A stretch of 64,000 bases of DNA from Loktanella salsilacus. GTDB lineage: Bacteria; Pseudomonadota; Alphaproteobacteria; Rhodobacterales; Rhodobacteraceae. Below the pieces are notes generated by a model. It saw nothing but the letters and a program-made list of their open reading frames with translations, ran no database searches and had not been told where the DNA came from. A program made the position numbers and the translations under genes. Shown in pieces: positions 1 to 64,000 of this stretch. Position 1 is the first letter of the stretch, and each line of letters opens with the position of its first letter. The DNA is taken from assembly GCF_900114485.1 (NCBI RefSeq), contig NZ_FOTF01000018.1:1-64000 (forward strand). The letters run 5' to 3'.

Positions 1-270
1 GAGTCCGCGCTTGCGGCAGTATTCGGCCAAATCAGTTTCGTTCAGTGCTGCCGTTTCCAACACCGCCGCGAACTTGTCGCGCGAAGACCAACCCTCAGGG
101 CCAGCGTCAGCGTCAGGCAGAAGCTGCCCCTTGCTGCGCGCATCAGCCCGCCACTTGTGCAGTGTAGCCTCGGAAATCCCTTCATCCTGCGAAAGCTGCC
201 GAATGGCCAAGTTATTCGGCGGCAGCATCCGCTTCAGAACAGCCGATTTTCGTTCTGGTGAGTATCCCAC
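1..270 (-). CDS. IS3-family transposase OrfA (partial, cut by window edge)
   Basis: This is the N-terminal part of the small helix-turn-helix protein that IS3-family elements make to bind their ends; the rest lies left of the window. The frame opens with GTG at 268-270, three codons after an in-frame stop. It encodes about 90 residues with the typical layout: an Arg/Lys-rich start, LKRMLPPNN, a helix-turn-helix ending SEATLHKWR, then WSSRDKFAAVLETAALNE and AEYCRKRGL. That block is characteristic of OrfA proteins of one IS3 subgroup. The orientation is opposite to the tns genes, so the IS left end must lie between about 300 and 345. I could not fix the terminal repeat because the other end is outside the window. 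Confidence 0.8.
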   Translation of the reverse strand, partial: MGYSPERKSAVLKRMLPPNNLAIRQLSQDEGISEATLHKWRADARSKGQLLPDADAGPEGWSSRDKFAAVLETAALNETDLAEYCRKRGL

Positions 271-340
271 GTCATTGTCCTATCCCGCCCACCTGAAAAT
301 TAGAGAAAAGTAGAGCAGCGGACAACAACCCTGACAGAGG
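1..340 (-). mobile_element. IS3-family insertion sequence, left end only
   Basis: The orfA start at 270 and the loss of the expected tnsA N-terminus show that an IS3-type element abuts or interrupts the Tn7-like operon here. The boundary is approximate: tnsA-like sequence is recognisable from about 349, so the IS terminal repeat should lie at 300-345. The rest of the element is outside the window. Confidence 0.6.
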
Positions 341-906
341 GGGATTACGGCCGTGTCGTCGTCGTCGAAAGCCATCTTGAAATGCTGTGGGCGGTCTACT
401 TGCTGTCCATGCCATGCGTGGCCACCATTGTTGAGCAGGTTGCCTTCGACTGGGTCGATGCCACTGACAAAATCCGCACGAAATACTTCGACTTCGTGGT
501 GATCCGCCACAATGGCCAGCGTCTTGCCTGTGAGGTCAAGCCGTCCGTGCGCCTGGTAAGTGGCCAAGTTGAAGCTGAGCTGGCTCAAATCGCCGCTCAG
601 ATGACGCCAGACTTTGCGGACGGCGTCCGTCTTCTGACGGAGAAAGGCCTCGATCCGATCAGCACCTACAATGCTGAGATGTTCATGGGCATGCGTGAAG
701 ACGATCCGGACGTGGACGTGGTCGCGCTGCTGGTTATCCGCGAATTGCGGGGCGCTGCTTCCATGGCCGAACTGACCGAAGTGATTGGATACGGCGCGCG
801 CGGTTTCCGTGCACTGGTCCGTCTGATCATGAACCAGATTCTGCGGATCGAGCGCCATGAGCGCATTAAACCGGAGACGATGGTTTCTGTGCGGGGGAAC
901 AGCTGA
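304..906 (+). CDS. tnsA: TnsA-like transposon endonuclease, 5' end lost
   Basis: TnsA cuts the 5' ends of Tn7-like elements, working with TnsB to give cut-and-paste transposition. The frame is open from 304, after a stop at 301-303, but contains no good start until ATG 382, which is already inside the nuclease fold. The PD-(D/E)XK elements are visible: ESHLE at 367-381, the Asp of YFDFVV at 490-492 and CEVK at 529-540 (Glu and Lys). A winged-helix-like tail follows. The family normally has a longer N-terminal part, so I infer that the neighbouring IS3 element removed it. Whether any product is made is uncertain. The stop overlaps the start of tnsB (TGATG), as in a coupled operon. Confidence 0.7.
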   Translation, partial: RKVEQRTTTLTEGDYGRVVVVESHLEMLWAVYLLSMPCVATIVEQVAFDWVDATDKIRTKYFDFVVIRHNGQRLACEVKPSVRLVSGQVEAELAQIAAQMTPDFADGVRLLTEKGLDPISTYNAEMFMGMREDDPDVDVVALLVIRELRGAASMAELTEVIGYGARGFRALVRLIMNQILRIERHERIKPETMVSVRGNS

Positions 907-3041
907 TGCCCTTGGATTTCAAAACAACAACGCGCCCGACGTTCTTCTTTGATACCGTGGACCGTGTGACGATCGACGGCATCGCCTATATCCCGGACTA
1001 CCGCAATTCTGAAGGCTATCTCTTCCGCCGGGAGGACAGCACTGGGGTGTCAGAGAGCTTCAGTTTTGAGCGACTGAGCAATCTTCACCAAGCAAAACGT
1101 CTTTCGGTCGAAGCTTCGTATTATGATCCGCAAAAAGCGGTCAGGAGGATGTCAGTCGCGGCAAATTCCGTTGGTCTGCTGTCCGGGCCGCATGAAGAAC
1201 GCGTGCGCATGCGCAATGCCTTGGTTGCATCATTTCTGGAAATGGAAAAGGCGAAAGAAGTCATCCGGACAGATGCGTCAATCGAAGCAAATCGTTCGCA
1301 GATTTGCGCTCGTGCCGCGTCTTATTTTTCAGCGCATGCCGTTCTTCCGAACGACAAGGTGGTTGTGCAGCCGAGGAAATTTTCAGCGAGATCGCTCCGC
1401 CGCTGGCTTAAGCAATTCGAGGCGTTCGGTATGTCCGGCAACGTGGACAAGTATGCGGATTGCGGAAACCGGAATGGAATTGTGGATCATGAAGCGCGTG
1501 CTCTGCTGGCAAAAGGGGTGCGCGGGTTTCTGTCTCTTGATCGACCAACCATTCAGACGATTGCAAACCGCACCCGTGCTTCGTTTTCCGTCACGAATGA
1601 AGCGCGCGTCAGTGATGGTTTGCTGCCACTTCCTGTGCCGTCGCGCGGTGCCGTCAGTGCCGCGATTAAGCGTTTAGATCCGTTTTCCGTGGCAGTTGGA
1701 AGGTATGGCAGGGAGGCAGCCGTGCGCCAGATGCGTCAAACCGGGCAGGGCATCTGTCACCTTGATCGCCCCATGCAGCGGGTCGAGATGGACGAGAACC
1801 GCATCGACCTGATGTCGATTTTCAGGGAGGAAGGGCTTGTCGATTTTCTTTCCGAAGACGAGCGTCAACGCTTGGGGCTGAATGGCAAAAAGGGCCGGTG
1901 GTGGTGGACTGTCGCCATCTGCGCCACCACGCGATGTATCGTAGGAATGCGCCTGTCGCGGACGCCCACGCGGCATAGCGCATTAGAAACGCTCCAGATG
2001 ATGATGGTCGACAAAGGGGAATGGAGTGACGCCGTACAGGCCCGATCCCCTTGGAACATGTGTGGGTTGCCAGAACTTCTGGTGACTGACTGCGGCTCTG
2101 CATTCAAGTCCACCGAATTCAGAACGGCTTGCGAGGACTTGGGCATTCGTACAGAACGGGCCATTGCCGGCTTCCCGCAGCTGCGTGGCCGCATCGAGCG
2201 GTTTTTCCGCACCATGAGTGCCAATCTGCTTCCGCTGCTGTCTGGCCGGACTTTTTCGACGATTATCCAGCGCGGCGAATACGACTCGGAGGCGCGCGCT
2301 GCTCTGACCGCAGATGAACTCACCTTCGCCCTCATCCGCTGGGTTGTCGATATCTACCACAACACTCCACACGAAGGTCTGGACGGCGCAACGCCTTTTG
2401 AGACGTGGCAGAAGGCGTCTGACACCTACGGCGTCAGGCCACCACCGTCGATTGATCAGATGGGTCCGGTATTCGCCAAGCCGATGAAGCGGGTGCTAAG
2501 CGGCGAAGGTATTACAGTGATGGGCGTGCGATACCACAGCGACGATCTGGCTCGTTACGGCGTGCACAACGATGAGAAGCTATTGGATGTTCGTTGGTAC
2601 CCCGGGGACATCGGTGCGATCTGGGTCAAACTTGAAACCTGGGTCAAAGTCGCTGCCGTTTTCGATGGTTTCGACGGCGTAGTGGCAGGTGACTGGATCA
2701 CGGCAGCCCGTCGATTGCGGATGACACTGCGGGGCGGCCAAGCCGTATCACAGGACATCGCGTATAGAGCCATCCGCGAGATCGATGCTCTAAACAATGC
2801 AGCCAAGACACGTGCAAACATCCTGGCCGAGGATTTGTCAGAAGAGACCTTGGCTCACCTCGAAGACAGCCTGTTTCTGGGCTTTGTTGTCGGGCGTGAG
2901 CCGGTTCAGCCGGCTCGTGACAGGGCTGCCGATGGCATCGGTGACATTGTCATGCCGGCCGTTGAGGACGCCGAACCTCCTGCTGCTGAAGCTGTGATTC
3001 CACGCCGTCGTGGCACTGGCACCATGAAGATTGAGGAGTAA
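906..3041 (+). CDS. tnsB: TnsB/TniA-like DDE transposase
   Basis: This 711-residue protein is the strand-transfer transposase of the Tn7-like element, with a retroviral-integrase fold. The catalytic triad can be placed at Asp296 (VEMDEN), Asp395 (LVTDCGSAF) and Glu431 (GRIERFF); the 35-residue gap between the last two is typical of DDE enzymes. The N-terminal 270 residues should hold the DNA-binding domains that recognise the end repeats. The C-terminal part after residue 500 resembles the Mu-transposase C-terminal beta-barrel and ends in an acidic/basic tail that could contact TnsC. It starts at the ATG overlapping the tnsA stop, and tnsC follows after three bases. The protein looks complete. 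Confidence 0.88.
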   Translation: MPLDFKTTTRPTFFFDTVDRVTIDGIAYIPDYRNSEGYLFRREDSTGVSESFSFERLSNLHQAKRLSVEASYYDPQKAVRRMSVAANSVGLLSGPHEERVRMRNALVASFLEMEKAKEVIRTDASIEANRSQICARAASYFSAHAVLPNDKVVVQPRKFSARSLRRWLKQFEAFGMSGNVDKYADCGNRNGIVDHEARALLAKGVRGFLSLDRPTIQTIANRTRASFSVTNEARVSDGLLPLPVPSRGAVSAAIKRLDPFSVAVGRYGREAAVRQMRQTGQGICHLDRPMQRVEMDENRIDLMSIFREEGLVDFLSEDERQRLGLNGKKGRWWWTVAICATTRCIVGMRLSRTPTRHSALETLQMMMVDKGEWSDAVQARSPWNMCGLPELLVTDCGSAFKSTEFRTACEDLGIRTERAIAGFPQLRGRIERFFRTMSANLLPLLSGRTFSTIIQRGEYDSEARAALTADELTFALIRWVVDIYHNTPHEGLDGATPFETWQKASDTYGVRPPPSIDQMGPVFAKPMKRVLSGEGITVMGVRYHSDDLARYGVHNDEKLLDVRWYPGDIGAIWVKLETWVKVAAVFDGFDGVVAGDWITAARRLRMTLRGGQAVSQDIAYRAIREIDALNNAAKTRANILAEDLSEETLAHLEDSLFLGFVVGREPVQPARDRAADGIGDIVMPAVEDAEPPAAEAVIPRRRGTGTMKIEE

Positions 3042-3044
3042 GAC

Positions 3045-4013
3045 ATGACCGCATCAACAAAAACGAAAGCGGAGATTGGCAGCATCGTGACGAAGCTCCA
3101 GGGACTGCACATTTCCTCCGATCGGGATGAGCTTCTGCGGGACGCGATTGACGCGCTCTTGCAGTCCGACGAGCAAAGCAATCTGTTGCCGGCACCCCGT
3201 TTATTCAGTCGGGGCCTCGAAATTCATGGTCTTGCAGTTTCGGATGCCTCAGGTGGCGGCAAAACGCACACAATCCATAATTGTCTGTCGAAACACCCTG
3301 CCTTGGTGGCATCGGGCGGCGATCCGGCCCGATTCCTGCATGTGACAGTGCCCAGCCCAGCCACGCTGAAGAGTCTTGGCTGCGAGATTCTGCGTGTCAG
3401 CGGTTATCCTGAAATTTCGGAACGTCGTGAGCGTTGGAGTATCTGGAATGTCGTTCGGAACAGATTGGCTCTTCTGGGTATCTGCGTGCTGTGGGTCGAT
3501 GAGGCCCATGACATGATGGGCAATAAAAAAGAGGTAAAGGACCTGCTGAAGACCCTGAAGCGTCTGATGCAGGGCGATCAGGGTGTCATCGTCGTCCTGT
3601 CAGGGACAGATCTGTTGCTTGACCTGATCTATCTTGATGAGGAGGTGGAACGTCGGTTCACCAAGATCCAGATGCCGCCAATCACAGATGCGACGGAAGG
3701 CGAAGCACTTTCCGAAGTCATCTCCGGGTTTTGCAAAATTGCCGGATTGAAGCCACCTGTAGAGCCGGGGCTCGTTCCGCGCTTGATCCACGCCTGCCGC
3801 GGCAGATTTGGGATCTGCATCGAGAAAACGATTACCGCAATTGAATATGCCCTTCTCGACGGCGCAGCCGAACTCAGTTTAACGAACTATGCTCATGCTT
3901 GGTCTGCGACAGAGTCGCGCCCGCCAGAACAGAATGTGTTCGTAAGTCCGCAATGGGCGTCAATTGATCTCGATGTAAGAAATCATCGCGGGACCAAAGG
4001 ACGTTCGCGATGA
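3045..4013 (+). CDS. tnsC: TnsC/TniB-like AAA+ transposition regulator
   Basis: This 322-residue ATPase would carry the signal between the target selector (TniQ) and the transposase by forming filaments on target DNA. The Walker A motif is DASGGGKTHT, with Lys73; Walker B is CVLWVDEAHD, with Asp152 and Glu153. A sensor-like VVLSGTD follows. The length matches the short TniB/TnsC class rather than the larger 555-residue Tn7 TnsC. It sits between tnsB (3-base gap) and tniQ (ATGA overlap), so the three are probably translated together. No damage is visible. Confidence 0.88.
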   Translation: MTASTKTKAEIGSIVTKLQGLHISSDRDELLRDAIDALLQSDEQSNLLPAPRLFSRGLEIHGLAVSDASGGGKTHTIHNCLSKHPALVASGGDPARFLHVTVPSPATLKSLGCEILRVSGYPEISERRERWSIWNVVRNRLALLGICVLWVDEAHDMMGNKKEVKDLLKTLKRLMQGDQGVIVVLSGTDLLLDLIYLDEEVERRFTKIQMPPITDATEGEALSEVISGFCKIAGLKPPVEPGLVPRLIHACRGRFGICIEKTITAIEYALLDGAAELSLTNYAHAWSATESRPPEQNVFVSPQWASIDLDVRNHRGTKGRSR

Positions 4014-5854
4014 AAATCTTGAATCCTTCATTGCCCTACGACAATGCGGAAACCACCTTGTCCTGGGTGGCGCGGTTGGCCGCGTTCCATACGGGGGGTG
4101 ATCTCATGTCGTTTCTGCACGACATTGGCATCCCTTATGGTGACATGCTTGCCAATCGAAAGCATGCCATTGCGCGCCTGTGCGATCTTACAGGCGAAGA
4201 CCATAACTTGGTCTCATCAAATGCAATCAGTCAGGTCTCCCAGCGCAGATATACCTTCGGAGGGCACACGTTCGCCTCTGAGTTTTTGCACGGCACGAAC
4301 ATGATGTTTTGCCCCGCCTGCCTCGTTGTAGACGACGAAGGGGGCCCGAACCCTGCTATCCAGCGCCGGGGCCTCACGATTTGGACGATCCGGGCTGTCA
4401 GGACTTGCCCAAAGCATGACCTTCCGCTGATCAATCGGAGAGAAGCCGTATGGTCAGATTGCCTGCGCGAAATGGCAATTCGTGTGCCTGAGAGGGGCCC
4501 CGCCCTGGCGCGTCTGGCAGCAGGCCTAACCCCACGCAAGCCGTCGCCGCTTCAGAACTACTGCCTCGACAGGTTAAGGGGAATGGCGGGTCCGGCATGG
4601 ATGGATGGGCAAGGCATTGAAAGTGCATTTCGCGCGACCAGCTTGCTCGGTGTCGTCCTTGCTTTCGGACCAAGACGCAAACTGAACCAGCTGACCGAGG
4701 ATGAATGGGACACCGCCGGGCGCACTGGCTTCCAGTATTCCTCTCGCGATGAAAATGGGATTCGTGAAGCCCTCTCAATTTTGCAAGCGAGACTATCGGT
4801 CGGCAAACAGATTTCCAGAAGCAGATCAGGCCTCCCGATGATTTTCGGGCAACTTTATCTTTGGTTGTCGGCACCCAAAAACGGGAAGGAAACGGGCCCA
4901 ATTCGCGAGCTGGTGCGCGAACACATCCTGGACACGATGGAAGTACATCCCGACAGAGTCTTGCTGGGCGAGAAGGTGGGCGTTCGCCGCCGCCACAGTG
5001 TGCATTCCCTTGCAACTACGACAGCCACTCATCCGACGACAATCCGCAATTTTCTGGTCACATCAGGACTGATCCCCAAACATGCTCAGAAGGCCATCGA
5101 TGCAACTTTTGATGCGTCTGATGGGGAGCGCCTGGTTGCGATGATGAAGGCATCGGTCGCTCAGATTCATCTTCCCAAGGTGCTGAACACGACCCGGGGG
5201 CAGGTCGTCCAGCTTATCGAGGGTGGCATCCTAAAAAAGATTTCCAGTGAAAAAGACGGGCAGGGTCGTCAACAGACTGCCGTGCCGCTCGATGAGGTTC
5301 AACGGTTCGTGACCGCTCTCACCCATGACGCTCAAAAGGTAGAAACGGCGCCGGAGGGGACGTTCGGCATCCCGGAAACAGCACAGATTGCGCATGTGCC
5401 GACCACAACGATCGTGCAGCTTCTCCTGGATGGCGACCTGACCCTTGTTTATCAGCTGGCACATGTACCGGGCTATGGAGGAATCCGTTTGTATCCTGAT
5501 GAGGTCAAGGCCCTTGCCAAGCCCCGTGATCCAAGAGGTGTCATCCGTTTGAAGCGTGTCCCGGACCGGCTGAAAATGTCACACGCGACCGTCAAGGCGC
5601 TCATTGCTGAAAAGGAAGGCGGGCCAATTCTTCCGACAATCAGTCTCGAAGGTCTCCCCGTTGTTCTGGTGGAGGTTCAGATGCTCGACGCTTTTGCCCG
5701 TAACTACGTGGGATTCACATCGCTAAGTCGGAAGCTGAGTCTCAATTCCTACCAGCTGAAAAGGAAGCTGGAAGCCGCTGGGGTTCAGCCCATTGATGAA
5801 CCTGCCCGGTTGCGGGAGCGGATCTATCGCAGAGAAGACGTAAAGAACCTCTGA
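4010..5854 (+). CDS. tniQ: TniQ/TnsD-like target selection protein
   Basis: TniQ-family proteins choose the insertion site. The N-terminal 150 residues show the family signature: LPYDNAETTLSWVARLA, then a zinc finger with Cys101 and Cys104 (FCPAC) and Cys133 and His136 (TCPKH). At 614 residues it is much longer than the compact TniQ of CRISPR-associated elements and is closer to TnsD. Its C-terminal two thirds contain repeated helix-turn-helix-like stretches (for example around residues 470-490 and 525-545), which could read a fixed attachment site. The start overlaps tnsC by ATGA. A strong terminator follows 18 bases after the stop. The site recognised is unknown. Confidence 0.85.
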   Translation: MKILNPSLPYDNAETTLSWVARLAAFHTGGDLMSFLHDIGIPYGDMLANRKHAIARLCDLTGEDHNLVSSNAISQVSQRRYTFGGHTFASEFLHGTNMMFCPACLVVDDEGGPNPAIQRRGLTIWTIRAVRTCPKHDLPLINRREAVWSDCLREMAIRVPERGPALARLAAGLTPRKPSPLQNYCLDRLRGMAGPAWMDGQGIESAFRATSLLGVVLAFGPRRKLNQLTEDEWDTAGRTGFQYSSRDENGIREALSILQARLSVGKQISRSRSGLPMIFGQLYLWLSAPKNGKETGPIRELVREHILDTMEVHPDRVLLGEKVGVRRRHSVHSLATTTATHPTTIRNFLVTSGLIPKHAQKAIDATFDASDGERLVAMMKASVAQIHLPKVLNTTRGQVVQLIEGGILKKISSEKDGQGRQQTAVPLDEVQRFVTALTHDAQKVETAPEGTFGIPETAQIAHVPTTTIVQLLLDGDLTLVYQLAHVPGYGGIRLYPDEVKALAKPRDPRGVIRLKRVPDRLKMSHATVKALIAEKEGGPILPTISLEGLPVVLVEVQMLDAFARNYVGFTSLSRKLSLNSYQLKRKLEAAGVQPIDEPARLRERIYRREDVKNL

Positions 5855-5871
5855 CCTCCGAAATATTATCG

Positions 5872-5902
5872 AAAAAGGCTGCTTTTAAGCAGCCTTTTTT
5901 TT
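5872..5902 (+). terminator. Intrinsic terminator after tniQ
   Basis: A hairpin with arms GGCTGCTT and AAGCAGCC is flanked by five A and eight T residues. It would end the tnsBC-tniQ transcript, and the A-tract makes it active in both directions. Confidence 0.9.
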
Positions 5903-5922
5903 ATCGCGTGAGGTTTTTCTGA

Positions 5923-6032
5923 TGGACAAACTTTGGCTATCAAAATGGACAAACCGATGAATAATTATCGGAAAAACCCTCTGTTATTGGGTTTTTTTAG
6001 CGGCCGATGGACAAACTTTGAACGCCGCCACA
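5923..6032. repeat. Transposon right end with TnsB-type binding repeats
   Basis: TGGACAAACTTTG occurs at 5923-5935 and again at 6008-6020, with a shorter copy TGGACAAAC at 5946-5954, all in the same orientation. The outermost copy is followed by AACGCCGCCACA, so read inwards the end begins TGTGGCGGCGTTC. Multiple directly repeated sites of about 20 bases ending in TGT...ACA are the hallmark of Tn7-like ends. The first bases outside are CTGTT (6033-6037), the expected place for a five-base target duplication. The other end is not in the window, so the duplication cannot be checked here. Confidence 0.65.
5972..5998 (+). terminator. Second intrinsic terminator inside the transposon end
   Basis: The arms AAAAACCC and GGGTTTTTTT surround a nine-base loop. 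It lies between the end repeats and, with the first terminator, would keep transposon and chromosomal transcription apart. Confidence 0.7.
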
Positions 6033-6090
6033 CTGTTGATCGTCTGATGTGCTTTACGTGAAGCACTGACGCGGCTCCGAACGCGATATG

Positions 6091-6125
6091 AAAAAGGGGG
6101 CGACGCTGCGGCGTGGCCCTTTTTT
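6091..6125 (+). terminator. Bidirectional intrinsic terminator in chromosomal flank
   Basis: A long imperfect hairpin runs from AAAAAGGG to CCCTTTTTT with a GC-rich stem. It lies 59 bases beyond the presumed transposon end. It probably ended a gene that was originally to the left, now separated by the transposon; that gene cannot be identified from the remaining bases. Confidence 0.7.
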
Positions 6126-6307
6126 GCATTCTATATGGCAATTTTCGGAAGAATGATGGAGCGCCGCTGATGGCGCGACTGGGCGCGGTGCGGGTGATTG
6201 ACGCCTAGCGTGCGCAGATCAGAAAGCCGTCATTTTTTTGTTTAGTTGTTGTTAATACGGGAAAATATCACAGGATATATCCCCCGTCCGCGCTATAAAC
6301 TCTTTTA

Positions 6308-6346
6308 GTCAACTATTCTCGTTGACGTATCTGACTGTTTCAGTCA
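6308..6346. promoter_or_regulatory. Candidate iron-responsive operators upstream of hemP
   Basis: Two inverted repeats lie 67-105 bases before the hemP start. One is GTCAAC-N7-GTTGAC (6308-6326). The other is CTGACTG-TTT-CAGTCAG, whose core TGA-N9-TCA spans 6332-6346. TGA-N9-TCA is the known core of the alphaproteobacterial RirA iron-responsive operator, and Rhodobacterales carry a related iron box. Given the iron-uptake genes downstream, I infer repression in iron-replete cells. Which regulator binds cannot be told from the sequence. Confidence 0.6.
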
Positions 6347-6412
6347 GAAAAGGCGTATCATCCTAGCCACCCTTACGGCAGCCCGGAACACACAATGCCA
6401 AAAGGTGACGCT

Positions 6413-6559
6413 ATGTCCGCTTCTACCCATACGCAGGATGCGCCAACGCATAACGCCAAAGACCTAATGGCGGGCGGCGATCAGGCGTGGATTTTGCTTT
6501 CGGGGCAGGCGTATCTGCTGCGCGTGACCCGCGCTGGCAAACTGATCCTGACGAAATGA
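6413..6559 (+). CDS. hemP: Hemin uptake protein HemP
   Basis: A 48-residue protein of the HemP family, small iron-regulated proteins linked to haem uptake. The family core is plain: AKDLMAGGDQAWI, then GQAYLLRVTRAGKLILTK at the C-terminus. It starts at ATG 6413, preceded by an AGGTG ribosome site. The stop overlaps the next start (ATGA). Its place directly behind two iron-box-like palindromes fits an iron-limitation response. Its exact molecular role is unsettled: haem transport helper, or activator of haem receptor expression in some relatives. Confidence 0.88.
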   Translation: MSASTHTQDAPTHNAKDLMAGGDQAWILLSGQAYLLRVTRAGKLILTK

Positions 6560-7068
6560 GCGTGCGTCCGCATTTTCCCGGTGTGGATGTGCCGCAGCAG
6601 ACACCGCGTGGCGGTGCCCCAGTTGGCACTTTGCAGGAACTGGGGCCGATTGAGCTTGGGGCCGTTGTCTACCTGCGGGCGTGGTGCACGGGCGGCGCGG
6701 ATCGCGGCATGATTGCGCGGGACTTTGCCCTTGTCATGGGCGATGCCGCTGGGCCGATGGTGGCCGATTTTGATGCCCTGATGACGGCGGTTCTGACCAA
6801 TGCCCGGCGGCCTATTATGCGGCACGGGCTGGGATGCAGTTGTTTCTGCGGGGATGAAAGCGCCTTTGCCAATCTGGTGGCTGCTGCCGCTGGGCGGGAC
6901 CATGAAGAGGCGCTTTTGTTCGCCAGCACCTTGATCAAGGGCCATGCGGCATGGGGTGCGGTGGAACTGGCTTTGCGCCTTGGGCAGGTTTTCCTGCGGC
7001 TTGCGCGGATGCCAAATACCGCACCGGTCCCGACACATAGCCAACATAACTTACGCTACAAAAACTAA
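6556..7068 (+). CDS. Conserved hypothetical protein coupled to hemP
   Basis: I do not recognise a named family for this 170-residue soluble protein. I chose ATG 6556, which overlaps the hemP stop by four bases, over an upstream in-frame start that would run through hemP. There is no signal peptide or membrane segment. Features are a Pro/Gly-rich N-terminus, a central Asp-rich segment and a Cys cluster, GLGCSCFCGDE, at about residue 95, followed by Ala-rich helices. The closely spaced cysteines could bind metal or a cluster, but that is a guess. It is translationally coupled to hemP and lies 13 bases before the imelysin gene, so it is probably co-induced by low iron. Confidence 0.75.
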   Translation: MSVRPHFPGVDVPQQTPRGGAPVGTLQELGPIELGAVVYLRAWCTGGADRGMIARDFALVMGDAAGPMVADFDALMTAVLTNARRPIMRHGLGCSCFCGDESAFANLVAAAAGRDHEEALLFASTLIKGHAAWGAVELALRLGQVFLRLARMPNTAPVPTHSQHNLRYKN

Positions 7069-7081
7069 GGAACACGATCCG

Positions 7082-8344
7082 ATGAAATCCATGCTTTTCG
7101 CCATGACGGCAACCACGGCACTGACGGCGCTGCCCGCATTCGCGGTCGAGCGGGCCGAGGTGCTGGACACCTATGCCAACATCGCGGCGGCCGGATATGC
7201 GGATAGCCTGACCACCGCGCAGGCGCTGCAAACGGCAGTGGACGTATTGCTGGACCAACCGTCAGAGGCGGCGCTGCAAGCGGCCCGCACCGCATGGATC
7301 GCGGCGCGCGTGCCCTACATGCAGACCGAAGCCTACCGGTTTGGCAACGCGATCGTCGACGATTGGGAGGGCCGCGTGAACGCTTGGCCGCTGGACGAAG
7401 GGCTGATCGACTACGTTGAAGCCACCTATGGCGGTGCGACGGACGAAAACGAATTTGCCGTGCTAAATGTCGTGGCGAACCCGTCGTTTACCCTGTCGGG
7501 CGAAGAGGTGGACGCGAGCGCGATCACCCCCGCTTTGCTGCAGGACACATTGCAAGAGGCGGACGGCGTCGAGGCGAATGTCGCGACAGGCTATCACGCG
7601 GTAGAGTTCCTGCTGTGGGGCCAAGACCTGAACGGCACCGATGCGGGGGCCGGGGATCGGCCTTGGACCGACTATACGGCAGGGGACGATTGCACCAACG
7701 GCAACTGTGACCGTCGCGGCGATTACCTGCGTGCGGTGACTGATTTGCTGGTCACGGATCTGGACGAAATGGCCGCGGCTTGGGCCGATGGCGGGGCTGC
7801 GCGGACCGCAGTTTTGGCGGATGAAACCGCTGGCATTTCGGCCATGCTGACGGGCATGGGGTCGCTGTCGTATGGCGAGCTGGCAGGCCAGCGCATGAAG
7901 CTGGGCGTCATGATGAATGACCCCGAAGAAGAGCATGACTGCTTTTCCGACAACACGCATATGAGCCATTATTACGACGGGCTTGGCGTTCAAAACGTCT
8001 ATCTTGGCAGCTATACCCGCGTTGATGGCAGCACCGTCAGCGGCCCATCGCTGTCTGACTTGGTCGCGCAGGCTGATCCGGCGATTGATGCGCAGTTAAA
8101 GACCGAGCTTGAGGCTTCCGTCGCTGCGCTGGCCGTGATCCGCGATAAGGCAGAGGCTGGCATGGCCTATGACCAGATGCTGGCCCGCGACAATACCGAA
8201 GGCGAGGCGCTGGTGATGGGCGCGGTGGACGCGTTGGTTATCCAGACCCGGTCGATCGAGCGGGCGGTCGCCGCGCTGGACCTGAACGGGATCGCGGTCG
8301 AAGGGTCCGATAGCTTGGATAACCCGAACGCCGTGTTCCAGTAA
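7082..8344 (+). CDS. Imelysin family iron-regulated periplasmic protein
   Basis: A 420-residue exported protein of the imelysin (ICMP-like, peptidase M75) family, periplasmic iron-uptake components despite the peptidase name. The signal peptide MKSMLFAMTATTALTALPAFA is cut near residue 21. The GxHxxE family motif is present as GYHAVEFLLWG, with His172 and Glu175. I chose ATG 7082, just upstream of the signal peptide, rather than a far longer in-frame extension. It leads the set imelysin, di-heme cytochrome, imelysin, DUF1513, which recurs in alphaproteobacteria under iron control. It probably delivers or scavenges iron; the ligand is not proven. Confidence 0.88.
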   Translation: MKSMLFAMTATTALTALPAFAVERAEVLDTYANIAAAGYADSLTTAQALQTAVDVLLDQPSEAALQAARTAWIAARVPYMQTEAYRFGNAIVDDWEGRVNAWPLDEGLIDYVEATYGGATDENEFAVLNVVANPSFTLSGEEVDASAITPALLQDTLQEADGVEANVATGYHAVEFLLWGQDLNGTDAGAGDRPWTDYTAGDDCTNGNCDRRGDYLRAVTDLLVTDLDEMAAAWADGGAARTAVLADETAGISAMLTGMGSLSYGELAGQRMKLGVMMNDPEEEHDCFSDNTHMSHYYDGLGVQNVYLGSYTRVDGSTVSGPSLSDLVAQADPAIDAQLKTELEASVAALAVIRDKAEAGMAYDQMLARDNTEGEALVMGAVDALVIQTRSIERAVAALDLNGIAVEGSDSLDNPNAVFQ

Positions 8345-8450
8345 CGCAGGTCCCGCGTTGCGCTGTTTGTCAGACGGCGCCATGTGATGTTTGCAAGTGA
8401 TGCGGCGGGGCCTCGCCGCATCGACCCATTTCAAAAGACAAGATGCCGAT

Positions 8451-10028
8451 ATGACCCAGCGATACGGAACCCTTTTGCTTGGATGCGCGGCGGCTTTGGC
8501 GCTGGGCGGCACGGCTTTGACGGCGCAGACGCAGGCTGAAAGCTACGACCTGAACGCGCCGCATCTGACGGGTCAGGCGCGGACGGACGCAGAGGCCGCG
8601 CGCATCGCGGCGGTCACCGCGCCGACGACAGATTTCACCAAGGCGGAACCGTTCGAGGCGAATGGCGCAGGCGCGGCGACGGTGCGGGCGCGGGACAACG
8701 GCGATGCATTCTCGATCCCCTCTGCCAATATGCCGTTCGCGCGCGAGTTGGACTTTAAGGTCGGCGACGGGCTGTTTCGCAAACTTTGGGTGTCCTCGCC
8801 GTCCTCGACGCTTGTGTCGGACGGGCTTGGGCCGCTGTATAATGCGCGCAGTTGCCAGAATTGCCACCTGAAAGACGGGCGCGGCCATCCGCCTGAAGGC
8901 GATGAAGAGGCCGTGTCGATGTTCCTGCGCATCTCGGTCCCGGCACCGACCGATGCGGATATGTCAGAACTGGACGCGTTCCTGCTGAGCCTTGGCGACG
9001 ATGACACGCCGCGCACAGCGCCCGATCCGGTCTACGGCGGGCAGTTGCAGAACTTTGCGGTGCAGGGGCATCCGGCGGAATATCGCATGGGCATCACCTA
9101 TGCGGATGAAAAGGTGCAATTGGCGGGCGGGCAGACGGCCACACTGACTGCGCCGACCTATACGGCTGACAATCTAGGCTATGGCCCGCTGGCCCCCGGC
9201 GCGATGCTGTCGCCCCGCGTGGCCCCGCAGATGATCGGTCTTGGCCTGCTAGAGGCGATCCCTGCCGCCGATATTCTGGCGCAGGCCGACCCGGATGATG
9301 CGGATGGGAACGGTATTTCTGGGCGGGCGCAGGTGGTTTGGTCCTTTGATAAGAACCGCCCGATGCTGGGCCGCTTTGGCCTAAAGGCGGGCGCGCCGAC
9401 GATCCGCGAACAATCCGCCGCTGCCTTTGCTGGCGATATCGGCATTTCCACCCCGATCTTTGACGCGCCTTGGGGCGATTGCACGCAGGCGCAGGCAGAT
9501 TGCCAAGGCGCGCCGCACGGCACAACAGGCACCGAAGAGCTGACCGAGATCAACGCCGAAGGGCTTGATTTGGTGACGTTCTATGCCCGCAATCTGGGCG
9601 TGCCGGAACGGCGCGATGTGGACGATCCGCGCGTGTTGCGCGGCAAGCAGGTGTTCTATGACACGGGGTGCATCGCCTGCCATACGCCGAAATATGTCAC
9701 CGAACGGCTGGATGATCAGCCAGAGCAAAGCTTTCAGCTGATCTGGCCCTATACCGACATGCTGCTACACGACATGGGCCCCGGTCTGGCAGACAATCGT
9801 CCCGAGGGGCGTGCAAATGGCCAAGAATGGCGCACCCCGCCGCTGTGGGGCATTGGTTTGACGCATACCGTGTCGGGGCACACATATTTTCTGCACGATG
9901 GCCGCGCCCGGTCCTTGTTAGAGGCTGTGCTGTGGCATGGTGGAGAGGCGCAAGCGCAGCGTGATGCGGTCGTCGCGATGGCTCCGCAGGACCGCGCTGA
10001 TCTGATCAAATATCTGGAGTCGCTATGA
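8451..10028 (+). CDS. Di-heme cytochrome / thiol oxidoreductase-like (DUF1111)
   Basis: A 525-residue periplasmic c-type cytochrome of the di-heme oxidoreductase-like family. Two haem-binding CxxCH motifs are present: CQNCH at 135-139 and CIACH at 407-411. The N-terminus MTQRYGTLLLGCAAALALGG is a signal peptide, so ATG 8451 is preferred over upstream in-frame codons. In this conserved operon type it is thought to change iron redox state or pass electrons to partner imelysins. It overlaps the next imelysin gene by ATGA. The 106-base gap before it contains no clear terminator, so the operon probably continues through. Confidence 0.87.
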   Translation: MTQRYGTLLLGCAAALALGGTALTAQTQAESYDLNAPHLTGQARTDAEAARIAAVTAPTTDFTKAEPFEANGAGAATVRARDNGDAFSIPSANMPFARELDFKVGDGLFRKLWVSSPSSTLVSDGLGPLYNARSCQNCHLKDGRGHPPEGDEEAVSMFLRISVPAPTDADMSELDAFLLSLGDDDTPRTAPDPVYGGQLQNFAVQGHPAEYRMGITYADEKVQLAGGQTATLTAPTYTADNLGYGPLAPGAMLSPRVAPQMIGLGLLEAIPAADILAQADPDDADGNGISGRAQVVWSFDKNRPMLGRFGLKAGAPTIREQSAAAFAGDIGISTPIFDAPWGDCTQAQADCQGAPHGTTGTEELTEINAEGLDLVTFYARNLGVPERRDVDDPRVLRGKQVFYDTGCIACHTPKYVTERLDDQPEQSFQLIWPYTDMLLHDMGPGLADNRPEGRANGQEWRTPPLWGIGLTHTVSGHTYFLHDGRARSLLEAVLWHGGEAQAQRDAVVAMAPQDRADLIKYLESL

Positions 10029-11008
10029 AATCCGCATTGTCCCTGATCGCCGCGCTGGCGGCATCCCCTGCCTTTGCTGGCGTAGAGGAGGTGGTGGATG
10101 CCCATATCCTGCCCGGCTATGCGGCGTTCGAAGCGTCCGCCGCTGGCTTGCGCAAAATTGCCGCTGCCGATTGCACGCCGGATGCGGTGCGCCCGGCTTG
10201 GAACGACACCTTTGACGCTTGGATGGCGGTCAGCCATCTGAAGTTCGGACCCATCGAACAAGACGGCGCGTCCGTTATCGTGGCCTTCTGGCCGGACGAA
10301 CGCAGCGCGACGCCAAAGGCGCTGGCCCGGCTGATTGCCGATCAGGACCCGATCATCGACACGGCGACGGGGACGGCGCAAATCTCGGTCGCGGCGCGGG
10401 GCATCTATGCGTTGGAATACCTGCTGTATGATCCGCAGTTCGATCAGGCGGGGGATTATGGCTGCGCTCTTACGCAGGCGCTGACCGCCGATTTGGCGAC
10501 CATTGCGGCGCGCGTTGATCAGGATTGGCAGGACGGCTACGCCGAAACCATGCGCACGGCAGGCGCTGCGGGAAACCAGACTTACCTGAGCGATAAAGAG
10601 GCGACGCAGGCGCTGTTCACGGCGCTGCTGGCGGGGCTCGACTTTGATGTTGAGCAGCGTTTGACGCGTCCGCTGGGTACCTTTGATCGGCCCCGTCCGA
10701 ACCGGGCAGAGGCGTGGCGGTCTGGTCGCAGTCAGCGCAACATCGTGCTGTCGTTGCAGGCTCTGGCCGATCTGGCGTGGCATCTGACGGATGGCACGGC
10801 ACCGATCACGGATGCCGCTATGACCCGCGCGATTGAATTGGCCGAAGGTCTGGATGATCCAATTTTGGCAGGGGTGGACGACCCATCCAAGCGGCTAAAG
10901 ATTGAAATTGTGCAACAAGCGGTCACCACCGCATATGACGCGGTGCTAGGCGAAATCGGCGCATCGCTGGGCGTTTCGGCAGGCTTTAACTCTGCGGACG
11001 GGGACTGA
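10025..11008 (+). CDS. Second imelysin family protein
   Basis: A 327-residue exported paralogue of the first imelysin, with a signal peptide MKSALSLIAALAASPAFA. It aligns in general plan (VVDAHILPGYAAF, then KFGPIE) but its motif region reads GIYALEYLLYD. The His of GxHxxE is replaced by Tyr while the Glu remains. This suggests a different ligand role for the pair rather than simple duplication. Translation is coupled to the cytochrome gene (ATGA) and the stop lies one base before the DUF1513 gene. It is likely a periplasmic iron-uptake component. Confidence 0.85.
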   Translation: MKSALSLIAALAASPAFAGVEEVVDAHILPGYAAFEASAAGLRKIAAADCTPDAVRPAWNDTFDAWMAVSHLKFGPIEQDGASVIVAFWPDERSATPKALARLIADQDPIIDTATGTAQISVAARGIYALEYLLYDPQFDQAGDYGCALTQALTADLATIAARVDQDWQDGYAETMRTAGAAGNQTYLSDKEATQALFTALLAGLDFDVEQRLTRPLGTFDRPRPNRAEAWRSGRSQRNIVLSLQALADLAWHLTDGTAPITDAAMTRAIELAEGLDDPILAGVDDPSKRLKIEIVQQAVTTAYDAVLGEIGASLGVSAGFNSADGD

Positions 11009-11009
11009 C

Positions 11010-12080
11010 ATGACGACGCGGCGCGGATTTCTGGCCAGCCTTGCGGCAGCGGTTGCGATCCCAAGTGTGACGTGGGCGGATGCGGGATCACCAGATTATT
11101 TGGCGGCCGCGCGAGAGCCTGACGGCAGCTTTGCGCTGTACGGTGTGACAGCGCAGGGGCAACAACGGTTTCGCATTCCGCTGCCGGGGCGCGGCCATGC
11201 TGGCGCGGGCCATCCGGTCCGTCCAGAGGCGGTGACCTTTGCCCGCCGGCCCGGCACCTATGCATTGGTGATCGACTGCGCGCAGGGCCACGTGATCCGC
11301 ACCTTGACCGCGCCAGAGGGGCATCATTTCAGCGGGCATGGCGCGTTTTCGGCGGATGGTGAACTGCTGTTCACCGGAGAGATTGATAACGCCACCGGCA
11401 GCGGCTGGATTGGTCAATGGACCCGTGCCGGTGGCTATCGCCGCAGCGGGCAATTCGCCTCTGGCGGGATTGGCCCGCACGAGATTTTGCGCCGCCCGGA
11501 TGGGGGCTTAGTTGTCGCCAATGGCGGGATCATCGCTGCGCTAGACGACGACCGCACCAAGCTGAACCTTGATACGATGCGCCCGAACCTGACCTATCTG
11601 GCGCTGGACGGCACGGTCGAGGAACAGGTTGAATTGTCCCCCGATCTGCATTGGAATTCGATCCGCCATCTGGCCGCCCATGCGGATGGCACCATCGCCT
11701 TTGCAATGCAGTGGGAAGGCGCGGCAGCGGTCACGCCGCCCTTGCTTGGGCTGCACCGCCGCGGGCAGGCACCCGTTATGTGTACGCTGCCCGATGCCAT
11801 GGCGACGCGGATGCAGAATTACGGGGGCAGCGTCGCGTTCGAGGCCGCAGGCGACCGCGTCGCGATCACATCGCCCAAGGGCGGTGTGCTGGCGATTTTC
11901 GATCTGGACGGGACATTCATCGACATGCCCGTGCGGGCCGATGTCTGCGGGGTCGGGGCCGCGCCGGATGGCTTTATGCTGACGGATGGCTTTGGCGGGA
12001 TGGCGCGGTTTGGGGCCAATGCTTTGGCGGGTGTCGCGGCCTTTGATGTCGCTTGGGATAACCACCTGATCACGATCTGA
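11010..12080 (+). CDS. DUF1513 Tat-exported beta-propeller-like protein
   Basis: A 356-residue protein with an N-terminal twin-arginine signal (TTRRGFLASLAAAVA), so it is probably folded in the cytoplasm, perhaps with a cofactor, before export. The body has repeated Gly/Asp-rich blade-like segments (for example GHGAFSADGELLFTGE), consistent with the beta-propeller predicted for DUF1513. It is the last gene of the imelysin/di-heme operon, which is its usual place. The biochemical function is unknown; association with iron acquisition is by context only. Confidence 0.85.
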   Translation: MTTRRGFLASLAAAVAIPSVTWADAGSPDYLAAAREPDGSFALYGVTAQGQQRFRIPLPGRGHAGAGHPVRPEAVTFARRPGTYALVIDCAQGHVIRTLTAPEGHHFSGHGAFSADGELLFTGEIDNATGSGWIGQWTRAGGYRRSGQFASGGIGPHEILRRPDGGLVVANGGIIAALDDDRTKLNLDTMRPNLTYLALDGTVEEQVELSPDLHWNSIRHLAAHADGTIAFAMQWEGAAAVTPPLLGLHRRGQAPVMCTLPDAMATRMQNYGGSVAFEAAGDRVAITSPKGGVLAIFDLDGTFIDMPVRADVCGVGAAPDGFMLTDGFGGMARFGANALAGVAAFDVAWDNHLITI

Positions 12081-12179
12081 TCGCCTGATATCGCAGCCTT
12101 TGCGGCCCAGCGGCGGTCCTGTAAGCTGCCCGCAACCCCCGCCGGTTTCGCCCAGTGGTTGGGCATCAAGGAGGCCGGA

Positions 12180-12862
12180 ATGGCTGGCGACGACGATCAA
12201 GATAAGACGACCTGCGCCCTGTGCGGCAAGGCGATGCCGCGCGGCGATGCTGTGTCGCTTGCTGTCATGCGGCCCGATATGACGGCAATGATCTTGGCAG
12301 ATCATCCGGATATGGGTCCGAACGCCTTGATCTGGCGCGCTATCGCAGGATGCATCTGGAACACATCCTGACCGACGAGGCGGGCCGCCTGAGCGCGCTG
12401 GACCGCGAGGTGATCGATGCCCTCGCCTCTGGCCAAATGCTGACGCAAGATCCGGGCGATAGCGACGACCCAGCCGCAACCAGCTTTGGCGAGCGTATGT
12501 CGGACCGGGTGGCCGCCTTTGGTGGGTCGTGGACCTTTATCATCGGCTTTGTTGTGACGCTGGTGGCGTGGATGTTGCTGAACGTGACCGGCTTGATGTT
12601 CCGGGCATTCGATCCCTATCCGTTCATCTTTTTGAACCTGATCCTGTCTTGCGTGGCGGCTTTGCAGGCCCCGATCATTATGATGAGCCAGCGCCGGCAG
12701 GACGAAAAGGACCGCATCCGTGCCGAGAGTGACTACCGCGTCAATCTGAAGTCAGAGCTGGAAATTCGCGCCCTGCATGAAAAGATCGACCACCAGTGGG
12801 AGCATCTGTTGCGCATTCAGCGCGCGCAGTTGGACCTTGTTGATCCGAGTGATGCGGAGTGA
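12180..12862 (+). pseudogene. DUF1003 membrane protein, frameshifted
   Basis: Relatives are single proteins with a short zinc-ribbon-like N-terminus and a two-helix DUF1003 membrane domain. Here the N-terminus (ATG 12180 after AAGGAGG, with CALCGKAMPRG) is in one frame, which ends at 12371. The rest, from LARYRRMHLEHIL through GSWTFIIGFVVTLVAWML and the coiled C-terminus, is in another frame that continues to 12862. The switch must lie around 12320-12345. Both halves look conserved, so this is a recent indel or a sequencing error. DUF1003 function is unknown. The downstream frame alone may still be translated from an internal start. Confidence 0.7.
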
Positions 12863-12877
12863 AGACTGCAGCGCGCT

Positions 12878-13855
12878 TTAGTCACCCGCCGCCCCGCGCC
12901 CCCGGTCCGTGATGCGGGTCTGCAGCACGTTCAGGACACGGGCGGCCGCAGGCGTGAGCGCGGCGTTCCGGCGGCAGATCAGCGCATAGGGGCCGACGGC
13001 CATATCGGGGGCCACGTTCAGGATGCTGATATTGCTGTTCATGCGGTCAGGTGCGAACAGCACATCGGCAATCGACCGCGCCACCGGGGCCACGACATCG
13101 GTATCCGACACGATCGCCAGCGTCAGCACCAGCGATGAGGTGCTGAGCGTACGCTGCGGCGGGGCGAGGTCGCGGTCCAGCAAATAAGCCTCGACCGCAT
13201 GGCGCATCAGACCGCCTTGGCTTTGCATGACCCAGTCGTAGGCGAGCGTGTCGGCCAAGGCGGGCTTTGGGCTGCGCGTTAGGGGGTGATCCTTGCGCAC
13301 GATCAGGGCGATAGGCTCTGCCCCGATGGGCATCGCGGTGATGTCGCGGGCAGGAGCACCGGGCAGCATCCGGCCAAGGTAAAAGTCGATGCGCTGGGCC
13401 AGCAAGGCGTCTGCAAGCACGTCAGATGTTTCGACCATGACGTCGAATTCAATCTCTGGATGGGTCACGCGCATGTCGCGGATCAGGGGCAGGATCAGCT
13501 CTAACCCCGCGCCCGTAACCGCGCCGATCCGCACCAGACCGCTGGTGCCTTGCGCGTGGGTGTCGAGGCTGGCAAAGGCGGTTTCCAGATCGCGCAGGGC
13601 TACGCGGGCGCTGCGCACCAGCAGTGTGCCAGCCGCCGTCAGCCCTGCGCCGCGCGGGTGGCGATGGAGCAGGGGCGTGCCAGCGGTTTGTTCCAGCTCT
13701 GCCAGCATACGGGACGCGGCGGGCTGGGTGATGCCGACCTGCGCCGCCGCGCCGGAAATTTGACCAAGGTCTGCCACCGCAATCAGTAGCCGCAGTTGCG
13801 GCAGGCGCAGGCCGCGCTGGATCAGGTTGGCAAGGGTGCTGGGCGGGTGTGTCAT
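12878..13855 (-). CDS. LysR-family regulator, GbpR type
   Basis: A 325-residue transcription factor. The N-terminal helix-turn-helix is RLPQLRLLIAVADLGQISG...ITQPAASRMLAELE (residues 15-60), followed by a substrate-binding domain. The wording of the HTH is typical of the GbpR branch that controls sugar uptake and catabolism. I chose ATG 13855 because the HTH then starts at a normal distance; an earlier in-frame start would add 48 unrelated residues. It is divergent from the sugar dehydratase operon and two palindromes lie in the shared intergenic region. It probably senses a sugar acid or aldose. Confidence 0.85.
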   Translation of the reverse strand: MTHPPSTLANLIQRGLRLPQLRLLIAVADLGQISGAAAQVGITQPAASRMLAELEQTAGTPLLHRHPRGAGLTAAGTLLVRSARVALRDLETAFASLDTHAQGTSGLVRIGAVTGAGLELILPLIRDMRVTHPEIEFDVMVETSDVLADALLAQRIDFYLGRMLPGAPARDITAMPIGAEPIALIVRKDHPLTRSPKPALADTLAYDWVMQSQGGLMRHAVEAYLLDRDLAPPQRTLSTSSLVLTLAIVSDTDVVAPVARSIADVLFAPDRMNSNISILNVAPDMAVGPYALICRRNAALTPAAARVLNVLQTRITDRGRGAAGD

Positions 13856-13886
13856 GATGGGCCTGCGGTTGGGTGCTGTGAGCGAT

Positions 13887-13922
13887 ATACCAAAGATGGT
13901 ATGGCGGGTGCAATGAATTGCA
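13887..13922. promoter_or_regulatory. Two palindromes in the LysR/dehydratase divergent promoter
   Basis: ATACCAAAGATGGTAT (13887-13902) and TGCAATGAATTGCA (13909-13922) are perfect inverted repeats seven bases apart, 32 bases upstream of the LysR start. This arrangement fits a LysR recognition plus activation site. The assignment is by position and symmetry only. Confidence 0.5.
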
Positions 13923-14043
13923 TTGGCCGTGCATACCGCAAGGCAGTAGATTGCGCGCAGCGGCCCGCTTTGGTCGACACCCTTGATCACATGACGCACG
14001 CCGTAACGATCTTATGCGGCGTCACCCTTTTTAGGAATTCGCG

Positions 14044-15786
14044 ATGACCTTCACGCCCGCCCCATGGCCCCGCACCCTGCGTTCGCAAGAATGGTATGGC
14101 GGCACGAGCCGCGATAATATCTATCACCGGGGTTGGCTGAAAAATCAGGGCTATCCCGACGATCTGTTCGACGGGCGCCCTGTGATTGGCATTCTGAACA
14201 CATGGTCCGATCTGACCCCCTGCAACGGCCACCTGCGCGAGCTGGCTGAAAAGGTGAAAGCTGGCGTGTGGGAGGCTGGCGGCTTTCCCGTCGAAGTTCC
14301 CGTGTTTAGCGCGTCCGAAAACACATTCCGCCCCACGGCGATGATGTATCGCAACCTTGCCGCGATGGCGGTGGAAGAGGTGATGCGCGCCCAGCCCATC
14401 GACGGCGCGGTGCTGCTGGTGGGCTGTGACAAGACGACTCCGTCGCTGATGATGGGGGCTGCATCGACCGACATTCCGTCCATCGTCGTCACTGGCGGGC
14501 CGATGCTGAACGGCTGGTTCAAGGGCGAGCGTATGGGCTCTGGCACGGCGCTGTGGCAGATGTCCGAGGACATCAAAGCGGGCAAGATGACGCAAGAAGA
14601 CTTCCTTGCGGCAGAGCAGGCGATGAGCCGTTCGTCTGGTACCTGCAACACGATGGGCACCGCGTCCACCATGGCCAGTATGGCCGAGGCGCTGGGCATG
14701 GCCCTGTCCGGCAACGCCGCGATCCCCGGTGTCGACAGCCGTCGCCGGGTCATGGCGCAGATGACGGGCCGCCGCATCGTGCAGATGGTCAAGGACGACC
14801 TGAAACCGTCGGACATCATGACCAAGCAGGCGTTTGAGAACGCGATCCGGTGCAACGGCGCGATTGGCGGGTCGACCAATGCGGTCATTCACCTGCTGGC
14901 GCTGGCGGGCCGGGTTGGCGTCGATCTGACGCTGGACGACTGGGATCGCTGCGGCCGCGATGTGCCGACGATCGTGAATCTGATGCCATCGGGCAAATAC
15001 CTGATGGAGGAGTTCTTTTACGCGGGCGGCCTGCCTGTCGTGCTCAAGCGTCTGTCCGAGGCCGGGATGCTGCATGACGACGCGTTGACCGTGTCCGGCA
15101 CCACCATTGGCGAAGAAGTTGCCGGCGCGCAAAACTGGAACGATGACGTGATCCTGCCGGTGGAAAAGGCGCTGGCTGCATCGGGGGGCATCGCCGTGCT
15201 GCGCGGCAACCTTGCGCCCAATGGCGCGGTGCTGAAACCGTCTGCCGCCAGCCCGCATTTGATGAAGCATCGGGGCCGGGCCGTAGTGTTTGAAGACATC
15301 GACGACTATAAGGCGCGGATCAACGATGATGCGCTGGATATCGACGAGAACTGCGTCATGGTCCTGAAAAACTGTGGCCCCAAGGGCTATCCGGGCATGA
15401 GCGAGGTCGGCAATATGGGCCTGCCGCCCAAGGTGCTGAAGAAGGGGATTACCGACATGGTCCGCATTTCTGACGCACGCATGTCAGGCACGGCTTACGG
15501 CACTGTCGTTCTGCACACCGCGCCAGAGGCAGCCGCTGGCGGCCCGCTGGCCGTCGTGCGCACGGGCGATATGATCGAGCTCGACGTCGAGGCCCGCCGC
15601 ATCCATCTGGACATCAGCGATGACGAGCTTGCCGCGCGTCTGGCCGCATGGACCCCCGCCGCGCCGATGTTCACGTCGGGGTATTCCAAGCTGTTCGTGG
15701 ATATGGTGGAAGGGGCGGATACAGGGGCCGACTTTGGGATCCTGAAAGGAAACCGTGGAAACGAGGTGCCGCGTGACAGTCACTAA
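14044..15786 (+). CDS. IlvD/Edd family dehydratase, probably L-arabinonate dehydratase
   Basis: A 580-residue FeS enzyme removing water from a sugar acid to give a 2-keto-3-deoxy acid. Family marks are present: GILNTWSDLTPCN, GCDKTTPSLMMGA and SGTCNTMGTAST with cluster-ligand cysteines, and IRCNGAIGGSTNAV. The N-terminus RSQEWYGGTSRDNIYHRGW is typical of the arabonate/gluconate-type sugar acid dehydratases rather than of IlvD proper. With the following dehydrogenase and KgsADH it fits the non-phosphorylative L-arabinose route to 2-oxoglutarate. D-fuconate or D-galactonate are possible alternatives. No L-2-keto-3-deoxyarabonate dehydratase is nearby. Confidence 0.85.
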   Translation: MTFTPAPWPRTLRSQEWYGGTSRDNIYHRGWLKNQGYPDDLFDGRPVIGILNTWSDLTPCNGHLRELAEKVKAGVWEAGGFPVEVPVFSASENTFRPTAMMYRNLAAMAVEEVMRAQPIDGAVLLVGCDKTTPSLMMGAASTDIPSIVVTGGPMLNGWFKGERMGSGTALWQMSEDIKAGKMTQEDFLAAEQAMSRSSGTCNTMGTASTMASMAEALGMALSGNAAIPGVDSRRRVMAQMTGRRIVQMVKDDLKPSDIMTKQAFENAIRCNGAIGGSTNAVIHLLALAGRVGVDLTLDDWDRCGRDVPTIVNLMPSGKYLMEEFFYAGGLPVVLKRLSEAGMLHDDALTVSGTTIGEEVAGAQNWNDDVILPVEKALAASGGIAVLRGNLAPNGAVLKPSAASPHLMKHRGRAVVFEDIDDYKARINDDALDIDENCVMVLKNCGPKGYPGMSEVGNMGLPPKVLKKGITDMVRISDARMSGTAYGTVVLHTAPEAAAGGPLAVVRTGDMIELDVEARRIHLDISDDELAARLAAWTPAAPMFTSGYSKLFVDMVEGADTGADFGILKGNRGNEVPRDSH

Positions 15787-15826
15787 TATCAGAGGCGCAG
15801 GCGCTGGCGGCGTGGGCCGTCAGTTG

Positions 15827-16750
15827 ATGAGCGAGCCGATAGCCCTGCTGGGCATCGGCAAGATTGCCCGCGATCAGCACATACCGGCGATTGCCGCATC
15901 GAATGCCTTTGCGCTGGCGGCCACGGTCAGCCGGTCGGGCGGTGTGGACGGCGTTGAAAACCATGACGACATTGCGGGTTTGCTTACGGCGCGTCCGGAT
16001 ATCCGCGCGGTGTCGCTGTGTATGCCGCCAGTGCCACGCTTTGACATCGCCATGGCCGCGCTGGCGGCAGGCAAGCATGTCATGCTGGAAAAGCCCCCGG
16101 GCGCCACAGTGTCAGAGGTGCTTAAGCTTGAGCGCCTTGCCCGCGCCAAGGGTGTGACCCTGTTCGCGACATGGCATTCGCGCCATGCCGCTGGCGTCGC
16201 GCAGGCCCGCGCCTATCTGCGTGATGCGCAGATCAAACATGTGCAGATCGACTGGAAAGAGGACGTGCGCCGCTGGCATCCGGGACAAGACTGGATCTGG
16301 CAGGCGGGCGGCCTTGGGGTGTTCGATCCTGGCATCAACGCTTTGTCGATTATGACGGAAATCCTACCAAACCCGGTGCATCTAACCGGGGCCACGCTGG
16401 CGTTCCCGGAAAACCGCGACACGCCGATTGCCGCCGATCTGGCCTTTGCCGGGCCCGCTGGCATGCGTGTCGCTGCTGTTTTCGACTGGCGCCAAGAAGG
16501 CCCGCAAGGCTGGAATATTACCGTTGATACCACGCAGGGCCAGTTGCGCCTGACGGACGGGGGTGCGACGTTGCACATCGACGGCATGGCGCAGAAAAAG
16601 GACGGGCTTGGGGAATATCCGGGCCTGTATCATCGCTTTGCCGAATTGATCGAGGCGGGTCAGTCCGACGTGGACGTCAGCCCGCTGCAACATGTTGCAG
16701 ACGCGTTTCTGCTGGGCCGCCGCGATGTCGTGGAGGCTTTTGAAGACTGA
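15827..16750 (+). CDS. Gfo/Idh/MocA sugar dehydrogenase (L-arabinose/D-galactose 1-dehydrogenase type)
   Basis: A 307-residue NAD(P)-dependent oxidoreductase. The Rossmann motif is IALLGIGKIARDQHIPA at residues 5-21, and the family motif EKPPGATVSE supplies the conserved Lys/Pro turn. It probably oxidises the aldose to its lactone as the first step of the pathway. I chose ATG 15827 because the Rossmann fold then begins at the usual distance. GTG 15773, preceded by GAGG and overlapping the dehydratase stop, would add 18 residues and is a real alternative. It sits 15 bases before the aldehyde dehydrogenase gene. Confidence 0.83.
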   Translation: MSEPIALLGIGKIARDQHIPAIAASNAFALAATVSRSGGVDGVENHDDIAGLLTARPDIRAVSLCMPPVPRFDIAMAALAAGKHVMLEKPPGATVSEVLKLERLARAKGVTLFATWHSRHAAGVAQARAYLRDAQIKHVQIDWKEDVRRWHPGQDWIWQAGGLGVFDPGINALSIMTEILPNPVHLTGATLAFPENRDTPIAADLAFAGPAGMRVAAVFDWRQEGPQGWNITVDTTQGQLRLTDGGATLHIDGMAQKKDGLGEYPGLYHRFAELIEAGQSDVDVSPLQHVADAFLLGRRDVVEAFED

Positions 16751-16765
16751 TTTATAGGACACGAT

Positions 16766-18280
16766 ATGACCGCATTGACCGGACAGCATTACATCAACGG
16801 CGCTTGGACGGTGGGCGGGACGACGTTCCAGTCCGATCCGGTCAGCGGCGATCCGGTCACGGTTTATTGCGGCGGCGCGGCGGAAATCGACGCGGCGATG
16901 CAGGCGGCAGAGGCGGCTTTTGCCACATATGGTTGGACCAGCCGCGAAGACCGCGCAGGCTTGCTCGATGCGATTGCCGACGAGATTGACGCACGCGGCG
17001 ATGATCTAACAGCCTATGGCAGCGCCGAGACTGGCCTGCCTGCCGCCCGCTTGAACGGCGAGCGGGGGCGGACTTGCGGGCAGCTACGTCTGTTTGCTGA
17101 TCATATCCGCAAGGGCGCGTTTCTGGACCGCCGCTTTGATCCCGCACTGCCGGACCGTGCGCCGCTGCCGCGCCCTGATCTGCGGATGATCCAGCGCCCG
17201 CTTGGCCCGGTGGGCGTGTTTGGCGCGTCGAACTTCCCGCTCGCGTTCTCGACCGCTGGCGGCGACACGGCGGCCGCCCTCGCCGCTGGATGTCCGGTGG
17301 TTTACAAAGGCCACCCCGGCCACCCCGCAACCGGGGAAATCGTGGCGCAAGCCATCGCCGCCGCGGTTCAAAAGACAGGCATGCCCAAGGGCACCTTTGG
17401 CTTTGTGCAGTCCAATACAAACGCAGCAGGCGAGGCGCTGGTCCAGCACCCGCTGACCCGCGCCGTGGGCTTTACCGGGTCTTATCGCGGCGGCAAGGCG
17501 CTGTTCGATCTGGCGATGGCACGGCCAGAGCCGATCCCGTTCTTTGGCGAGCTTGGCGCGATCAACCCCGTCTTTATCCTGCCCGCCGCTGCCACAGCGC
17601 GTGCCGCTGCTATCGGCACTGGCTGGGCCGGATCGCTGACGATGGGAGTGGGCCAGTTCTGCACCAACCCCGGCGTTGTCGTGGTGCCTGACGCCCAGGC
17701 AGACGCCTTTATCGGCGCAGCGCAGGACGCACTGGCACAGGTCGCGCCCACCCCGATGCTGACGGGCGGCACGGCAGAAGGTTACCGCGCGGGCGTGGCG
17801 CAGGCGGCGTCGCATGCCAGCGTGCAGACCTGCCTGAATGCCGGCGGCACAGGGCGCGAAGGCGGTCCGGCGCTGTTCGTCGTCGCGGGCACCGATTGGC
17901 TGGCAAACCCCGATTTGGCGGCAGAGATGTTCGGCCCCGCTGGCATTGTCATTCGCGCCAAAGATCAGGGCGAAGTGCATCAGATCGCGCAGGCTTTGCA
18001 TGGTCAGCTGACCTGCACCTTGCAGATGGACGACGCCGATCTGGACGCCGCCCGCGCGCTTGTGCCCGTGCTGGAACGCAAAGCGGGCCGTTTGTTGGTC
18101 AACGCCTTCCCGACCGGGGTAGAGGTGGCAGACAGCATGGTCCACGGTGGCCCGTTCCCGGCCAGCACGAACTTTGGCGCGACGTCCGTCGGAACGCTGG
18201 CGATCCGCCGCTTTACTCGCCCGGTGTGCTATCAGGACATGCCGCAGGCCTTGCTGCCGCAGGACTTGCAGGACCAGTAA
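16766..18280 (+). CDS. 2-oxoglutarate semialdehyde dehydrogenase
   Basis: A 504-residue NAD(P)-dependent aldehyde dehydrogenase of the KgsADH type, the last step of non-phosphorylative pentose or hydroxyproline catabolism, giving 2-oxoglutarate. Visible motifs are the cofactor-binding PLGPVGVFGASNFPLAFS, the general base in FFGELGAINPVF and the catalytic Cys in GVGQFCTNPG. Length is normal for this branch. Its place as third gene after the dehydratase and dehydrogenase supports the assignment. The next gene, ackA, converges on it with a gap of about 20 bases. Confidence 0.87.
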   Translation: MTALTGQHYINGAWTVGGTTFQSDPVSGDPVTVYCGGAAEIDAAMQAAEAAFATYGWTSREDRAGLLDAIADEIDARGDDLTAYGSAETGLPAARLNGERGRTCGQLRLFADHIRKGAFLDRRFDPALPDRAPLPRPDLRMIQRPLGPVGVFGASNFPLAFSTAGGDTAAALAAGCPVVYKGHPGHPATGEIVAQAIAAAVQKTGMPKGTFGFVQSNTNAAGEALVQHPLTRAVGFTGSYRGGKALFDLAMARPEPIPFFGELGAINPVFILPAAATARAAAIGTGWAGSLTMGVGQFCTNPGVVVVPDAQADAFIGAAQDALAQVAPTPMLTGGTAEGYRAGVAQAASHASVQTCLNAGGTGREGGPALFVVAGTDWLANPDLAAEMFGPAGIVIRAKDQGEVHQIAQALHGQLTCTLQMDDADLDAARALVPVLERKAGRLLVNAFPTGVEVADSMVHGGPFPASTNFGATSVGTLAIRRFTRPVCYQDMPQALLPQDLQDQ

Positions 18281-18299
18281 AACGCGCCGCCGCTGGTGC

Positions 18300-19466
18300 C
18301 TAGGCCCAGCGGCGGGTCGCTTCGGCGATCACGATTTCTTCGTCGGTGGCGATGACCAGCACCTCTATCGCAGAGGTGTCCGTGGAAATGCGCTGGGCGT
18401 TTTCTGCGTTGGCCTCTGGGTCAATATCCACGCCCAGCCACGCCAGCCGTTCGCAAATCTGTGCGCGGACAAGGGCTGATCGTTCGCCGATCCCCGCGGT
18501 AAAGACGATCGCGTCCAGCCCGCCGTTCGCGGTGGCAAGCGCCGTCAGCTCGTTCGCGGCGCGGTAGCAGAACAGGTCGATGGCTTGGTGCGCCTGAGGC
18601 GCTGCGCTGGCCTGAAGCACGGCCATATCGGGGCTGATGCCGGACACGCCCAGCAGGCCGGATTGGGTATACAGCAGGGTTGAAAGCTGCGCGGCCGTCA
18701 TGCCCTTTGCGTCCATCAGATACAGCAGCACACCGGGATCAATCGCGCCGCAGCGCTGCCCCATCATCAAGCCGTCTAGCGCGGTGAACCCCATGCTGGT
18801 CGCGGTGCTGCGCCCCTTTGACAGCGCACACATGCTAGCCCCGTTGCCCAGATGGGCGACGACGACCTTGCCTTGCGCCCGGTCCGTGTAGTCAGGCAAG
18901 ACGCCTGCGATGTAATCATAGGACAGCCCGTGAAAGCCGTAGCGGATGACGCCGTCGTCCGTCATCGCGCGGGGCAGGGCAAAGAGTTGGGCAAGGCGGT
19001 CTTGGGTGCGGTGAAAGCTGGTGTCAAAGCAGGCCACTTGCGGCACCTTCGGCAGCAGCGCTGCAACCCGGCGAATGGCGGCAAGGTTATGCGGCTGATG
19101 CAGCGGCGCAAGCGGCACCAGATCGGTCAGGGTGTCCAGCACCTCTGGCGTGACCAGCGTTGGGGCCTTGAAGCTGCGCCCGCCATGCACGACGCGGTGC
19201 CCGACGGCGGTGATGGTGACGTCCGGAAATTGCCGCCCAAGCCAGCGCAGCAGGTCGGGGATCAGGGCATCGTGCTGGGCGTCCGGCTTGACCCCCATCG
19301 GTTGCGTCACGGGCTTGCCATCGTGGTCGGTCGCCGTGAAACGCGCTGCCGTGCCGATGCCTGCGATCTTGCCGCGCATCAGGGCAGGAAAATCGTCAGT
19401 GACGGGAAATAGCGCGAACTTAAGGCTGCTTGATCCCGCATTCAGCGTCAAAATCGCCTGTGTCAT
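18300..19466 (-). CDS. ackA: Acetate kinase
   Basis: A 388-residue kinase interconverting acetate plus ATP and acetyl phosphate. The N-terminal phosphate-binding signature ILTLNAGSSSLKFALF is clear, as are VGHRVVHGG, the catalytic-loop region RYGFHGLSYDY, HLGNGASMCAL and FTAGIGERSALVR. ATG 19466 is chosen because the signature then begins at residue 5. It overlaps the upstream phosphotransacetylase gene by four bases. The pair would handle acetyl phosphate or butyryl phosphate overflow, or acetate assimilation. Confidence 0.92.
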   Translation of the reverse strand: MTQAILTLNAGSSSLKFALFPVTDDFPALMRGKIAGIGTAARFTATDHDGKPVTQPMGVKPDAQHDALIPDLLRWLGRQFPDVTITAVGHRVVHGGRSFKAPTLVTPEVLDTLTDLVPLAPLHQPHNLAAIRRVAALLPKVPQVACFDTSFHRTQDRLAQLFALPRAMTDDGVIRYGFHGLSYDYIAGVLPDYTDRAQGKVVVAHLGNGASMCALSKGRSTATSMGFTALDGLMMGQRCGAIDPGVLLYLMDAKGMTAAQLSTLLYTQSGLLGVSGISPDMAVLQASAAPQAHQAIDLFCYRAANELTALATANGGLDAIVFTAGIGERSALVRAQICERLAWLGVDIDPEANAENAQRISTDTSAIEVLVIATDEEIVIAEATRRWA

Positions 19467-20380
19467 CCGATCACCAACCGTGCCAGCGCGCAGGATGCCA
19501 GCCGCGCCCAACTGTTATCAGCGCGGCTTGTCAGGATGATCGGCACCGATGCCCCCATGACCAAGCCTGCGGCCTGCGCCCCAGCAAGGTAGATCAGCTG
19601 CTTGGCCATCATGTTGCCGGACTCTAGATCGGGCGCGACAAGGATATCTGCATCCCCTGCGACCTGCGATACGATCCCCTTAGCGGTCGCGGATTCGGAT
19701 GAAATCGCGTTGTCAAACGCAAGCGGTCCGTCCAGCAGCCCGCCTGTGATCTGGCCGCGATCCGCCATCTTGCACAGCGCCGCCGCATGCAGGGTCGAGA
19801 TCATACGCGGGTTCACGGTTTCGACCGCCGCCAAAATCGCGACCTTGGGCAAGGCGACGCCAAGGGCATGGGCCAGATCAATGGCATTCTGCACGATGTC
19901 GCGCTTGGCAGACAGGTCCGGGTCCACGTTGATCGCGGCGTCCGTGATCAGCAGCGGCTTTGGATATGTTGGCACATCGAGGACGTAAATGTGGCTCATC
20001 CGGCGCTCTGTCCGCAGCCCGGCCGCGCTGTCGACAGCGGCGTCCATCAACTCGTCCGTGTGCAGTGCACCTTTCATCAAGGCGGCGACTTTGCCCGCGC
20101 GGGCAAGGGCGACGGCTGTGGCCGCAGCGGCGTGGCTGTGCGGGGCGTCGATGATTTCGATGCCGGTCAGGGACAGGCCTGCGTCCTGCGCTGTCGCCGT
20201 AATCTTAGCTGCGGGTCCAATCAGGACTGGCACGATGATACCGCGCGCCGCTGCGTCCAGCGCGCCGGTTAGGGATAAGGCATCGCAGGGGTGCACGACC
20301 CCAGTGCGGACCGGCGGCAAAGCGGCGCTGGCGTCGATCAAGCGGGCGTATTGGCTGGGCAGGGCGACGGTGCGAGGCAT
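19463..20380 (-). CDS. Phosphate acetyl/butyryltransferase
   Basis: A 305-residue enzyme of the phosphotransacetylase/phosphotransbutyrylase family (acyl-CoA plus phosphate to acyl phosphate plus CoA). Conserved blocks include KGALHTDELM, GLRTERRMSHIYVLD, DAAINVDPDL and the C-terminal VAPDLESGNMMAKQLIYLAGA. It lacks the N-terminal extension of long Pta. ATG 20380 gives a normal start; an upstream in-frame ATG would add 28 residues without family character. It is coupled to ackA (ATGA). Whether acetyl- or butyryl-CoA is preferred cannot be judged from the sequence. Confidence 0.87.
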   Translation of the reverse strand: MPRTVALPSQYARLIDASAALPPVRTGVVHPCDALSLTGALDAAARGIIVPVLIGPAAKITATAQDAGLSLTGIEIIDAPHSHAAAATAVALARAGKVAALMKGALHTDELMDAAVDSAAGLRTERRMSHIYVLDVPTYPKPLLITDAAINVDPDLSAKRDIVQNAIDLAHALGVALPKVAILAAVETVNPRMISTLHAAALCKMADRGQITGGLLDGPLAFDNAISSESATAKGIVSQVAGDADILVAPDLESGNMMAKQLIYLAGAQAAGLVMGASVPIILTSRADNSWARLASCALARLVIG

Positions 20381-20497
20381 TGAATATCCTTCGAAGCAGG
20401 GACGCAAAGGGCTCCTGTCCGTCTGATAGTCGTATCCCATGATTGGGGTGTTGATCCACATCAATCTTGACGCAAGGTGCGGGCAAATTGGCGGGGT

Positions 20498-21238
20498 TTA
20501 GCCAGTGATAAAAGCTGCGGCGCGGGCGACGATGATATCGCGGTCGTGATCCAGTGTGGCGACATGATAGGACCGTTCCAGCCAATGCAGCGTCACGTCC
20601 GAAGAGCCGACATCGCGCACGATGCGCAGGCCATTTTCGGGCGCAACAACATGGTCTTGGCGAGATTGAAAGACCAAGATCGGCTGTTTTAGATCTGGCA
20701 GCATCAGACCCGTTGCGCACGTCAGAATGAAACGCTCGCGCAGTGTTGCGGTGGGGATTTGATCGTAGCAAACCTCTTTGCGGTGCGGGTGCTGGATGTC
20801 GGATCCGATGCCGGGATGGAATGCGGTGGGCTGATCGGCAAAGAGTTTGGCGACCTGATCCGGCCGGTAAATGCCCGTGGAGCCGTTGATGGTGATCACC
20901 CGGTCAACGCGGTCCAGCAAGCGGATGGCAAGGTTCAGCGCAATCGTGCCGCCTAGCGACAGGCCTGCGACGACGACGTGATCGCAAGTGGTCCGCAAGG
21001 CATCGAGCGCAGCCTCGGCCGAGGCGAGCCAGTCGCGGTAACCGGTCCGCGCCAACGCCTGCGGCGTGTCACCATGGCCCGCCAGCAAGGGCACGCTGAC
21101 GCTTGCGCCAGTGGCCGCGTGAATGGCGTGGCCGACATAGGCGACGCTTTGCGGTGTGCTGGTGAAACCATGCAGCAGCAGCACCCCCGTGGTCGATCCC
21201 TTCAGATGAAACGGTCGGGGATCGGTGTCGTAATCCAT
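20498..21238 (-). CDS. Alpha/beta hydrolase, carboxylesterase (Est30-like)
   Basis: A 246-residue cytoplasmic alpha/beta hydrolase. The oxyanion region is VLLLHGFTSTPQS, the nucleophile elbow GLSLGG, the acid lies in VFQSRQDHVV and the catalytic His in SYHVATLDHD. The pattern matches thermostable carboxylesterases of the Est30 group. It lies 117 bases upstream of the phosphotransacetylase gene in the same direction, so joint transcription is possible. The natural ester substrate is unknown. Confidence 0.85.
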   Translation of the reverse strand: MDYDTDPRPFHLKGSTTGVLLLHGFTSTPQSVAYVGHAIHAATGASVSVPLLAGHGDTPQALARTGYRDWLASAEAALDALRTTCDHVVVAGLSLGGTIALNLAIRLLDRVDRVITINGSTGIYRPDQVAKLFADQPTAFHPGIGSDIQHPHRKEVCYDQIPTATLRERFILTCATGLMLPDLKQPILVFQSRQDHVVAPENGLRIVRDVGSSDVTLHWLERSYHVATLDHDRDIIVARAAAFITG

Positions 21239-21349
21239 CGGCTTTTACACTCGCAGCGGCTATTGCTGGATCATAAGACGCAGGATTGGTGCGGCGCTCA
21301 AATAGGGTTGTGTGATCGGGTGATCGTAGAATTGGATCACCCGCGACCG

Positions 21350-22228
21350 CTATTTAGGAAAGCTGTCGCGGAAGGCTTGCAGCAGCTTGGTATCGACGAC
21401 GCGGCTCCATGCCATTGAGATGGTCAGTTGCGGGGTCCAATCGGGGACCGGCAAGATGGTCAAAGCGGCGGGCAGGCTGTCTGCGGCACTGATCGGATAG
21501 AAGGTCAAACCGCGCCCGTCGGCGACCCGCTGAAAGATAACCTGCACATCCCACGCCTCGTCCACGACGTGCGGGGTCAGGCCGGGCGCAAGGAACGCAG
21601 CGTCAAGAAGGGCGCGAAAGGACCGCCAGTTTTCGCGCACACCCATGACGAAATCGCTGCCGCGCAGGGTATCCAGCGTCACGGCGTGGACATCGCGGGG
21701 CACGACGACCCCGATCTGTGTTGACCAGACCGGCTGCTGCGCGACCTCTGGGTCTTGCACGCTGTCGTGGGACAGCAAAAAGCCGATGTCGATCTTTCCG
21801 GTTTTAAGGTTCCGCATCATGGCGTCGGTCGACATCACGTGCATTTCGACCTGGCAGCCCGGATAGCGTTTGTGAAAGCGGTCCAGCCCGGCAGAGATCT
21901 GGGCAGAAGTCGCAAGCGCCGAATATCCCACGATAATATGTCCACGCGCCCCAAGCTCGTTCTGGCGGGATGCGCGGATGGTGCGTTCAAAAGTGGCCAG
22001 CGTCAGGCGGGCATCATCCAGAAAAACCCGCCCGGCATCGGTGATTTCAAACACGCCGGCAGAACGCAGGAAGATGGCAAAGCCTAGATCCTTTTCCGTG
22101 TCCTGGATGGTCTTGCTGACGGCTGGTTGTGCGATATTCAGCGCCTCGGCGGCGGAGCGAAACCCGCCAGCATCGGCGACGGCAATCGTATAGCGCAGGT
22201 GACGGATGCCTATGCGGGTCGGACCCAT
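21350..22228 (-). CDS. LysR-family transcriptional regulator
   Basis: A 292-residue regulator. The HTH lies in residues 8-60 (RHLRYTIAVADAGGFRSAAEALNIAQPAVSKTI) and a ligand-binding domain fills the rest, with GHIIVGYSALATSAQI at the hinge. It diverges from the TRAP transporter operon, and a TATTCTGAATA palindrome lies just upstream of its start. It most likely controls that transporter in response to the transported acid or a derivative. The inducer is not predictable. Confidence 0.87.
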   Translation of the reverse strand: MGPTRIGIRHLRYTIAVADAGGFRSAAEALNIAQPAVSKTIQDTEKDLGFAIFLRSAGVFEITDAGRVFLDDARLTLATFERTIRASRQNELGARGHIIVGYSALATSAQISAGLDRFHKRYPGCQVEMHVMSTDAMMRNLKTGKIDIGFLLSHDSVQDPEVAQQPVWSTQIGVVVPRDVHAVTLDTLRGSDFVMGVRENWRSFRALLDAAFLAPGLTPHVVDEAWDVQVIFQRVADGRGLTFYPISAADSLPAALTILPVPDWTPQLTISMAWSRVVDTKLLQAFRDSFPK

Positions 22229-22241
22229 CGCGTTCTCCGAT

Positions 22242-22254
22242 TATATTCTGAATA
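22242..22254. promoter_or_regulatory. Candidate LysR box between regulator and TRAP operon
   Basis: TATTCTGAATA (22244-22254) is a perfect palindrome with a one-base centre, and T22242 to A22254 fits the T-N11-A LysR rule. It lies 14-26 bases before the LysR start and about 120 bases before dctQ, which suits autorepression plus activation of the transporter. Confidence 0.5.
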
Positions 22255-22375
22255 CCGGACCGATAACGAAGTGCGATCACCCGATCAAGCTTTGCGATTT
22301 GAAGTGGGCGGGTCCGTGCGGAATGCTGTGGTAAGGCGCAGGAGATCAGGAGGGTCAAATGCGCAGGGAGGATCT

Positions 22376-22888
22376 ATGGACCGTGCATTTCGCAAACTGA
22401 CCCATGGGCTGATGCTTGTCGGCGGCTTGGGTATCATTCTGATGATGCTGAACATCACACTCGATGTCATTCTAAAGGTGTTTTGGAACGCCCCAATCCA
22501 AGGCACGGTCGAGATTTCGTCATATTATTATATGGTTGCGATCGTCATGCTGCCGATGGCCATGGTGGAATATGATGATGAGCAGATCAGTGTGGATCTG
22601 TTGTTTAACCATTTCCCTAGCTGGCTCAAGCGGACATGTCTGATGATCACATTCGTCGCCACGGCGGTGATGTTGTCGGTCATGACCTGGCGCACCGGGC
22701 TAGACGCCGTGCGCGCATTCAAGGTGGGCGAGGTTGTCATGGGCAGCCGCGAAATCATCGTCTGGCCCGCCCGCTGCATGTTGCCGCTGGGCTTTGGTCT
22801 GGCGGCTGTCGCGGCCGTCTTGCGGGCGGTCATGCTATTGCGCGGCCGCCCTGTCACGAAACTTCATGATTTGGATTCCGCAGCATGA
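22376..22888 (+). CDS. dctQ: TRAP transporter small permease (DctQ type)
   Basis: A 170-residue inner-membrane subunit with four hydrophobic helices, in the usual DctQ layout: helix 1 around residues 12-35, then GTVEISSYYYMVAIVMLPMA with the family Glu in helix 2. ATG 22376 is preceded by GGGAGGATCT, a good ribosome site; longer in-frame starts would overlap the divergent regulator. It overlaps the large permease gene by ATGA. The set is an Na+- or H+-driven high-affinity importer for an organic acid. Confidence 0.87.
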   Translation: MDRAFRKLTHGLMLVGGLGIILMMLNITLDVILKVFWNAPIQGTVEISSYYYMVAIVMLPMAMVEYDDEQISVDLLFNHFPSWLKRTCLMITFVATAVMLSVMTWRTGLDAVRAFKVGEVVMGSREIIVWPARCMLPLGFGLAAVAAVLRAVMLLRGRPVTKLHDLDSAA

Positions 22889-24195
22889 GCATGTTGACCA
22901 TCGGTTGGATCGGGGTCGCGAGCCTTTTCGGTCTGCTTGCCCTGCGCATGTCCATCGGCATCGCCCTGATGATCGTGTCGTTCATTGGCATTTCGGTCAT
23001 GCTGAACACAACGGCGGCCTTTGGGATCGTCAGCGCGCTGCCCTTCAGCTTTATCGGGGACTGGTCCCTGACGGCGATCCCGATGTTTTTGCTGATGGGG
23101 TTTATTGCGGCGAATACGGGCCTGACCACGGGCGCGTTTGATCTGTTAAAGTTGCTGCTGGCCCGTGTGCCCGGCGGGCTTGCATCGGCCAGCGTCGGGG
23201 CCTGCGGGCTGTTCGCCGCGGCCTCTGGATCCAGCATCGCCACGACCGCCGCCATGTCGCGGATCGCTGTGCCGGAAATGCTGCGGGCAAAGTATCACCC
23301 ATCGCTTGCGACGGGCGTGGTTGCCGCCTCTGGGACGCTGGGATCATTGATCCCGCCGTCGATCCTGATGGTGCTTTACGGTATTTTCACAGAGCAATCG
23401 ATCGGCCAGTTGTTCATTGCTGGCGTCATCCCGGGCATCATTTCGGCCCTGATTTACATGGGGATGATCACGGTGCGCTGCACCTTGAACCCGGATCTTG
23501 CCCCGCGTAGCACGGATGCCTTCGACGCGTCCAAGTTCCTGCGCCTGCTGTGGTCGGTCTGGCCGTTCCCGGTGCTGATCATGGGCGTGCTTGGCGGCAT
23601 CTTTGGCGGCTTTTTCACCCCGACCGAGGCGGGCGGGGTCGGCGCGACGCTGGCCATTATCATCGCACTTTTGCGCCGCAGCCTGACATGGGAGGCGATG
23701 CGCGACGCCATCCGGCAAACCGTCGTGGCGACGTCGTCGATCTTTTTTCTGTCCATCGGTGCCATCATGTTCACCCGCTTTATGGGGCTGTCGGGCGTGC
23801 CGCGCGCGCTGACGGACGCGATGCTGTCGGTGTCTGACAACAAGATTGTTATCATTCTGATGGTCGCCGGACTGTTCGTAATCCTTGGCATGGTGATCGA
23901 TTCCATTGGCCTGATGCTGCTGACACTGCCAGTCCTGCTGCCGGTTTTGGAAGGCGCTGACATCAACCTGATCTGGTTCGGCATCATCACGATCAAACTG
24001 CTTGAAATTGGCCTTGTGACGCCGCCCGTTGGTCTGAACCTTTACGTCCTGCACTCTGCCCTGTCGGGCAAGGTCAAGCTGGGCGACATCATTTCCGGGA
24101 CAACATGGTTCATCGCGATGGACATGCTGACCCTGATCCTGCTGATCGCATTCCCCGCGCTTAGCCTGTTCCTGCCATCCTTGATGGCGAACTGA
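22885..24195 (+). CDS. dctM: TRAP transporter large permease (DctM type)
   Basis: A 436-residue membrane protein with about 12 hydrophobic helices, the transport channel of the TRAP system. Typical blocks are IPMFLLMGFIAANTGL, SGSSIATTAAMSRIAVPEM, SGTLGSLIPPSILMVLYG, TPTEAGGVGA and LEIGLVTPPVGLNLYV. Length is normal for the family. It is coupled to dctQ and 38 bases upstream of dctP. Confidence 0.92.
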   Translation: MSMLTIGWIGVASLFGLLALRMSIGIALMIVSFIGISVMLNTTAAFGIVSALPFSFIGDWSLTAIPMFLLMGFIAANTGLTTGAFDLLKLLLARVPGGLASASVGACGLFAAASGSSIATTAAMSRIAVPEMLRAKYHPSLATGVVAASGTLGSLIPPSILMVLYGIFTEQSIGQLFIAGVIPGIISALIYMGMITVRCTLNPDLAPRSTDAFDASKFLRLLWSVWPFPVLIMGVLGGIFGGFFTPTEAGGVGATLAIIIALLRRSLTWEAMRDAIRQTVVATSSIFFLSIGAIMFTRFMGLSGVPRALTDAMLSVSDNKIVIILMVAGLFVILGMVIDSIGLMLLTLPVLLPVLEGADINLIWFGIITIKLLEIGLVTPPVGLNLYVLHSALSGKVKLGDIISGTTWFIAMDMLTLILLIAFPALSLFLPSLMAN

Positions 24196-24233
24196 ACCAC
24201 ACAACCACTGCACGTTCCAAAGGGAGGAAACCT

Positions 24234-25370
24234 GTGAACATGACGTCCATTCTGAAATCCACGGTCGTCGCACTTGCGGCCATGACAACGACCATGACCA
24301 CCGCCGCATCGGCCGAGAGCTATAACGCGAACCATTTCTTTGCCGAACGCCATTCGATGGTGCGCGGCCCCTACGTTGAGTTTGCGAAAAAGGTCGCAGA
24401 GGAAACCAACGGAGAGATTGATTTTACAGTCTTTTCAGCCGGCTCGCTGCTGCCGCCCGCATCGTCGCTGCAAGGCGTGCGTGACGGCGTCGCGCAGGTC
24501 ACCTATCACGCGGGCACCTATACGCCGTCTGAATTGCCAATTGATAACCTGATTGGCAACATGGCGTTCTATAATACAGACCCGCTGGTCATGGCTTTTG
24601 CTTCGACTGAATTCGGCCTGACCAATGCTGAACAGCAGGCGGAATGGAAAGCGAACGGCGTTGTCTATGGCGGCGGTTATTCGACTTCTGAATATTTCAT
24701 GCAGTGCAATACCCCGATCCGCACGTTGGAAGATATGCAAGGCAAGCGTTTGCGGATGGCTGGCGGCGCTTGGTCGCGTTTCGCTGAATTCGCCGGGGCG
24801 GTGCCTGTCTCTATTCCGTCAAGCGAGATGTATACCGGCCTTGATGCAGGGTCGCTTGATTGCGCCGTGGCTGCGGCCGATGCGCTGGACAGCTTTAGCC
24901 TGAAAGACGTCGTCACCGACATGAATACCCTTGCCATCGGCAATTACTATGCCGGGTTTGAATGGGGCTATAACGTGCCGTTCTGGCAATCCATCACACC
25001 TGAAAACCGCCGCGTGTTGTTCAACGAAATGGCCTATTATCTGGGCGAGCACCGCATCGCGTTCGACAAGGACGTCGAAGAGGCCGTCCAGTCCGCCAAG
25101 GACGGCGGCATGACGGTCGTTGACCCCGACGAGACGCTGACAAATGCACTGGCGGAATTCGTGGTCGCTGACGAAGCCACCTTGATTTCGACCGCCAAAG
25201 AGCGTGGCGTGGCAGACCCAGAGGCGATCTTGACCGCGTTCAAAGCGATCATCGATAAATGGGATGGACTGCTGGCGGATGTGGATACAACCGACGTTGA
25301 CGCCCTTGCAGCGCTGGCCCGCAGCGAAATCTATGACAAGATCGACGAAACAACTTACGGCGTGAATTGA
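24234..25370 (+). CDS. dctP: TRAP transporter substrate-binding protein (DctP type)
   Basis: A 378-residue periplasmic binding protein with a signal peptide (MNMTSILKSTVVALAAMTTT...ASA, about 26 residues). GTG 24234 is the likely start because GGAGG lies seven bases before it; ATG 24240 would be too far. Family segments include FSAGSLLPPASSLQGVRDGV, LEDMQGKRLRMAGGAW and SSEMYTGLDAGSLDCAV. The Arg in the RLRM region usually pairs with the substrate carboxylate. The ligand is unknown; the wide spread of this subfamily includes keto acids, aromatic acids and sugar acids. A terminator follows. Confidence 0.9.
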   Translation: MNMTSILKSTVVALAAMTTTMTTAASAESYNANHFFAERHSMVRGPYVEFAKKVAEETNGEIDFTVFSAGSLLPPASSLQGVRDGVAQVTYHAGTYTPSELPIDNLIGNMAFYNTDPLVMAFASTEFGLTNAEQQAEWKANGVVYGGGYSTSEYFMQCNTPIRTLEDMQGKRLRMAGGAWSRFAEFAGAVPVSIPSSEMYTGLDAGSLDCAVAAADALDSFSLKDVVTDMNTLAIGNYYAGFEWGYNVPFWQSITPENRRVLFNEMAYYLGEHRIAFDKDVEEAVQSAKDGGMTVVDPDETLTNALAEFVVADEATLISTAKERGVADPEAILTAFKAIIDKWDGLLADVDTTDVDALAALARSEIYDKIDETTYGVN

Positions 25371-25395
25371 TCGTTCATCGCCTTTGAGGTGACGC

Positions 25396-25430
25396 AAAAG
25401 GGGCGGCCATTGGGTCGCCCCAACCTTTTT
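25396..25430 (+). terminator. Intrinsic terminator after dctP
   Basis: AAAAGGGGCG pairs with CGCCCC...CCTTTTT across a short loop, with a small bulge. It closes the TRAP operon 25 bases after its last stop. Confidence 0.7.
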
Positions 25431-25539
25431 GCGGCTCAGATCGCTGGCACCGCGATGGGGCACCGCGCCCCTTTTATCCGCTTTCACAAACGGTCTGGAC
25501 GCACTAGGCATCCCCAACTTGGCTATTTTGGGGAACATC

Positions 25540-26088
25540 ATGGCGCAAAAAGCCACCATCTATAAAGTTGAACTGTCCGTATCGGATATGGATCGACACT
25601 ATTACGAAACCCATAAATTGACCGTAGCCAAGCATCCGTCCGAAACGGACGAACGGCTGATGGTGCGCATTCTTGCCTTCGCCCTGAATGCCCACGAACA
25701 ATTAGAAATGACAAAAGGCCTGTCGACGGATGACGAGCCGGACATTTGGCAGAAAAGCCTAAGCGGCGAGCTAGAGCTATGGGTGGCGCTAGGCCTGCCG
25801 AGCGAGAAGGTCGTGCGTCAGTCCTGCGGCAAGGCGGATGCGGTCGTTATCTATTGCTATGGCGGGCGCACTGCAGAGGTCTGGTGGGACAAGATTAAGA
25901 ATAGCACCACGCGATTTAACAACCTTCAGGTTGTCAATTTGTCCGAAAACGAGACGAGCGAATTGGCAAATCTGGCGGATCGGTCGATGAAATTGCAGGT
26001 CAATATTCAAGACGGTGAAGTTATGGTCAGCGTCGATGACCGCATCGTCTACGTTAACCCGGTCAAATGGAAATCTGCTGACCAGTAA
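25540..26088 (+). CDS. yaeQ: YaeQ family protein
   Basis: A 182-residue cytoplasmic protein of the YaeQ family, recognised by ATIYKVELSVSDMDRHYYET at the N-terminus, RHPSETDERLMVRILAFAL-like text at residues 30-50 (here KHPSETDERLM) and LWVALGLPSEK. The fold is a PD-(D/E)XK-nuclease variant; family function is unclear, with a reported link to RfaH-related phenotypes in enterobacteria. ATG 25540 gives the normal start. It stands alone between a terminator and a convergent ABC transporter operon. Confidence 0.88.
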   Translation: MAQKATIYKVELSVSDMDRHYYETHKLTVAKHPSETDERLMVRILAFALNAHEQLEMTKGLSTDDEPDIWQKSLSGELELWVALGLPSEKVVRQSCGKADAVVIYCYGGRTAEVWWDKIKNSTTRFNNLQVVNLSENETSELANLADRSMKLQVNIQDGEVMVSVDDRIVYVNPVKWKSADQ

Positions 26089-26135
26089 TACGAATTATCT
26101 AAACCGCTGACATATGCGCGGGCTTGACGGGTGGA

Positions 26136-26885
26136 TTACCGCCCGGCAGCCCCGCCTGTCACGCGCTGCGTCAGATAGGTTTCCAGCCGGATCATGGCGT
26201 CATAGATCAGCACGGCGAACAGTCCGACAATCAGGCCGCCTTGCAGGACATAGGCGGTGTTGTTGGTCAGCAGGCCGGCGATAATTACCTCTCCCAGCGT
26301 TTTGGCCGCGACAGTGGACCCGATGGTTGCGGTGCCAAGGGCGATCACGACGGACAGGCGGATGCCGGTCAGGATGACGGGCAGGGCAAGCGGAAGCTCT
26401 ACCCGGTTTAGCCGCTGCCAGCCGTTCAGGCCGATGCCGCGCGCGGCCTCCATCGTGGCGGGGGGCAGGGTGGTCAGGCCAGTAATCGCGTTTTCGAAAA
26501 TCGGCAGCAGGCCATACAGAAACAAAGCAACCAGTGTTGGGCCAGACCCAAAGCCAAGCGCAGGCACCGCAAGCGCCAGAACGGCGACCGGGGGAAAGGT
26601 CTGCCCAATATTCGTGATCGTGCGCGACAGCGGCAGGAATGCCGCCCCGGCGGGCCGCGTCACCAAGATCGCCAGCGTTACCGCCACGGCTGTCGCCGCG
26701 GTAGAGGCCAGCACAACCAGCCCAAGGTGGTTGAGAGAGAGGGACAGCAGCGAGGCGCGCTCATAAATCACCGGACCGCCCGTGGGGGCAAAGGGTGCAA
26801 AGGCCCAAGCGAACCAGCTCGGCCGCACAACAAGGGCGATCAGCAACGCTGTCAGCGCGATGCGGCGCAGGCCTCCGCCGCTCAT
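26136..26885 (-). CDS. Osmoprotectant ABC transporter permease (YehW/OpuC type)
   Basis: A 249-residue inner-membrane permease with about six helices. The coupling loop is seen in AARGIGLNGWQRLNRVELPLALPVILTGIR, the EAA motif of betaine/choline permeases. ATG 26885 overlaps the ATPase stop by four bases and avoids an upstream in-frame extension inside that gene. It is the last gene of an operon ordered as the E. coli yehZ-yehY-yehX-yehW set. It forms a heteromeric channel with the 390-residue permease. Confidence 0.87.
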   Translation of the reverse strand: MSGGGLRRIALTALLIALVVRPSWFAWAFAPFAPTGGPVIYERASLLSLSLNHLGLVVLASTAATAVAVTLAILVTRPAGAAFLPLSRTITNIGQTFPPVAVLALAVPALGFGSGPTLVALFLYGLLPIFENAITGLTTLPPATMEAARGIGLNGWQRLNRVELPLALPVILTGIRLSVVIALGTATIGSTVAAKTLGEVIIAGLLTNNTAYVLQGGLIVGLFAVLIYDAMIRLETYLTQRVTGGAAGR

Positions 26886-27817
26886 GCCGTGGCCTGCGCT
26901 TGCGCACGGATCGCGGGCAGGGTGACGCGCCCAATGATCGCGTCGCCGCGCGTGACGGGCAGGGCGTCTCGTCCGCTCCATAGGCAGGCAGAGAGGGCGT
27001 CGCGCAGGCTTGCCTCTGCCGCGATGGGGGTGCCGGTGGCGGGGCCGTCTTCAACGATATCCGCGACCGCGATCAGCGATAGCAGCCGCAGGGGGCGATC
27101 AACACCGCCGACCATATCGGCAACAAAGGCAGTCGCGGGGTTCTGGATAATCTCGGCCGGGGTGCCGTGTTGCACCAGTTGCCCGCCATCCATGACTGCG
27201 ACGCGGTCGCCCAGATGAATCGCTTCTTCCATGTCGTGCGTGACCAGCATGATGGTCGAGCCAAGGGTGCGCTGGATGCGCCGCAGATCGGTTTGCGCCC
27301 GCGCGCGAATGATGGGGTCAAGCGCACCAAAGGGTTCGTCCATCAACAACAGATCGGGCCGCGATGCCAAGGCGCGGGCGACCCCGACGCGCTGCTGCTG
27401 CCCGCCCGATAGCTCTGCCGGATAGCGGTCGCGGAATTGCGCCGGGTCCATTGAAAACAGGTCCAGCAGTTCGTCCACGCGGGCGCGGGTTTTCTCTTTG
27501 GACCAGCCCAAAAGCTGCGGCACGGCCCCGATGTTGCGCCCCACGGTGTGATGCGGAAACAGCCCGTGCCCTTGAATGGCATAGCCGATCCGCCGCCGCA
27601 GAATATGGCCGGGCATGGATGTCGTCACCACGCCGTTGATCCGCACCTCGCCAGAGGTGGGCTCCTCTAGCCGGTTGATCATGCGCAGAAGTGTCGTTTT
27701 GCCAGAGCCAGAGGTGCCGACGATGACGGTGATCGTGCCGGTTTCCACCGTCATCGACACCGCATCGACAGCGGCCTTGCCGTCATACACCTTCGATATC
27801 TGGTCAATTTCGATCAT
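26882..27817 (-). CDS. Osmoprotectant ABC transporter ATP-binding protein (YehX/OpuCA type)
   Basis: A 311-residue ATPase. Walker A is VGTSGSGKTTLLRMINRLEEP, the Q-loop lies in IGYAIQGHGLFPHHT, the signature is LSGGQQQRVGVARAL and Walker B is LLLMDEPFGALDP. The phrase LRMINRLEEPTSG is typical of betaine/proline importer ATPases. After residue 240 there is a short C-terminal region that looks like a single reduced CBS-type sensor rather than the usual pair. It overlaps both neighbouring permease genes by four bases. Confidence 0.88.
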   Translation of the reverse strand: MIEIDQISKVYDGKAAVDAVSMTVETGTITVIVGTSGSGKTTLLRMINRLEEPTSGEVRINGVVTTSMPGHILRRRIGYAIQGHGLFPHHTVGRNIGAVPQLLGWSKEKTRARVDELLDLFSMDPAQFRDRYPAELSGGQQQRVGVARALASRPDLLLMDEPFGALDPIIRARAQTDLRRIQRTLGSTIMLVTHDMEEAIHLGDRVAVMDGGQLVQHGTPAEIIQNPATAFVADMVGGVDRPLRLLSLIAVADIVEDGPATGTPIAAEASLRDALSACLWSGRDALPVTRGDAIIGRVTLPAIRAQAQATA

Positions 27818-28986
27818 GGCGCGCTTTCTGAAACGTGGCGAGTGTGCGGCTGGGTCAGGGCGACAAGGATGTCCATCAAGACGCCCGCGACAAGGGCAAG
27901 GGCCACCGTCGGCAGCGCGCCCAGCAGGATCAGATCGATCGCAGTTTGGTTCAGCCCCTGAAAAACAAATGCGCCAAAGCCGCCGCCGCCGATCAGCCCG
28001 GCAATCACAGCAAGCCCGATGTTCTGCACCAGAACGATGCGCAATCCGGCAAGGATGATTGGTAGGCCCAGCGGCAATTCGACCTTGGCTAAGCGTTGGA
28101 TAAACGTCATGCCCATCCCGCGCGCGGCCTCTTGCGCGGCGGGGGGCGTGCTGCCGAGCCCGGCAGCGGTATTGGCGACAACGGGCAAAAGGGAATACAG
28201 GACCAGCGCGATAAAGGCGGGGGCAAAGCCGATACCGGCGATGCCGATCGCCTGCGCGCCAGGGATGGTGTCACCGACCCAGCCCAGAAGCGGGATCATG
28301 ATGCCGAACATCGCCAGCGACGGGATCGTCTGCAAAAAGCTAAGGGCCGGCAACAGCGTGTCCTGCAGGCGCGGCTTGCGATAGCAGGCGATCCCCAGTG
28401 GCAAACCGATGATGGCAGCCAACAGCAGCGATCCAAGCGAAAGCCACAGATGCCGCGACAAGGCGTCAAAGAACGCAGGTTTCCGGCTGGAAAATTCCTG
28501 CATGATCGACAACTGAGACAGCAGCCCTGATGTTAAAAGCGCAGCGAGAAGGCCGAGTATGACGCCCAAAATGCCTAGCCGCGCCCATGGCCCCGGCGAT
28601 AGGTTGGTCAGCCCGTCGGCCAGCAGCAGCGCCAATACCACCACCAAGCACCAGAACCCCGCAGCAGGAGAGACGCGTGCATATTCCCCGGCGCCGTCCA
28701 GCAAGGTCGTACTGCCAAGGGTCAGCAGCCAGATCAGCGCCCCCAAACCAAGCGCGGCACCGATGACGCGCAGGGTGGGCCATGCGCCCAGCACACCCAT
28801 CGCCAATCCTGCCGCCAGCACGCCCAGTGCAAGCACCGACGGGCCGGGGGCCGCAAGTTGCCATGCGCGAAATCCATCGCCCGCCACGATGCGGTTCGCG
28901 GCAAGCGTCATATAGGGTGCGGTCAGGGCCGCGCACCCGAGGATGAAAAACAACAGGCCCGGCGCTGAAAGCACCGGGCCTGCCAA
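27814..28986 (-). CDS. Osmoprotectant ABC transporter permease (YehY type)
   Basis: A 390-residue permease. The N-terminal 170 residues carry extra hydrophobic helices that are a mark of YehY-type proteins. The C-terminal half is the transporter core, with GLPLGIACYRKPRLQDTLLP and the EAA loop AARGMGMTFIQRLAKVELPLGLPIILAGLR. It is translationally coupled to the ATPase gene and 23 bases downstream of the binding-protein gene. Confidence 0.87.
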   Translation of the reverse strand: MAGPVLSAPGLLFFILGCAALTAPYMTLAANRIVAGDGFRAWQLAAPGPSVLALGVLAAGLAMGVLGAWPTLRVIGAALGLGALIWLLTLGSTTLLDGAGEYARVSPAAGFWCLVVVLALLLADGLTNLSPGPWARLGILGVILGLLAALLTSGLLSQLSIMQEFSSRKPAFFDALSRHLWLSLGSLLLAAIIGLPLGIACYRKPRLQDTLLPALSFLQTIPSLAMFGIMIPLLGWVGDTIPGAQAIGIAGIGFAPAFIALVLYSLLPVVANTAAGLGSTPPAAQEAARGMGMTFIQRLAKVELPLGLPIILAGLRIVLVQNIGLAVIAGLIGGGGFGAFVFQGLNQTAIDLILLGALPTVALALVAGVLMDILVALTQPHTRHVSESAP

Positions 28987-29009
28987 GCCGTATGACCGCT
29001 GGGCAGAGA

Positions 29010-29918
29010 TTACTGCAGGACTCCGATTTGCGTCAGGTAATCCCGCGCGACGGCCTCTGCTGGTTCTCCTCCGACTTGGATGCGGCCGTTCAGCTTTTGC
29101 AGGGTTGCCATGTCTAGGCCCGCAAAGATCGGATTCAGAACCTCTGGGATGCTGGGATATTCGGCCAGCACTTCGCCGCGGATCACGGGCGCTGGTTCAT
29201 AAACCGGCTGCACGCCCTTATCGTCGGCCATCACGACCAGACCCGTCGCGCCAACACCGCCATCGGTGCCATAAGCCATCGCTGCGTTCACGCCCGATGT
29301 GCCGCGCGCTGCCGCCTGAATGGTGGCCGCCGTATCGCCGCCCGACAGCACGACCGTCTGATCCGGCGAAAGGGTAAAGCCATAGGTGTCCTGCATCGCA
29401 GGCAACACAGCAGGAGAGGACACAAACTCTGTCGAGGCGGCCAGCTTGATGTCACCGCCGCCTGCAACCCAAGCGCCGAAGTCGGACATGGTCACAAGGC
29501 TGTTTTCCTCGGCGACAGGACCAGTCACTGCGATGGCCCATGTGTTGTTCGCTGGCGCGGATTGCAGCCAGACCAGACCGTTGGCATCCAAATCAAGCTC
29601 TGCCGCGCGGGCATAGCCAGCTGCGGCATCTTTCCAGATTTCGCTGTCAGCTTCGTTAAAGAAGTATGCCGCGTTGCCGGTATATTCGGGATAAAGGTCG
29701 ATTTGGCCTGCCAGCAGCGCTTCGCGCACGACCTGTGTCCCGCCTAGTTGCAGACGCCGTTCAACCGGCAGACCCGCGTCTTCCAGCGCGAGGGCGATCA
29801 TATTTCCCAGCAAGCCGCCTTCGGTATCGATCTTAGAGGACACCACGACGTCGGCCTGCGCGGCTGATGTCAGTGCGGCAGTCAGCCCCAACGAGGCAAG
29901 AATGAGTTTAGAAGCCAT
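29010..29918 (-). CDS. osmF: Osmoprotectant-binding periplasmic protein (OsmF/YehZ type)
   Basis: A 302-residue binding protein of the OpuAC/QAT family for glycine betaine or a similar quaternary amine. Signal peptide: MASKLILASLGLTAALTSAAQA. Family text includes KIDTEGGLLGNMIALALEDAG, IDLYPEYTGNAAYFF and MAYGTDGGVGATGLVVMADD. ATG 29918 is used; GTG two codons upstream is equally possible. It heads the importer operon. E. coli YehZ has low betaine affinity, so substrate strength here is open. The nearby proline synthesis genes support an osmotic-stress setting. Confidence 0.86.
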   Translation of the reverse strand: MASKLILASLGLTAALTSAAQADVVVSSKIDTEGGLLGNMIALALEDAGLPVERRLQLGGTQVVREALLAGQIDLYPEYTGNAAYFFNEADSEIWKDAAAGYARAAELDLDANGLVWLQSAPANNTWAIAVTGPVAEENSLVTMSDFGAWVAGGGDIKLAASTEFVSSPAVLPAMQDTYGFTLSPDQTVVLSGGDTAATIQAAARGTSGVNAAMAYGTDGGVGATGLVVMADDKGVQPVYEPAPVIRGEVLAEYPSIPEVLNPIFAGLDMATLQKLNGRIQVGGEPAEAVARDYLTQIGVLQ

Positions 29919-30084
29919 GTTCACGGTGTCCCTGATTACCTGTGTCTGCATCACACAATGCAGCCATTCGACGCTAAAATCTAGCGTGGGGGGACCTTTT
30001 GCCAAGTGAAAATCTTGGGAATACCCAGGCGGGCTGTGCCACGGCGAAAGAAAAGCAATCGAGCGATCCGCTATCGCCCCGCAT

Positions 30085-30110
30085 AGGCAGCGCATCAAGT
30101 TGCGCTGCCT
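30085..30110. terminator. Hairpin between proB and osmF (possible terminator)
   Basis: AGGCAGCGCA and TGCGCTGCCT form a perfect 10-base stem around a six-base loop, 33 bases past the proB stop. No T-run follows on the minus strand, so it may be a weak terminator, a processing barrier or part of the osmF leader. Confidence 0.45.
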
Positions 30111-30142
30111 TATGGCCGTGATTTAATTTTTCGCCCGATCAT

Positions 30143-31303
30143 TTAGACGGGAATGACGACCTTCTGGTCCTGCGCAGGCGCATCAAGCGGAAGGTGGTTA
30201 TCCATAAGAACCAATATGTTTTCCGCACCGATGATGTTGCTTTGGGTCTTATATCCAATGACGTCTTCGACCGGTCTATCCAGATTGCGCGCCATCAGCA
30301 GCGTTTCCTCGGACGAGAAGTTGGTCAGGCCGCGGGCGACCTCTTCGCCGTCTTCGCTATAGACGTGCAGCACGTCGCCTTTTAGGAAGTCGCCCTGCAG
30401 CGAAATCACATCGGCCCGGCTAATGCCGCGATCCTTTTTCGCCAGATCGGCGGCCAATGCATTGGACACGACCAGCGTTCCGGATACCTGCAGCCGGTTG
30501 CTGAGCCAGACTTTCAACGGAGACGCGGTTTCGCCTGTGACCAAGCAGCGGGTAAAGCGCCGTTCTTTGTTCAGCACTGATGACACGGGGCGTTCAATGA
30601 TGCCTTCGGCGATAATCGTTTCGACACCTGCGTTCTGGGCCATGTTCGCGGCCTGCATCTTGGTCAACATGCCGCCGCTGCCCAAGGCGCTGATGCCTGT
30701 TGTGGATTCCAGATGCTCGCTGACGTCTTCGATTTCAGAGATGAATGTCGCATCCGGGTCGGACGGGTCGCGGTCATACAGACCCTCGACGCTGGTCAGG
30801 ATGATCAAAAGATCCGCCTCGATCATCTGGGCGACTTTGGCCGAAAGACGGTCGTTGTCACCTACGCGCAGGTCGCGGGTTGCGACGGAATCGTTCTCGT
30901 TGATGATCGGCAAAATGTCGTTTTCGAACAATCTGAACATCGTGTTCTTGATGTTCAAAAAGCGGCGACGTTCTTCCATATCTTCGACCGTGACCAGCAT
31001 CTGCGCCACGTCCAAATCGAACTCTGACGCGACCTGGCGGTAGGCGTTCATCAGCAGGGGTTGGCCGCAGGCGGCAGCGGCCTGTTTGTCCAAAATGCCG
31101 GCATCCTCGGGCCGCTTTCCGATCATATTCAGACCCAGCGCGACAGAGCCGGACGAGGTCAAAACAATGTCGTGACCTTCGCGTTGAAGGTGGGCTAGAT
31201 CGCTCATCAGCCCATTCATAAATGCATAGCGCAAGGTCAGGTTGTCACTGTTTGCAAGCAGGCTGGACCCGATTTTTACGACGATCTTTTGTTTCTTCGA
31301 CAT
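30143..31303 (-). CDS. proB: Glutamate 5-kinase
   Basis: A 386-residue enzyme that phosphorylates glutamate in the first step of proline synthesis. The kinase domain (1-265) shows IVVKIGSSLLA, VTSSG-like LTSSGSVALG, PIINENDSVATRDLRVGDNDRLSA and GSGGMLTKMQAA. A C-terminal PUA domain (about 285-375) follows, as is usual. ATG 31303 is preceded by a GGAGA ribosome site and gives a normal start. It diverges from proC across 274 bases. It is slightly longer than E. coli ProB at both ends. Confidence 0.92.
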   Translation of the reverse strand: MSKKQKIVVKIGSSLLANSDNLTLRYAFMNGLMSDLAHLQREGHDIVLTSSGSVALGLNMIGKRPEDAGILDKQAAAACGQPLLMNAYRQVASEFDLDVAQMLVTVEDMEERRRFLNIKNTMFRLFENDILPIINENDSVATRDLRVGDNDRLSAKVAQMIEADLLIILTSVEGLYDRDPSDPDATFISEIEDVSEHLESTTGISALGSGGMLTKMQAANMAQNAGVETIIAEGIIERPVSSVLNKERRFTRCLVTGETASPLKVWLSNRLQVSGTLVVSNALAADLAKKDRGISRADVISLQGDFLKGDVLHVYSEDGEEVARGLTNFSSEETLLMARNLDRPVEDVIGYKTQSNIIGAENILVLMDNHLPLDAPAQDQKVVIPV

Positions 31304-31577
31304 AGTAAGTCTCCGATATATATTTGAATTAATAGGGAAAAACCTTGGCCGTTTGCGTATCTGGACGCACCCTTGTAGCCAGCCCCTAATCATTGTTAGG
31401 GGTCCTATAACATGCACCCACTGCATAAGTGCAACCATGTCGCTGCATTGCAGCATTCATTCCGGCGCCTTTTGGCCGCCGGGCGACGTGATCAAAGGGG
31501 CGCAATCCGGTGCCGGGCTCAGTGCAGGCGCGCTGCGCCAGATGCAAGGGTCACCGAGAACAGAAAGGACAAAAGCG
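31304..31577. promoter_or_regulatory. Divergent proB/proC intergenic region with stem-loop
   Basis: The 274 bases contain CCCCTAA-N6-TTAGGGG (31383-31402), a perfect 7-base stem about 80 bases upstream of proB. There is also an AT-rich stretch next to proB with TATATATTTGAATTAATA, which may supply promoter elements. No further gene was seen. Confidence 0.4.
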
Positions 31578-32357
31578 ATGAACATACTTTTGATAGGCTG
31601 CGGCAAGATGGGCGGCGCGATGTTGCGCCAGTGGATCAAGCAGGACGCAAACCAATTTACGGTCGCTGATCCGGGGGCAACAGACCTGCCGGACGGCGTG
31701 ACCCATGTCACAAAAACGACAGATCTACCGTCCGCCGCATTCGATGTCATCGTGATCGCAATCAAGCCGCAGATGATCGCCGATTTGCTGCCGGGTTATG
31801 CCCACGCCCTGAAACCCGGTGGCTGCTTTGTGTCGATCGCGGCGGGTTTCAGCGTTGGCGCACTGACGGATATCGTCGGCCAAGCTGCGATCATTCGCGT
31901 GATGCCAAATCTTGCGGCGATGGTCGGGATGGGCGTGTCGGGGCTCTACGCGAACGATGCCTGCACACCGCAGCAGATCACCGATGTCACCGCGTTCATC
32001 GCCGAGACAGGGCGCTGCGTTCCGCTAAAAAGCGAGGACGAGATTGACCGCCTGACCGCCATCAGCGGCAGCGGCCCGGGTTATGTATTCGAGGTGATGC
32101 GCACCTATGTGGCCGCCGCTGAAGAGCTGGGGTTTGACCACGACACGGCGCGTGCGCTGGTGTTCGATACGATCACGGGCACGGTCGAGGCCGCGCGCCA
32201 GTCAGACGCTTCGCTTGAAGAATTGCGCAATTCCGTGACCAGCAAGAACGGCACGACAGAGGCCGGATTGAACGCGCTGATGCGCGACGGACAATTGGAC
32301 GCGCTGTTTCGTGACACCGTGCAGGCCGCATATCGCCGGGCCACAGAATTGAAATAA
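31578..32357 (+). CDS. proC: Pyrroline-5-carboxylate reductase
   Basis: A 259-residue NAD(P)H enzyme making proline from pyrroline-5-carboxylate. The Rossmann motif [16 protein letters not shown] opens the protein, [13 protein letters not shown] and VRVMPN-like [12 protein letters not shown] follow, and the C-terminal signature [14 protein letters not shown]...[17 protein letters not shown] is intact. ATG 31578 gives the family start; longer in-frame starts would run into proB. proA follows 35 bases on, after a ribosome site AAGGAGAG. Confidence 0.92.
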
Positions 32358-32392
32358 GCGCGGCGCTTTTGGCGCTGCGAAAGGAGAGACAT

Positions 32393-33667
32393 ATGAATGA
32401 CCTAAGCACCGATACAGCCGGTATGGACGTGGCCGCCGTTGTTGCAGACCTTGGCCAGCGCGCGAAAGCCGCAGCGCAAGAGCTTGCTTTGGCCACGGCA
32501 GACCAGCGCAATTTGGCGCTACGCGAGGCGGCGAAGGCGCTGCGTGCGCGCACGGATGACATTCTGACCGCGAATGCGGCCGATCTGGACAGCATCAGCG
32601 GCAAGGATGCGGCATTCATTGATCGCCTAACCCTGACCCAAGACCGCGTGGCGGCGATGGCGGATGCCGTCGATGCTATTGCGGCGCAGTCCGACCCGCT
32701 GGGCCGCACCCTTGCGACGTTTGACCGGCCCAATGGCCTAAAGATTGACCGCGTCAGCGTGCCCATTGGCGTGATCGCGATGATCTATGAATCGCGCCCG
32801 AATGTCGGGTCGGACGCAGGCGCGCTTTGCGTGAAATCAGGCAATGCGGTGATTTTGCGGGGCGGTTCAGAAAGCCTTCATTCCTCGCGGGTTATTGTGG
32901 CCTGTCTGGCGCAGGGCCTTTTGGCTGCGGGCCTGCCCGAGGATGCCGTGCAACTGGTGGATACCCGCGACCGCGAGGCGGTAAAGCTTTTGCTGCACAG
33001 CACGGATACAGTCGATCTGGTGATCCCGCGCGGTGGGCGCGGGCTCGTGTCCCTGGTGCAGAAAGAGGCGCGCGTGCCGACGTTGCTGCATCTGGATGGC
33101 AATAATCACAGCTATATCCACCAAGACGCCGATATCGCGAAAGCCGTGGGCATTGTGCAAAACGCCAAGATGCGGCGCACTGGGATTTGCGGTGCGACCG
33201 AATGTGTCGTCATCGACCGCCAGATCGCAGATCAGGTCTTGCCGCTGCTGCGCGATGCACTTGGCGACTGCGAATTGCGTGGCGACGATGCGGCGCAAAA
33301 GATCCTGCCCGGCATAATCCCTGCAACGGACGCCGATTGGGACACCGAATATCTGAGCAACATTATTTCTGTGAAGGTTGTCGACGACTTGGCTGAGGCG
33401 ATTGCGTTCGTTCAGGCCCACTCGTCTGGCCACACTGATGCGATTGTGACGGAAAACCATGACGCCGCGAAGCGGTTCATGACGGCGATTGATTCAGCCG
33501 TCGTGATGCACAATGCGTCAACGCAGTTCGCCGACGGAGGTGAGTTTGGCATGGGCGCAGAAATTGGCATCGCGACTGGTAAAATGCACGCGCGCGGCCC
33601 GGTGGGGGCCGAACAACTGACCAGCTTCAAGTATTTCGTCTTCGGTGACGGGCAGCAGCGGCCATAA
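32393..33667 (+). CDS. proA: Glutamate-5-semialdehyde dehydrogenase (gamma-glutamyl phosphate reductase)
   Basis: A 424-residue enzyme for the second step of proline synthesis. Key text: [46 protein letters not shown], the catalytic Cys in [13 protein letters not shown] and the C-terminal [23 protein letters not shown] 32393 follows AAGGAGAGACAT. With proC it forms a two-gene operon facing proB, giving all dedicated steps from glutamate to proline in one locus. Confidence 0.93.
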
Positions 33668-33938
33668 CTCTCGCAACCGCTGGAGCAATAGACAGGCGGC
33701 GCGAGCGGTCACGGGCTGACGTCGATTTAAGTTAGGGTGGCCCGGCCGCGATGCCGAGCCGCCCCATATGCGCGTTCCAACGCAGCTTTCGGTCGAAAGC
33801 TGGCTGATCTTTCCAGCGCAGACTAAGCAACGGTTTCGCGGATGTCTGAACCCGCGGATACATACCAGCAAAGCGATCGTTGCCTGCGGCGGTGTTTGCC
33901 ATGCAGTGATCAGATCATTCATGCTTCACTAAGATATA

Positions 33939-33966
33939 GGAGGAGCTGGCTGGCGTGTTCGGATCC
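33939..33966 (-). repeat. Degenerate copy of tRNA-Gln 3' end (putative distal att site)
   Basis: GGAGGAGCTGGCTGG at 33939-33953 is identical to 37629-37643, which covers the 3' end of tRNA-Gln and its first downstream bases. Over 28 bases, extending into the T-arm, 24 match. Orientation is the same. This is the geometry left when an element integrates at a tRNA 3' end and duplicates it. Confidence 0.55.
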
Positions 33967-33993
33967 CGTCTAGCTGGAAGATGCGGGTTAGCT

Positions 33994-34314
33994 TCACTCT
34001 TTCTCGCGGCAGCGGAAGCCACCGACTTCCTGATTACCTTTGACAGCCGGGGGGGTGGTTTCAGGGAATGCCCGTCCCTCGTCACGGCCTAGATGGGACA
34101 CTGGAACGTTGGCGTACTTGCTAACGAACAGCCCGATGGAATGCAGGCCTGATTTGTAGCCCCCAGGACGCAACGCCACGGCCCGCTTCCTAAGGTAGAT
34201 TTTGGCAAGATCCCCAACCTTTGCAGAGGTTCGTTTGGTTCCGCTGAAACGCCTAAGCCCAGAGGGTTCCAGAGCAGCCCGTAGGCGAGCAACGGTTTGC
34301 TTGTTAACGCCATC
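33994..34314 (-). other. Unrecognised open frame without clear start
   Basis: This frame runs from just after a stop at 34315-34317 for 106 residues. It reads as a basic, soluble-looking sequence (TSAKVGDLAKIYLRKRAVALR, then RPGGYKSGLHSIGLF). The only ATG is at 34179, two fifths of the way in. It ends about 30 bases from the putative att site, where an integrase would be expected, but no recombinase motifs are visible. It could be a gene remnant or chance. Confidence 0.3.
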
Positions 34315-34527
34315 TCAGTTCTCACAAAGTCCCTGAGCAGGCAGCCCTCTCAAGCGCACACGTCTTCGCCAGATCAGAACGCCTACATCGCGCGATATGG
34401 GCCGCACCGTTAGGCGCAAGTGGCCCGACCAATACATGATCAACAGCATTTAGTCGTGGCTCGTCAGGGACGTCTAGAGTGGCATCTTCATCGTTATTTA
34501 AGATGTCCAAAGTACGCAAAATATTGA

Positions 34528-36696
34528 ATGTATAGCCAGGTGAAAATGTCTATGTACACACCGCGTAAGATGACATTGATGTCGTTACTGTCCGTGATCA
34601 TATTTCTGGCGGTCGTCGGTTCTGGTGTCGTGATGTTTTCGTCAGAACTGGACCGCCGCGTCGTGGATGACAGCACGCAACTGGTGTCACGCTATTTGAA
34701 TAGCCAGCGCGAAATGCTGAGCGCGTTATCCGACGATTACAATAATTGGGATGTCGCTTACGATAATATTCGTGACGGCGATATGGACTCCTTCTATGAA
34801 AATTACGCCTCGGGGGCCGAAGGCGGGGATGTTTTCACTGAATTGCATATCCTGAATGCGTTCAACCACCGATCGACCTCCTGGACACAAGGATCCGCTG
34901 ATGTCCCGGTTTATGACGATAGCTATACTGCGGGGCTGGCACGCACAGTTCGGACCATGATGGCAGGGCGTCCCATTATGCCGCAGACTTCTTTTCAGTT
35001 TTATACATTTGATGAGGGTGGGTTTAAGCTTCACGCGGCGTCATATGTCATGCCGACTGACCCGATACGCCTGCGCACGTTGACCACCACAGATGCGTCC
35101 GTCGCGATCATGACGCGGGTTATTGATCAGGACGCGCTGACCAAGATGGGAAGAGACCTGCTACTGACGCAAGTCACCCTGAGCGCCGCGCCGATCGCTG
35201 ACAGGTCTTATTTTGCGGTCCTTGGGCCCGATGGTGCCGTGGTTGCCTATGTGAACTGGATAAGCGCCCAGCCGGGCTCGGAACTTGTGCGGTGGATGCT
35301 GCCTTGGCTCCTGCTGGTCAGCTTGGTCTTTGTGGCCGTGTCTTCGGCCATCGCGATCGTTGCCCATCGCAACGCTACAATGCTTTTAGCTAGGGAAGAA
35401 TCTGCCAATAGGGCTGCGCGAACGGACTCTTTAACAGGCATCGCCAACCGAATGGCCTTCAACGAAGGGCTCAAGAATCAATCTACCGCGCTCCGTAATT
35501 CTGTTGCGCTGATCTACCTTGACCTGAATAATTTCAAAAAAATCAATGATACCTTCGGCCACGAAGTCGGCGACGCGGTTGTCATAGGCGTATCGGCACG
35601 ACTGTCCGAGCTGTCTAAAAACAACACTCTTGTGGCGCGAATGGGTGGGGATGAATTCTCGGTCGTCATTACGAACTGCGCCGACGCTAAAGCAGAAGCC
35701 TCTGCGGTTCTGTTGCAAATAGAGGCGCTGTTGGAGCAGCCGCTTATCATCAATCAAAACAGTTTTAATCTATCGGCAGCCATTGGCGTTGCCATCAACG
35801 ACAACATTGTCCAAGAGCCGTCAGAAATGCTGCGTCGCGCTGATGTCGCGATGTATCACGCCAAACGATCCAGCGATCAATCAGCGCAGTTCTATGATGA
35901 CGGGATAGATCAGACAGCGAAAGAGGATTTCCTGATCGAGCGCGCGCTTCGCGCTTCGATTGAGATGCCTGACGAGTTGGACATCCTGTTCCAGCCTATG
36001 GTGAGTGCGCGGACCGGTCAGTTCGTCAAAGCAGAGGCTCTTGCCAGGTGGCATTCAAAAACCATTGGTCATGTTTCACCAGAGATATTCATCACGATTG
36101 CTGAACGGTCGGGCTTAATAGGAGAATTAGGGCAAATCTTGTTCGAAAAAATATGTAGCCGTATTGTTGAATATCCAGATCTGCATGTGAGCGTAAACGT
36201 TTCTCCTATCCAGCTGCAGGATGATGCATATCTATTAGATATGAACCGCATTGTTGCAAAATACGATATAGCCCCGTCCCGGATCGAATTTGAATTAACC
36301 GAAGGCATTATCGTCGAGAACCGACAGCTTGCCGCAGTTCGACTGAAGCTGATGCACGATATGGGTTTCAAGACTTCGCTGGATGACTTCGGTACCGGAT
36401 TTTCATCGATCGGGTATCTGCGGCATATGCCATTCGACACCTTGAAAATAGACCGTAGTTTCCTTTTGGAAGGGGCTTCCGAGCCCAAATGCCTTCAACT
36501 TATAAAGAGCATGATCATTGTGGGGCAAAGTATGGGGCAAAGCGTCGTTTGCGAAGGAATCGAGACCGAAGCACAGGCGAAGCTGGTGAAATCATTCGGG
36601 TGCGATTTATTTCAAGGATATTTGTTCGATAAACCGATTCCTATTGAGGTGCTTGCTCAAAAGTACTTGAAAAACTACTCGCATAAGGTTGCTTAA
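34528..36696 (+). CDS. Membrane-bound diguanylate cyclase/phosphodiesterase (CHASE4-like, GGDEF, EAL)
   Basis: A 722-residue cyclic-di-GMP enzyme. Membrane helices near residues 15-40 and 255-280 enclose a periplasmic sensor resembling CHASE4 (SDDYNNWDVAYD at about 70). The GGDEF domain has an intact active site, RMGGDEF at 371-377. The EAL domain keeps its catalytic residues: EAL at 503-505, DDFGTGFSS from 619, plus VNVSPIQL, ELTEG and CEGIET. Both activities are therefore possible. The start is uncertain between ATG 34528 and ATG 34546. Base and codon use is more AT-rich than neighbouring genes, suggesting transfer. No operon partner is present. Confidence 0.87.
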   Translation: MYSQVKMSMYTPRKMTLMSLLSVIIFLAVVGSGVVMFSSELDRRVVDDSTQLVSRYLNSQREMLSALSDDYNNWDVAYDNIRDGDMDSFYENYASGAEGGDVFTELHILNAFNHRSTSWTQGSADVPVYDDSYTAGLARTVRTMMAGRPIMPQTSFQFYTFDEGGFKLHAASYVMPTDPIRLRTLTTTDASVAIMTRVIDQDALTKMGRDLLLTQVTLSAAPIADRSYFAVLGPDGAVVAYVNWISAQPGSELVRWMLPWLLLVSLVFVAVSSAIAIVAHRNATMLLAREESANRAARTDSLTGIANRMAFNEGLKNQSTALRNSVALIYLDLNNFKKINDTFGHEVGDAVVIGVSARLSELSKNNTLVARMGGDEFSVVITNCADAKAEASAVLLQIEALLEQPLIINQNSFNLSAAIGVAINDNIVQEPSEMLRRADVAMYHAKRSSDQSAQFYDDGIDQTAKEDFLIERALRASIEMPDELDILFQPMVSARTGQFVKAEALARWHSKTIGHVSPEIFITIAERSGLIGELGQILFEKICSRIVEYPDLHVSVNVSPIQLQDDAYLLDMNRIVAKYDIAPSRIEFELTEGIIVENRQLAAVRLKLMHDMGFKTSLDDFGTGFSSIGYLRHMPFDTLKIDRSFLLEGASEPKCLQLIKSMIIVGQSMGQSVVCEGIETEAQAKLVKSFGCDLFQGYLFDKPIPIEVLAQKYLKNYSHKVA

Positions 36697-37206
36697 CGGT
36701 TAGCCGCAAGCGCAACTAAGAGAACCGCACAGTGTGCCCTGCAACAGCGGCGCCATGGATATTCCCCCTCAGCACGGCCCCGGTCCCGGTCTAGCCCAAT
36801 TCAGTCGCAACGGTGAATGTGGAACAGTATGACGGCTGTGATGGTAGAGGCTCTGGCTGTCTCTCGCACGACCCAAAAGCGCCCCCACCCAGCCCGTGAA
36901 GCCCAGACGACGCAGTCATGCAACGGCCTCACCAACATCCGAGGCCCGCTCTCCAACGCCTGATTAATGTCGTTGCGGGAACCGCCCGGCAAAAATAAAA
37001 ATGGGGCAGCATGAACCCCCAGCAGCCGAAGCCATCAAGGAGTTTGTCACCGCGGCATCTTCCGTTTCATTGCTTAGTCTGCCAGCCAACCCCAGTAATC
37101 ATTGGCATGCGCAAACCCCTGATTTAGGCAGCAACCGCAAACTCGAATACCGAAAAAACCTACACTTTGTTAGGCTCCACTTGACCTGCTGACGAACCAC
37201 ACGGAG
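36697..37206. other. Gene-poor interval inside the island
   Basis: These 510 bases hold only short frames of 63 residues (minus strand 36801-36992; plus strand 37001-37192) with no recognisable similarity or good ribosome sites. I see no RNA gene here. It is probably degraded DNA of the island. Confidence 0.5.
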
Positions 37207-37507
37207 GTGGCCCTTGCGAGGGCTGCCAACCTTCTTGAGGTCACGCCTACCGACGAGAACGGCTGCATGGTCACGGATACGGAGCGCGCCCCGTAAGATC
37301 ATGTTCAACGGACGGCAGGTCGCGGCTTACCGCTTCGTGTACTGTGTGCTGACCGGATCGGTGCTGACCGAGGATCAGGTCGTGCGGCATCGGTGCCATA
37401 ATCGGCGCTGTGTGAACCCCGAGCATCTGATTGAGGGGACCCGGGCAGACAACAAGCGCGACGACTATGATCACTGGGCCAACGGGACTGATTACCGCCA
37501 CCTGTAG
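37207..37507 (+). pseudogene. HNH endonuclease, frameshifted
   Basis: The C-terminal part (NGRQVAAYRFVYCVLTG, then VVRHRCHNRRCVNPEHL and GTRADN) is the core of small phage-type HNH nucleases with CxxxxC...H metal and catalytic residues. It lies in the frame ending at 37507. The expected N-terminal strand (LLEVTPTDENGCMVTDTERAP) lies in another frame, open from before 37207 until a stop at 37294. Joining the two near 37285-37293, next to a CGCGCCCCG run, rebuilds a normal protein. I infer a one- or two-base indel. Such genes occur in phages and in homing elements, which fits the island context. Confidence 0.65.
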
Positions 37508-37636
37508 CGTGTGGCGCAGGCCGTCCGGGCGACCTCAGAAGGCACCCACGACACCCGCAGGACCAGAGGCATTATCCGGGGCACTTTGTGCACTCTGTCG
37601 GCCCGTGGGCCTAAGTAATCAAGTGGAGGGAGGAGC

Positions 37637-37711
37637 TGGCTGGGGTGGTAGGATTCGAACCTACGGTACACGCTACCAAAAAGCGTTGCCTTACCGCTTG
37701 GCTACACCCCA
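37637..37711 (-). tRNA. trnQ: tRNA-Gln (anticodon UUG)
   Basis: The minus strand folds into a full cloverleaf. The acceptor is TGGGGTG paired with CACCCCA, and the D-arm carries AAGCGGTAAGGC. The anticodon stem ACGCT/AGCGT closes the loop TTTTGGT (anticodon TTG), and the T-loop is GGTTCGAATCC. Discriminator G and CCA are encoded. It is 75 bases long. Its 3' end is the apparent integration site for the island to the left. Confidence 0.95.
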
Positions 37712-37776
37712 TCAGCAAGGCGGTGGATACGATAAGCTTCGGGGGGCTTCAAGCCCCAGATCGCACTTTTTTCGCA

Positions 37777-39063
37777 CTATTCTGACTGACCGCCATCCCG
37801 AAGAAGATCGGGGCTGTCGTCGCTATGCCTTTCGGTTGCAATCATGGCTTCTAGGGCGGTTTCATGGCTCGAATCGACGACGGTTTCGGTGTCATTCTCG
37901 GGTGCGGGGTGTCCGCAGTGGGGGGCGGATTTGGTGATGGCGATGGCTTGTGTGTTGTCGGGAATGGTGATTCCCGCCGCCTCGAGTGCGCGCTTTACCT
38001 TGCGGATGGCTTCGCCCTGCGCCAGCGTCAGTGATGCGCTGCGTTGGTCGATCCAGCCGGTGGCCTGCATGGCGATCCCGCCTGCCTCTAGCGCGGTGAT
38101 CCAGACCTGCGCCGCGGGGGCGTTCAGCACGAAGGGCAGGTCTTGGATTGTCGCTTCGATTAGGGCGCGGGCGGCGGACAGGTCGCTATCGCGGGACACG
38201 TCAATTCGGAATTGAAACCGCCGTTCCGCGTTGCGGGTGTAGTTGATCAGGCGGTTAGAAAAGACCGTCGCGTTGGGAATGTGGATGTGATTACCATCGT
38301 TTGACAAAAGGATTGTGGCACGGCTGGTCAGGCGGATGACCTTGCCTTGGTCGCCGTTAATCTCGATCAAATCATTAGGCTGAAACGGCTGGCGGATCGA
38401 CAGCATGATCGAGGCGATGAAGTTTTCGACCGTGTCCTTGACCGCAAAACCAAGCGCGAGGCCGACGATACCAGCGGCACCAAGGATCGTGCCCAGCAGA
38501 GCGGTCGCGCTCAGGATATCCAGCGCGATGACCAGCGCGAGCACAACAAAGCCAAGGCGCACGATTTGGCGAAAAATCTCGGCGATAAAGGGATTGGGGG
38601 CCAGCCTGTTCCACGGCTGGGGGCGCCGGGCGATCCAGAACCCGCCCCAGACGATCAGGGCAAAGACGACGGTGGCCACGGCGAGCAGCGGCAGGAACGC
38701 GATGGTCTGCGCAATCCGGGTCTGAAAGCGGTCCAGCACGGGGTTCAGCCGTGCGCCCACGTCAGAGGTTTCGGCGACATTGTTGCGGGTCGCGACGACG
38801 CCCGCCACGCGGTTCGCCAGATCATCAAGGCGCGCGGCATCGCTGGCGTTTGTCACCGTGCCGTCGAAGGTCACGACACCCTCTTGTACCGCGACGCTGA
38901 CGGCATCGTAGCCGCCCAGCACGCCTAGGATATCCTGCAAGCGGGCCGCAATCGCGCCGTCTTGCTGCGTCGTGGCGACAGTGTCGATCGTGGTGGTGGG
39001 GTCCTGCGCTGCCACGGGGGCGGCCAGACAGGACAGAACGGCAATCAGCAGCAGGTATCGCAT
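37777..39063 (-). CDS. Mechanosensitive ion channel MscS with N-terminal BON domain
   Basis: A 428-residue inner-membrane channel. A signal peptide (MRYLLLIAVLSCLAAPVAAQ) is followed by a BON domain at about residues 38-98 (VQEGVVTFDGTVTNASDA). Three or so helices come next, with the pore-lining GLALGFAVKDTVENFIASIML, then the beta-domain NDLIEINGDQGKVIRLTSRATIL and the vestibule. It opens under membrane tension after hypo-osmotic shock. The periplasmic BON domain may tie the channel to the outer membrane or lipids. The C-terminus has a 50-residue acidic tail. It lies upstream of tRNA-Gln on the same strand. Confidence 0.87.
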   Translation of the reverse strand: MRYLLLIAVLSCLAAPVAAQDPTTTIDTVATTQQDGAIAARLQDILGVLGGYDAVSVAVQEGVVTFDGTVTNASDAARLDDLANRVAGVVATRNNVAETSDVGARLNPVLDRFQTRIAQTIAFLPLLAVATVVFALIVWGGFWIARRPQPWNRLAPNPFIAEIFRQIVRLGFVVLALVIALDILSATALLGTILGAAGIVGLALGFAVKDTVENFIASIMLSIRQPFQPNDLIEINGDQGKVIRLTSRATILLSNDGNHIHIPNATVFSNRLINYTRNAERRFQFRIDVSRDSDLSAARALIEATIQDLPFVLNAPAAQVWITALEAGGIAMQATGWIDQRSASLTLAQGEAIRKVKRALEAAGITIPDNTQAIAITKSAPHCGHPAPENDTETVVDSSHETALEAMIATERHSDDSPDLLRDGGQSE

Positions 39064-39121
39064 GGGCAGCCCCTAAGGTTTGGCTGCCCTGCAATCTAGG
39101 GCAGGGGGGAGGGTCGTAAAG

Positions 39122-39955
39122 TTAGACCCGCAGTGGGTTCGCCTTGGCCAGCGCATCGAATTGCATCAGCGAATTGATCAGCGCGCCCATCTGGTCCAGC
39201 GGGATCATGTTCGGCCCGTCAGACGGGGCGGTATCCGGCGCCTCGTGCGTTTCGATAAAGACGGCGGCGATACCGATGCTGACGGCGCAGCGGGCCATGA
39301 CAGGGGCGAATTCACGCTGCCCGCCAGACGATCCGCCTTGGCCGCCCGGTTGCTGCACCGAATGGGTCGCGTCCATAACGACGGGATAGCCTGTTTTCGC
39401 CATCGTTGGCAGGGACCGCATGTCCGCAACCAGCGTGTTATAGCCAAAAGACGAACCGCGTTCGGTCAGCAAGATGCGCTTGTTTCCGGTGCTTTCGATT
39501 TTGGACACGACGTTTGGCATATCCCAGGGGGCCAGAAACTGACCCTTTTTCACGTTGATTACCGCGCCCGTTTCGCCAGCGGCTAGCAGCAAGTCGGTCT
39601 GGCGGCACAGGAAGGCGGGGATCTGCAGCACGTCGACAACTTCGGCGACGGTGGCACAATGGTCGATGCCGTGGATGTCCGTCAGGACCGGGCAACCGAT
39701 GGAGTCCTTGACGCCTTGCAGCACCTTCAGCCCCTCGTCCATGCCAAGGCCGCGCATGCCCGATAGGGACGTGCGGTTGGCCTTGTCATAGCTGCCTTTA
39801 AAGATGAACTGCGCGCCGGCAGCTTTGCAGACCTCGGCCATTTGGCCGGCGATCATCTGCGCGTGGTCCGCGCTTTCTAGCTGGCAAGGGCCAGCGATGA
39901 CCAGAAGGGGGCGGTCGTTGCCGACCGTCAGGTCGCCGATGTGGACGTCATGCAT
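39122..39955 (-). CDS. kdsA: 3-deoxy-8-phosphooctulonate synthase
   Basis: A 277-residue enzyme condensing arabinose-5-phosphate with PEP to Kdo-8-phosphate. Signatures: LLVIAGPCQLES, FKGSYDKANRTS, GCPVLTDIHG, LTERGSSFGYNTLVADMRS and MDATHSVQQPGG. The N-terminal metal-site text shows a Cys (AGPCQ), as in many KdsA. ATG 39955 overlaps the kpsE-like gene stop; TTG one codon earlier is possible. Being coupled to capsule-export genes, it may supply Kdo for a capsule linker as well as for LPS. Confidence 0.93.
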   Translation of the reverse strand: MHDVHIGDLTVGNDRPLLVIAGPCQLESADHAQMIAGQMAEVCKAAGAQFIFKGSYDKANRTSLSGMRGLGMDEGLKVLQGVKDSIGCPVLTDIHGIDHCATVAEVVDVLQIPAFLCRQTDLLLAAGETGAVINVKKGQFLAPWDMPNVVSKIESTGNKRILLTERGSSFGYNTLVADMRSLPTMAKTGYPVVMDATHSVQQPGGQGGSSGGQREFAPVMARCAVSIGIAAVFIETHEAPDTAPSDGPNMIPLDQMGALINSLMQFDALAKANPLRV

Positions 39956-41625
39956 CAATTTGTTACCTGTTCGCGAAGGACGGAAGCGGTGATCGAGATC
40001 ATAAGGTAGATGCCTGCAAAGATCAAAAAGGCCAAGATCGAATTCTCGAAGGCTTTCGGATAGGTCGCCTCGTCTGGGGCGACGGGTTCGACGCCCATCG
40101 ACAAATAGCGGACCTGGCGGTTCGCTTCGATCCGGGCGGTTTCCATCTGAGTCAGGGCTTGCTGGGCCAGCATGGTCTGGAAGGTATAGTTTTCCTCGGC
40201 CAGCCGCAGTTCGGTGTTACGCGACGCCAGCGACGTGCCCGTGATGGCAGAGTTCGTCATTTGGTTGCGCAGATCGGCGATCAAGGCTTCGATATTGGAA
40301 ATCTGCGCCTGCAAGCCATTTACCTGCGCCTCGTTCGGGACGCGCACGTTCAGCCGTTCCTGCAAGGACAGCGTCAGGCGTTGGCGTTCGCTTTCGAGTT
40401 GAGAGATCTGCTGCGTGCGGGCCTGCGTTTCGCCAATCGGGTCGATCTGCTGCACGTCTTCTTGCAGCTGCAGCCAAGCGGCAAGAGCGTCGCTACGCTT
40501 GCCTTCCGCCGATTCGTAGCTTTCGCGTGCGCCGGCCATCTGGTCTTCGCGCAGGCGCTGGGTCAGCTGGTCGACTTGATCCTCGGCATAGCCGATCAAC
40601 GCCTCTGAAAATTCCTGACTGGTCTCGGGCGAGGGGGCGATGACGTCCATTTTCAGGATGCCTTCGGTCGGATCATAGCTAATCTTGACGCGGCTTTTGT
40701 AGATGCCAAAGGCGGCCTCGTTCGTGGCGCCCTCTGGCAAGCGTTGAATGGGATCAATCGCCGGATCGCTGAACACATCCTTAAAGTTGTGATCGTCGTC
40801 CAGCCGTACCATCGCCGCGCGGGACGACAGATAGGATTGCACCGTGATGCTATCTTGCTGCGTGGCCATCGACGTGCCTTGAAACAACCCGCCAAGCCCG
40901 CCTGAGGCCGCCGCAGGTTCCGCCTGCTGAATGACGAATTCAGAGCTGGTCGCATACATCGGGGTCGCGACATTATAGAAGTAATAGCTGACCATCAGCG
41001 TCGGCAGCAGCACGAAAACTGCAAGCCGGGACATCATCATCGCGGTGCGCCGGCGACGGCGTTTGCCCAGATCGGCCTGAATTTTCATGATCTCTGACAG
41101 GTGCCGGTCAGCAGGGCTGGCAAATTCAGTGGATGGCAAGTTGCCGGGCGTGTCGGCCATGGTTTGTGGCAGCTGAACGCGCGCATTTGGCATCCCCGGC
41201 ATGCCCGGCGGCGCACCCAGCGCGGCACCCGGCGCACGCGTGCCGCCGGTGGCGTTTCCATCAGGGGCAACCAGTTCCAGCACGGTGGACCGCTGGAACG
41301 GATCGACACCTGCTAGCCGCAGTTGCCGTACGGCATCAAAATCAGAGGTCACGGCCATGCCGTTCTTTTGCGCGACGCGCCGTGCCATGCGCAGCTGCCG
41401 GCCTGTCAGACCTTCGCGGCGAATGTCTTCGATATCGGCGCTGCCTTCGGGTGCATCGCCGGTCGCAGGAACGTCCGCAGACTCGTCCAGCGTAGGCTGC
41501 TGCGGGGGCACTGGGCGCGGGGCTTCTGCCTCTGCGGGGCGCAGGGGTTCAGGCGCGGCGGGCGTTGCAGCGGCGGCACCCGGCGTGCGGATGCGGAATT
41601 TCTTAGCGGTCGGCTTCGTAGTCAT
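39955..41625 (-). CDS. kpsE: Capsule polysaccharide export inner-membrane protein (KpsE/Wzz-like)
   Basis: A 556-residue polysaccharide co-polymerase-type protein. Two membrane helices flank the periplasmic part, one at about 195-215 (RLAVFVLLPTLMVSYYFYN) and one near the C-terminus (ILAFLIFAGIYLMISITASV). A long coiled coil lies between them at about 330-500. Before the first helix is a 190-residue cytoplasmic extension rich in Pro and Ala, ending in a basic KRRRRR stretch. Typical KpsE has no such extension. It overlaps the KpsT gene by 23 bases and kdsA by one base, so the three form one operon. Confidence 0.83.
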   Translation of the reverse strand: MTTKPTAKKFRIRTPGAAAATPAAPEPLRPAEAEAPRPVPPQQPTLDESADVPATGDAPEGSADIEDIRREGLTGRQLRMARRVAQKNGMAVTSDFDAVRQLRLAGVDPFQRSTVLELVAPDGNATGGTRAPGAALGAPPGMPGMPNARVQLPQTMADTPGNLPSTEFASPADRHLSEIMKIQADLGKRRRRRTAMMMSRLAVFVLLPTLMVSYYFYNVATPMYATSSEFVIQQAEPAAASGGLGGLFQGTSMATQQDSITVQSYLSSRAAMVRLDDDHNFKDVFSDPAIDPIQRLPEGATNEAAFGIYKSRVKISYDPTEGILKMDVIAPSPETSQEFSEALIGYAEDQVDQLTQRLREDQMAGARESYESAEGKRSDALAAWLQLQEDVQQIDPIGETQARTQQISQLESERQRLTLSLQERLNVRVPNEAQVNGLQAQISNIEALIADLRNQMTNSAITGTSLASRNTELRLAEENYTFQTMLAQQALTQMETARIEANRQVRYLSMGVEPVAPDEATYPKAFENSILAFLIFAGIYLMISITASVLREQVTN

Positions 41626-42262
41626 AAAGCTGCTTGGCCTCTTCCAAAGTGTCGAACATATGTAATTTACCGTGGCGCAAAACGGCAGCAGAGCGGGCGA
41701 ACCGTTCCAAGATTTGCGCCTGATGCGACACGATAATCACGGTCGTCTTTTCCAACCGCTCGCGCAGGATTTCACCAGCTTTGCGATTAAATTCGACGTC
41801 AGTCGTGGATGGCATGCCTTCATCGATCAGGTAGATGTCGAATTCCAGCGCCAGCATCAAGGCAAAGGTCAAACGCGACCGCATACCCGCGCTATAGGTG
41901 CCGACGGGCATGTCAAAGTATTCTTTGATCCCGCAAAGCCAACGGCAGAACGCCTCGATATAGTCAGGGTCCAGCCCGTAAAGCCGTGCGATATAGCGCA
42001 CGTTTTCCCGCGCCGTGTGGCGGTTCACAACGCCGCCCATGAACCCAAGCGGGAACGAAATCCGGCAGCCGCGGTAAATCGTGCCTTCGTCAGGTTTTTC
42101 AAGGCCTGCCATCATGTTGATCAGCGTGGTCTTGCCAGTCCCGTTCGGTGCAAGGATCCCCAGCGAATTGCCCAGTTCAACGCGAAACGACACGCGATCA
42201 AGGATCACCTTGCGCGTTTTGCCAGTCCAATAGGACTTGCTGACCTGATTAAACTCCAACAT
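41603..42262 (-). CDS. kpsT: Capsule polysaccharide ABC transporter ATP-binding protein
   Basis: A 219-residue ATPase of the KpsT/CtrD type that powers export of capsule polysaccharide. Walker A is GILAPNGTGKTTLINMM, the signature is GTYSAGMRSRLTFALML (variant SAGM for SGG) and Walker B is FDIYLIDEGMPSTTD. The switch His lies in IIVSHQAQ. The variant signature is normal for this branch. No KpsM permease gene is beside it, so the partner must be elsewhere. It is the first gene of the kpsT-kpsE-kdsA run. Confidence 0.88.
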   Translation of the reverse strand: MLEFNQVSKSYWTGKTRKVILDRVSFRVELGNSLGILAPNGTGKTTLINMMAGLEKPDEGTIYRGCRISFPLGFMGGVVNRHTARENVRYIARLYGLDPDYIEAFCRWLCGIKEYFDMPVGTYSAGMRSRLTFALMLALEFDIYLIDEGMPSTTDVEFNRKAGEILRERLEKTTVIIVSHQAQILERFARSAAVLRHGKLHMFDTLEEAKQLYDYEADR

Positions 42263-42454
42263 CGCGTCCCTGATCCGCCCAACTTTCTGGTGCCTTTTGA
42301 TGACGCACAGGGGTTAACCGTCCGTCACATCGGGCCTTCTTTTCATCGGTATGCCGTAGAATTATGGCTAAAGACAGGCGGATCTCGTAGATGCGCAGCC
42401 TTTCACTGTGGTGTGACCGGGCGTTAGCGGTTGATTGCCGGGCGCGCGACCTAA

Positions 42455-43045
42455 ATGGATGGCATGGATCTAAAACACGATATTGCTGCCTGCCGCATCT
42501 GTGCGGACCGGTTTGCCGCAACGGCGACGCGTCACGTGCCGCGCCCGGTGGTCTGGTTCAATGGGCCGCCGCGCATTTTGATCGCAAGTCAGGCCCCCGG
42601 CGCGCGGGTCCATGCAGCGCAAACGCCGTTTTGGGACAAATCCGGCGACCGTTTGCGCGACTGGCTTGGAATTGGGCACGACGATTTTTATGACCGGGAC
42701 CGGGTTGCGATCGTGCCAATGGCGTTCTGCTTTCCGGGGTATAACGCCGCAGGGTCCGACCTGCCGCCGCCGCGTGTTTGCGCTGCGACATGGCGGCAGC
42801 CGGTGATGGACAGCCTTGGCGATATCCCCCTGACGCTGCTCATCGGTGGTTATGCGCAAGGCTGGCACTTGGGTGGCAAGGTCGGCGTCACGGACCGCGT
42901 TGCCGCGTGGCGCGATCATGCGCCGCGCGTGTTCTGCTTGCCTCATCCGTCGTGGCGCAATACGGCTTGGCTGAACCGCAATCCTTGGTTTGCGACCGAT
43001 CTGTTGCCCGTGCTGCGGGCCCGCGTACAAGAGGTGCTGTCATGA
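42455..43045 (+). CDS. Uracil-DNA glycosylase family protein
   Basis: A 196-residue protein of the uracil-DNA glycosylase superfamily (COG1573-like). Motif A is ILIASQAPGARVH, which differs from the canonical GEAPG, and motif B is LPHPSWRN. An N-terminal CRICADRF recalls the FeS-ligand Cys pair of family 4, but the downstream partner cysteines are not arranged in the classical way. Activity on uracil in DNA is therefore not assured. Start is ATG 42455 or the ATG three codons later. It overlaps the SseB gene by ATGA. Confidence 0.78.
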   Translation: MDGMDLKHDIAACRICADRFAATATRHVPRPVVWFNGPPRILIASQAPGARVHAAQTPFWDKSGDRLRDWLGIGHDDFYDRDRVAIVPMAFCFPGYNAAGSDLPPPRVCAATWRQPVMDSLGDIPLTLLIGGYAQGWHLGGKVGVTDRVAAWRDHAPRVFCLPHPSWRNTAWLNRNPWFATDLLPVLRARVQEVLS

Positions 43046-43836
43046 CTGCCGCCCCCGAAATCGAAACCGACCTGGACCGCGCTCATGCTTTGATGGGCGA
43101 TTCTGACACCCTGCGCCTGCGGTTCTATGAACTGCTGGCCGATACGGACCTGTTCATTCTGCTGGACGCAGAGCCTGACGGCGACAGCGTGCGCCCCTCG
43201 CTTTTTACGGTTGATGGCGCATCCTACACGCTGGTTTTCGACGCAGAGGAGCGTTTGTCCGCCTTCACCGGCCGCGCTGCGCCTTATGCGGGCCTTCCGG
43301 GCCGCGCCTTGGTGCAGATAATGGCCGGGCAGGGCATTGGCCTTGGGCTGAACTTGCAAACCGCCCCTAGCGAAATGCTGATCCCTGCGGATGCGGTCGA
43401 CTGGCTGGCCTCGACGCTTGATCACGCGCCAGAGCAGGCAGAGGCGCGCCTGACCGGTGTGTCCCGCCCCACTGGCCTGCCGGACGCAGTGTTAGAGGCG
43501 CTGGATCGCAAGCTAAGCCGCTGCGCCGGTCTGGCCGATCACGCACTGCTGGTTGCGGCGGATTATGCCGACGGGGCCAAGGGGCACGTGTTGGCCTTTG
43601 TGGATGCGCCCGAAACAGCGCAAGCCGCGCTGGCCCATGCCGCAGGCGAGGCGCTGACTTTTTCCGGCATCGAAGCAGGTGTGATGGACGTGATGTTCGT
43701 GGCGAGCGCCGATGCGGTATCGCAGCGTTTAGCCCGCGTCGGCCTGCGGTTTGATCTGCCCGATGTATCGCGCCCGGCGGCTGCCGTGCCGATGGCACCG
43801 GGGTCTGATCCATCCGCGCCGCCAAAGCTGCGTTAA
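43042..43836 (+). CDS. SseB family protein
   Basis: A 264-residue cytoplasmic protein with the SseB N-terminal domain: FYELLADTDLFILLDAEPDG near residue 25-45, then VFDAEERLSAFTG and GRALVQIMAGQGIGLGLN. SseB proteins are poorly understood; relatives are linked to serine sensitivity and, in divergent forms, to secretion systems. ATG 43042 overlaps the upstream stop and is preferred over a longer in-frame start inside the glycosylase gene. Its stop is six bases from the convergent dehydrogenase stop. Confidence 0.82.
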   Translation: MTAAPEIETDLDRAHALMGDSDTLRLRFYELLADTDLFILLDAEPDGDSVRPSLFTVDGASYTLVFDAEERLSAFTGRAAPYAGLPGRALVQIMAGQGIGLGLNLQTAPSEMLIPADAVDWLASTLDHAPEQAEARLTGVSRPTGLPDAVLEALDRKLSRCAGLADHALLVAADYADGAKGHVLAFVDAPETAQAALAHAAGEALTFSGIEAGVMDVMFVASADAVSQRLARVGLRFDLPDVSRPAAAVPMAPGSDPSAPPKLR

Positions 43837-43842
43837 GGCGCG

Positions 43843-44775
43843 TTAATAGCCAGCCTTGCGATCCACCAGATGCAGGAAAGGTAAGCCTGCCTCGCCGCGG
43901 CGGATATTCTCTGCGATGACCTGCGCCGCCGTATCGGGGCGGGTGGTCGATGCGATATGCGGCGTCACGGTCACGCGGGGGTGGGACCAATAGGGGTCAT
44001 CTGCGGCCAACGGTTCCTTGCGGAACACATCCAGCGTTGCCGCCCCGACTTGTCCGCTGCCAAGTGCCGCCAGCAAAGCCGCGTCGTCAATCAGCGGTCC
44101 GCGTCCGGGATTGACGATAAAAGCACCCGGTTCCAGCAGCGCAAGGCTGCGGGCGTTCAGAATACTGTCCGTCGCAGGCGTTTGCGGCAGCAAGAGCACG
44201 ACGCCCTGCGCGCCGGACAGGGCCGTTGTCAAACCATCGTCGCCTGACAGACAGGTCAGCCCGTCGATCTGCTTTTGCGACCGGCTCCACCCCGTGACCG
44301 GAAACCCAAGCGCGGCCAGCGCTTGCCCGCAGGCAGCACCAAGCGCGCCAAGGCCCAGCACCGTGATGGGGCGATCCTTGGCCAGCGGCGGATAGACCGT
44401 ATCGCGCCAGACGCCGTCTTGCCCGGCCAAATGCGCATCCATCCCAAGGTGGTGGCGCATCACATGGCCGACGACGTATTCGATCATCCCGCGCGTCAGC
44501 CCGTCATCCACCATCCGCGCCAGCGGCTGGGTCAGGGTGGTGTTGCCGACAACGGTTTCGACCCCAGCCCATAGACCCATCACCAGCCGGGTGTTCACGT
44601 AAGGCGTGAAATCCTTGACCGGTCCGTTGGGGGCAAAGACGATATAGCGCGTGTCCTGCGGCGCGTGATCGCGGGACAGGTCGCAGTCCAGTCCGGCGGC
44701 GTCAAAGGCGCGGCGCAGGGGGGCCTCGTATTCATCCCAAGCGGCGGGGCGGGCGGAAAAGAGGACTTTGATCAT
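43843..44775 (-). CDS. ghrA: D-2-hydroxyacid dehydrogenase, glyoxylate/hydroxypyruvate reductase A type
   Basis: A 310-residue NAD(P)H-dependent reductase. The nucleotide fold is ITVLGLGALGAACGQALAALG, and the substrate and catalytic residues lie in LWAGVET, VNPGRGPLIDD (Arg), FRKEPL (Glu) and TPHIASTTRP (His). It matches the GhrA branch. It overlaps the rodA stop by four bases, so it is the last gene of the mre/mrd operon. The link between a 2-keto acid reductase and cell-shape genes is probably incidental. Confidence 0.87.
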   Translation of the reverse strand: MIKVLFSARPAAWDEYEAPLRRAFDAAGLDCDLSRDHAPQDTRYIVFAPNGPVKDFTPYVNTRLVMGLWAGVETVVGNTTLTQPLARMVDDGLTRGMIEYVVGHVMRHHLGMDAHLAGQDGVWRDTVYPPLAKDRPITVLGLGALGAACGQALAALGFPVTGWSRSQKQIDGLTCLSGDDGLTTALSGAQGVVLLLPQTPATDSILNARSLALLEPGAFIVNPGRGPLIDDAALLAALGSGQVGAATLDVFRKEPLAADDPYWSHPRVTVTPHIASTTRPDTAAQVIAENIRRGEAGLPFLHLVDRKAGY

Positions 44776-45911
44776 CGCGGCTTATGCACATGTGCGGATT
44801 GCACCAGACCGAAAGCCACCATCAACACCAGCATCGCGGACCCGCCATAGCTGACCAGCGGCAGCGGAACGCCAACCACCGGGGCCAGACCCGTGACCAT
44901 CGCCATATTCACGGAAAAGAACAAAAAGAACGTCATCGCGATCCCCATCGTCAGCAGCGCCGCAAAGCGGTCTTTGTTATTCATGGCAGAGGCGACGCAG
45001 AACACAATGATCAGCACATAAAGCGCAAGGAGTGAAAACGCGCCGACAAAGCCGAACTCTTCTGCCAAGGTCGTAAAGATAAAGTCGGTGTGTTTTTCTG
45101 GTAAAAAGTTCAGCCGGCTTTGCGTGCCCTGCATAAAGCCGCGCCCGGTCCAACCGCCCGATCCCAGCGCAATCTTGGCCTGCGTGATGTGATAGCCCGC
45201 GCCAAGGGGGTCGTTGGCCGGGTCCAGAAACGTATCGATCCGGCGGAACTGATAATCCTTTAGCAACTGCCATGTCGTGCCCCGGCTGACAAACACCGCA
45301 TAGACAGCGCCCACGCCAGCCCCGATCACGGTCGCGAAATAGGCCCAGTGCACGCCTGCCAAAAACATCACCGCACCGCCGCCAAATAGCAGTAGCAAGG
45401 CCGTGCCAAGGTCAGGCTGCTTCAATACCAGCGCCGTCGGCACGAGGATAAAGATCACCGGCAGCGCAACCCACACCGGATGCGACGTCTTGTTCGTCGG
45501 CAGCCAGTCGTAATAGGCGGCCAGAAACATCACGAGGGTGATCTTCGTCAGCTCTGACGGTTGCAGGCGGATAAAGCCCAGATCAATCCAACGCTGCGCG
45601 CCCATGCCGACGCTGCCGAACAGCTCTACCCCGACCAGCAAGGCGAGGGACACGGCAAAGGCAAGGCCTGCCATATTGCGCCAGAACCAGATCGGCACCA
45701 TGCCAACGCCGATCATCAGGACGACGCCAAGGATGAAACGCTTGATCTGCGGCTCCATCCACGGCTGCGCCGATCCGCCAGCGACGGAATACAGCATGAC
45801 AAACCCGGCAGAGGCGACAGCCATCAATAGCATGATGACGGGCCAGTTCAGGTAGAGGATCTTGCGAAACCCTGTGGGAACGAACTGGGTGTTATGCGCC
45901 AGATAGCTCAT
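44772..45911 (-). CDS. rodA: Peptidoglycan glycosyltransferase RodA
   Basis: A 379-residue SEDS-family membrane enzyme with about ten helices that polymerises lateral-wall glycan with PBP2. Family text: GMGAQRWIDLGFIRLQPSELTKI, KQPDLGTALLLL, QAKIALGSGGWTGRGFMQGTQ, LPEKHTDFIFTTLAEEFGF (catalytic Asp) and GVPLPLVSYGGSAML. It shares one base with the mrdA stop. Complete. Confidence 0.93.
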   Translation of the reverse strand: MSYLAHNTQFVPTGFRKILYLNWPVIMLLMAVASAGFVMLYSVAGGSAQPWMEPQIKRFILGVVLMIGVGMVPIWFWRNMAGLAFAVSLALLVGVELFGSVGMGAQRWIDLGFIRLQPSELTKITLVMFLAAYYDWLPTNKTSHPVWVALPVIFILVPTALVLKQPDLGTALLLLFGGGAVMFLAGVHWAYFATVIGAGVGAVYAVFVSRGTTWQLLKDYQFRRIDTFLDPANDPLGAGYHITQAKIALGSGGWTGRGFMQGTQSRLNFLPEKHTDFIFTTLAEEFGFVGAFSLLALYVLIIVFCVASAMNNKDRFAALLTMGIAMTFFLFFSVNMAMVTGLAPVVGVPLPLVSYGGSAMLVLMVAFGLVQSAHVHKPR

Positions 45912-47851
45912 CAGACGCGGTCCTGTGCTGGTCTAATCTTTGTGATCCGCTCTGCGATGCGCTTTTGCTGTTCCTCGATCCGGCCGCGATCGGCCGAAGG
46001 GTAGGCCTCCAACGGGGGCGGGCCATCATACAGCGCCTGCAACATAATATCGCGGGCGATGGGTGACGCGGCGGTCGATCCGCCGCCGCCGTGTTCAACC
46101 ACAACGGCCACCGCGAATTTCGGATTATTGATCGGCGCAAAGCAGACAAACAGCGCGTGATCGCGCCGTTCCCACGGCAGGTCCTCATTGCGGGTCACAC
46201 CGCGGGCACGCTCGTCCGCTGTAATCCGCCGGACCTGAGATGTCCCGGTTTTGCCGGCCATCTCGTACCCGGCAGTCAGAATCTTTGCGCGCGCGCCGGT
46301 GCCGCGTCGGTCGTTGACCACGGCGTCCATCGACTGACGGCAGCGCCGCAGCATATTTTCGTTAATGCCAAGGGACTCGCCAATGCCGCTAGGTTCTTCG
46401 ACGCCGTCGATGGATTTGATCAGGCGCGGGGTCACCATTTTGCCCGTCGCAATCCGCGCCGTCATGATCGCAAGTTGCAAGGGCGAGGCCAGGACATAGC
46501 CCTGACCAATCGACGCGTTCACCGTATCGCCGATGCGCCACGCTTCGCCGCGCACCTCTGTCTTCCACTGTTTGTCGGGGGCAAGGCCTGACGACACCGC
46601 GGACAGCGGTAGGTCATGCTTCAGTCCGATCCCCATCTTGCGCGCCATTTCAGCAATCTTGTCGATCCCGACGCGCTGGCTGACTTCGTAATAATAGCAG
46701 TCGCAGGAAAATTTCAGGCTGTCGTGGAAATTGACATTGCCGTGGCCACCGCTTTTCCAGCAGTGGAACCGCGTGCCGCCGACTTCGGTGTAGCCCCGGC
46801 AATAGACGGTTTCCTCGGGGCTGATTGCGCCGGCCTCTAGCGCGGCAAGGGCCGTGACCATCTTGAAGGTAGAGCCGGGCGGATAGGCACCCTGCACGGC
46901 CTTGGCCGCAAGGGGGCGGTATTTATTCTCGTTCAGGTCGGTCCAATCCTTGACCGAAATGCCGCGCACGAACAGGTTTGGATCAAACGACGGCGCAGAG
47001 GCGATGGCCCGCAGATCGCCGGTTTCCAGATCAATCACCACCGCGCCGCTGCTTTCGCCATCCATGCGCGCCTGCGCATAAGATTGCAGCCGCTCGTCCA
47101 GCGTCAGTTGGATATCTTTGCCAGCAAGGCCTTCTTGCCGGTCAAGTTCCCTCATCACGCGGCCAAGGGCGTTGACCTCGATCCGCTTGGTGCCAGCCGA
47201 TCCGCGCAGGGTGTGTTCAAGCTTGTTTTCCACACCGGTTTTGCCGATCTGGAATTTTGGAATTTGCAGCAAAGGGTCCTGATCTTCGATCTTGGACAGG
47301 TCGTAGTCGCTAACCGGGCCCACGTAGCCAATGACGTGACCCACATCTGCGCCGTAAGGGTAATGGCGGGACAAGCCGACCTCGGCGCTGACGCCGGGCA
47401 GGGCGGGGGCATTGACGTTGATCTTGGCGACGTCTTCCCAGCGCAGGCGGTCGGTGATGGTGACCGACACGAATGACGAAAGCTTGCGCATGTCTTCCTT
47501 GGCGCGTGCGATGTCGGCGGGGTCAATGTCGACGATGGTTTGCAGACGGGCCAGCACAGCGTCCACGTCGCCTGCGTCTTCGCGCACCATGACGACGCGG
47601 TAGTTTTGTTCATTCGCGGCCAGCGGAATGCCGTTCAGGTCAAAGATCAGCCCCCGCGCCGGCGGCAGCAGGCGCACGTTGATGCGGTTTTCCTCGGCCA
47701 GCAGGCGGAACTGGTCGGCCTGTTCGATCTGCATCGATTGCATCCGCCAGCCCAGCACGCCCGCCACGCCAAGCTGCGCCGACCCAAGGATCAACGCACG
47801 GCGGCTGATGCCCCGTGACGACTGTTCGTTATCCTTGACGGGTCGCTTCAT
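45911..47851 (-). CDS. mrdA: Penicillin-binding protein 2 (transpeptidase)
   Basis: A 646-residue membrane-anchored transpeptidase for lateral-wall synthesis. One N-terminal helix (ALILGSAQLGVAGVLGW) precedes a pedestal domain with RGLIFDLNGIPLA. The active-site Ser327 lies in PPGSTFKMV, the second motif is SCD and the third KTGTSQV. It overlaps mreD by four bases and rodA by one. Length and motifs are normal. Confidence 0.93.
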   Translation of the reverse strand: MKRPVKDNEQSSRGISRRALILGSAQLGVAGVLGWRMQSMQIEQADQFRLLAEENRINVRLLPPARGLIFDLNGIPLAANEQNYRVVMVREDAGDVDAVLARLQTIVDIDPADIARAKEDMRKLSSFVSVTITDRLRWEDVAKINVNAPALPGVSAEVGLSRHYPYGADVGHVIGYVGPVSDYDLSKIEDQDPLLQIPKFQIGKTGVENKLEHTLRGSAGTKRIEVNALGRVMRELDRQEGLAGKDIQLTLDERLQSYAQARMDGESSGAVVIDLETGDLRAIASAPSFDPNLFVRGISVKDWTDLNENKYRPLAAKAVQGAYPPGSTFKMVTALAALEAGAISPEETVYCRGYTEVGGTRFHCWKSGGHGNVNFHDSLKFSCDCYYYEVSQRVGIDKIAEMARKMGIGLKHDLPLSAVSSGLAPDKQWKTEVRGEAWRIGDTVNASIGQGYVLASPLQLAIMTARIATGKMVTPRLIKSIDGVEEPSGIGESLGINENMLRRCRQSMDAVVNDRRGTGARAKILTAGYEMAGKTGTSQVRRITADERARGVTRNEDLPWERRDHALFVCFAPINNPKFAVAVVVEHGGGGSTAASPIARDIMLQALYDGPPPLEAYPSADRGRIEEQQKRIAERITKIRPAQDRV

Positions 47852-48387
47852 AACCGGTGCCCCAGACTATCTACCTGACCGGGCGCGGGCCGGGTCAGAC
47901 CAAAAAGAACCTGCGCCACCAGCACGACAACCGGATAGATCATAATGGTCATCACCATCTGGATCAGGGTCAGCGTTAGCGGCGCTTGCGGGGTCAGCAT
48001 GATCGCTAGCACCAAGCGGTTGACCAGCGTGATCGCGACGATCCCGAAGGCCACTGTACCCCATTCCAGCGCCAAAGGCACGTTGCGCAAACCACGAGAG
48101 CGTGATCGCACCGTCTCTGTCAGGACCACGACCAGCGCGGCCCATAGGCCCGGCGGGCGTTGAAATAGCAGGTCGGTCAGTAAGAACACCGCAAAGACCA
48201 CGATGAACGGCAGGAATTCAGGCCGCCGCGCCACCCAAGCAAGCGAGATGGCAAGCAGCAGGTCCGGCGCGGCCCAGCTGGGCGGTGCCGTATCCAGCGG
48301 TAGAAGCTGGATAAAGATGACCGCTGTCGCCAATGCCAGAAATACGGCGCGGCCAATCCAGATGCGTGCGGCAGGGCTTTCAGCCAT
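47848..48387 (-). CDS. mreD: Rod shape-determining protein MreD
   Basis: A 179-residue membrane protein with five or six helices, of low sequence conservation but identified by its place between mreC and mrdA. It shows PDLLLAISLAWVARRPEFLPF and LLTDLLFQRPPGLWAALVVV. It is part of the elongasome that positions wall synthesis. The start overlaps the mreC stop by eight bases. Confidence 0.87.
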   Translation of the reverse strand: MAESPAARIWIGRAVFLALATAVIFIQLLPLDTAPPSWAAPDLLLAISLAWVARRPEFLPFIVVFAVFLLTDLLFQRPPGLWAALVVVLTETVRSRSRGLRNVPLALEWGTVAFGIVAITLVNRLVLAIMLTPQAPLTLTLIQMVMTIMIYPVVVLVAQVLFGLTRPAPGQVDSLGHRL

Positions 48388-49294
48388 CGCTGCCCACTTG
48401 CGCCGACTGCGGCAGCAGGGGGCCGATCAGCGTTTCTTCGGGGATCAGCAGGCCGCCGGGATCGCTGATGTCTTCGTGGGCATGGGCGCGCAGAATGCGC
48501 AGAAATTCAAGGCGGCCGTAATCCGCGGCCAAGCGCACGCGCAAGCGGCGGTCGCTGCCAAGCGCGACTTGGCCGATCAGCAGGTCGGCAGGAAACACAC
48601 CGCCATCGCCGGACGACACAACCCGGTCGCCGGGGCGGACGGCATCGGCGTTTTCCAAAAACTCCAGCGGCGGGTTCAGCGTGTTGTCGCCTGCTAGAAT
48701 CGCCTTTTGTCCTGACGGCTGGATCGTCACGGGAATGCGGCTGGACGTGTCAGTCAGCAGAATCACGCGGGACGTGCTGCGCCCGACGCCGCTGATCCGG
48801 CCCACAAGGCCGATCCCGTCCATCGCGGGCCAGCCGTCCACAATCCCGTCGCGATGGCCTACATTCAGCAGCACCGACTGGCGAAACGGCGACCCAGAGT
48901 CGGTCATGACGACGCCGGTGATATAGGTCAGCTGGGGATCAAGGCGGACATTGTTCAGCTCTAGTAGGCGGGCGTTTTCCTGCTCTAGCTGCAGGGCCGC
49001 CTCTTTCCACGCTTTCATCTGCTGCAATTCGCGGCGCAGGTTGGCGTTCTGCTCTGACAGGGCAGAGTAGCTGCGGAAATCATCGACCAGCTCCACCGCG
49101 CCCGTCACAGGCGCCATGGCCCAGTCGAAGGATGGTACGATCCGGTCGATCACAGCCGCGCGAAAGCGTTCAACACGGGGGCTATCGATGCGCCACACAA
49201 GGAAAATACCCAGTAGCAATACAACACCAACCCCGACCAGCAATCTGCGGATCGGGGCGATGAAATCGTCATGGGTGTTGCGATCGCGGGCCAA
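48380..49294 (-). CDS. mreC: Cell shape-determining protein MreC
   Basis: A 304-residue protein with one N-terminal membrane helix (LLVGVGVVLLLGIFLVWRI), a coiled coil at about 70-110 and a two-barrel periplasmic domain (GVVMTDSGSPFRQSVLLNVG, GLVGRISGVGRSTSRVILLTD). It links MreB with PBP2 and RodA. A gap of 27 bases separates it from mreB. It ends with a disordered Gly/Pro tail. Confidence 0.92.
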   Translation of the reverse strand: MARDRNTHDDFIAPIRRLLVGVGVVLLLGIFLVWRIDSPRVERFRAAVIDRIVPSFDWAMAPVTGAVELVDDFRSYSALSEQNANLRRELQQMKAWKEAALQLEQENARLLELNNVRLDPQLTYITGVVMTDSGSPFRQSVLLNVGHRDGIVDGWPAMDGIGLVGRISGVGRSTSRVILLTDTSSRIPVTIQPSGQKAILAGDNTLNPPLEFLENADAVRPGDRVVSSGDGGVFPADLLIGQVALGSDRRLRVRLAADYGRLEFLRILRAHAHEDISDPGGLLIPEETLIGPLLPQSAQVGSDG

Positions 49295-49321
49295 TGCTCG
49301 GCGCCCTTCCGGGGTTAGGGC

Positions 49322-50428
<1,107 letters not shown>

Positions 50429-50474
50429 TTATAAGGACAAGCCTTGGTGAAATGAAAGCCCCGGTTTGGTGACG

Positions 50475-50545
50475 TAGTGGCACGTTTTTGCCACTATGAC
50501 TTTTGCAACTTTGCGGGGCGATCCTAGGTTCGGATCGCCCCGCAA
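50475..50545. terminator. Two hairpins between leuA and mreB
   Basis: TTGCGGGGCGATCC (50511-50524) and GGATCGCCCCGCAA (50532-50545) form a perfect 14-base stem with a seven-base loop, 26 bases past the leuA stop. A second hairpin, TAGTGGCA-N6-TGCCACTA, spans 50475-50496. Neither has a clear U-tract on the minus strand, but the first is probably the leuA terminator. The second lies in the mreB leader or promoter region. Confidence 0.6.
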
Positions 50546-50571
50546 TTTGTCATTTTGCAACATTCAGTCGG

Positions 50572-52131
50572 TTACTGACCAACGTCCTTATAACTGACGC
50601 CCTTGGTGTCGTGATCGGGTGCGGTCTTTTCCCGGCGCACAATCAGGCGGTTCAGCGCGTTGATATAGGCCTTCGTGGACGCGACAACCGTGTCGGTATC
50701 CGCCGATTGGCCGGTTGCGATACGGCCATCTTCCTCAAGCCGGACGCTGACCGTGGCCTGCGCATCGGTGCCTTCGGTGACGGCGTGGACTTGATACAGC
50801 TGCAACCGCGCCTTGTGATCAAACAGCGCTTTGACAGCGTTAAAGGCGCTATCGACGGGACCGTCGCCCGTGGTGCTGGCGGACTTTTCAACGCCGTCAA
50901 TCGTCAGCACGATATCGGCCGTTTGCGGGCCATCGGTGCCGCAGACCACGCGCAGGGATTTCAGCTTGATCCGGTCCTCGACCGCATCGTTCTGGCGCAT
51001 CAGCGCGACAAGGTCGTCCTCGAAGACCTCTTTCTTGCGGTCGGCCAGTTCCTTGAACCGGACAAACACATCGGCCAGCTGATTGTCGGCAAGCTCGTAG
51101 CCAAGTTCCAGCAGCTTTGATCGCAACGCGGCGCGGCCGGAATGCTTGCCCATGACAAGCGAGGTTTCGGTCAGGCCCACGTCGGTGGGGCGCATAATCT
51201 CGAATGTCTCGGCGTTTTTCAGCATGCCGTCTTGGTGGATGCCGGATTCGTGGGCAAAGGCGTTCTTGCCGACGATGGCTTTGTTGAACTGCACCGGAAA
51301 GCCGGACACCGTGGCCACGCGCCGAGAGATCGCCATGATCTTTTTGCTGTCCACGTTTGAATGGAACGGCATGATGTCGGACCGGACCTTCATGGCCATC
51401 ACGACCTCTTCCAGTGCGGTGTTGCCCGCCCGTTCGCCAAGGCCGTTGATCGTGCATTCGATCTGACGTGCGCCGCCTTCGACGGCGGCCAAGCTGTTCG
51501 CCGTCGCCATGCCAAGATCGTTATGGCAGTGCGTGGCAAAGATCACGTCCGTGCCGCCTTCGCATTCTGCAATCAGGCGGCGGATCAGGTCGGCAGATTC
51601 GACAGGCGCGGTGTAGCCGACGGTGTCGGGGATGTTGATCGTCGTGGCACCGGCTGCGATCGCAATCTCGACCGTGCGCTTGAGGAAGTCCCATTCCGTG
51701 CGGGTCGCGTCCATCGACGACCACTGCACGTCTTCGCACAGGTTGCGCGCATGGGTGACGCAGTCGTGGATGCGTTCGGCCATCTGGTCCATCGTCAGGT
51801 TCGGGATCGCCCGGTGCAATTCCGAGGTGCCGATAAACGTGTGGATGCGCGGCTTGGCGGCGTGCTTGACCGCTTCCCAGCAGCGGTCGATATCTTTGAA
51901 GTTCGCGCGGGACAGGCCACAGATCGTGCTGTTGCGCGAGGCTTTGGCGATGGCGGCGACGGCGGCAAAATCGCCCTCAGAGGCGATGGGAAAGCCTGCC
52001 TCGATGATATCGACGCCCATGTCGTCCAGCATGCCTGCGATTTCCAGCTTTTCAGCATGGGTCATCGTGGCACCGGGGGATTGTTCGCCATCGCGAAGGG
52101 TGGTGTCGAAAATGAGAACGCGGTCGGTCAT
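50572..52131 (-). CDS. leuA: 2-isopropylmalate synthase
   Basis: A 519-residue enzyme condensing acetyl-CoA with 2-oxoisovalerate, the first committed step of leucine synthesis. The catalytic barrel has [15 protein letters not shown], the metal-site [11 protein letters not shown] and [14 protein letters not shown]. The C-terminal LeuA dimer domain (from about 390) mediates leucine feedback. No leader peptide or attenuator is evident upstream. It stands alone as a transcription unit. Confidence 0.95.
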
Positions 52132-52434
52132 GGTCTTTGGTCCTGAGCTTGGTCTGTGTGGGGATGTTCGGCGCTGTCACCTATCGAGCGGTCGCGCCGA
52201 AGGGCACGCTCAGGCGTGGTTCAGGCGTAGGTTACGCAGGCCTAGGGCCAAGGTGATGCGGCGCGAATTCATGGATGTGACTATAGCGCAGGTTTCGCGG
52301 GATGAAAGGGGGGAATTGAGGGCGCTGCCCTCGGCCGCGGTGCGGCCTCACCCGGGATATTTTTGACGAGAAGAAATATGGACCTGCGGGAAGCTGGGGC
52401 TAGGTCACAGTCTGGCTTGGATAAGGGGCGGCAT
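52132..52434. other. Divergent leuA/SDR intergenic region
   Basis: These 303 bases hold both promoters. At 52348-52377 lies CCCGGGATATTTTTGACG followed by an AG-rich stretch; similar strings are, to my knowledge, common between genes in Rhodobacterales. No gene or leader peptide was recognised. Confidence 0.4.
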
Positions 52435-53088
52435 ATGGCGCGGGCATTGGTGATTGGGGCCTCCGGCGGGATCGGGCAGGCCGTTGTGCAGGCGCTGCAT
52501 GATCGCGGCGACGACGTGGTGACGCTGTCGCGGCGTGCGGACGGGCTGGATGTCACAGATGCCGCGTCAGTCGCGGCGGTTTTGGGCGGGCTTGATGGCC
52601 CGTTCGAGACGATCTTTGTCGCAGTGGGTGTGCTGGGCGTGCCAGAGAAGTCGCTGGATGCGATTGACGCAGGCGCGATGGCACAGGTGTTCGCGGTGAA
52701 CGCGATTGGGCCCGCGTTAATTCTGCGGCATCTGCCCCGGCTGTTGCCGCGCAATGGGCGCAGCGTCTGTGCTGTGTTGTCGGCGCGGGTGGGGTCGATT
52801 GGCGATAACGCCATTGGCGGCTGGCATTCCTACCGCGCGTCCAAGGCGGCGCTGAACCAGATCGTGCATGGCGCGGCGATTGAGCTGGGGCGCAGTCACA
52901 AGGATAGCATCGTCGTCTCGCTGCATCCGGGGACGGTCGAAACGGCGTTTACCGCAAATTATGCCGGACGACATAAGACGGTGACGGCGGGTGAGGCGGC
53001 TGGCAATTTGCTGGGCGTGATGGACGGGTTGTCGGCGGATCAGTCCGGCGGGTTTTTTGATTACGCCGGAAAGGCTGTGCCATGGTAA
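52435..53088 (+). CDS. Short-chain dehydrogenase/reductase (C-factor-like)
   Basis: A 217-residue NAD(P)-binding oxidoreductase. The glycine-rich motif is ALVIGASGGIGQAVVQAL, and the catalytic pair is in HSYRASKAALNQ (Tyr and Lys). It belongs to the small SDRs annotated as C-factor or CsgA-like. ATG 52435 is the natural start. Its end overlaps the photolyase start by seven bases, so the two are co-translated. The substrate is unknown; a role in redox or pigment chemistry next to a photolyase is only suggested by position. Confidence 0.83.
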   Translation: MARALVIGASGGIGQAVVQALHDRGDDVVTLSRRADGLDVTDAASVAAVLGGLDGPFETIFVAVGVLGVPEKSLDAIDAGAMAQVFAVNAIGPALILRHLPRLLPRNGRSVCAVLSARVGSIGDNAIGGWHSYRASKAALNQIVHGAAIELGRSHKDSIVVSLHPGTVETAFTANYAGRHKTVTAGEAAGNLLGVMDGLSADQSGGFFDYAGKAVPW

Positions 53089-54602
53089 ACCTGATCTTGG
53101 TGCTGGGCGACCAGCTGTCGATGAACCTCAGCGCCCTGCGCGCGGGCGACAAAGCTAGCGATGTGGTCGTCATGGCAGAGGTGACGGACGAGGCGGGCTA
53201 TGTGCCGCATCATCCTAAGAAGATCGCGTTTTTGTTTGCTGCGATGCGAAAGTTTGCCAAGCGGCTTAGCGATGATGGCTGGACCGTCGACTATGCCCGG
53301 CTAGAGGCTGGCGAAACCAGTATCGTCGGCGCGCTGCTGGCCGCCGCGACGCGGCACGGGGCGGACCGTGTGATCGCGACAGAGCCGGGCGAATGGCGGC
53401 TGATTGAGGCGTTGACCCATTGCCCTGTGCCCGTAGATCAGCGCCCGGACGATCGCTTTATCGCGTCGCATCAGGACTTTGCCGGCTGGGCCAAGGGACG
53501 CAAAGCGCTGCGGATGGAGTATTTCTATCGCGATATGCGCCGCAAGACAGGCCTGATGATGGAAGGGGACGACCCCGCCGGCGGGCAGTGGAATTATGAC
53601 CACGACAATCGCAAACCCGCGCCAGGGCAGGTCGATTACAGCGGGCCGATGCGGTTCACTCCGGACGACACTGTGCAAGAGGTGCTGACGCTGGTGGCGG
53701 CGCGTTTTGGCGATAACTTTGGTGATCTGGATGACTTTTGGTTCGCCACCGATCAGGGGCAGGCGCGGCAGCATCTGGCGCATTGGATCAAGGGCGGTCT
53801 GCCCCAGTTTGGCGATTTTCAGGACGCCATGCTGGACGACAACCGCTTCCTCTATCACGGGCTGGTCGGGCTTTATGTCAACGCGGGCCTGCTGGACCCG
53901 ATGGAGGTTTGTGAGGCGGTAGAGGCTGCTTGGCAGGCGGGGGACGCACCGATTAACGCGGCAGAAGGATTTATCCGCCAGATTATCGGTTGGCGCGAAT
54001 ATGTGCGGGGGATCTATTTTCTAGAAGGGCCGGATTACACCCAGCGCAACGGTTTAAAGCACACGCGCGATCTGCCTGCCGTCTATTGGGGCGGCGCAAC
54101 GTTCATGCGCTGCATGAAGCAAAGCGTCGCGCAAACCAAAGAGGAAGCCTATGCCCACCATATCCAGCGGTTGATGGTGACGGGTAACTTTGCGTTGCTG
54201 GCGGGGATCGCGCCCGCGCAAATACATGAATGGTATCTGGCGGTCTATGCTGACGCCTATGAATGGGTCGAGGCACCCAATGTCATCGGCATGAGCCAGT
54301 TCGCCGATGGCGGCATCATCGCCAGCAAGCCCTATGTCAGCTCTGGCAACTATATCAACAAGATGTCGGATTACTGTGGTGGCTGCGCCTATAAGGTGGC
54401 GCACAAAACGGGCAAGCAGGCCTGTCCGTTTAACCTGCTGTACTGGCATTTCCTTGACCGGCACCGCGATCTGTTCAAAGGCAATCCGCGTATGGGCAAT
54501 ATGTATGCCGTCTGGGACCGGATGGACGCGGCCAAGCGCCAGACCATCATCACCGAAGGCGACGACATTCTGGCGCGGCTGGACGCGGGCGAACCGGTTT
54601 AG
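53082..54602 (+). CDS. FeS-cluster bacterial (6-4) photolyase/cryptochrome (PhrB/CryPro type)
   Basis: A 506-residue FAD enzyme using blue light to repair (6-4) photoproducts. It has the N-terminal Rossmann-like antenna domain ([16 protein letters not shown], the DUF3394-like start typical of this class) and a helical FAD domain ([29 protein letters not shown]). Cys344, Cys432, Cys435 and Cys448 have the same spacing (88, 3, 13) as the four [4Fe-4S] ligands of Agrobacterium PhrB (350, 438, 441, 454). The class also binds a ribolumazine antenna. Its stop overlaps that of the convergent oxidoreductase gene. Confidence 0.92.
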
Positions 54603-55588
54603 GCCGCCAAGGACGTGCCCTGCATCACCTCTGCCGCGATCTCAAAGCTGCGGATGCGGGCGGCGGTGTTGTGGATCTGGCCGGTCAGGATGACTTCGTC
54701 CGGCTGGTAGCGGGTGATCAGGTCGGACATCTGGCGTTGCACCGTGTCAGGGCTGCCGACGGCGGTGATGCGCAGGGCGTGATCCACCGCGGCGCGCATC
54801 CCAGCGCCGATCATCCCGTCGATATCGTCCACGGGGGCAGGCAGCTTGCCCGGTTTGCCGCTGCGCAGGTTGGCAAAGGCTTGCTGGACAGACGTGCGCA
54901 GGCGCTGCGCCTCTGCATCTGTATCGGCCGCGATGACGTTGGCGGCCAGCATGAAATAGGGCTTGGCCAAGCTATCAGATGGGCGGAAGTTGCCGCGATA
55001 GGTGGCAATCGCGTCCTCTAGCGCGTCAGGCGCAAAGTGGCTGGCAAAGGCATAGGGCAGACCCAGATGGGCCGCCAGTTGTGCGCCGAACAGCGAACTG
55101 CCCAGCATCCAGACTGGTACATGCGTGCCTTGGCCGGGGTGGGCCTGCACCGGGCCAGAGGCGTCGTCGCCAAGGTAGTCGATCAGCTCCATCACGTCCT
55201 GCGGAAAGGTGTCGCCGCGCCGTTCGACACGCATCGCACGCATCACATGGCCGTCGCCGCCCGGGGCGCGGCCTAGGCCAAGATCAATGCGGTTCGGATA
55301 CAGCGTCGCAAGCGTGCCAAACTGTTCAGCAATCGCCAGCGGCGCATGGTTCGGCAGCATGATGCCGCCGGCACCGACGCGCATCGTCTTGGTCGCGCCA
55401 GCGATATGCCCGATCAGCACAGAGGTCGCGGCGGATGCGATGCCCGCCATATTGTGATGCTCTGCCAGCCAATAACGATGATAGCCAAGCTGTTCGGCGC
55501 GCTGGGCAAGGGTGACGCTGGCGGCAAGCGCCTGCGCGGTGGTGCTGCCTTCGGGAACAGAGGCAAGGTCGAGGATGGAATACTGCAT
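54599..55588 (-). CDS. LLM-class flavin-dependent oxidoreductase
   Basis: A 329-residue bacterial-luciferase-like monooxygenase. Typical text: [60 protein letters not shown] and [12 protein letters not shown]. It matches the large MsnO8-like group of unknown substrate. ATG 55588 is chosen; a GTG four codons earlier is possible. It converges on the photolyase gene with a four-base overlap. Confidence 0.87.
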
Positions 55589-55748
55589 GGGGTGGTCCAC
55601 TTTAGGGTTACTTGTAAGTTATGCCGCATCCCGATCTGTGCAAGTGGTGTGATAACATGCTTGCACGCGCCGCAGCGTCCTGTTCTGTGCTATTGCGCAC
55701 AGAAAAAGACTGCGCCCCAACGCCCCGCTGCCATTAAGGAGGCCCGCC

Positions 55749-56291
55749 ATGAGCCGTATCAATGAGACCAGAGACTTCATCCCCGTCCGCATCGCCGTGC
55801 TGACGGTCAGCGATACCCGCACGCCAGACGATGACAAATCCGGTGATACGCTGGTGGCGCGGTTGCAGGATGCTGGGCACAGTTTGGCGGCCCGTGATAT
55901 CGTGAAGGATGATCGCGGAACGATCGCGGATTGCCTGCGGGCGTGGTGTGCGAACCCTGAAATTGATGTTGTCATCTCGACCGGGGGCACTGGGCTGACC
56001 GGCCGCGATGTGACCGTGGAGGCGCACCGCGATGTCTACGAGAAAGAAATCGACGCCTTTGGCATCGTGTTCACCCATGTCAGCATGGCTAAAATCGGCA
56101 CCAGCGCCGTGCAAAGCCGCGCGACGGGCGGCGTGGCGCAGGGCACCTATCTGTTTGCGCTGCCGGGTAGCCCGGGCGCCTGCAAGGACGCTTGGGATGA
56201 AATCTTGGTCAAACAGCTCGATTATCGGCACAAGCCCTGCAATTTTGTGGAAATCATGCCGCGACTGGACGAACATCAGCGGCGCAAGTGA
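55749..56291 (+). CDS. moaB: Molybdenum cofactor biosynthesis protein B
   Basis: A 180-residue MogA/MoaB-fold protein acting in molybdopterin adenylylation. The substrate loop is VVISTGGTGLTGRDVTVEA, the second site LFALPGSPGACKDAWDEI, and the N-terminal IAVLTVSDTRTPDDDKSGD is typical of MoaB. It is a single gene here; other moa genes are not in the window. Confidence 0.92.
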   Translation: MSRINETRDFIPVRIAVLTVSDTRTPDDDKSGDTLVARLQDAGHSLAARDIVKDDRGTIADCLRAWCANPEIDVVISTGGTGLTGRDVTVEAHRDVYEKEIDAFGIVFTHVSMAKIGTSAVQSRATGGVAQGTYLFALPGSPGACKDAWDEILVKQLDYRHKPCNFVEIMPRLDEHQRRK

Positions 56292-56360
56292 CGCGCCTGT
56301 GATGTGGTGATCTGCGGGTTTCGGCCTACCTTGCGTCAAGTAAACTTACGGGATGATTGA

Positions 56361-57812
56361 ATGCGATTTTTGCGGCGATCCTTGGTTGGTGTGTTTCTTT
56401 TGGCGGTGACGCTGGGGCTTGCGGCTTGGGCCGTGAACACCCTGCGCGGCGCTGTCGTCGCCCGCATGAACGAAGAGCCGCGCAGCTTTGCCCAGCGGGA
56501 ACGGGTGTTTGCGGTCAATGTCACCGAAATCACGCCCGGCACCCTGTCGCCCGAACTGACCGTGTTCGGAGAGGTCCGCAGCCGCACGACCCTTGGCCTG
56601 CGCAGCGCGGTGGGCGGCACGGTGATCTGGACCGCGCCGGCGTTGGTCGAAGGCGGCCGCGTCACGGCAGGGCAGGACTTGCTGCGACTGGACGGGGCCA
56701 ACGCACAGGCCGCCCGCGACCGGATCGCCGCTGATGTGCAAGACGCGCAAGGCGAGGTGCGTGACGCCGAAACGGGTGTGACGCTGGCCGCGGACGAGCT
56801 GACGCAAGCGCAGTCCCAACTGGATTTACGCAGGGCAGTCTTGACGCGGGCCAGCGATCTGGCGCGGCGCGGCGTGGGCACGCAGTCGGTGGTTGAAGAG
56901 GCGCAGCTTGCTGTCTCAAACGCCGAATCCACCGTGTTGACCCGCCGCCAATCGCAGGCGCAGGCGGCAGCGCGGCTGGACCTCGCCCGCACCGCACTGA
57001 CCCGCGTGCAAATCGACCTAAGCGAGGCGGACCGGACGCTAGACGACACAGTTGTCACGGCGGTCTTCGACGGCGTGCTGACGGGCGTGTCCACCGCGCA
57101 GGGCGCGCGCCTGACCGCGAACGAGGAATTCGGCACGTTGATGGACCCCGATCAGCTAGAGATAGCGTTCCGCATCTCGACCGCGCAATTCGCGCGACTG
57201 CTGCAGGATGGTGGCGAGGTGATCGGCTTGCCTGTGACGGCCAGCCTGAATGTCGAAGGGCTGGATTTGAATGCCAGCGGCACTGTCGACCGCATTGGCG
57301 GGTCGGTGGGCGCAGGTCAGACCGGGCGGCAGATCTTTGCCGCGCTGGATGATGCGCCGGGGCTGCGGCCGGGGGATTTCGTGACCGTTCATGTGCTCGA
57401 ACCGCCGCTTGACGGCGTGGCGCAAGTGCCCGCCACGGCGGTCGCTGCCGATGGCACCGTGCTGGTCGTTGATGCGGATGACCGCCTGCAATCGCAGCAA
57501 ACGCAGGTGCTGCGGCGGCAAGGCGACGACGTGATTATCGCGACCGCCGGGCTAGAGGGCGTGCGCATCGTCACCGCCCGCACCCCCTTGCTTGGCGCTG
57601 GCATCGGCGTGCGTCCCATCGCGCCTGAGGGCAGCGCCGCGGCCGCGCCAGAGAATATCGCGCTGGATGATGACCGCCGCGCCAAGCTGAAGGCGTTCGT
57701 CACGGATAGCCGTATGCCGGATGACGCCAAGGCGCGTATTCTGGCGCAACTGGATGAACCCGAAGTGCCCGCCGCGACCATTGCGCGGCTGGAAAGCCGG
57801 ATGGGGAGCTGA
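56361..57812 (+). CDS. RND efflux periplasmic adaptor (membrane fusion protein)
   Basis: A 483-residue HlyD-family adaptor joining an RND pump to an outer-membrane channel. One N-terminal helix (LVGVFLLAVTLGLAAWAV) anchors it. A lipoyl/barrel domain (VRSRTTLGLRSAVGGTVIWTA) precedes a coiled-coil hairpin at about 115-225. The second lipoyl half lies at DGVLTGVSTAQGARLTANEEF. It is about 80-100 residues longer than AcrA-type proteins at the C-terminus. The pump gene starts on the last base of its stop. No regulator or TolC gene is adjacent. Confidence 0.88.
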   Translation: MRFLRRSLVGVFLLAVTLGLAAWAVNTLRGAVVARMNEEPRSFAQRERVFAVNVTEITPGTLSPELTVFGEVRSRTTLGLRSAVGGTVIWTAPALVEGGRVTAGQDLLRLDGANAQAARDRIAADVQDAQGEVRDAETGVTLAADELTQAQSQLDLRRAVLTRASDLARRGVGTQSVVEEAQLAVSNAESTVLTRRQSQAQAAARLDLARTALTRVQIDLSEADRTLDDTVVTAVFDGVLTGVSTAQGARLTANEEFGTLMDPDQLEIAFRISTAQFARLLQDGGEVIGLPVTASLNVEGLDLNASGTVDRIGGSVGAGQTGRQIFAALDDAPGLRPGDFVTVHVLEPPLDGVAQVPATAVAADGTVLVVDADDRLQSQQTQVLRRQGDDVIIATAGLEGVRIVTARTPLLGAGIGVRPIAPEGSAAAAPENIALDDDRRAKLKAFVTDSRMPDDAKARILAQLDEPEVPAATIARLESRMGS

Positions 57813-60800
57813 TGGCAGGGGGCAACAATCAAACGGGGCCTCATCAAACTGGGGGCGACGCGTTGAACGCCCGCGCCGGGGGCATTCTGTCCTATTTCAC
57901 CCGGCACCGGACCATCGCTAACCTGCTGCTGTTCATCATGATTGGCGCGGGCCTGATGGCTTGGCCGAATATGCGCGCCCAGTATTTCCCCGATGTGATC
58001 GTGGATGGGATCGACGTCAGCGTCCGCTGGGATGGGGCAGGGGCCGAGTCCGTGGACGAAGGTATCGTGCAGGTGCTTGGCCCCGCGTTGCAAGCCGTCG
58101 AAGGCGTCAGCGACACCTCTGCCCGCTCGACCGAAGGCAGCGCCCGCATCAGCCTTGAATTTACCCCCGGCACCGACATCGACCGCGCCGCCGAAAACGT
58201 GCAGGCCGCGATTGATGCCGCGGGCAATCTGCCAGACGACGCCGAAGATCCCGAACTGCGCCGCGGTGGCTGGTCCGACCGGGTGACGGACGTTGTGATC
58301 ACCGGCCCCGTCGGCGTGGACCAGCTGGGCCGCTTTGCAGACGAGATGATTGTGCGCCTGTTCCAAGAGGGCGTCACGCAGGCCACCGTCAAAGGCATCG
58401 CCGCGCCCTCAACCGTCGTTGAAGTGCCGTCGCTGTCGCTGATCGAATACGACATCGGGCTTGCCGATATTGCGGACCGGATCGCTGAAGAAGCGGTCGG
58501 CGATGCGGTCGGTGACGTCAGCGGCGCGGCGCGGGTGCGCACGGGCGTGGCCAAACGCAGCGCAGAGCAGATCGCGGCGATTGCCTTGCGGTCCAACCCT
58601 GATGGGTCGACCCTGACCATAGGTGATGTGGCGCGGGTGAGTGTGGAAGGCGTGGACCGCAGCCGCGCGTATTTCGTCGGTGATAACCCGGCGGTGGAAA
58701 TCAGCGTCGTGCGCTCTGCCACTGGGGATGCCATCGGTCTGCAAGAAAGCGTTGAAAAAGTCGCGGCACAATTGCAGGCGACTTTGCCCGCAGGCACCAC
58801 GATTGACCTGATCAACGCCCGGGCAGAGCAGATTACCGGGCGGCTGGATCTTTTGTTCGAAAACGGGCTGCAAGGCCTCGCGCTGGTTGTGATCTTGCTG
58901 TTTTTGTTCCTGAACGCGCGCACCGCACTTTGGGTCGCGATGGGGATTCCGGCGTCGATGCTGGCGGCGATTGCGCTGATGTATGGCTTTGGCATCACCA
59001 TCAACATGATCAGCCTGTTCGCGCTGATCCTGACGCTGGGTATCGTCGTTGATGACGCCATCGTCGTGGGCGAACACGCCGATTACCGCGCCCGCACCTT
59101 GAAAGAGCCGCCGCAAGTCGCCGCCGAAAATGCGGCGAAAAAGATGTTCAGCCCGGTGTTTTCCGCGACCCTGACGACGGTCATCGCCTTCTTTGGCCTT
59201 GTCGCTGTGGGTGGGCGCTTTGGCAGTTTGATCGCGGACATTCCGTTCACTGTGATCGTGGTGTTGGCGGCGTCTTTGGTCGAATGCTTTCTGATTTTGC
59301 CCCACCACCTAAGTCATTCCATCGGCCCTAACGCCGGGCAGGCGTGGTATGATGCGCCCTCGCGCTGGGTCAATCGCGGCTTTGATGCCTTTAGCCTGCG
59401 GGTGTTTCGCCCCTTCATGGCGCTGGTGATCCGCGCGCGTTATCCGGTGTTTGCAGCCGTCCTTTTGATCCTTGCGACCCAGGTCGCGCTGTTCATTCGG
59501 GGTGACGTGCGCTGGCAGTTCTTTTCCAACCCCGAACAGGGCGAGGTGACGGGCAATTTCGCCATGCTCCCCGGTGCCACCCGCGCTGATACGATTGAAA
59601 TGATGCACGAAATGCAGCGCGCAACGCAGGTCCTATCTGACCGCATCGCGGCCGAGACAGGCACCAATCCGGTGACCTATGTCGTCGCGGAAATCGGCGG
59701 CAATGCAGGGCGCGGGATTGCTGGGTCCGACCAGAAAGACCCTGATCAATTGGGCGCCATCAGCATCAGCCTTGTCGATGCCGATAGCCGAGAGATGACG
59801 AGTTCTGAGTTCGTCAGCGCCCTGCAAGAAGAGGTCGTGCAATCGCCCATGGCCGAAACTGTCAGCTTTCGCAGTTGGGGATCGGGGCCGGGGGGCGATA
59901 GCCTAGATGTGCAGATGTTCGGCGCGGACGCGCAAACACTGAAAGCCGCGTCAGAGGCGCTCAAATCCGAACTGACCCAATTCCCCGAGATCAGCGGGCT
60001 AGAGGACAGCCTTGCCTACGACAAAGAAGAGCTGCTGCTGGAGCTGACCCCGCAGGGCGAGGCGCTGGGCCTGTCCATCGACGCGCTGGGCAGCATCCTG
60101 CGCGACCGCCTTGGCGGGATCGAGGCGGCGAGTTATCCCGATGGCGTCCGGTCCGCCACGATCCAGGTGCAACTGCCTGACGACGAGTTGACGCAGGACT
60201 TCTTGGATCGCACCCAAATCCGCACCGGCGACGGCATTTATGTGCCCTTGGGCGACGTGGTGACCGTGACCAGCCGCACCGGCTTTAGCACGGTGCGCCG
60301 GGAAAACGGCGTTCCACTGATTTCCGTCACGGGCGATTTGTCGGACGACGACCCTGACCGCGCGGCAGAGGTGAACAAGATCATTGATGAGACGATCCTG
60401 CCCGCGATCGCCGAACGCTTTGGAGTCGAAACCCGGCTGGCTGGTCTGTCAGAGCAGGAAAGCGCGTTTCTGACCGACGCACGCAATGCGCTGATCCTTG
60501 TGCTGGGCGGCATTTACCTCAGCCTCGCGTGGATTTTCAGCAGCTGGACCCGCCCCATGGTGGTGATGGCGATCATTCCCTTTGGCCTGATCGGCACGAT
60601 TTACGGCCACAACGCGTGGGGCATCCCGATGAGCCTGTTCACCGTTGTCGGGATGATTGGCATGGTCGGAATCATCATTAACGATTCGATTGTGCTGGTG
60701 ACGACGATTGACGAATACGCCGCCGATCGCGGGTTGGTGCCTGCGATTATCGACGGCACAGCGAACCGCTTGCGGCCTGTGCTGCTGACCACGTTGACGA

Positions 60801-61222
60801 CCGTGCTGGGCCTTGCGCCGCTGCTGTTCGAAGGGTTGACGCAGGCCGAATTCCTAAAGCCGACTGTCGTGACGCTGGTCTATGGCTTGGGCTTTGGCAT
60901 GGTGCTGGTGCTGCTGGTTGTACCGTCGCTGATCGCGATGCAGGCGGACTTTGCGCGGCAGATCACCGCCGCCCGCCGCGCCCTGCGGGCTGGCCGCCGG
61001 GCGATGTGGCTGCCTGCGGGCCTTGGCGTTGCGGCGGCCCTTGCACTGTTCGGTGCCTTGGTGTTGCCGGTGCTGCTGACCGGGGCGGCGTGGCCTGCGT
61101 TGCAAGGTATTGCGCCCGGCAACGCGGGCTTGGCGATGGGCATCTTCATTGCCGGATTGGCGGCCATTCTTGGGGCGATCTATCTGATAGCCGCGCTGGC
61201 GCTGGGCCTGCGCCGCAGCTAG
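57812..61222 (+). CDS. RND family efflux transporter permease with extra C-terminal membrane tail
   Basis: A 1136-residue inner-membrane proton-driven pump. The proton relay in helix 4 is GIVVDDAIVVGE, with Asp414 and Asp415. The C-terminal transporter half shows GMIGMVGIIINDSIVLVTTI and RLRPVLLTTLTTVLGLAPL. The core ends near residue 1045 (VPSLIAMQADF), but about 90 more residues follow, with two further hydrophobic segments (WLPAGLGVAAALALFGALVL and a last one near the end). Typical pumps have 12 helices and 1030-1050 residues. The substrate cannot be inferred. Its TAG stop shares the bases CTAG with the stop of the convergent gene. Confidence 0.9.
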   Translation: MAGGNNQTGPHQTGGDALNARAGGILSYFTRHRTIANLLLFIMIGAGLMAWPNMRAQYFPDVIVDGIDVSVRWDGAGAESVDEGIVQVLGPALQAVEGVSDTSARSTEGSARISLEFTPGTDIDRAAENVQAAIDAAGNLPDDAEDPELRRGGWSDRVTDVVITGPVGVDQLGRFADEMIVRLFQEGVTQATVKGIAAPSTVVEVPSLSLIEYDIGLADIADRIAEEAVGDAVGDVSGAARVRTGVAKRSAEQIAAIALRSNPDGSTLTIGDVARVSVEGVDRSRAYFVGDNPAVEISVVRSATGDAIGLQESVEKVAAQLQATLPAGTTIDLINARAEQITGRLDLLFENGLQGLALVVILLFLFLNARTALWVAMGIPASMLAAIALMYGFGITINMISLFALILTLGIVVDDAIVVGEHADYRARTLKEPPQVAAENAAKKMFSPVFSATLTTVIAFFGLVAVGGRFGSLIADIPFTVIVVLAASLVECFLILPHHLSHSIGPNAGQAWYDAPSRWVNRGFDAFSLRVFRPFMALVIRARYPVFAAVLLILATQVALFIRGDVRWQFFSNPEQGEVTGNFAMLPGATRADTIEMMHEMQRATQVLSDRIAAETGTNPVTYVVAEIGGNAGRGIAGSDQKDPDQLGAISISLVDADSREMTSSEFVSALQEEVVQSPMAETVSFRSWGSGPGGDSLDVQMFGADAQTLKAASEALKSELTQFPEISGLEDSLAYDKEELLLELTPQGEALGLSIDALGSILRDRLGGIEAASYPDGVRSATIQVQLPDDELTQDFLDRTQIRTGDGIYVPLGDVVTVTSRTGFSTVRRENGVPLISVTGDLSDDDPDRAAEVNKIIDETILPAIAERFGVETRLAGLSEQESAFLTDARNALILVLGGIYLSLAWIFSSWTRPMVVMAIIPFGLIGTIYGHNAWGIPMSLFTVVGMIGMVGIIINDSIVLVTTIDEYAADRGLVPAIIDGTANRLRPVLLTTLTTVLGLAPLLFEGLTQAEFLKPTVVTLVYGLGFGMVLVLLVVPSLIAMQADFARQITAARRALRAGRRAMWLPAGLGVAAALALFGALVLPVLLTGAAWPALQGIAPGNAGLAMGIFIAGLAAILGAIYLIAALALGLRRS

Positions 61223-61980
61223 CCTGCGGTGCAGCCCTGCACTTCGACCGCGCGATCCGATCCCAGCAGCGTAAAGCGCACGGCGCTGCGGTCAAAGGCA
61301 AAGGCGTCGCCTGCGCCGCGCACCAATTCGGCCTGCGCGGTTACGGTGTTGCCTTGCCGTGCGATGACGGGTTCGGACACCCAGATGTGCGGATCGCCAG
61401 CCTCGACCACCAAAGCCTCTTGTGTGCCCGTTGTGGGCAGGGTCAAAACGGCCTCTAGATGCAGGCCGTTGTCTGTTGGTGTGACGCGGCATGTGGCGGT
61501 GCCGCTGCTTTGCGGCTGGTTCAGCAGCGCCCCAACAATCGCCGGATCGCGTCCGCCGTCGGTCAAGGGCGCGTCAAAGTGCAGCTGCGCGGGGATGCAG
61601 ATATCAAGGCAAACCCCGATATCCAGCGTGCCGGTCAGGCGTAGATCGCCGCTGCCTGTCACTTCGATCGGCAGCGTCAGGCTGTCGTGATAGCCAATGG
61701 ACCGCATGCCGTTCTGATCGAACACCTCTGGCGTGGGCCAGTGAAACGCGACGCTTTGCACGTTGCCGCCCGTGATGGTGATCTGCGGCGGAATGCCCGC
61801 ATCCCCGGGCGCGCGCCAATAGGTCTTCCACCCGGGCGCAAGCGTCAGGCGCAGGGCGGCCATATGGGTGCCTTGCGCGGTTTCCCAGCCGGGCAGAACC
61901 TCGACCGACGCGACGTCTTGGGCATGGGCTGTGGCGGGTGCCAGCAAGGCGGCGGCAAAAAGGGCATGGATATATGTCAT
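61219..61980 (-). CDS. Periplasmic DsbD N-terminal-domain-like protein
   Basis: A 253-residue exported protein (signal peptide MTYIHALFAAALLAPATAHA). It shows the DsbD alpha-domain-like fold text LAPGWKTYWRAPGDAGIPPQ, and a cysteine pair in IGVCLDICIPAQLHF that would take electrons from a membrane partner. It lacks the membrane and thioredoxin domains of full DsbD, so another protein, such as a CcdA, would be needed. ATG 61980 places the signal peptide at the start. It is divergent from yqgE. Confidence 0.82.
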   Translation of the reverse strand: MTYIHALFAAALLAPATAHAQDVASVEVLPGWETAQGTHMAALRLTLAPGWKTYWRAPGDAGIPPQITITGGNVQSVAFHWPTPEVFDQNGMRSIGYHDSLTLPIEVTGSGDLRLTGTLDIGVCLDICIPAQLHFDAPLTDGGRDPAIVGALLNQPQSSGTATCRVTPTDNGLHLEAVLTLPTTGTQEALVVEAGDPHIWVSEPVIARQGNTVTAQAELVRGAGDAFAFDRSAVRFTLLGSDRAVEVQGCTAG

Positions 61981-62086
61981 GCCGCCCTTCCTGCGCAAAA
62001 CCCTTTGACATGGGAAGTCACGAAAGGGCGATTGCAAACCTGCGTGATCCACTTGCACAGGCGCACGGTGCCGCGCATCATGGGGT

Positions 62087-62653
62087 ATGGATGAAATGAC
62101 AACGCTGGCAGGCAAGCTGCTGATCGCAATGCCCGACATGGAAGACCCGCGCTTTGCGGGCAGCGTCATTTATATCTGCGATCATTCGGATGAAGGCACG
62201 ATGGGCCTGATCGTGAACCGCCCATTCCCAGACATCGCATTCCGCAAGCTATTGGCGCAAATGGGAATTTCCTGCGGCGACGCGTGCCAAGATATTGGCG
62301 TCCATTTTGGCGGCCCGGTCGAAAAGGTGCGCGGCTTTGTCTTGCACACGCTGGATTATACCGCTGACAAGGGCACGCTGCAGGTGGATGACGACATCGG
62401 CATGACAGCCACGCAAGACGTGCTGCAAGCACTGGCCGAAGGAACCGGCCCCGCCACATCGCTACTGGCCTTGGGTTACACTGGCTGGGGGCCCGGCCAG
62501 TTAGAAGAAGAGCTAGCTGACAATGGCTGGCTGACGGGGCCTGCGAATCAAGCCATCCTTTTTGGCACCGATCATGCTGGCAAATGGGCGGCAGCGCTGG
62601 CGCTGATGGGGATCTCTCCTGTGGCGTTGTCCCAGTCGGGCGGGCGCGCTTGA
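62087..62653 (+). CDS. yqgE: YqgE/AlgH family protein
   Basis: A 188-residue cytoplasmic protein: LAGKLLIAMPDMEDPRFAGS, then VIYICDHSDEGTMGLIVNRP and GGPVEKVRGFVLH, all hallmark stretches of UPF0301. Its biochemical role is unknown, although it is conserved widely in proteobacteria. It starts at ATG 62087; the ATG three codons later is possible. It is followed by a Kef-type antiporter gene, 62 bases on. Confidence 0.92.
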   Translation: MDEMTTLAGKLLIAMPDMEDPRFAGSVIYICDHSDEGTMGLIVNRPFPDIAFRKLLAQMGISCGDACQDIGVHFGGPVEKVRGFVLHTLDYTADKGTLQVDDDIGMTATQDVLQALAEGTGPATSLLALGYTGWGPGQLEEELADNGWLTGPANQAILFGTDHAGKWAAALALMGISPVALSQSGGRA

Positions 62654-62715
62654 ACACTGTTCCCCGGCGGAAATGTGGCCTAATGTGACCGCCACTTTGC
62701 CAAAGGGCTGATGAT

Positions 62716-64000
62716 ATGACCTCGATCCTGCTGCTGACGTTTCTGTTTCTGGTGGCCGGGGTCGTGGCTGTCCCGCTTGCGACCCGCGCGGGGCTAGGGT
62801 CGGTGCTGGGCTATTTGATTGCGGGCATCGTGATCAGTCCTGCGCTGCATGTGCTGAATGTAGATGTAGAACAAATCCAACATTTTGCGGAATTTGGCGT
62901 CGTCATGATGCTGTTCCTTGTCGGTTTGGAACTTGAGCCAGCAAAGCTGTGGGACATGCGCGGCCGGCTGCTTGGGCTGGGCGGTGGGCAGGTCGTGCTG
63001 ACGATGGCCGCCGTGATGGCGGCCGGTATCGCCTTGGGGCTGACATGGACCGTCGCGTTGGCGGCGGCGGCGGTGCTGGCGTTGTCGTCCACGGCGATCG
63101 TTTTGCAGACCCTGACGGAAAAGGGCGTGCTTAAATCCGATGGCGGGCAGGCCAGTTTCGCCGTGCTGCTGACGCAGGACATCGCGGTCATCCCGATGCT
63201 GGCGCTATTGCCGCTGCTGGCCGTGTCCGGGGCAGGGGCTGCGGATTCGCATGACGCGGGCCTGAGCCTTGTGGCAGATTTGAACGGCTGGCAGACCGCG
63301 CTGGCCACCGTTGCCGCGATTGCGGCGGTGGTGATCGTCGGGCGCACCCTGACTGGTCCGGTCTTTCGCTTTATCGCCAAGGCGGACCTGCGCGAATTGT
63401 TTGTCGCCGCAGCCTTGATGATGGTTGTGGGTATCGCGTTGCTGATGTCGCTGGTGGGCCTGTCGCCCGCGCTGGGCACGTTTATCGCGGGTGTCGTACT
63501 GGCCAGCAGCGATTACCGGCACGAGCTGGAAAGCGATATTGACCCGTTTCGCGGCCTGCTGCTGGGCCTGTTTTTCATGTCGGTGGGGGCGGGGAGCAAC
63601 TTTGTCCTGCTGTATGACCAATTCGCGCTGATCATCGGCCTGACGCTGGGCCTGATCGCGATCAAAGCTGCGGTTTTGTTCGGGCTGGCGCTGGTGTTTC
63701 GTTTGCGGCCAACTGATCGTTGGCTGTTCAGCCTTGGCCTTGCGCAAGCGGGAGAGTTCGGGTTTGTGCTGCTGTCATTTGTCGTGGCGGGGAATATCCT
63801 GCCGCAGGCTCTGGCCGACCAACTGTTACTGGTGGTGGCGCTGTCGATGCTGCTGACGCCGGGGCTGTTTATCTTTCATGACAAGGTGATCCTGCCCCGC
63901 GCCGCCAAGGGGCTGGCCCGCGAACAGGACACCATCGACGGTCCCGCTGATATTATCATCGCAGGGCACGGACGGGTCGGCGGAATCGTGAAACGGATGC
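62716..64000 (+). CDS. Kef-type monovalent cation/proton antiporter, partial
   Basis: The first 428 residues of a CPA2 antiporter, cut by the right edge. About 12 hydrophobic helices are visible, with LGYLIAGIVISPALH, VGLELEPAKLW, ALSSTAIVLQTL, LTQDIAVIPML, GTFIAGVVLASSDYRHELESDIDPFRGLLLG and LGLAQAGEFGFVLLSF. The last residues, ADIIIAGHGRVGGIV, begin a nucleotide-binding RCK (KTN) domain, so the full protein is the KefB/KefC type that releases K+ under electrophile stress. ATG 62716 is used; the ATG five bases earlier stops after two codons. The usual ancillary KefF/KefG gene is not upstream. Confidence 0.88.
   Translation, partial: MTSILLLTFLFLVAGVVAVPLATRAGLGSVLGYLIAGIVISPALHVLNVDVEQIQHFAEFGVVMMLFLVGLELEPAKLWDMRGRLLGLGGGQVVLTMAAVMAAGIALGLTWTVALAAAAVLALSSTAIVLQTLTEKGVLKSDGGQASFAVLLTQDIAVIPMLALLPLLAVSGAGAADSHDAGLSLVADLNGWQTALATVAAIAAVVIVGRTLTGPVFRFIAKADLRELFVAAALMMVVGIALLMSLVGLSPALGTFIAGVVLASSDYRHELESDIDPFRGLLLGLFFMSVGAGSNFVLLYDQFALIIGLTLGLIAIKAAVLFGLALVFRLRPTDRWLFSLGLAQAGEFGFVLLSFVVAGNILPQALADQLLLVVALSMLLTPGLFIFHDKVILPRAAKGLAREQDTIDGPADIIIAGHGRVGGIVKRM

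Follow-up and report, generated by a model that had tools for sequence, protein, structure and literature searches.

The segment at 33939-37711 lies in the analysed stretch of Loktanella salsilacus DNA (64,000 nucleotides; hereafter the window) and ends on the right in an intact tRNA-Gln(TTG) gene (37637-37711, minus strand, CCA encoded; 65 bits with the Rfam tRNA model), whose 3' end is the proximal attachment site. Rfam gave no other RNA family in the segment. The 15-bp sequence GGAGGAGCTGGCTGG (37629-37643, plus strand, no mismatch), made up of the final tRNA-Gln bases and 8 bp of 3' flank, has a second copy 3690 bp away on the 3' side of the tRNA with its orientation unchanged. This second copy is the exact part (33939-33953) of a displaced tRNA 3' end (33939-33964, plus strand) whose remainder is degraded. 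The sequence-only reading had reported a tRNA-end repeat 3.69 kb apart within a longer 24-of-28 match, and both are real (for the longer match, direct reading gives 24/28 and the repeat finder 23/26). It had also judged the geometry correct for tRNA-site integration, and this too holds: a direct repeat of the tRNA 3' end stands at the far boundary in the orientation that integration predicts, and the tRNA match ends where the arm of an element is expected to start. The objection that the repeat may be common elsewhere in the genome fails, because the 4.13 Mb genome has no site for GGAGGAGCTGGCTGG beyond these 2 when up to 1 mismatch is allowed; with up to 2 mismatches they are still the only ones in the window (shuffles give 0.24). 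A tRNA-Gln fragment is also found in another genome (G005), where the 3' half of tRNA-Gln is copied over 45 nt, at 98% identity, beside a tRNA-Thr (L028:7447-7491), distant from that genome's own tRNA-Gln gene.

Segment DNA matched contig C11 of Loktanella sp. DSM 29012 (G004) inside a gene for a 433-aa integrase with DUF6538 and Phage_integrase domains. With this congener protein as the tblastn query against the window, we found 71% identity over 99 aa at 34051-34347 (minus strand, E = 1e-37), so the earlier statement that no integrase remains is wrong. The fossil (34045-34350, minus strand) corresponds to residues 77-178 of 433, contains one internal TGA, lacks the catalytic C-terminal part, and is the only integrase trace in the whole genome. 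It represents, as a fossil only, a DUF6538 tyrosine integrase of a family that uses tRNA-Gln(TTG) and whose members adjoin that tRNA, and it explains locally how a tRNA-end repeat comes to lack a visible integrase.

Leftward from the tRNA, the segment contains the B arm, an HNH fossil, a conserved stretch at 37016-37123, a GGDEF-EAL gene, an IS3 scrap, the integrase fossil and the A arm (A and B refer to the modules of intact islands described below). The tRNA-proximal B arm carries the shared motif AAAGTGCCCCGGATAATGCC (37568-37587, minus strand), which many related islands also carry, about as far from the tRNA. The HNH gene (37183-37507, plus strand; HNH_3 in Pfam) is frameshifted near 37282 and shares 70% and 78% identity, in its two frames, with the HNH protein of island L080; it points toward the tRNA, the integrase fossil away from it. 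The HNH region also recurs (74% over some 390 bp) at L042:10863-11332 (G007:C29), beside a core that resembles the tRNA-Gln end; the stretch fetched for this locus contains no tRNA-Gln, and that genome's tRNA-Gln is on another contig. The conserved stretch at 37016-37123 (plus strand) resembles, at 71% over 109 bp, DNA immediately downstream of the integrase gene in L041/L054 and L070. It follows the integrase in these relatives (partly also in L074), and here it is out of order, on the opposite side of the integrase fossil. We considered it as a remnant of the L041 reverse-transcriptase gene and rejected this assignment, as the segment has no RT homology.

The GGDEF-EAL gene (34528-36696, plus strand; Pfam, with a weak CHASE4 domain) is intact and is probably cargo; no homologue above 36% identity was found in 397 genomes of the family. 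Pfam searches of the short frames in the segment hit the HNH and GGDEF-EAL proteins and nothing else. The described AT-richness of the intervening DNA applies mainly to the GGDEF-EAL gene (47-55% GC); it does not extend to the ends of the segment, which at 57-61% are near the flanks (roughly 60%). A 75-bp scrap at 34375-34449 (plus strand) occupies the expected place of the integrase N terminus. We considered and rejected that identity, since the scrap is better read as the 3' end of an IS3-type transposase frame, with 76-81% DNA identity to congener copies that sit in IS3-like transposase frames dispersed in the genus (the IS3 family was assigned from the translated sequence). At the distal attachment site lies a degraded inner arm, the A arm (33963-33992, minus strand), which matches best the arm of L070 (18/30). 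Compared with the arms of relatives, this 30-mer has a mean of 12.9 matches, as against 7.5 for random window sequence, and about 0.001 of random draws reach it.

On the right of tRNA-Gln, the genus conserves mscS, kdsA and the genes that come after them. The left flank is a proB-proC-proA cassette (30143-33667) that is located elsewhere in the relatives examined; the genome also has a second proA copy, 56% identical, at G000:C42:216825. The proA-mscS spacing proposed earlier as an empty-site test is therefore unworkable as posed, and the left boundary is set by the att site itself. The whole 3.7 kb is absent from 60 relatives, in which only short pieces match and the proA flank is not conserved, and no exact empty site (proA adjoining tRNA-Gln) was found among relatives.

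A scan of one genome per species gave 77 loci with related integrases, all but two of them titled Rhodobacteraceae or related taxa. tRNA-Gln(TTG) or a copy of its end is in reach at 43 of these loci; the remainder includes many that are on short contigs or are less closely related. At E <= 1e-80 the integrase is present in 18 of 397 sampled family genomes. It was not found in IMG/VR or phage records, and only 5 plasmid records match it (the best is a large Paracoccus replicon, 54%). Intact islands with this integrase family are found at tRNA-Gln(TTG) in other marine bacteria; examples with the two-site layout described below are L072 (Ruegeria sediminis) and L065 (Litoreibacter albidus). Some relatives have tandem units at one locus or several integrase copies per strain (L059, L068/L077, L071, L082/L096/L108).

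The intact islands have an unusual order, which starts at tRNA-Gln with the B module and continues with an inverted att, the A module with its integrase and cargo, and a further att next to the chromosome. Their att core, CCTACCACCCCAGCCA, forms the expected direct repeat (in the tRNA and at the distal site), and a third, inverted copy separates the tRNA from the integrase. When the integrase is set to the plus strand, the nearest core on the left is on the minus strand in 33 of 33 loci and the nearest core on the right is on the plus strand in 31 of 31; tRNA-Gln itself is found on the left in plus orientation (6 cases) or on the right in minus orientation (15 cases), and in no other arrangement. 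Up to 475 bp of the sequence beyond the tRNA core is repeated in inverted form beyond the internal core. The distal core usually has a different outer flank; where this flank does match, another copy of the element may come next. The inner arms are inverted repeats as well, for the most part 70-344 bp long. A contig of 3.7 Mb shows the identical order, its distal core lying 11 kb away from its inverted core, so contig ends do not explain the layout.

Module B, on the tRNA side, encodes a DUF5906/D5-like protein (PHROG annotation 'DNA primase'), usually together with a small HNH protein. In L058, L064, L065 and L080 the inverted repeats of the B module reach into the HNH gene, giving one end a full-length copy and the opposite end a mirror copy that is truncated. 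Alternatively, module B encodes a protein of about 500 aa belonging to PHROG 4756; members of this family ('unknown function'), including those at L085:14046-15566 and L081:12812-14335 and their relatives, have HDS and conserved acidic motifs. A structure model of the PHROG 4756 protein (mean pLDDT 72) has family A DNA polymerases as its best PDB matches, followed by mitochondrial RNA polymerases, at an E-value of about 5e-4 and a low TM-score (0.27). Judging from the motifs and this weak fold match, these proteins may be small family A polymerase-like proteins, and we use 'Pol A-like' only tentatively because of the low TM-score. Module A contains the integrase and variable cargo, single members of which match Hachiman, defence reverse transcriptases, Cap4 nuclease, sulfatase and other families.

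Modules A and B each occur either way round with respect to the tRNA, and either way round with respect to one another. A pair of integrase and B gene could be assigned in 14 islands; the two genes point the same way in 6 of them and opposite ways in 8. Both orientations, together with the long inverted repeats around the cores, suggest integrase-driven inversion. Inversion between two sites is the simplest reading of these data, which are a cross-species snapshot and show it within no one strain. Following the general steps of tyrosine-integrase excision, re-integration and inversion, recombination of the tRNA core with the distal core would release a circle of A and B with two inverted cores; re-integration through either core would explain both orientations of the integrase module, and one module would be inverted if the two cores recombined with each other. 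A speculative further step would be amplification of the circle, like that of the yeast 2-micron plasmid.

The intact relatives thus appear to be integrative elements with two inverted att sites derived from their target tRNA. If this is true, they would have a simple switch that flips cargo, anti-phage systems included, and possibly a route to copy-number control. It is quite possible, though somewhat short of an even prospect, that they, and the segment as a fossil of their kind, belong to an undescribed and widespread class whose own integrase acts on two inverted tRNA-Gln-end att sites, with entry through either site, flipping of the cargo and replication modules against one another and possibly 2-micron-like amplification of the circle. 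We found no description of the two-inverted-att layout in the literature searched, which largely excludes subscription papers, and its novelty is provisional.

Returning to the window, 33939-37711 is very probably the decayed remnant of a DUF6538-integrase element at the 3' end of tRNA-Gln(TTG), with a parent most likely of the two-site type. The idea of a decayed island at this tRNA gains from the integrase fossil with relatives at the same tRNA, the homologue of the islands' HNH gene and the arms at both ends (a B arm beside the tRNA and an A arm at the distal core). The directions of the fossils, integrase away from and HNH toward the tRNA, equal those in the two-site islands L058, L072, L059 and L084, and the integrase is of the clade found in the two-site family. 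With up to 3 mismatches allowed, the window yielded no inverted core such as relatives carry on the way from the tRNA to the integrase (it was deleted or never present), and no remnant of a D5/DUF5906 or Pol A-like gene is seen in the window, where the companion HNH gene is kept as a frameshifted fossil. We therefore infer the two-site ancestry, the parent most likely being a member of the Rhodobacteraceae family with two inverted att sites from the tRNA-Gln end, and call the segment a relic rather than a member of that family. In this scenario, insertion by a DUF6538-type integrase at the tRNA-Gln(TTG) 3' end would have kept the tRNA intact and displaced a copy of its end by 3.69 kb; most of the integrase and the replication gene would later have been lost and the HNH gene frameshifted, with the tRNA and one cargo gene (GGDEF-EAL) as the intact survivors. 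The window copy is an ordinary dead island, and the interest resides in its family.

The out-of-order stretch at 37016-37123 points to a second element or to a rearrangement. Two or more elements may have accreted at the tRNA and their remains been fused by deletions, which would make the 3.7 kb a composite. In favour of this, the stretch lies across the integrase fossil from its position in relatives, and tandem arrays are present in L059 and L071; however, a single integrase fossil and a single distal repeat are visible, and we regard such accretion as possible but clearly short of probable. It is compatible with descent from a two-site element, as a refinement of it. A conventional island with one site at tRNA-Gln (direct repeats only, with integrase, D5 helicase and HNH co-directional), later scrambled by IS activity, is unlikely. 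Islands of this kind exist among distant relatives (L097, L099 and L105), where the three genes are co-directional and end at tRNA-Gln with no inverted core detected, and the window likewise has no remaining inverted core. However, the opposed fossil directions in the window are those of two-site islands, unlike the one-direction type, and the nearest relatives with a visible island (L070, L056 and L064) are two-site. That the repeat arose by chance or local duplication in a merely variable intergenic region is extremely improbable: its exact part is only 15 bp, but it is unique in 4.1 Mb with the correct geometry, and the tRNA-Gln-associated integrase fossil inside the segment refutes this explanation.

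The relic and its two-site relatives can be compared with several known systems. P4 and PICI phage satellites are small integrative elements with an integrase and a primase/helicase-type replication gene, and the islands resemble them in size and in both genes. No helper-phage functions were identified in the islands (no helper-phage or packaging genes among the 25 of 53 Pfam families listed for the relatives' cargo proteins of at least 180 aa), and their integrase was not found in the phage collections searched. The yeast 2-micron FLP/FRT system has a recombinase and two inverted sites inside inverted repeats on a circle, which exists as two isomers. The islands share the recombinase and the two inverted sites in inverted repeats, on a predicted circle; they differ in being bacterial integrative elements whose site matches a host tRNA gene, and amplification is speculative for them. 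PsrA of Streptococcus pneumoniae (PMC7096588) is a tyrosine recombinase that acts on inverted sites, as predicted here, whereas in the islands the same core would double as the chromosomal integration site. Tyrosine-integrase islands at tRNA or tmRNA sites, such as the IntY islands at the Pseudomonas tmRNA (PMC12595487) and the TIGER/Islander class (PMC12424338), are similar in their insertion at the 3' end of an RNA gene, the direct repeat of that end, the tyrosine integrase and the variable cargo, often with defence genes. Unlike these, the window copy is decayed, and its relatives add a third, inverted site between the tRNA and the integrase, together with long inverted repeats.
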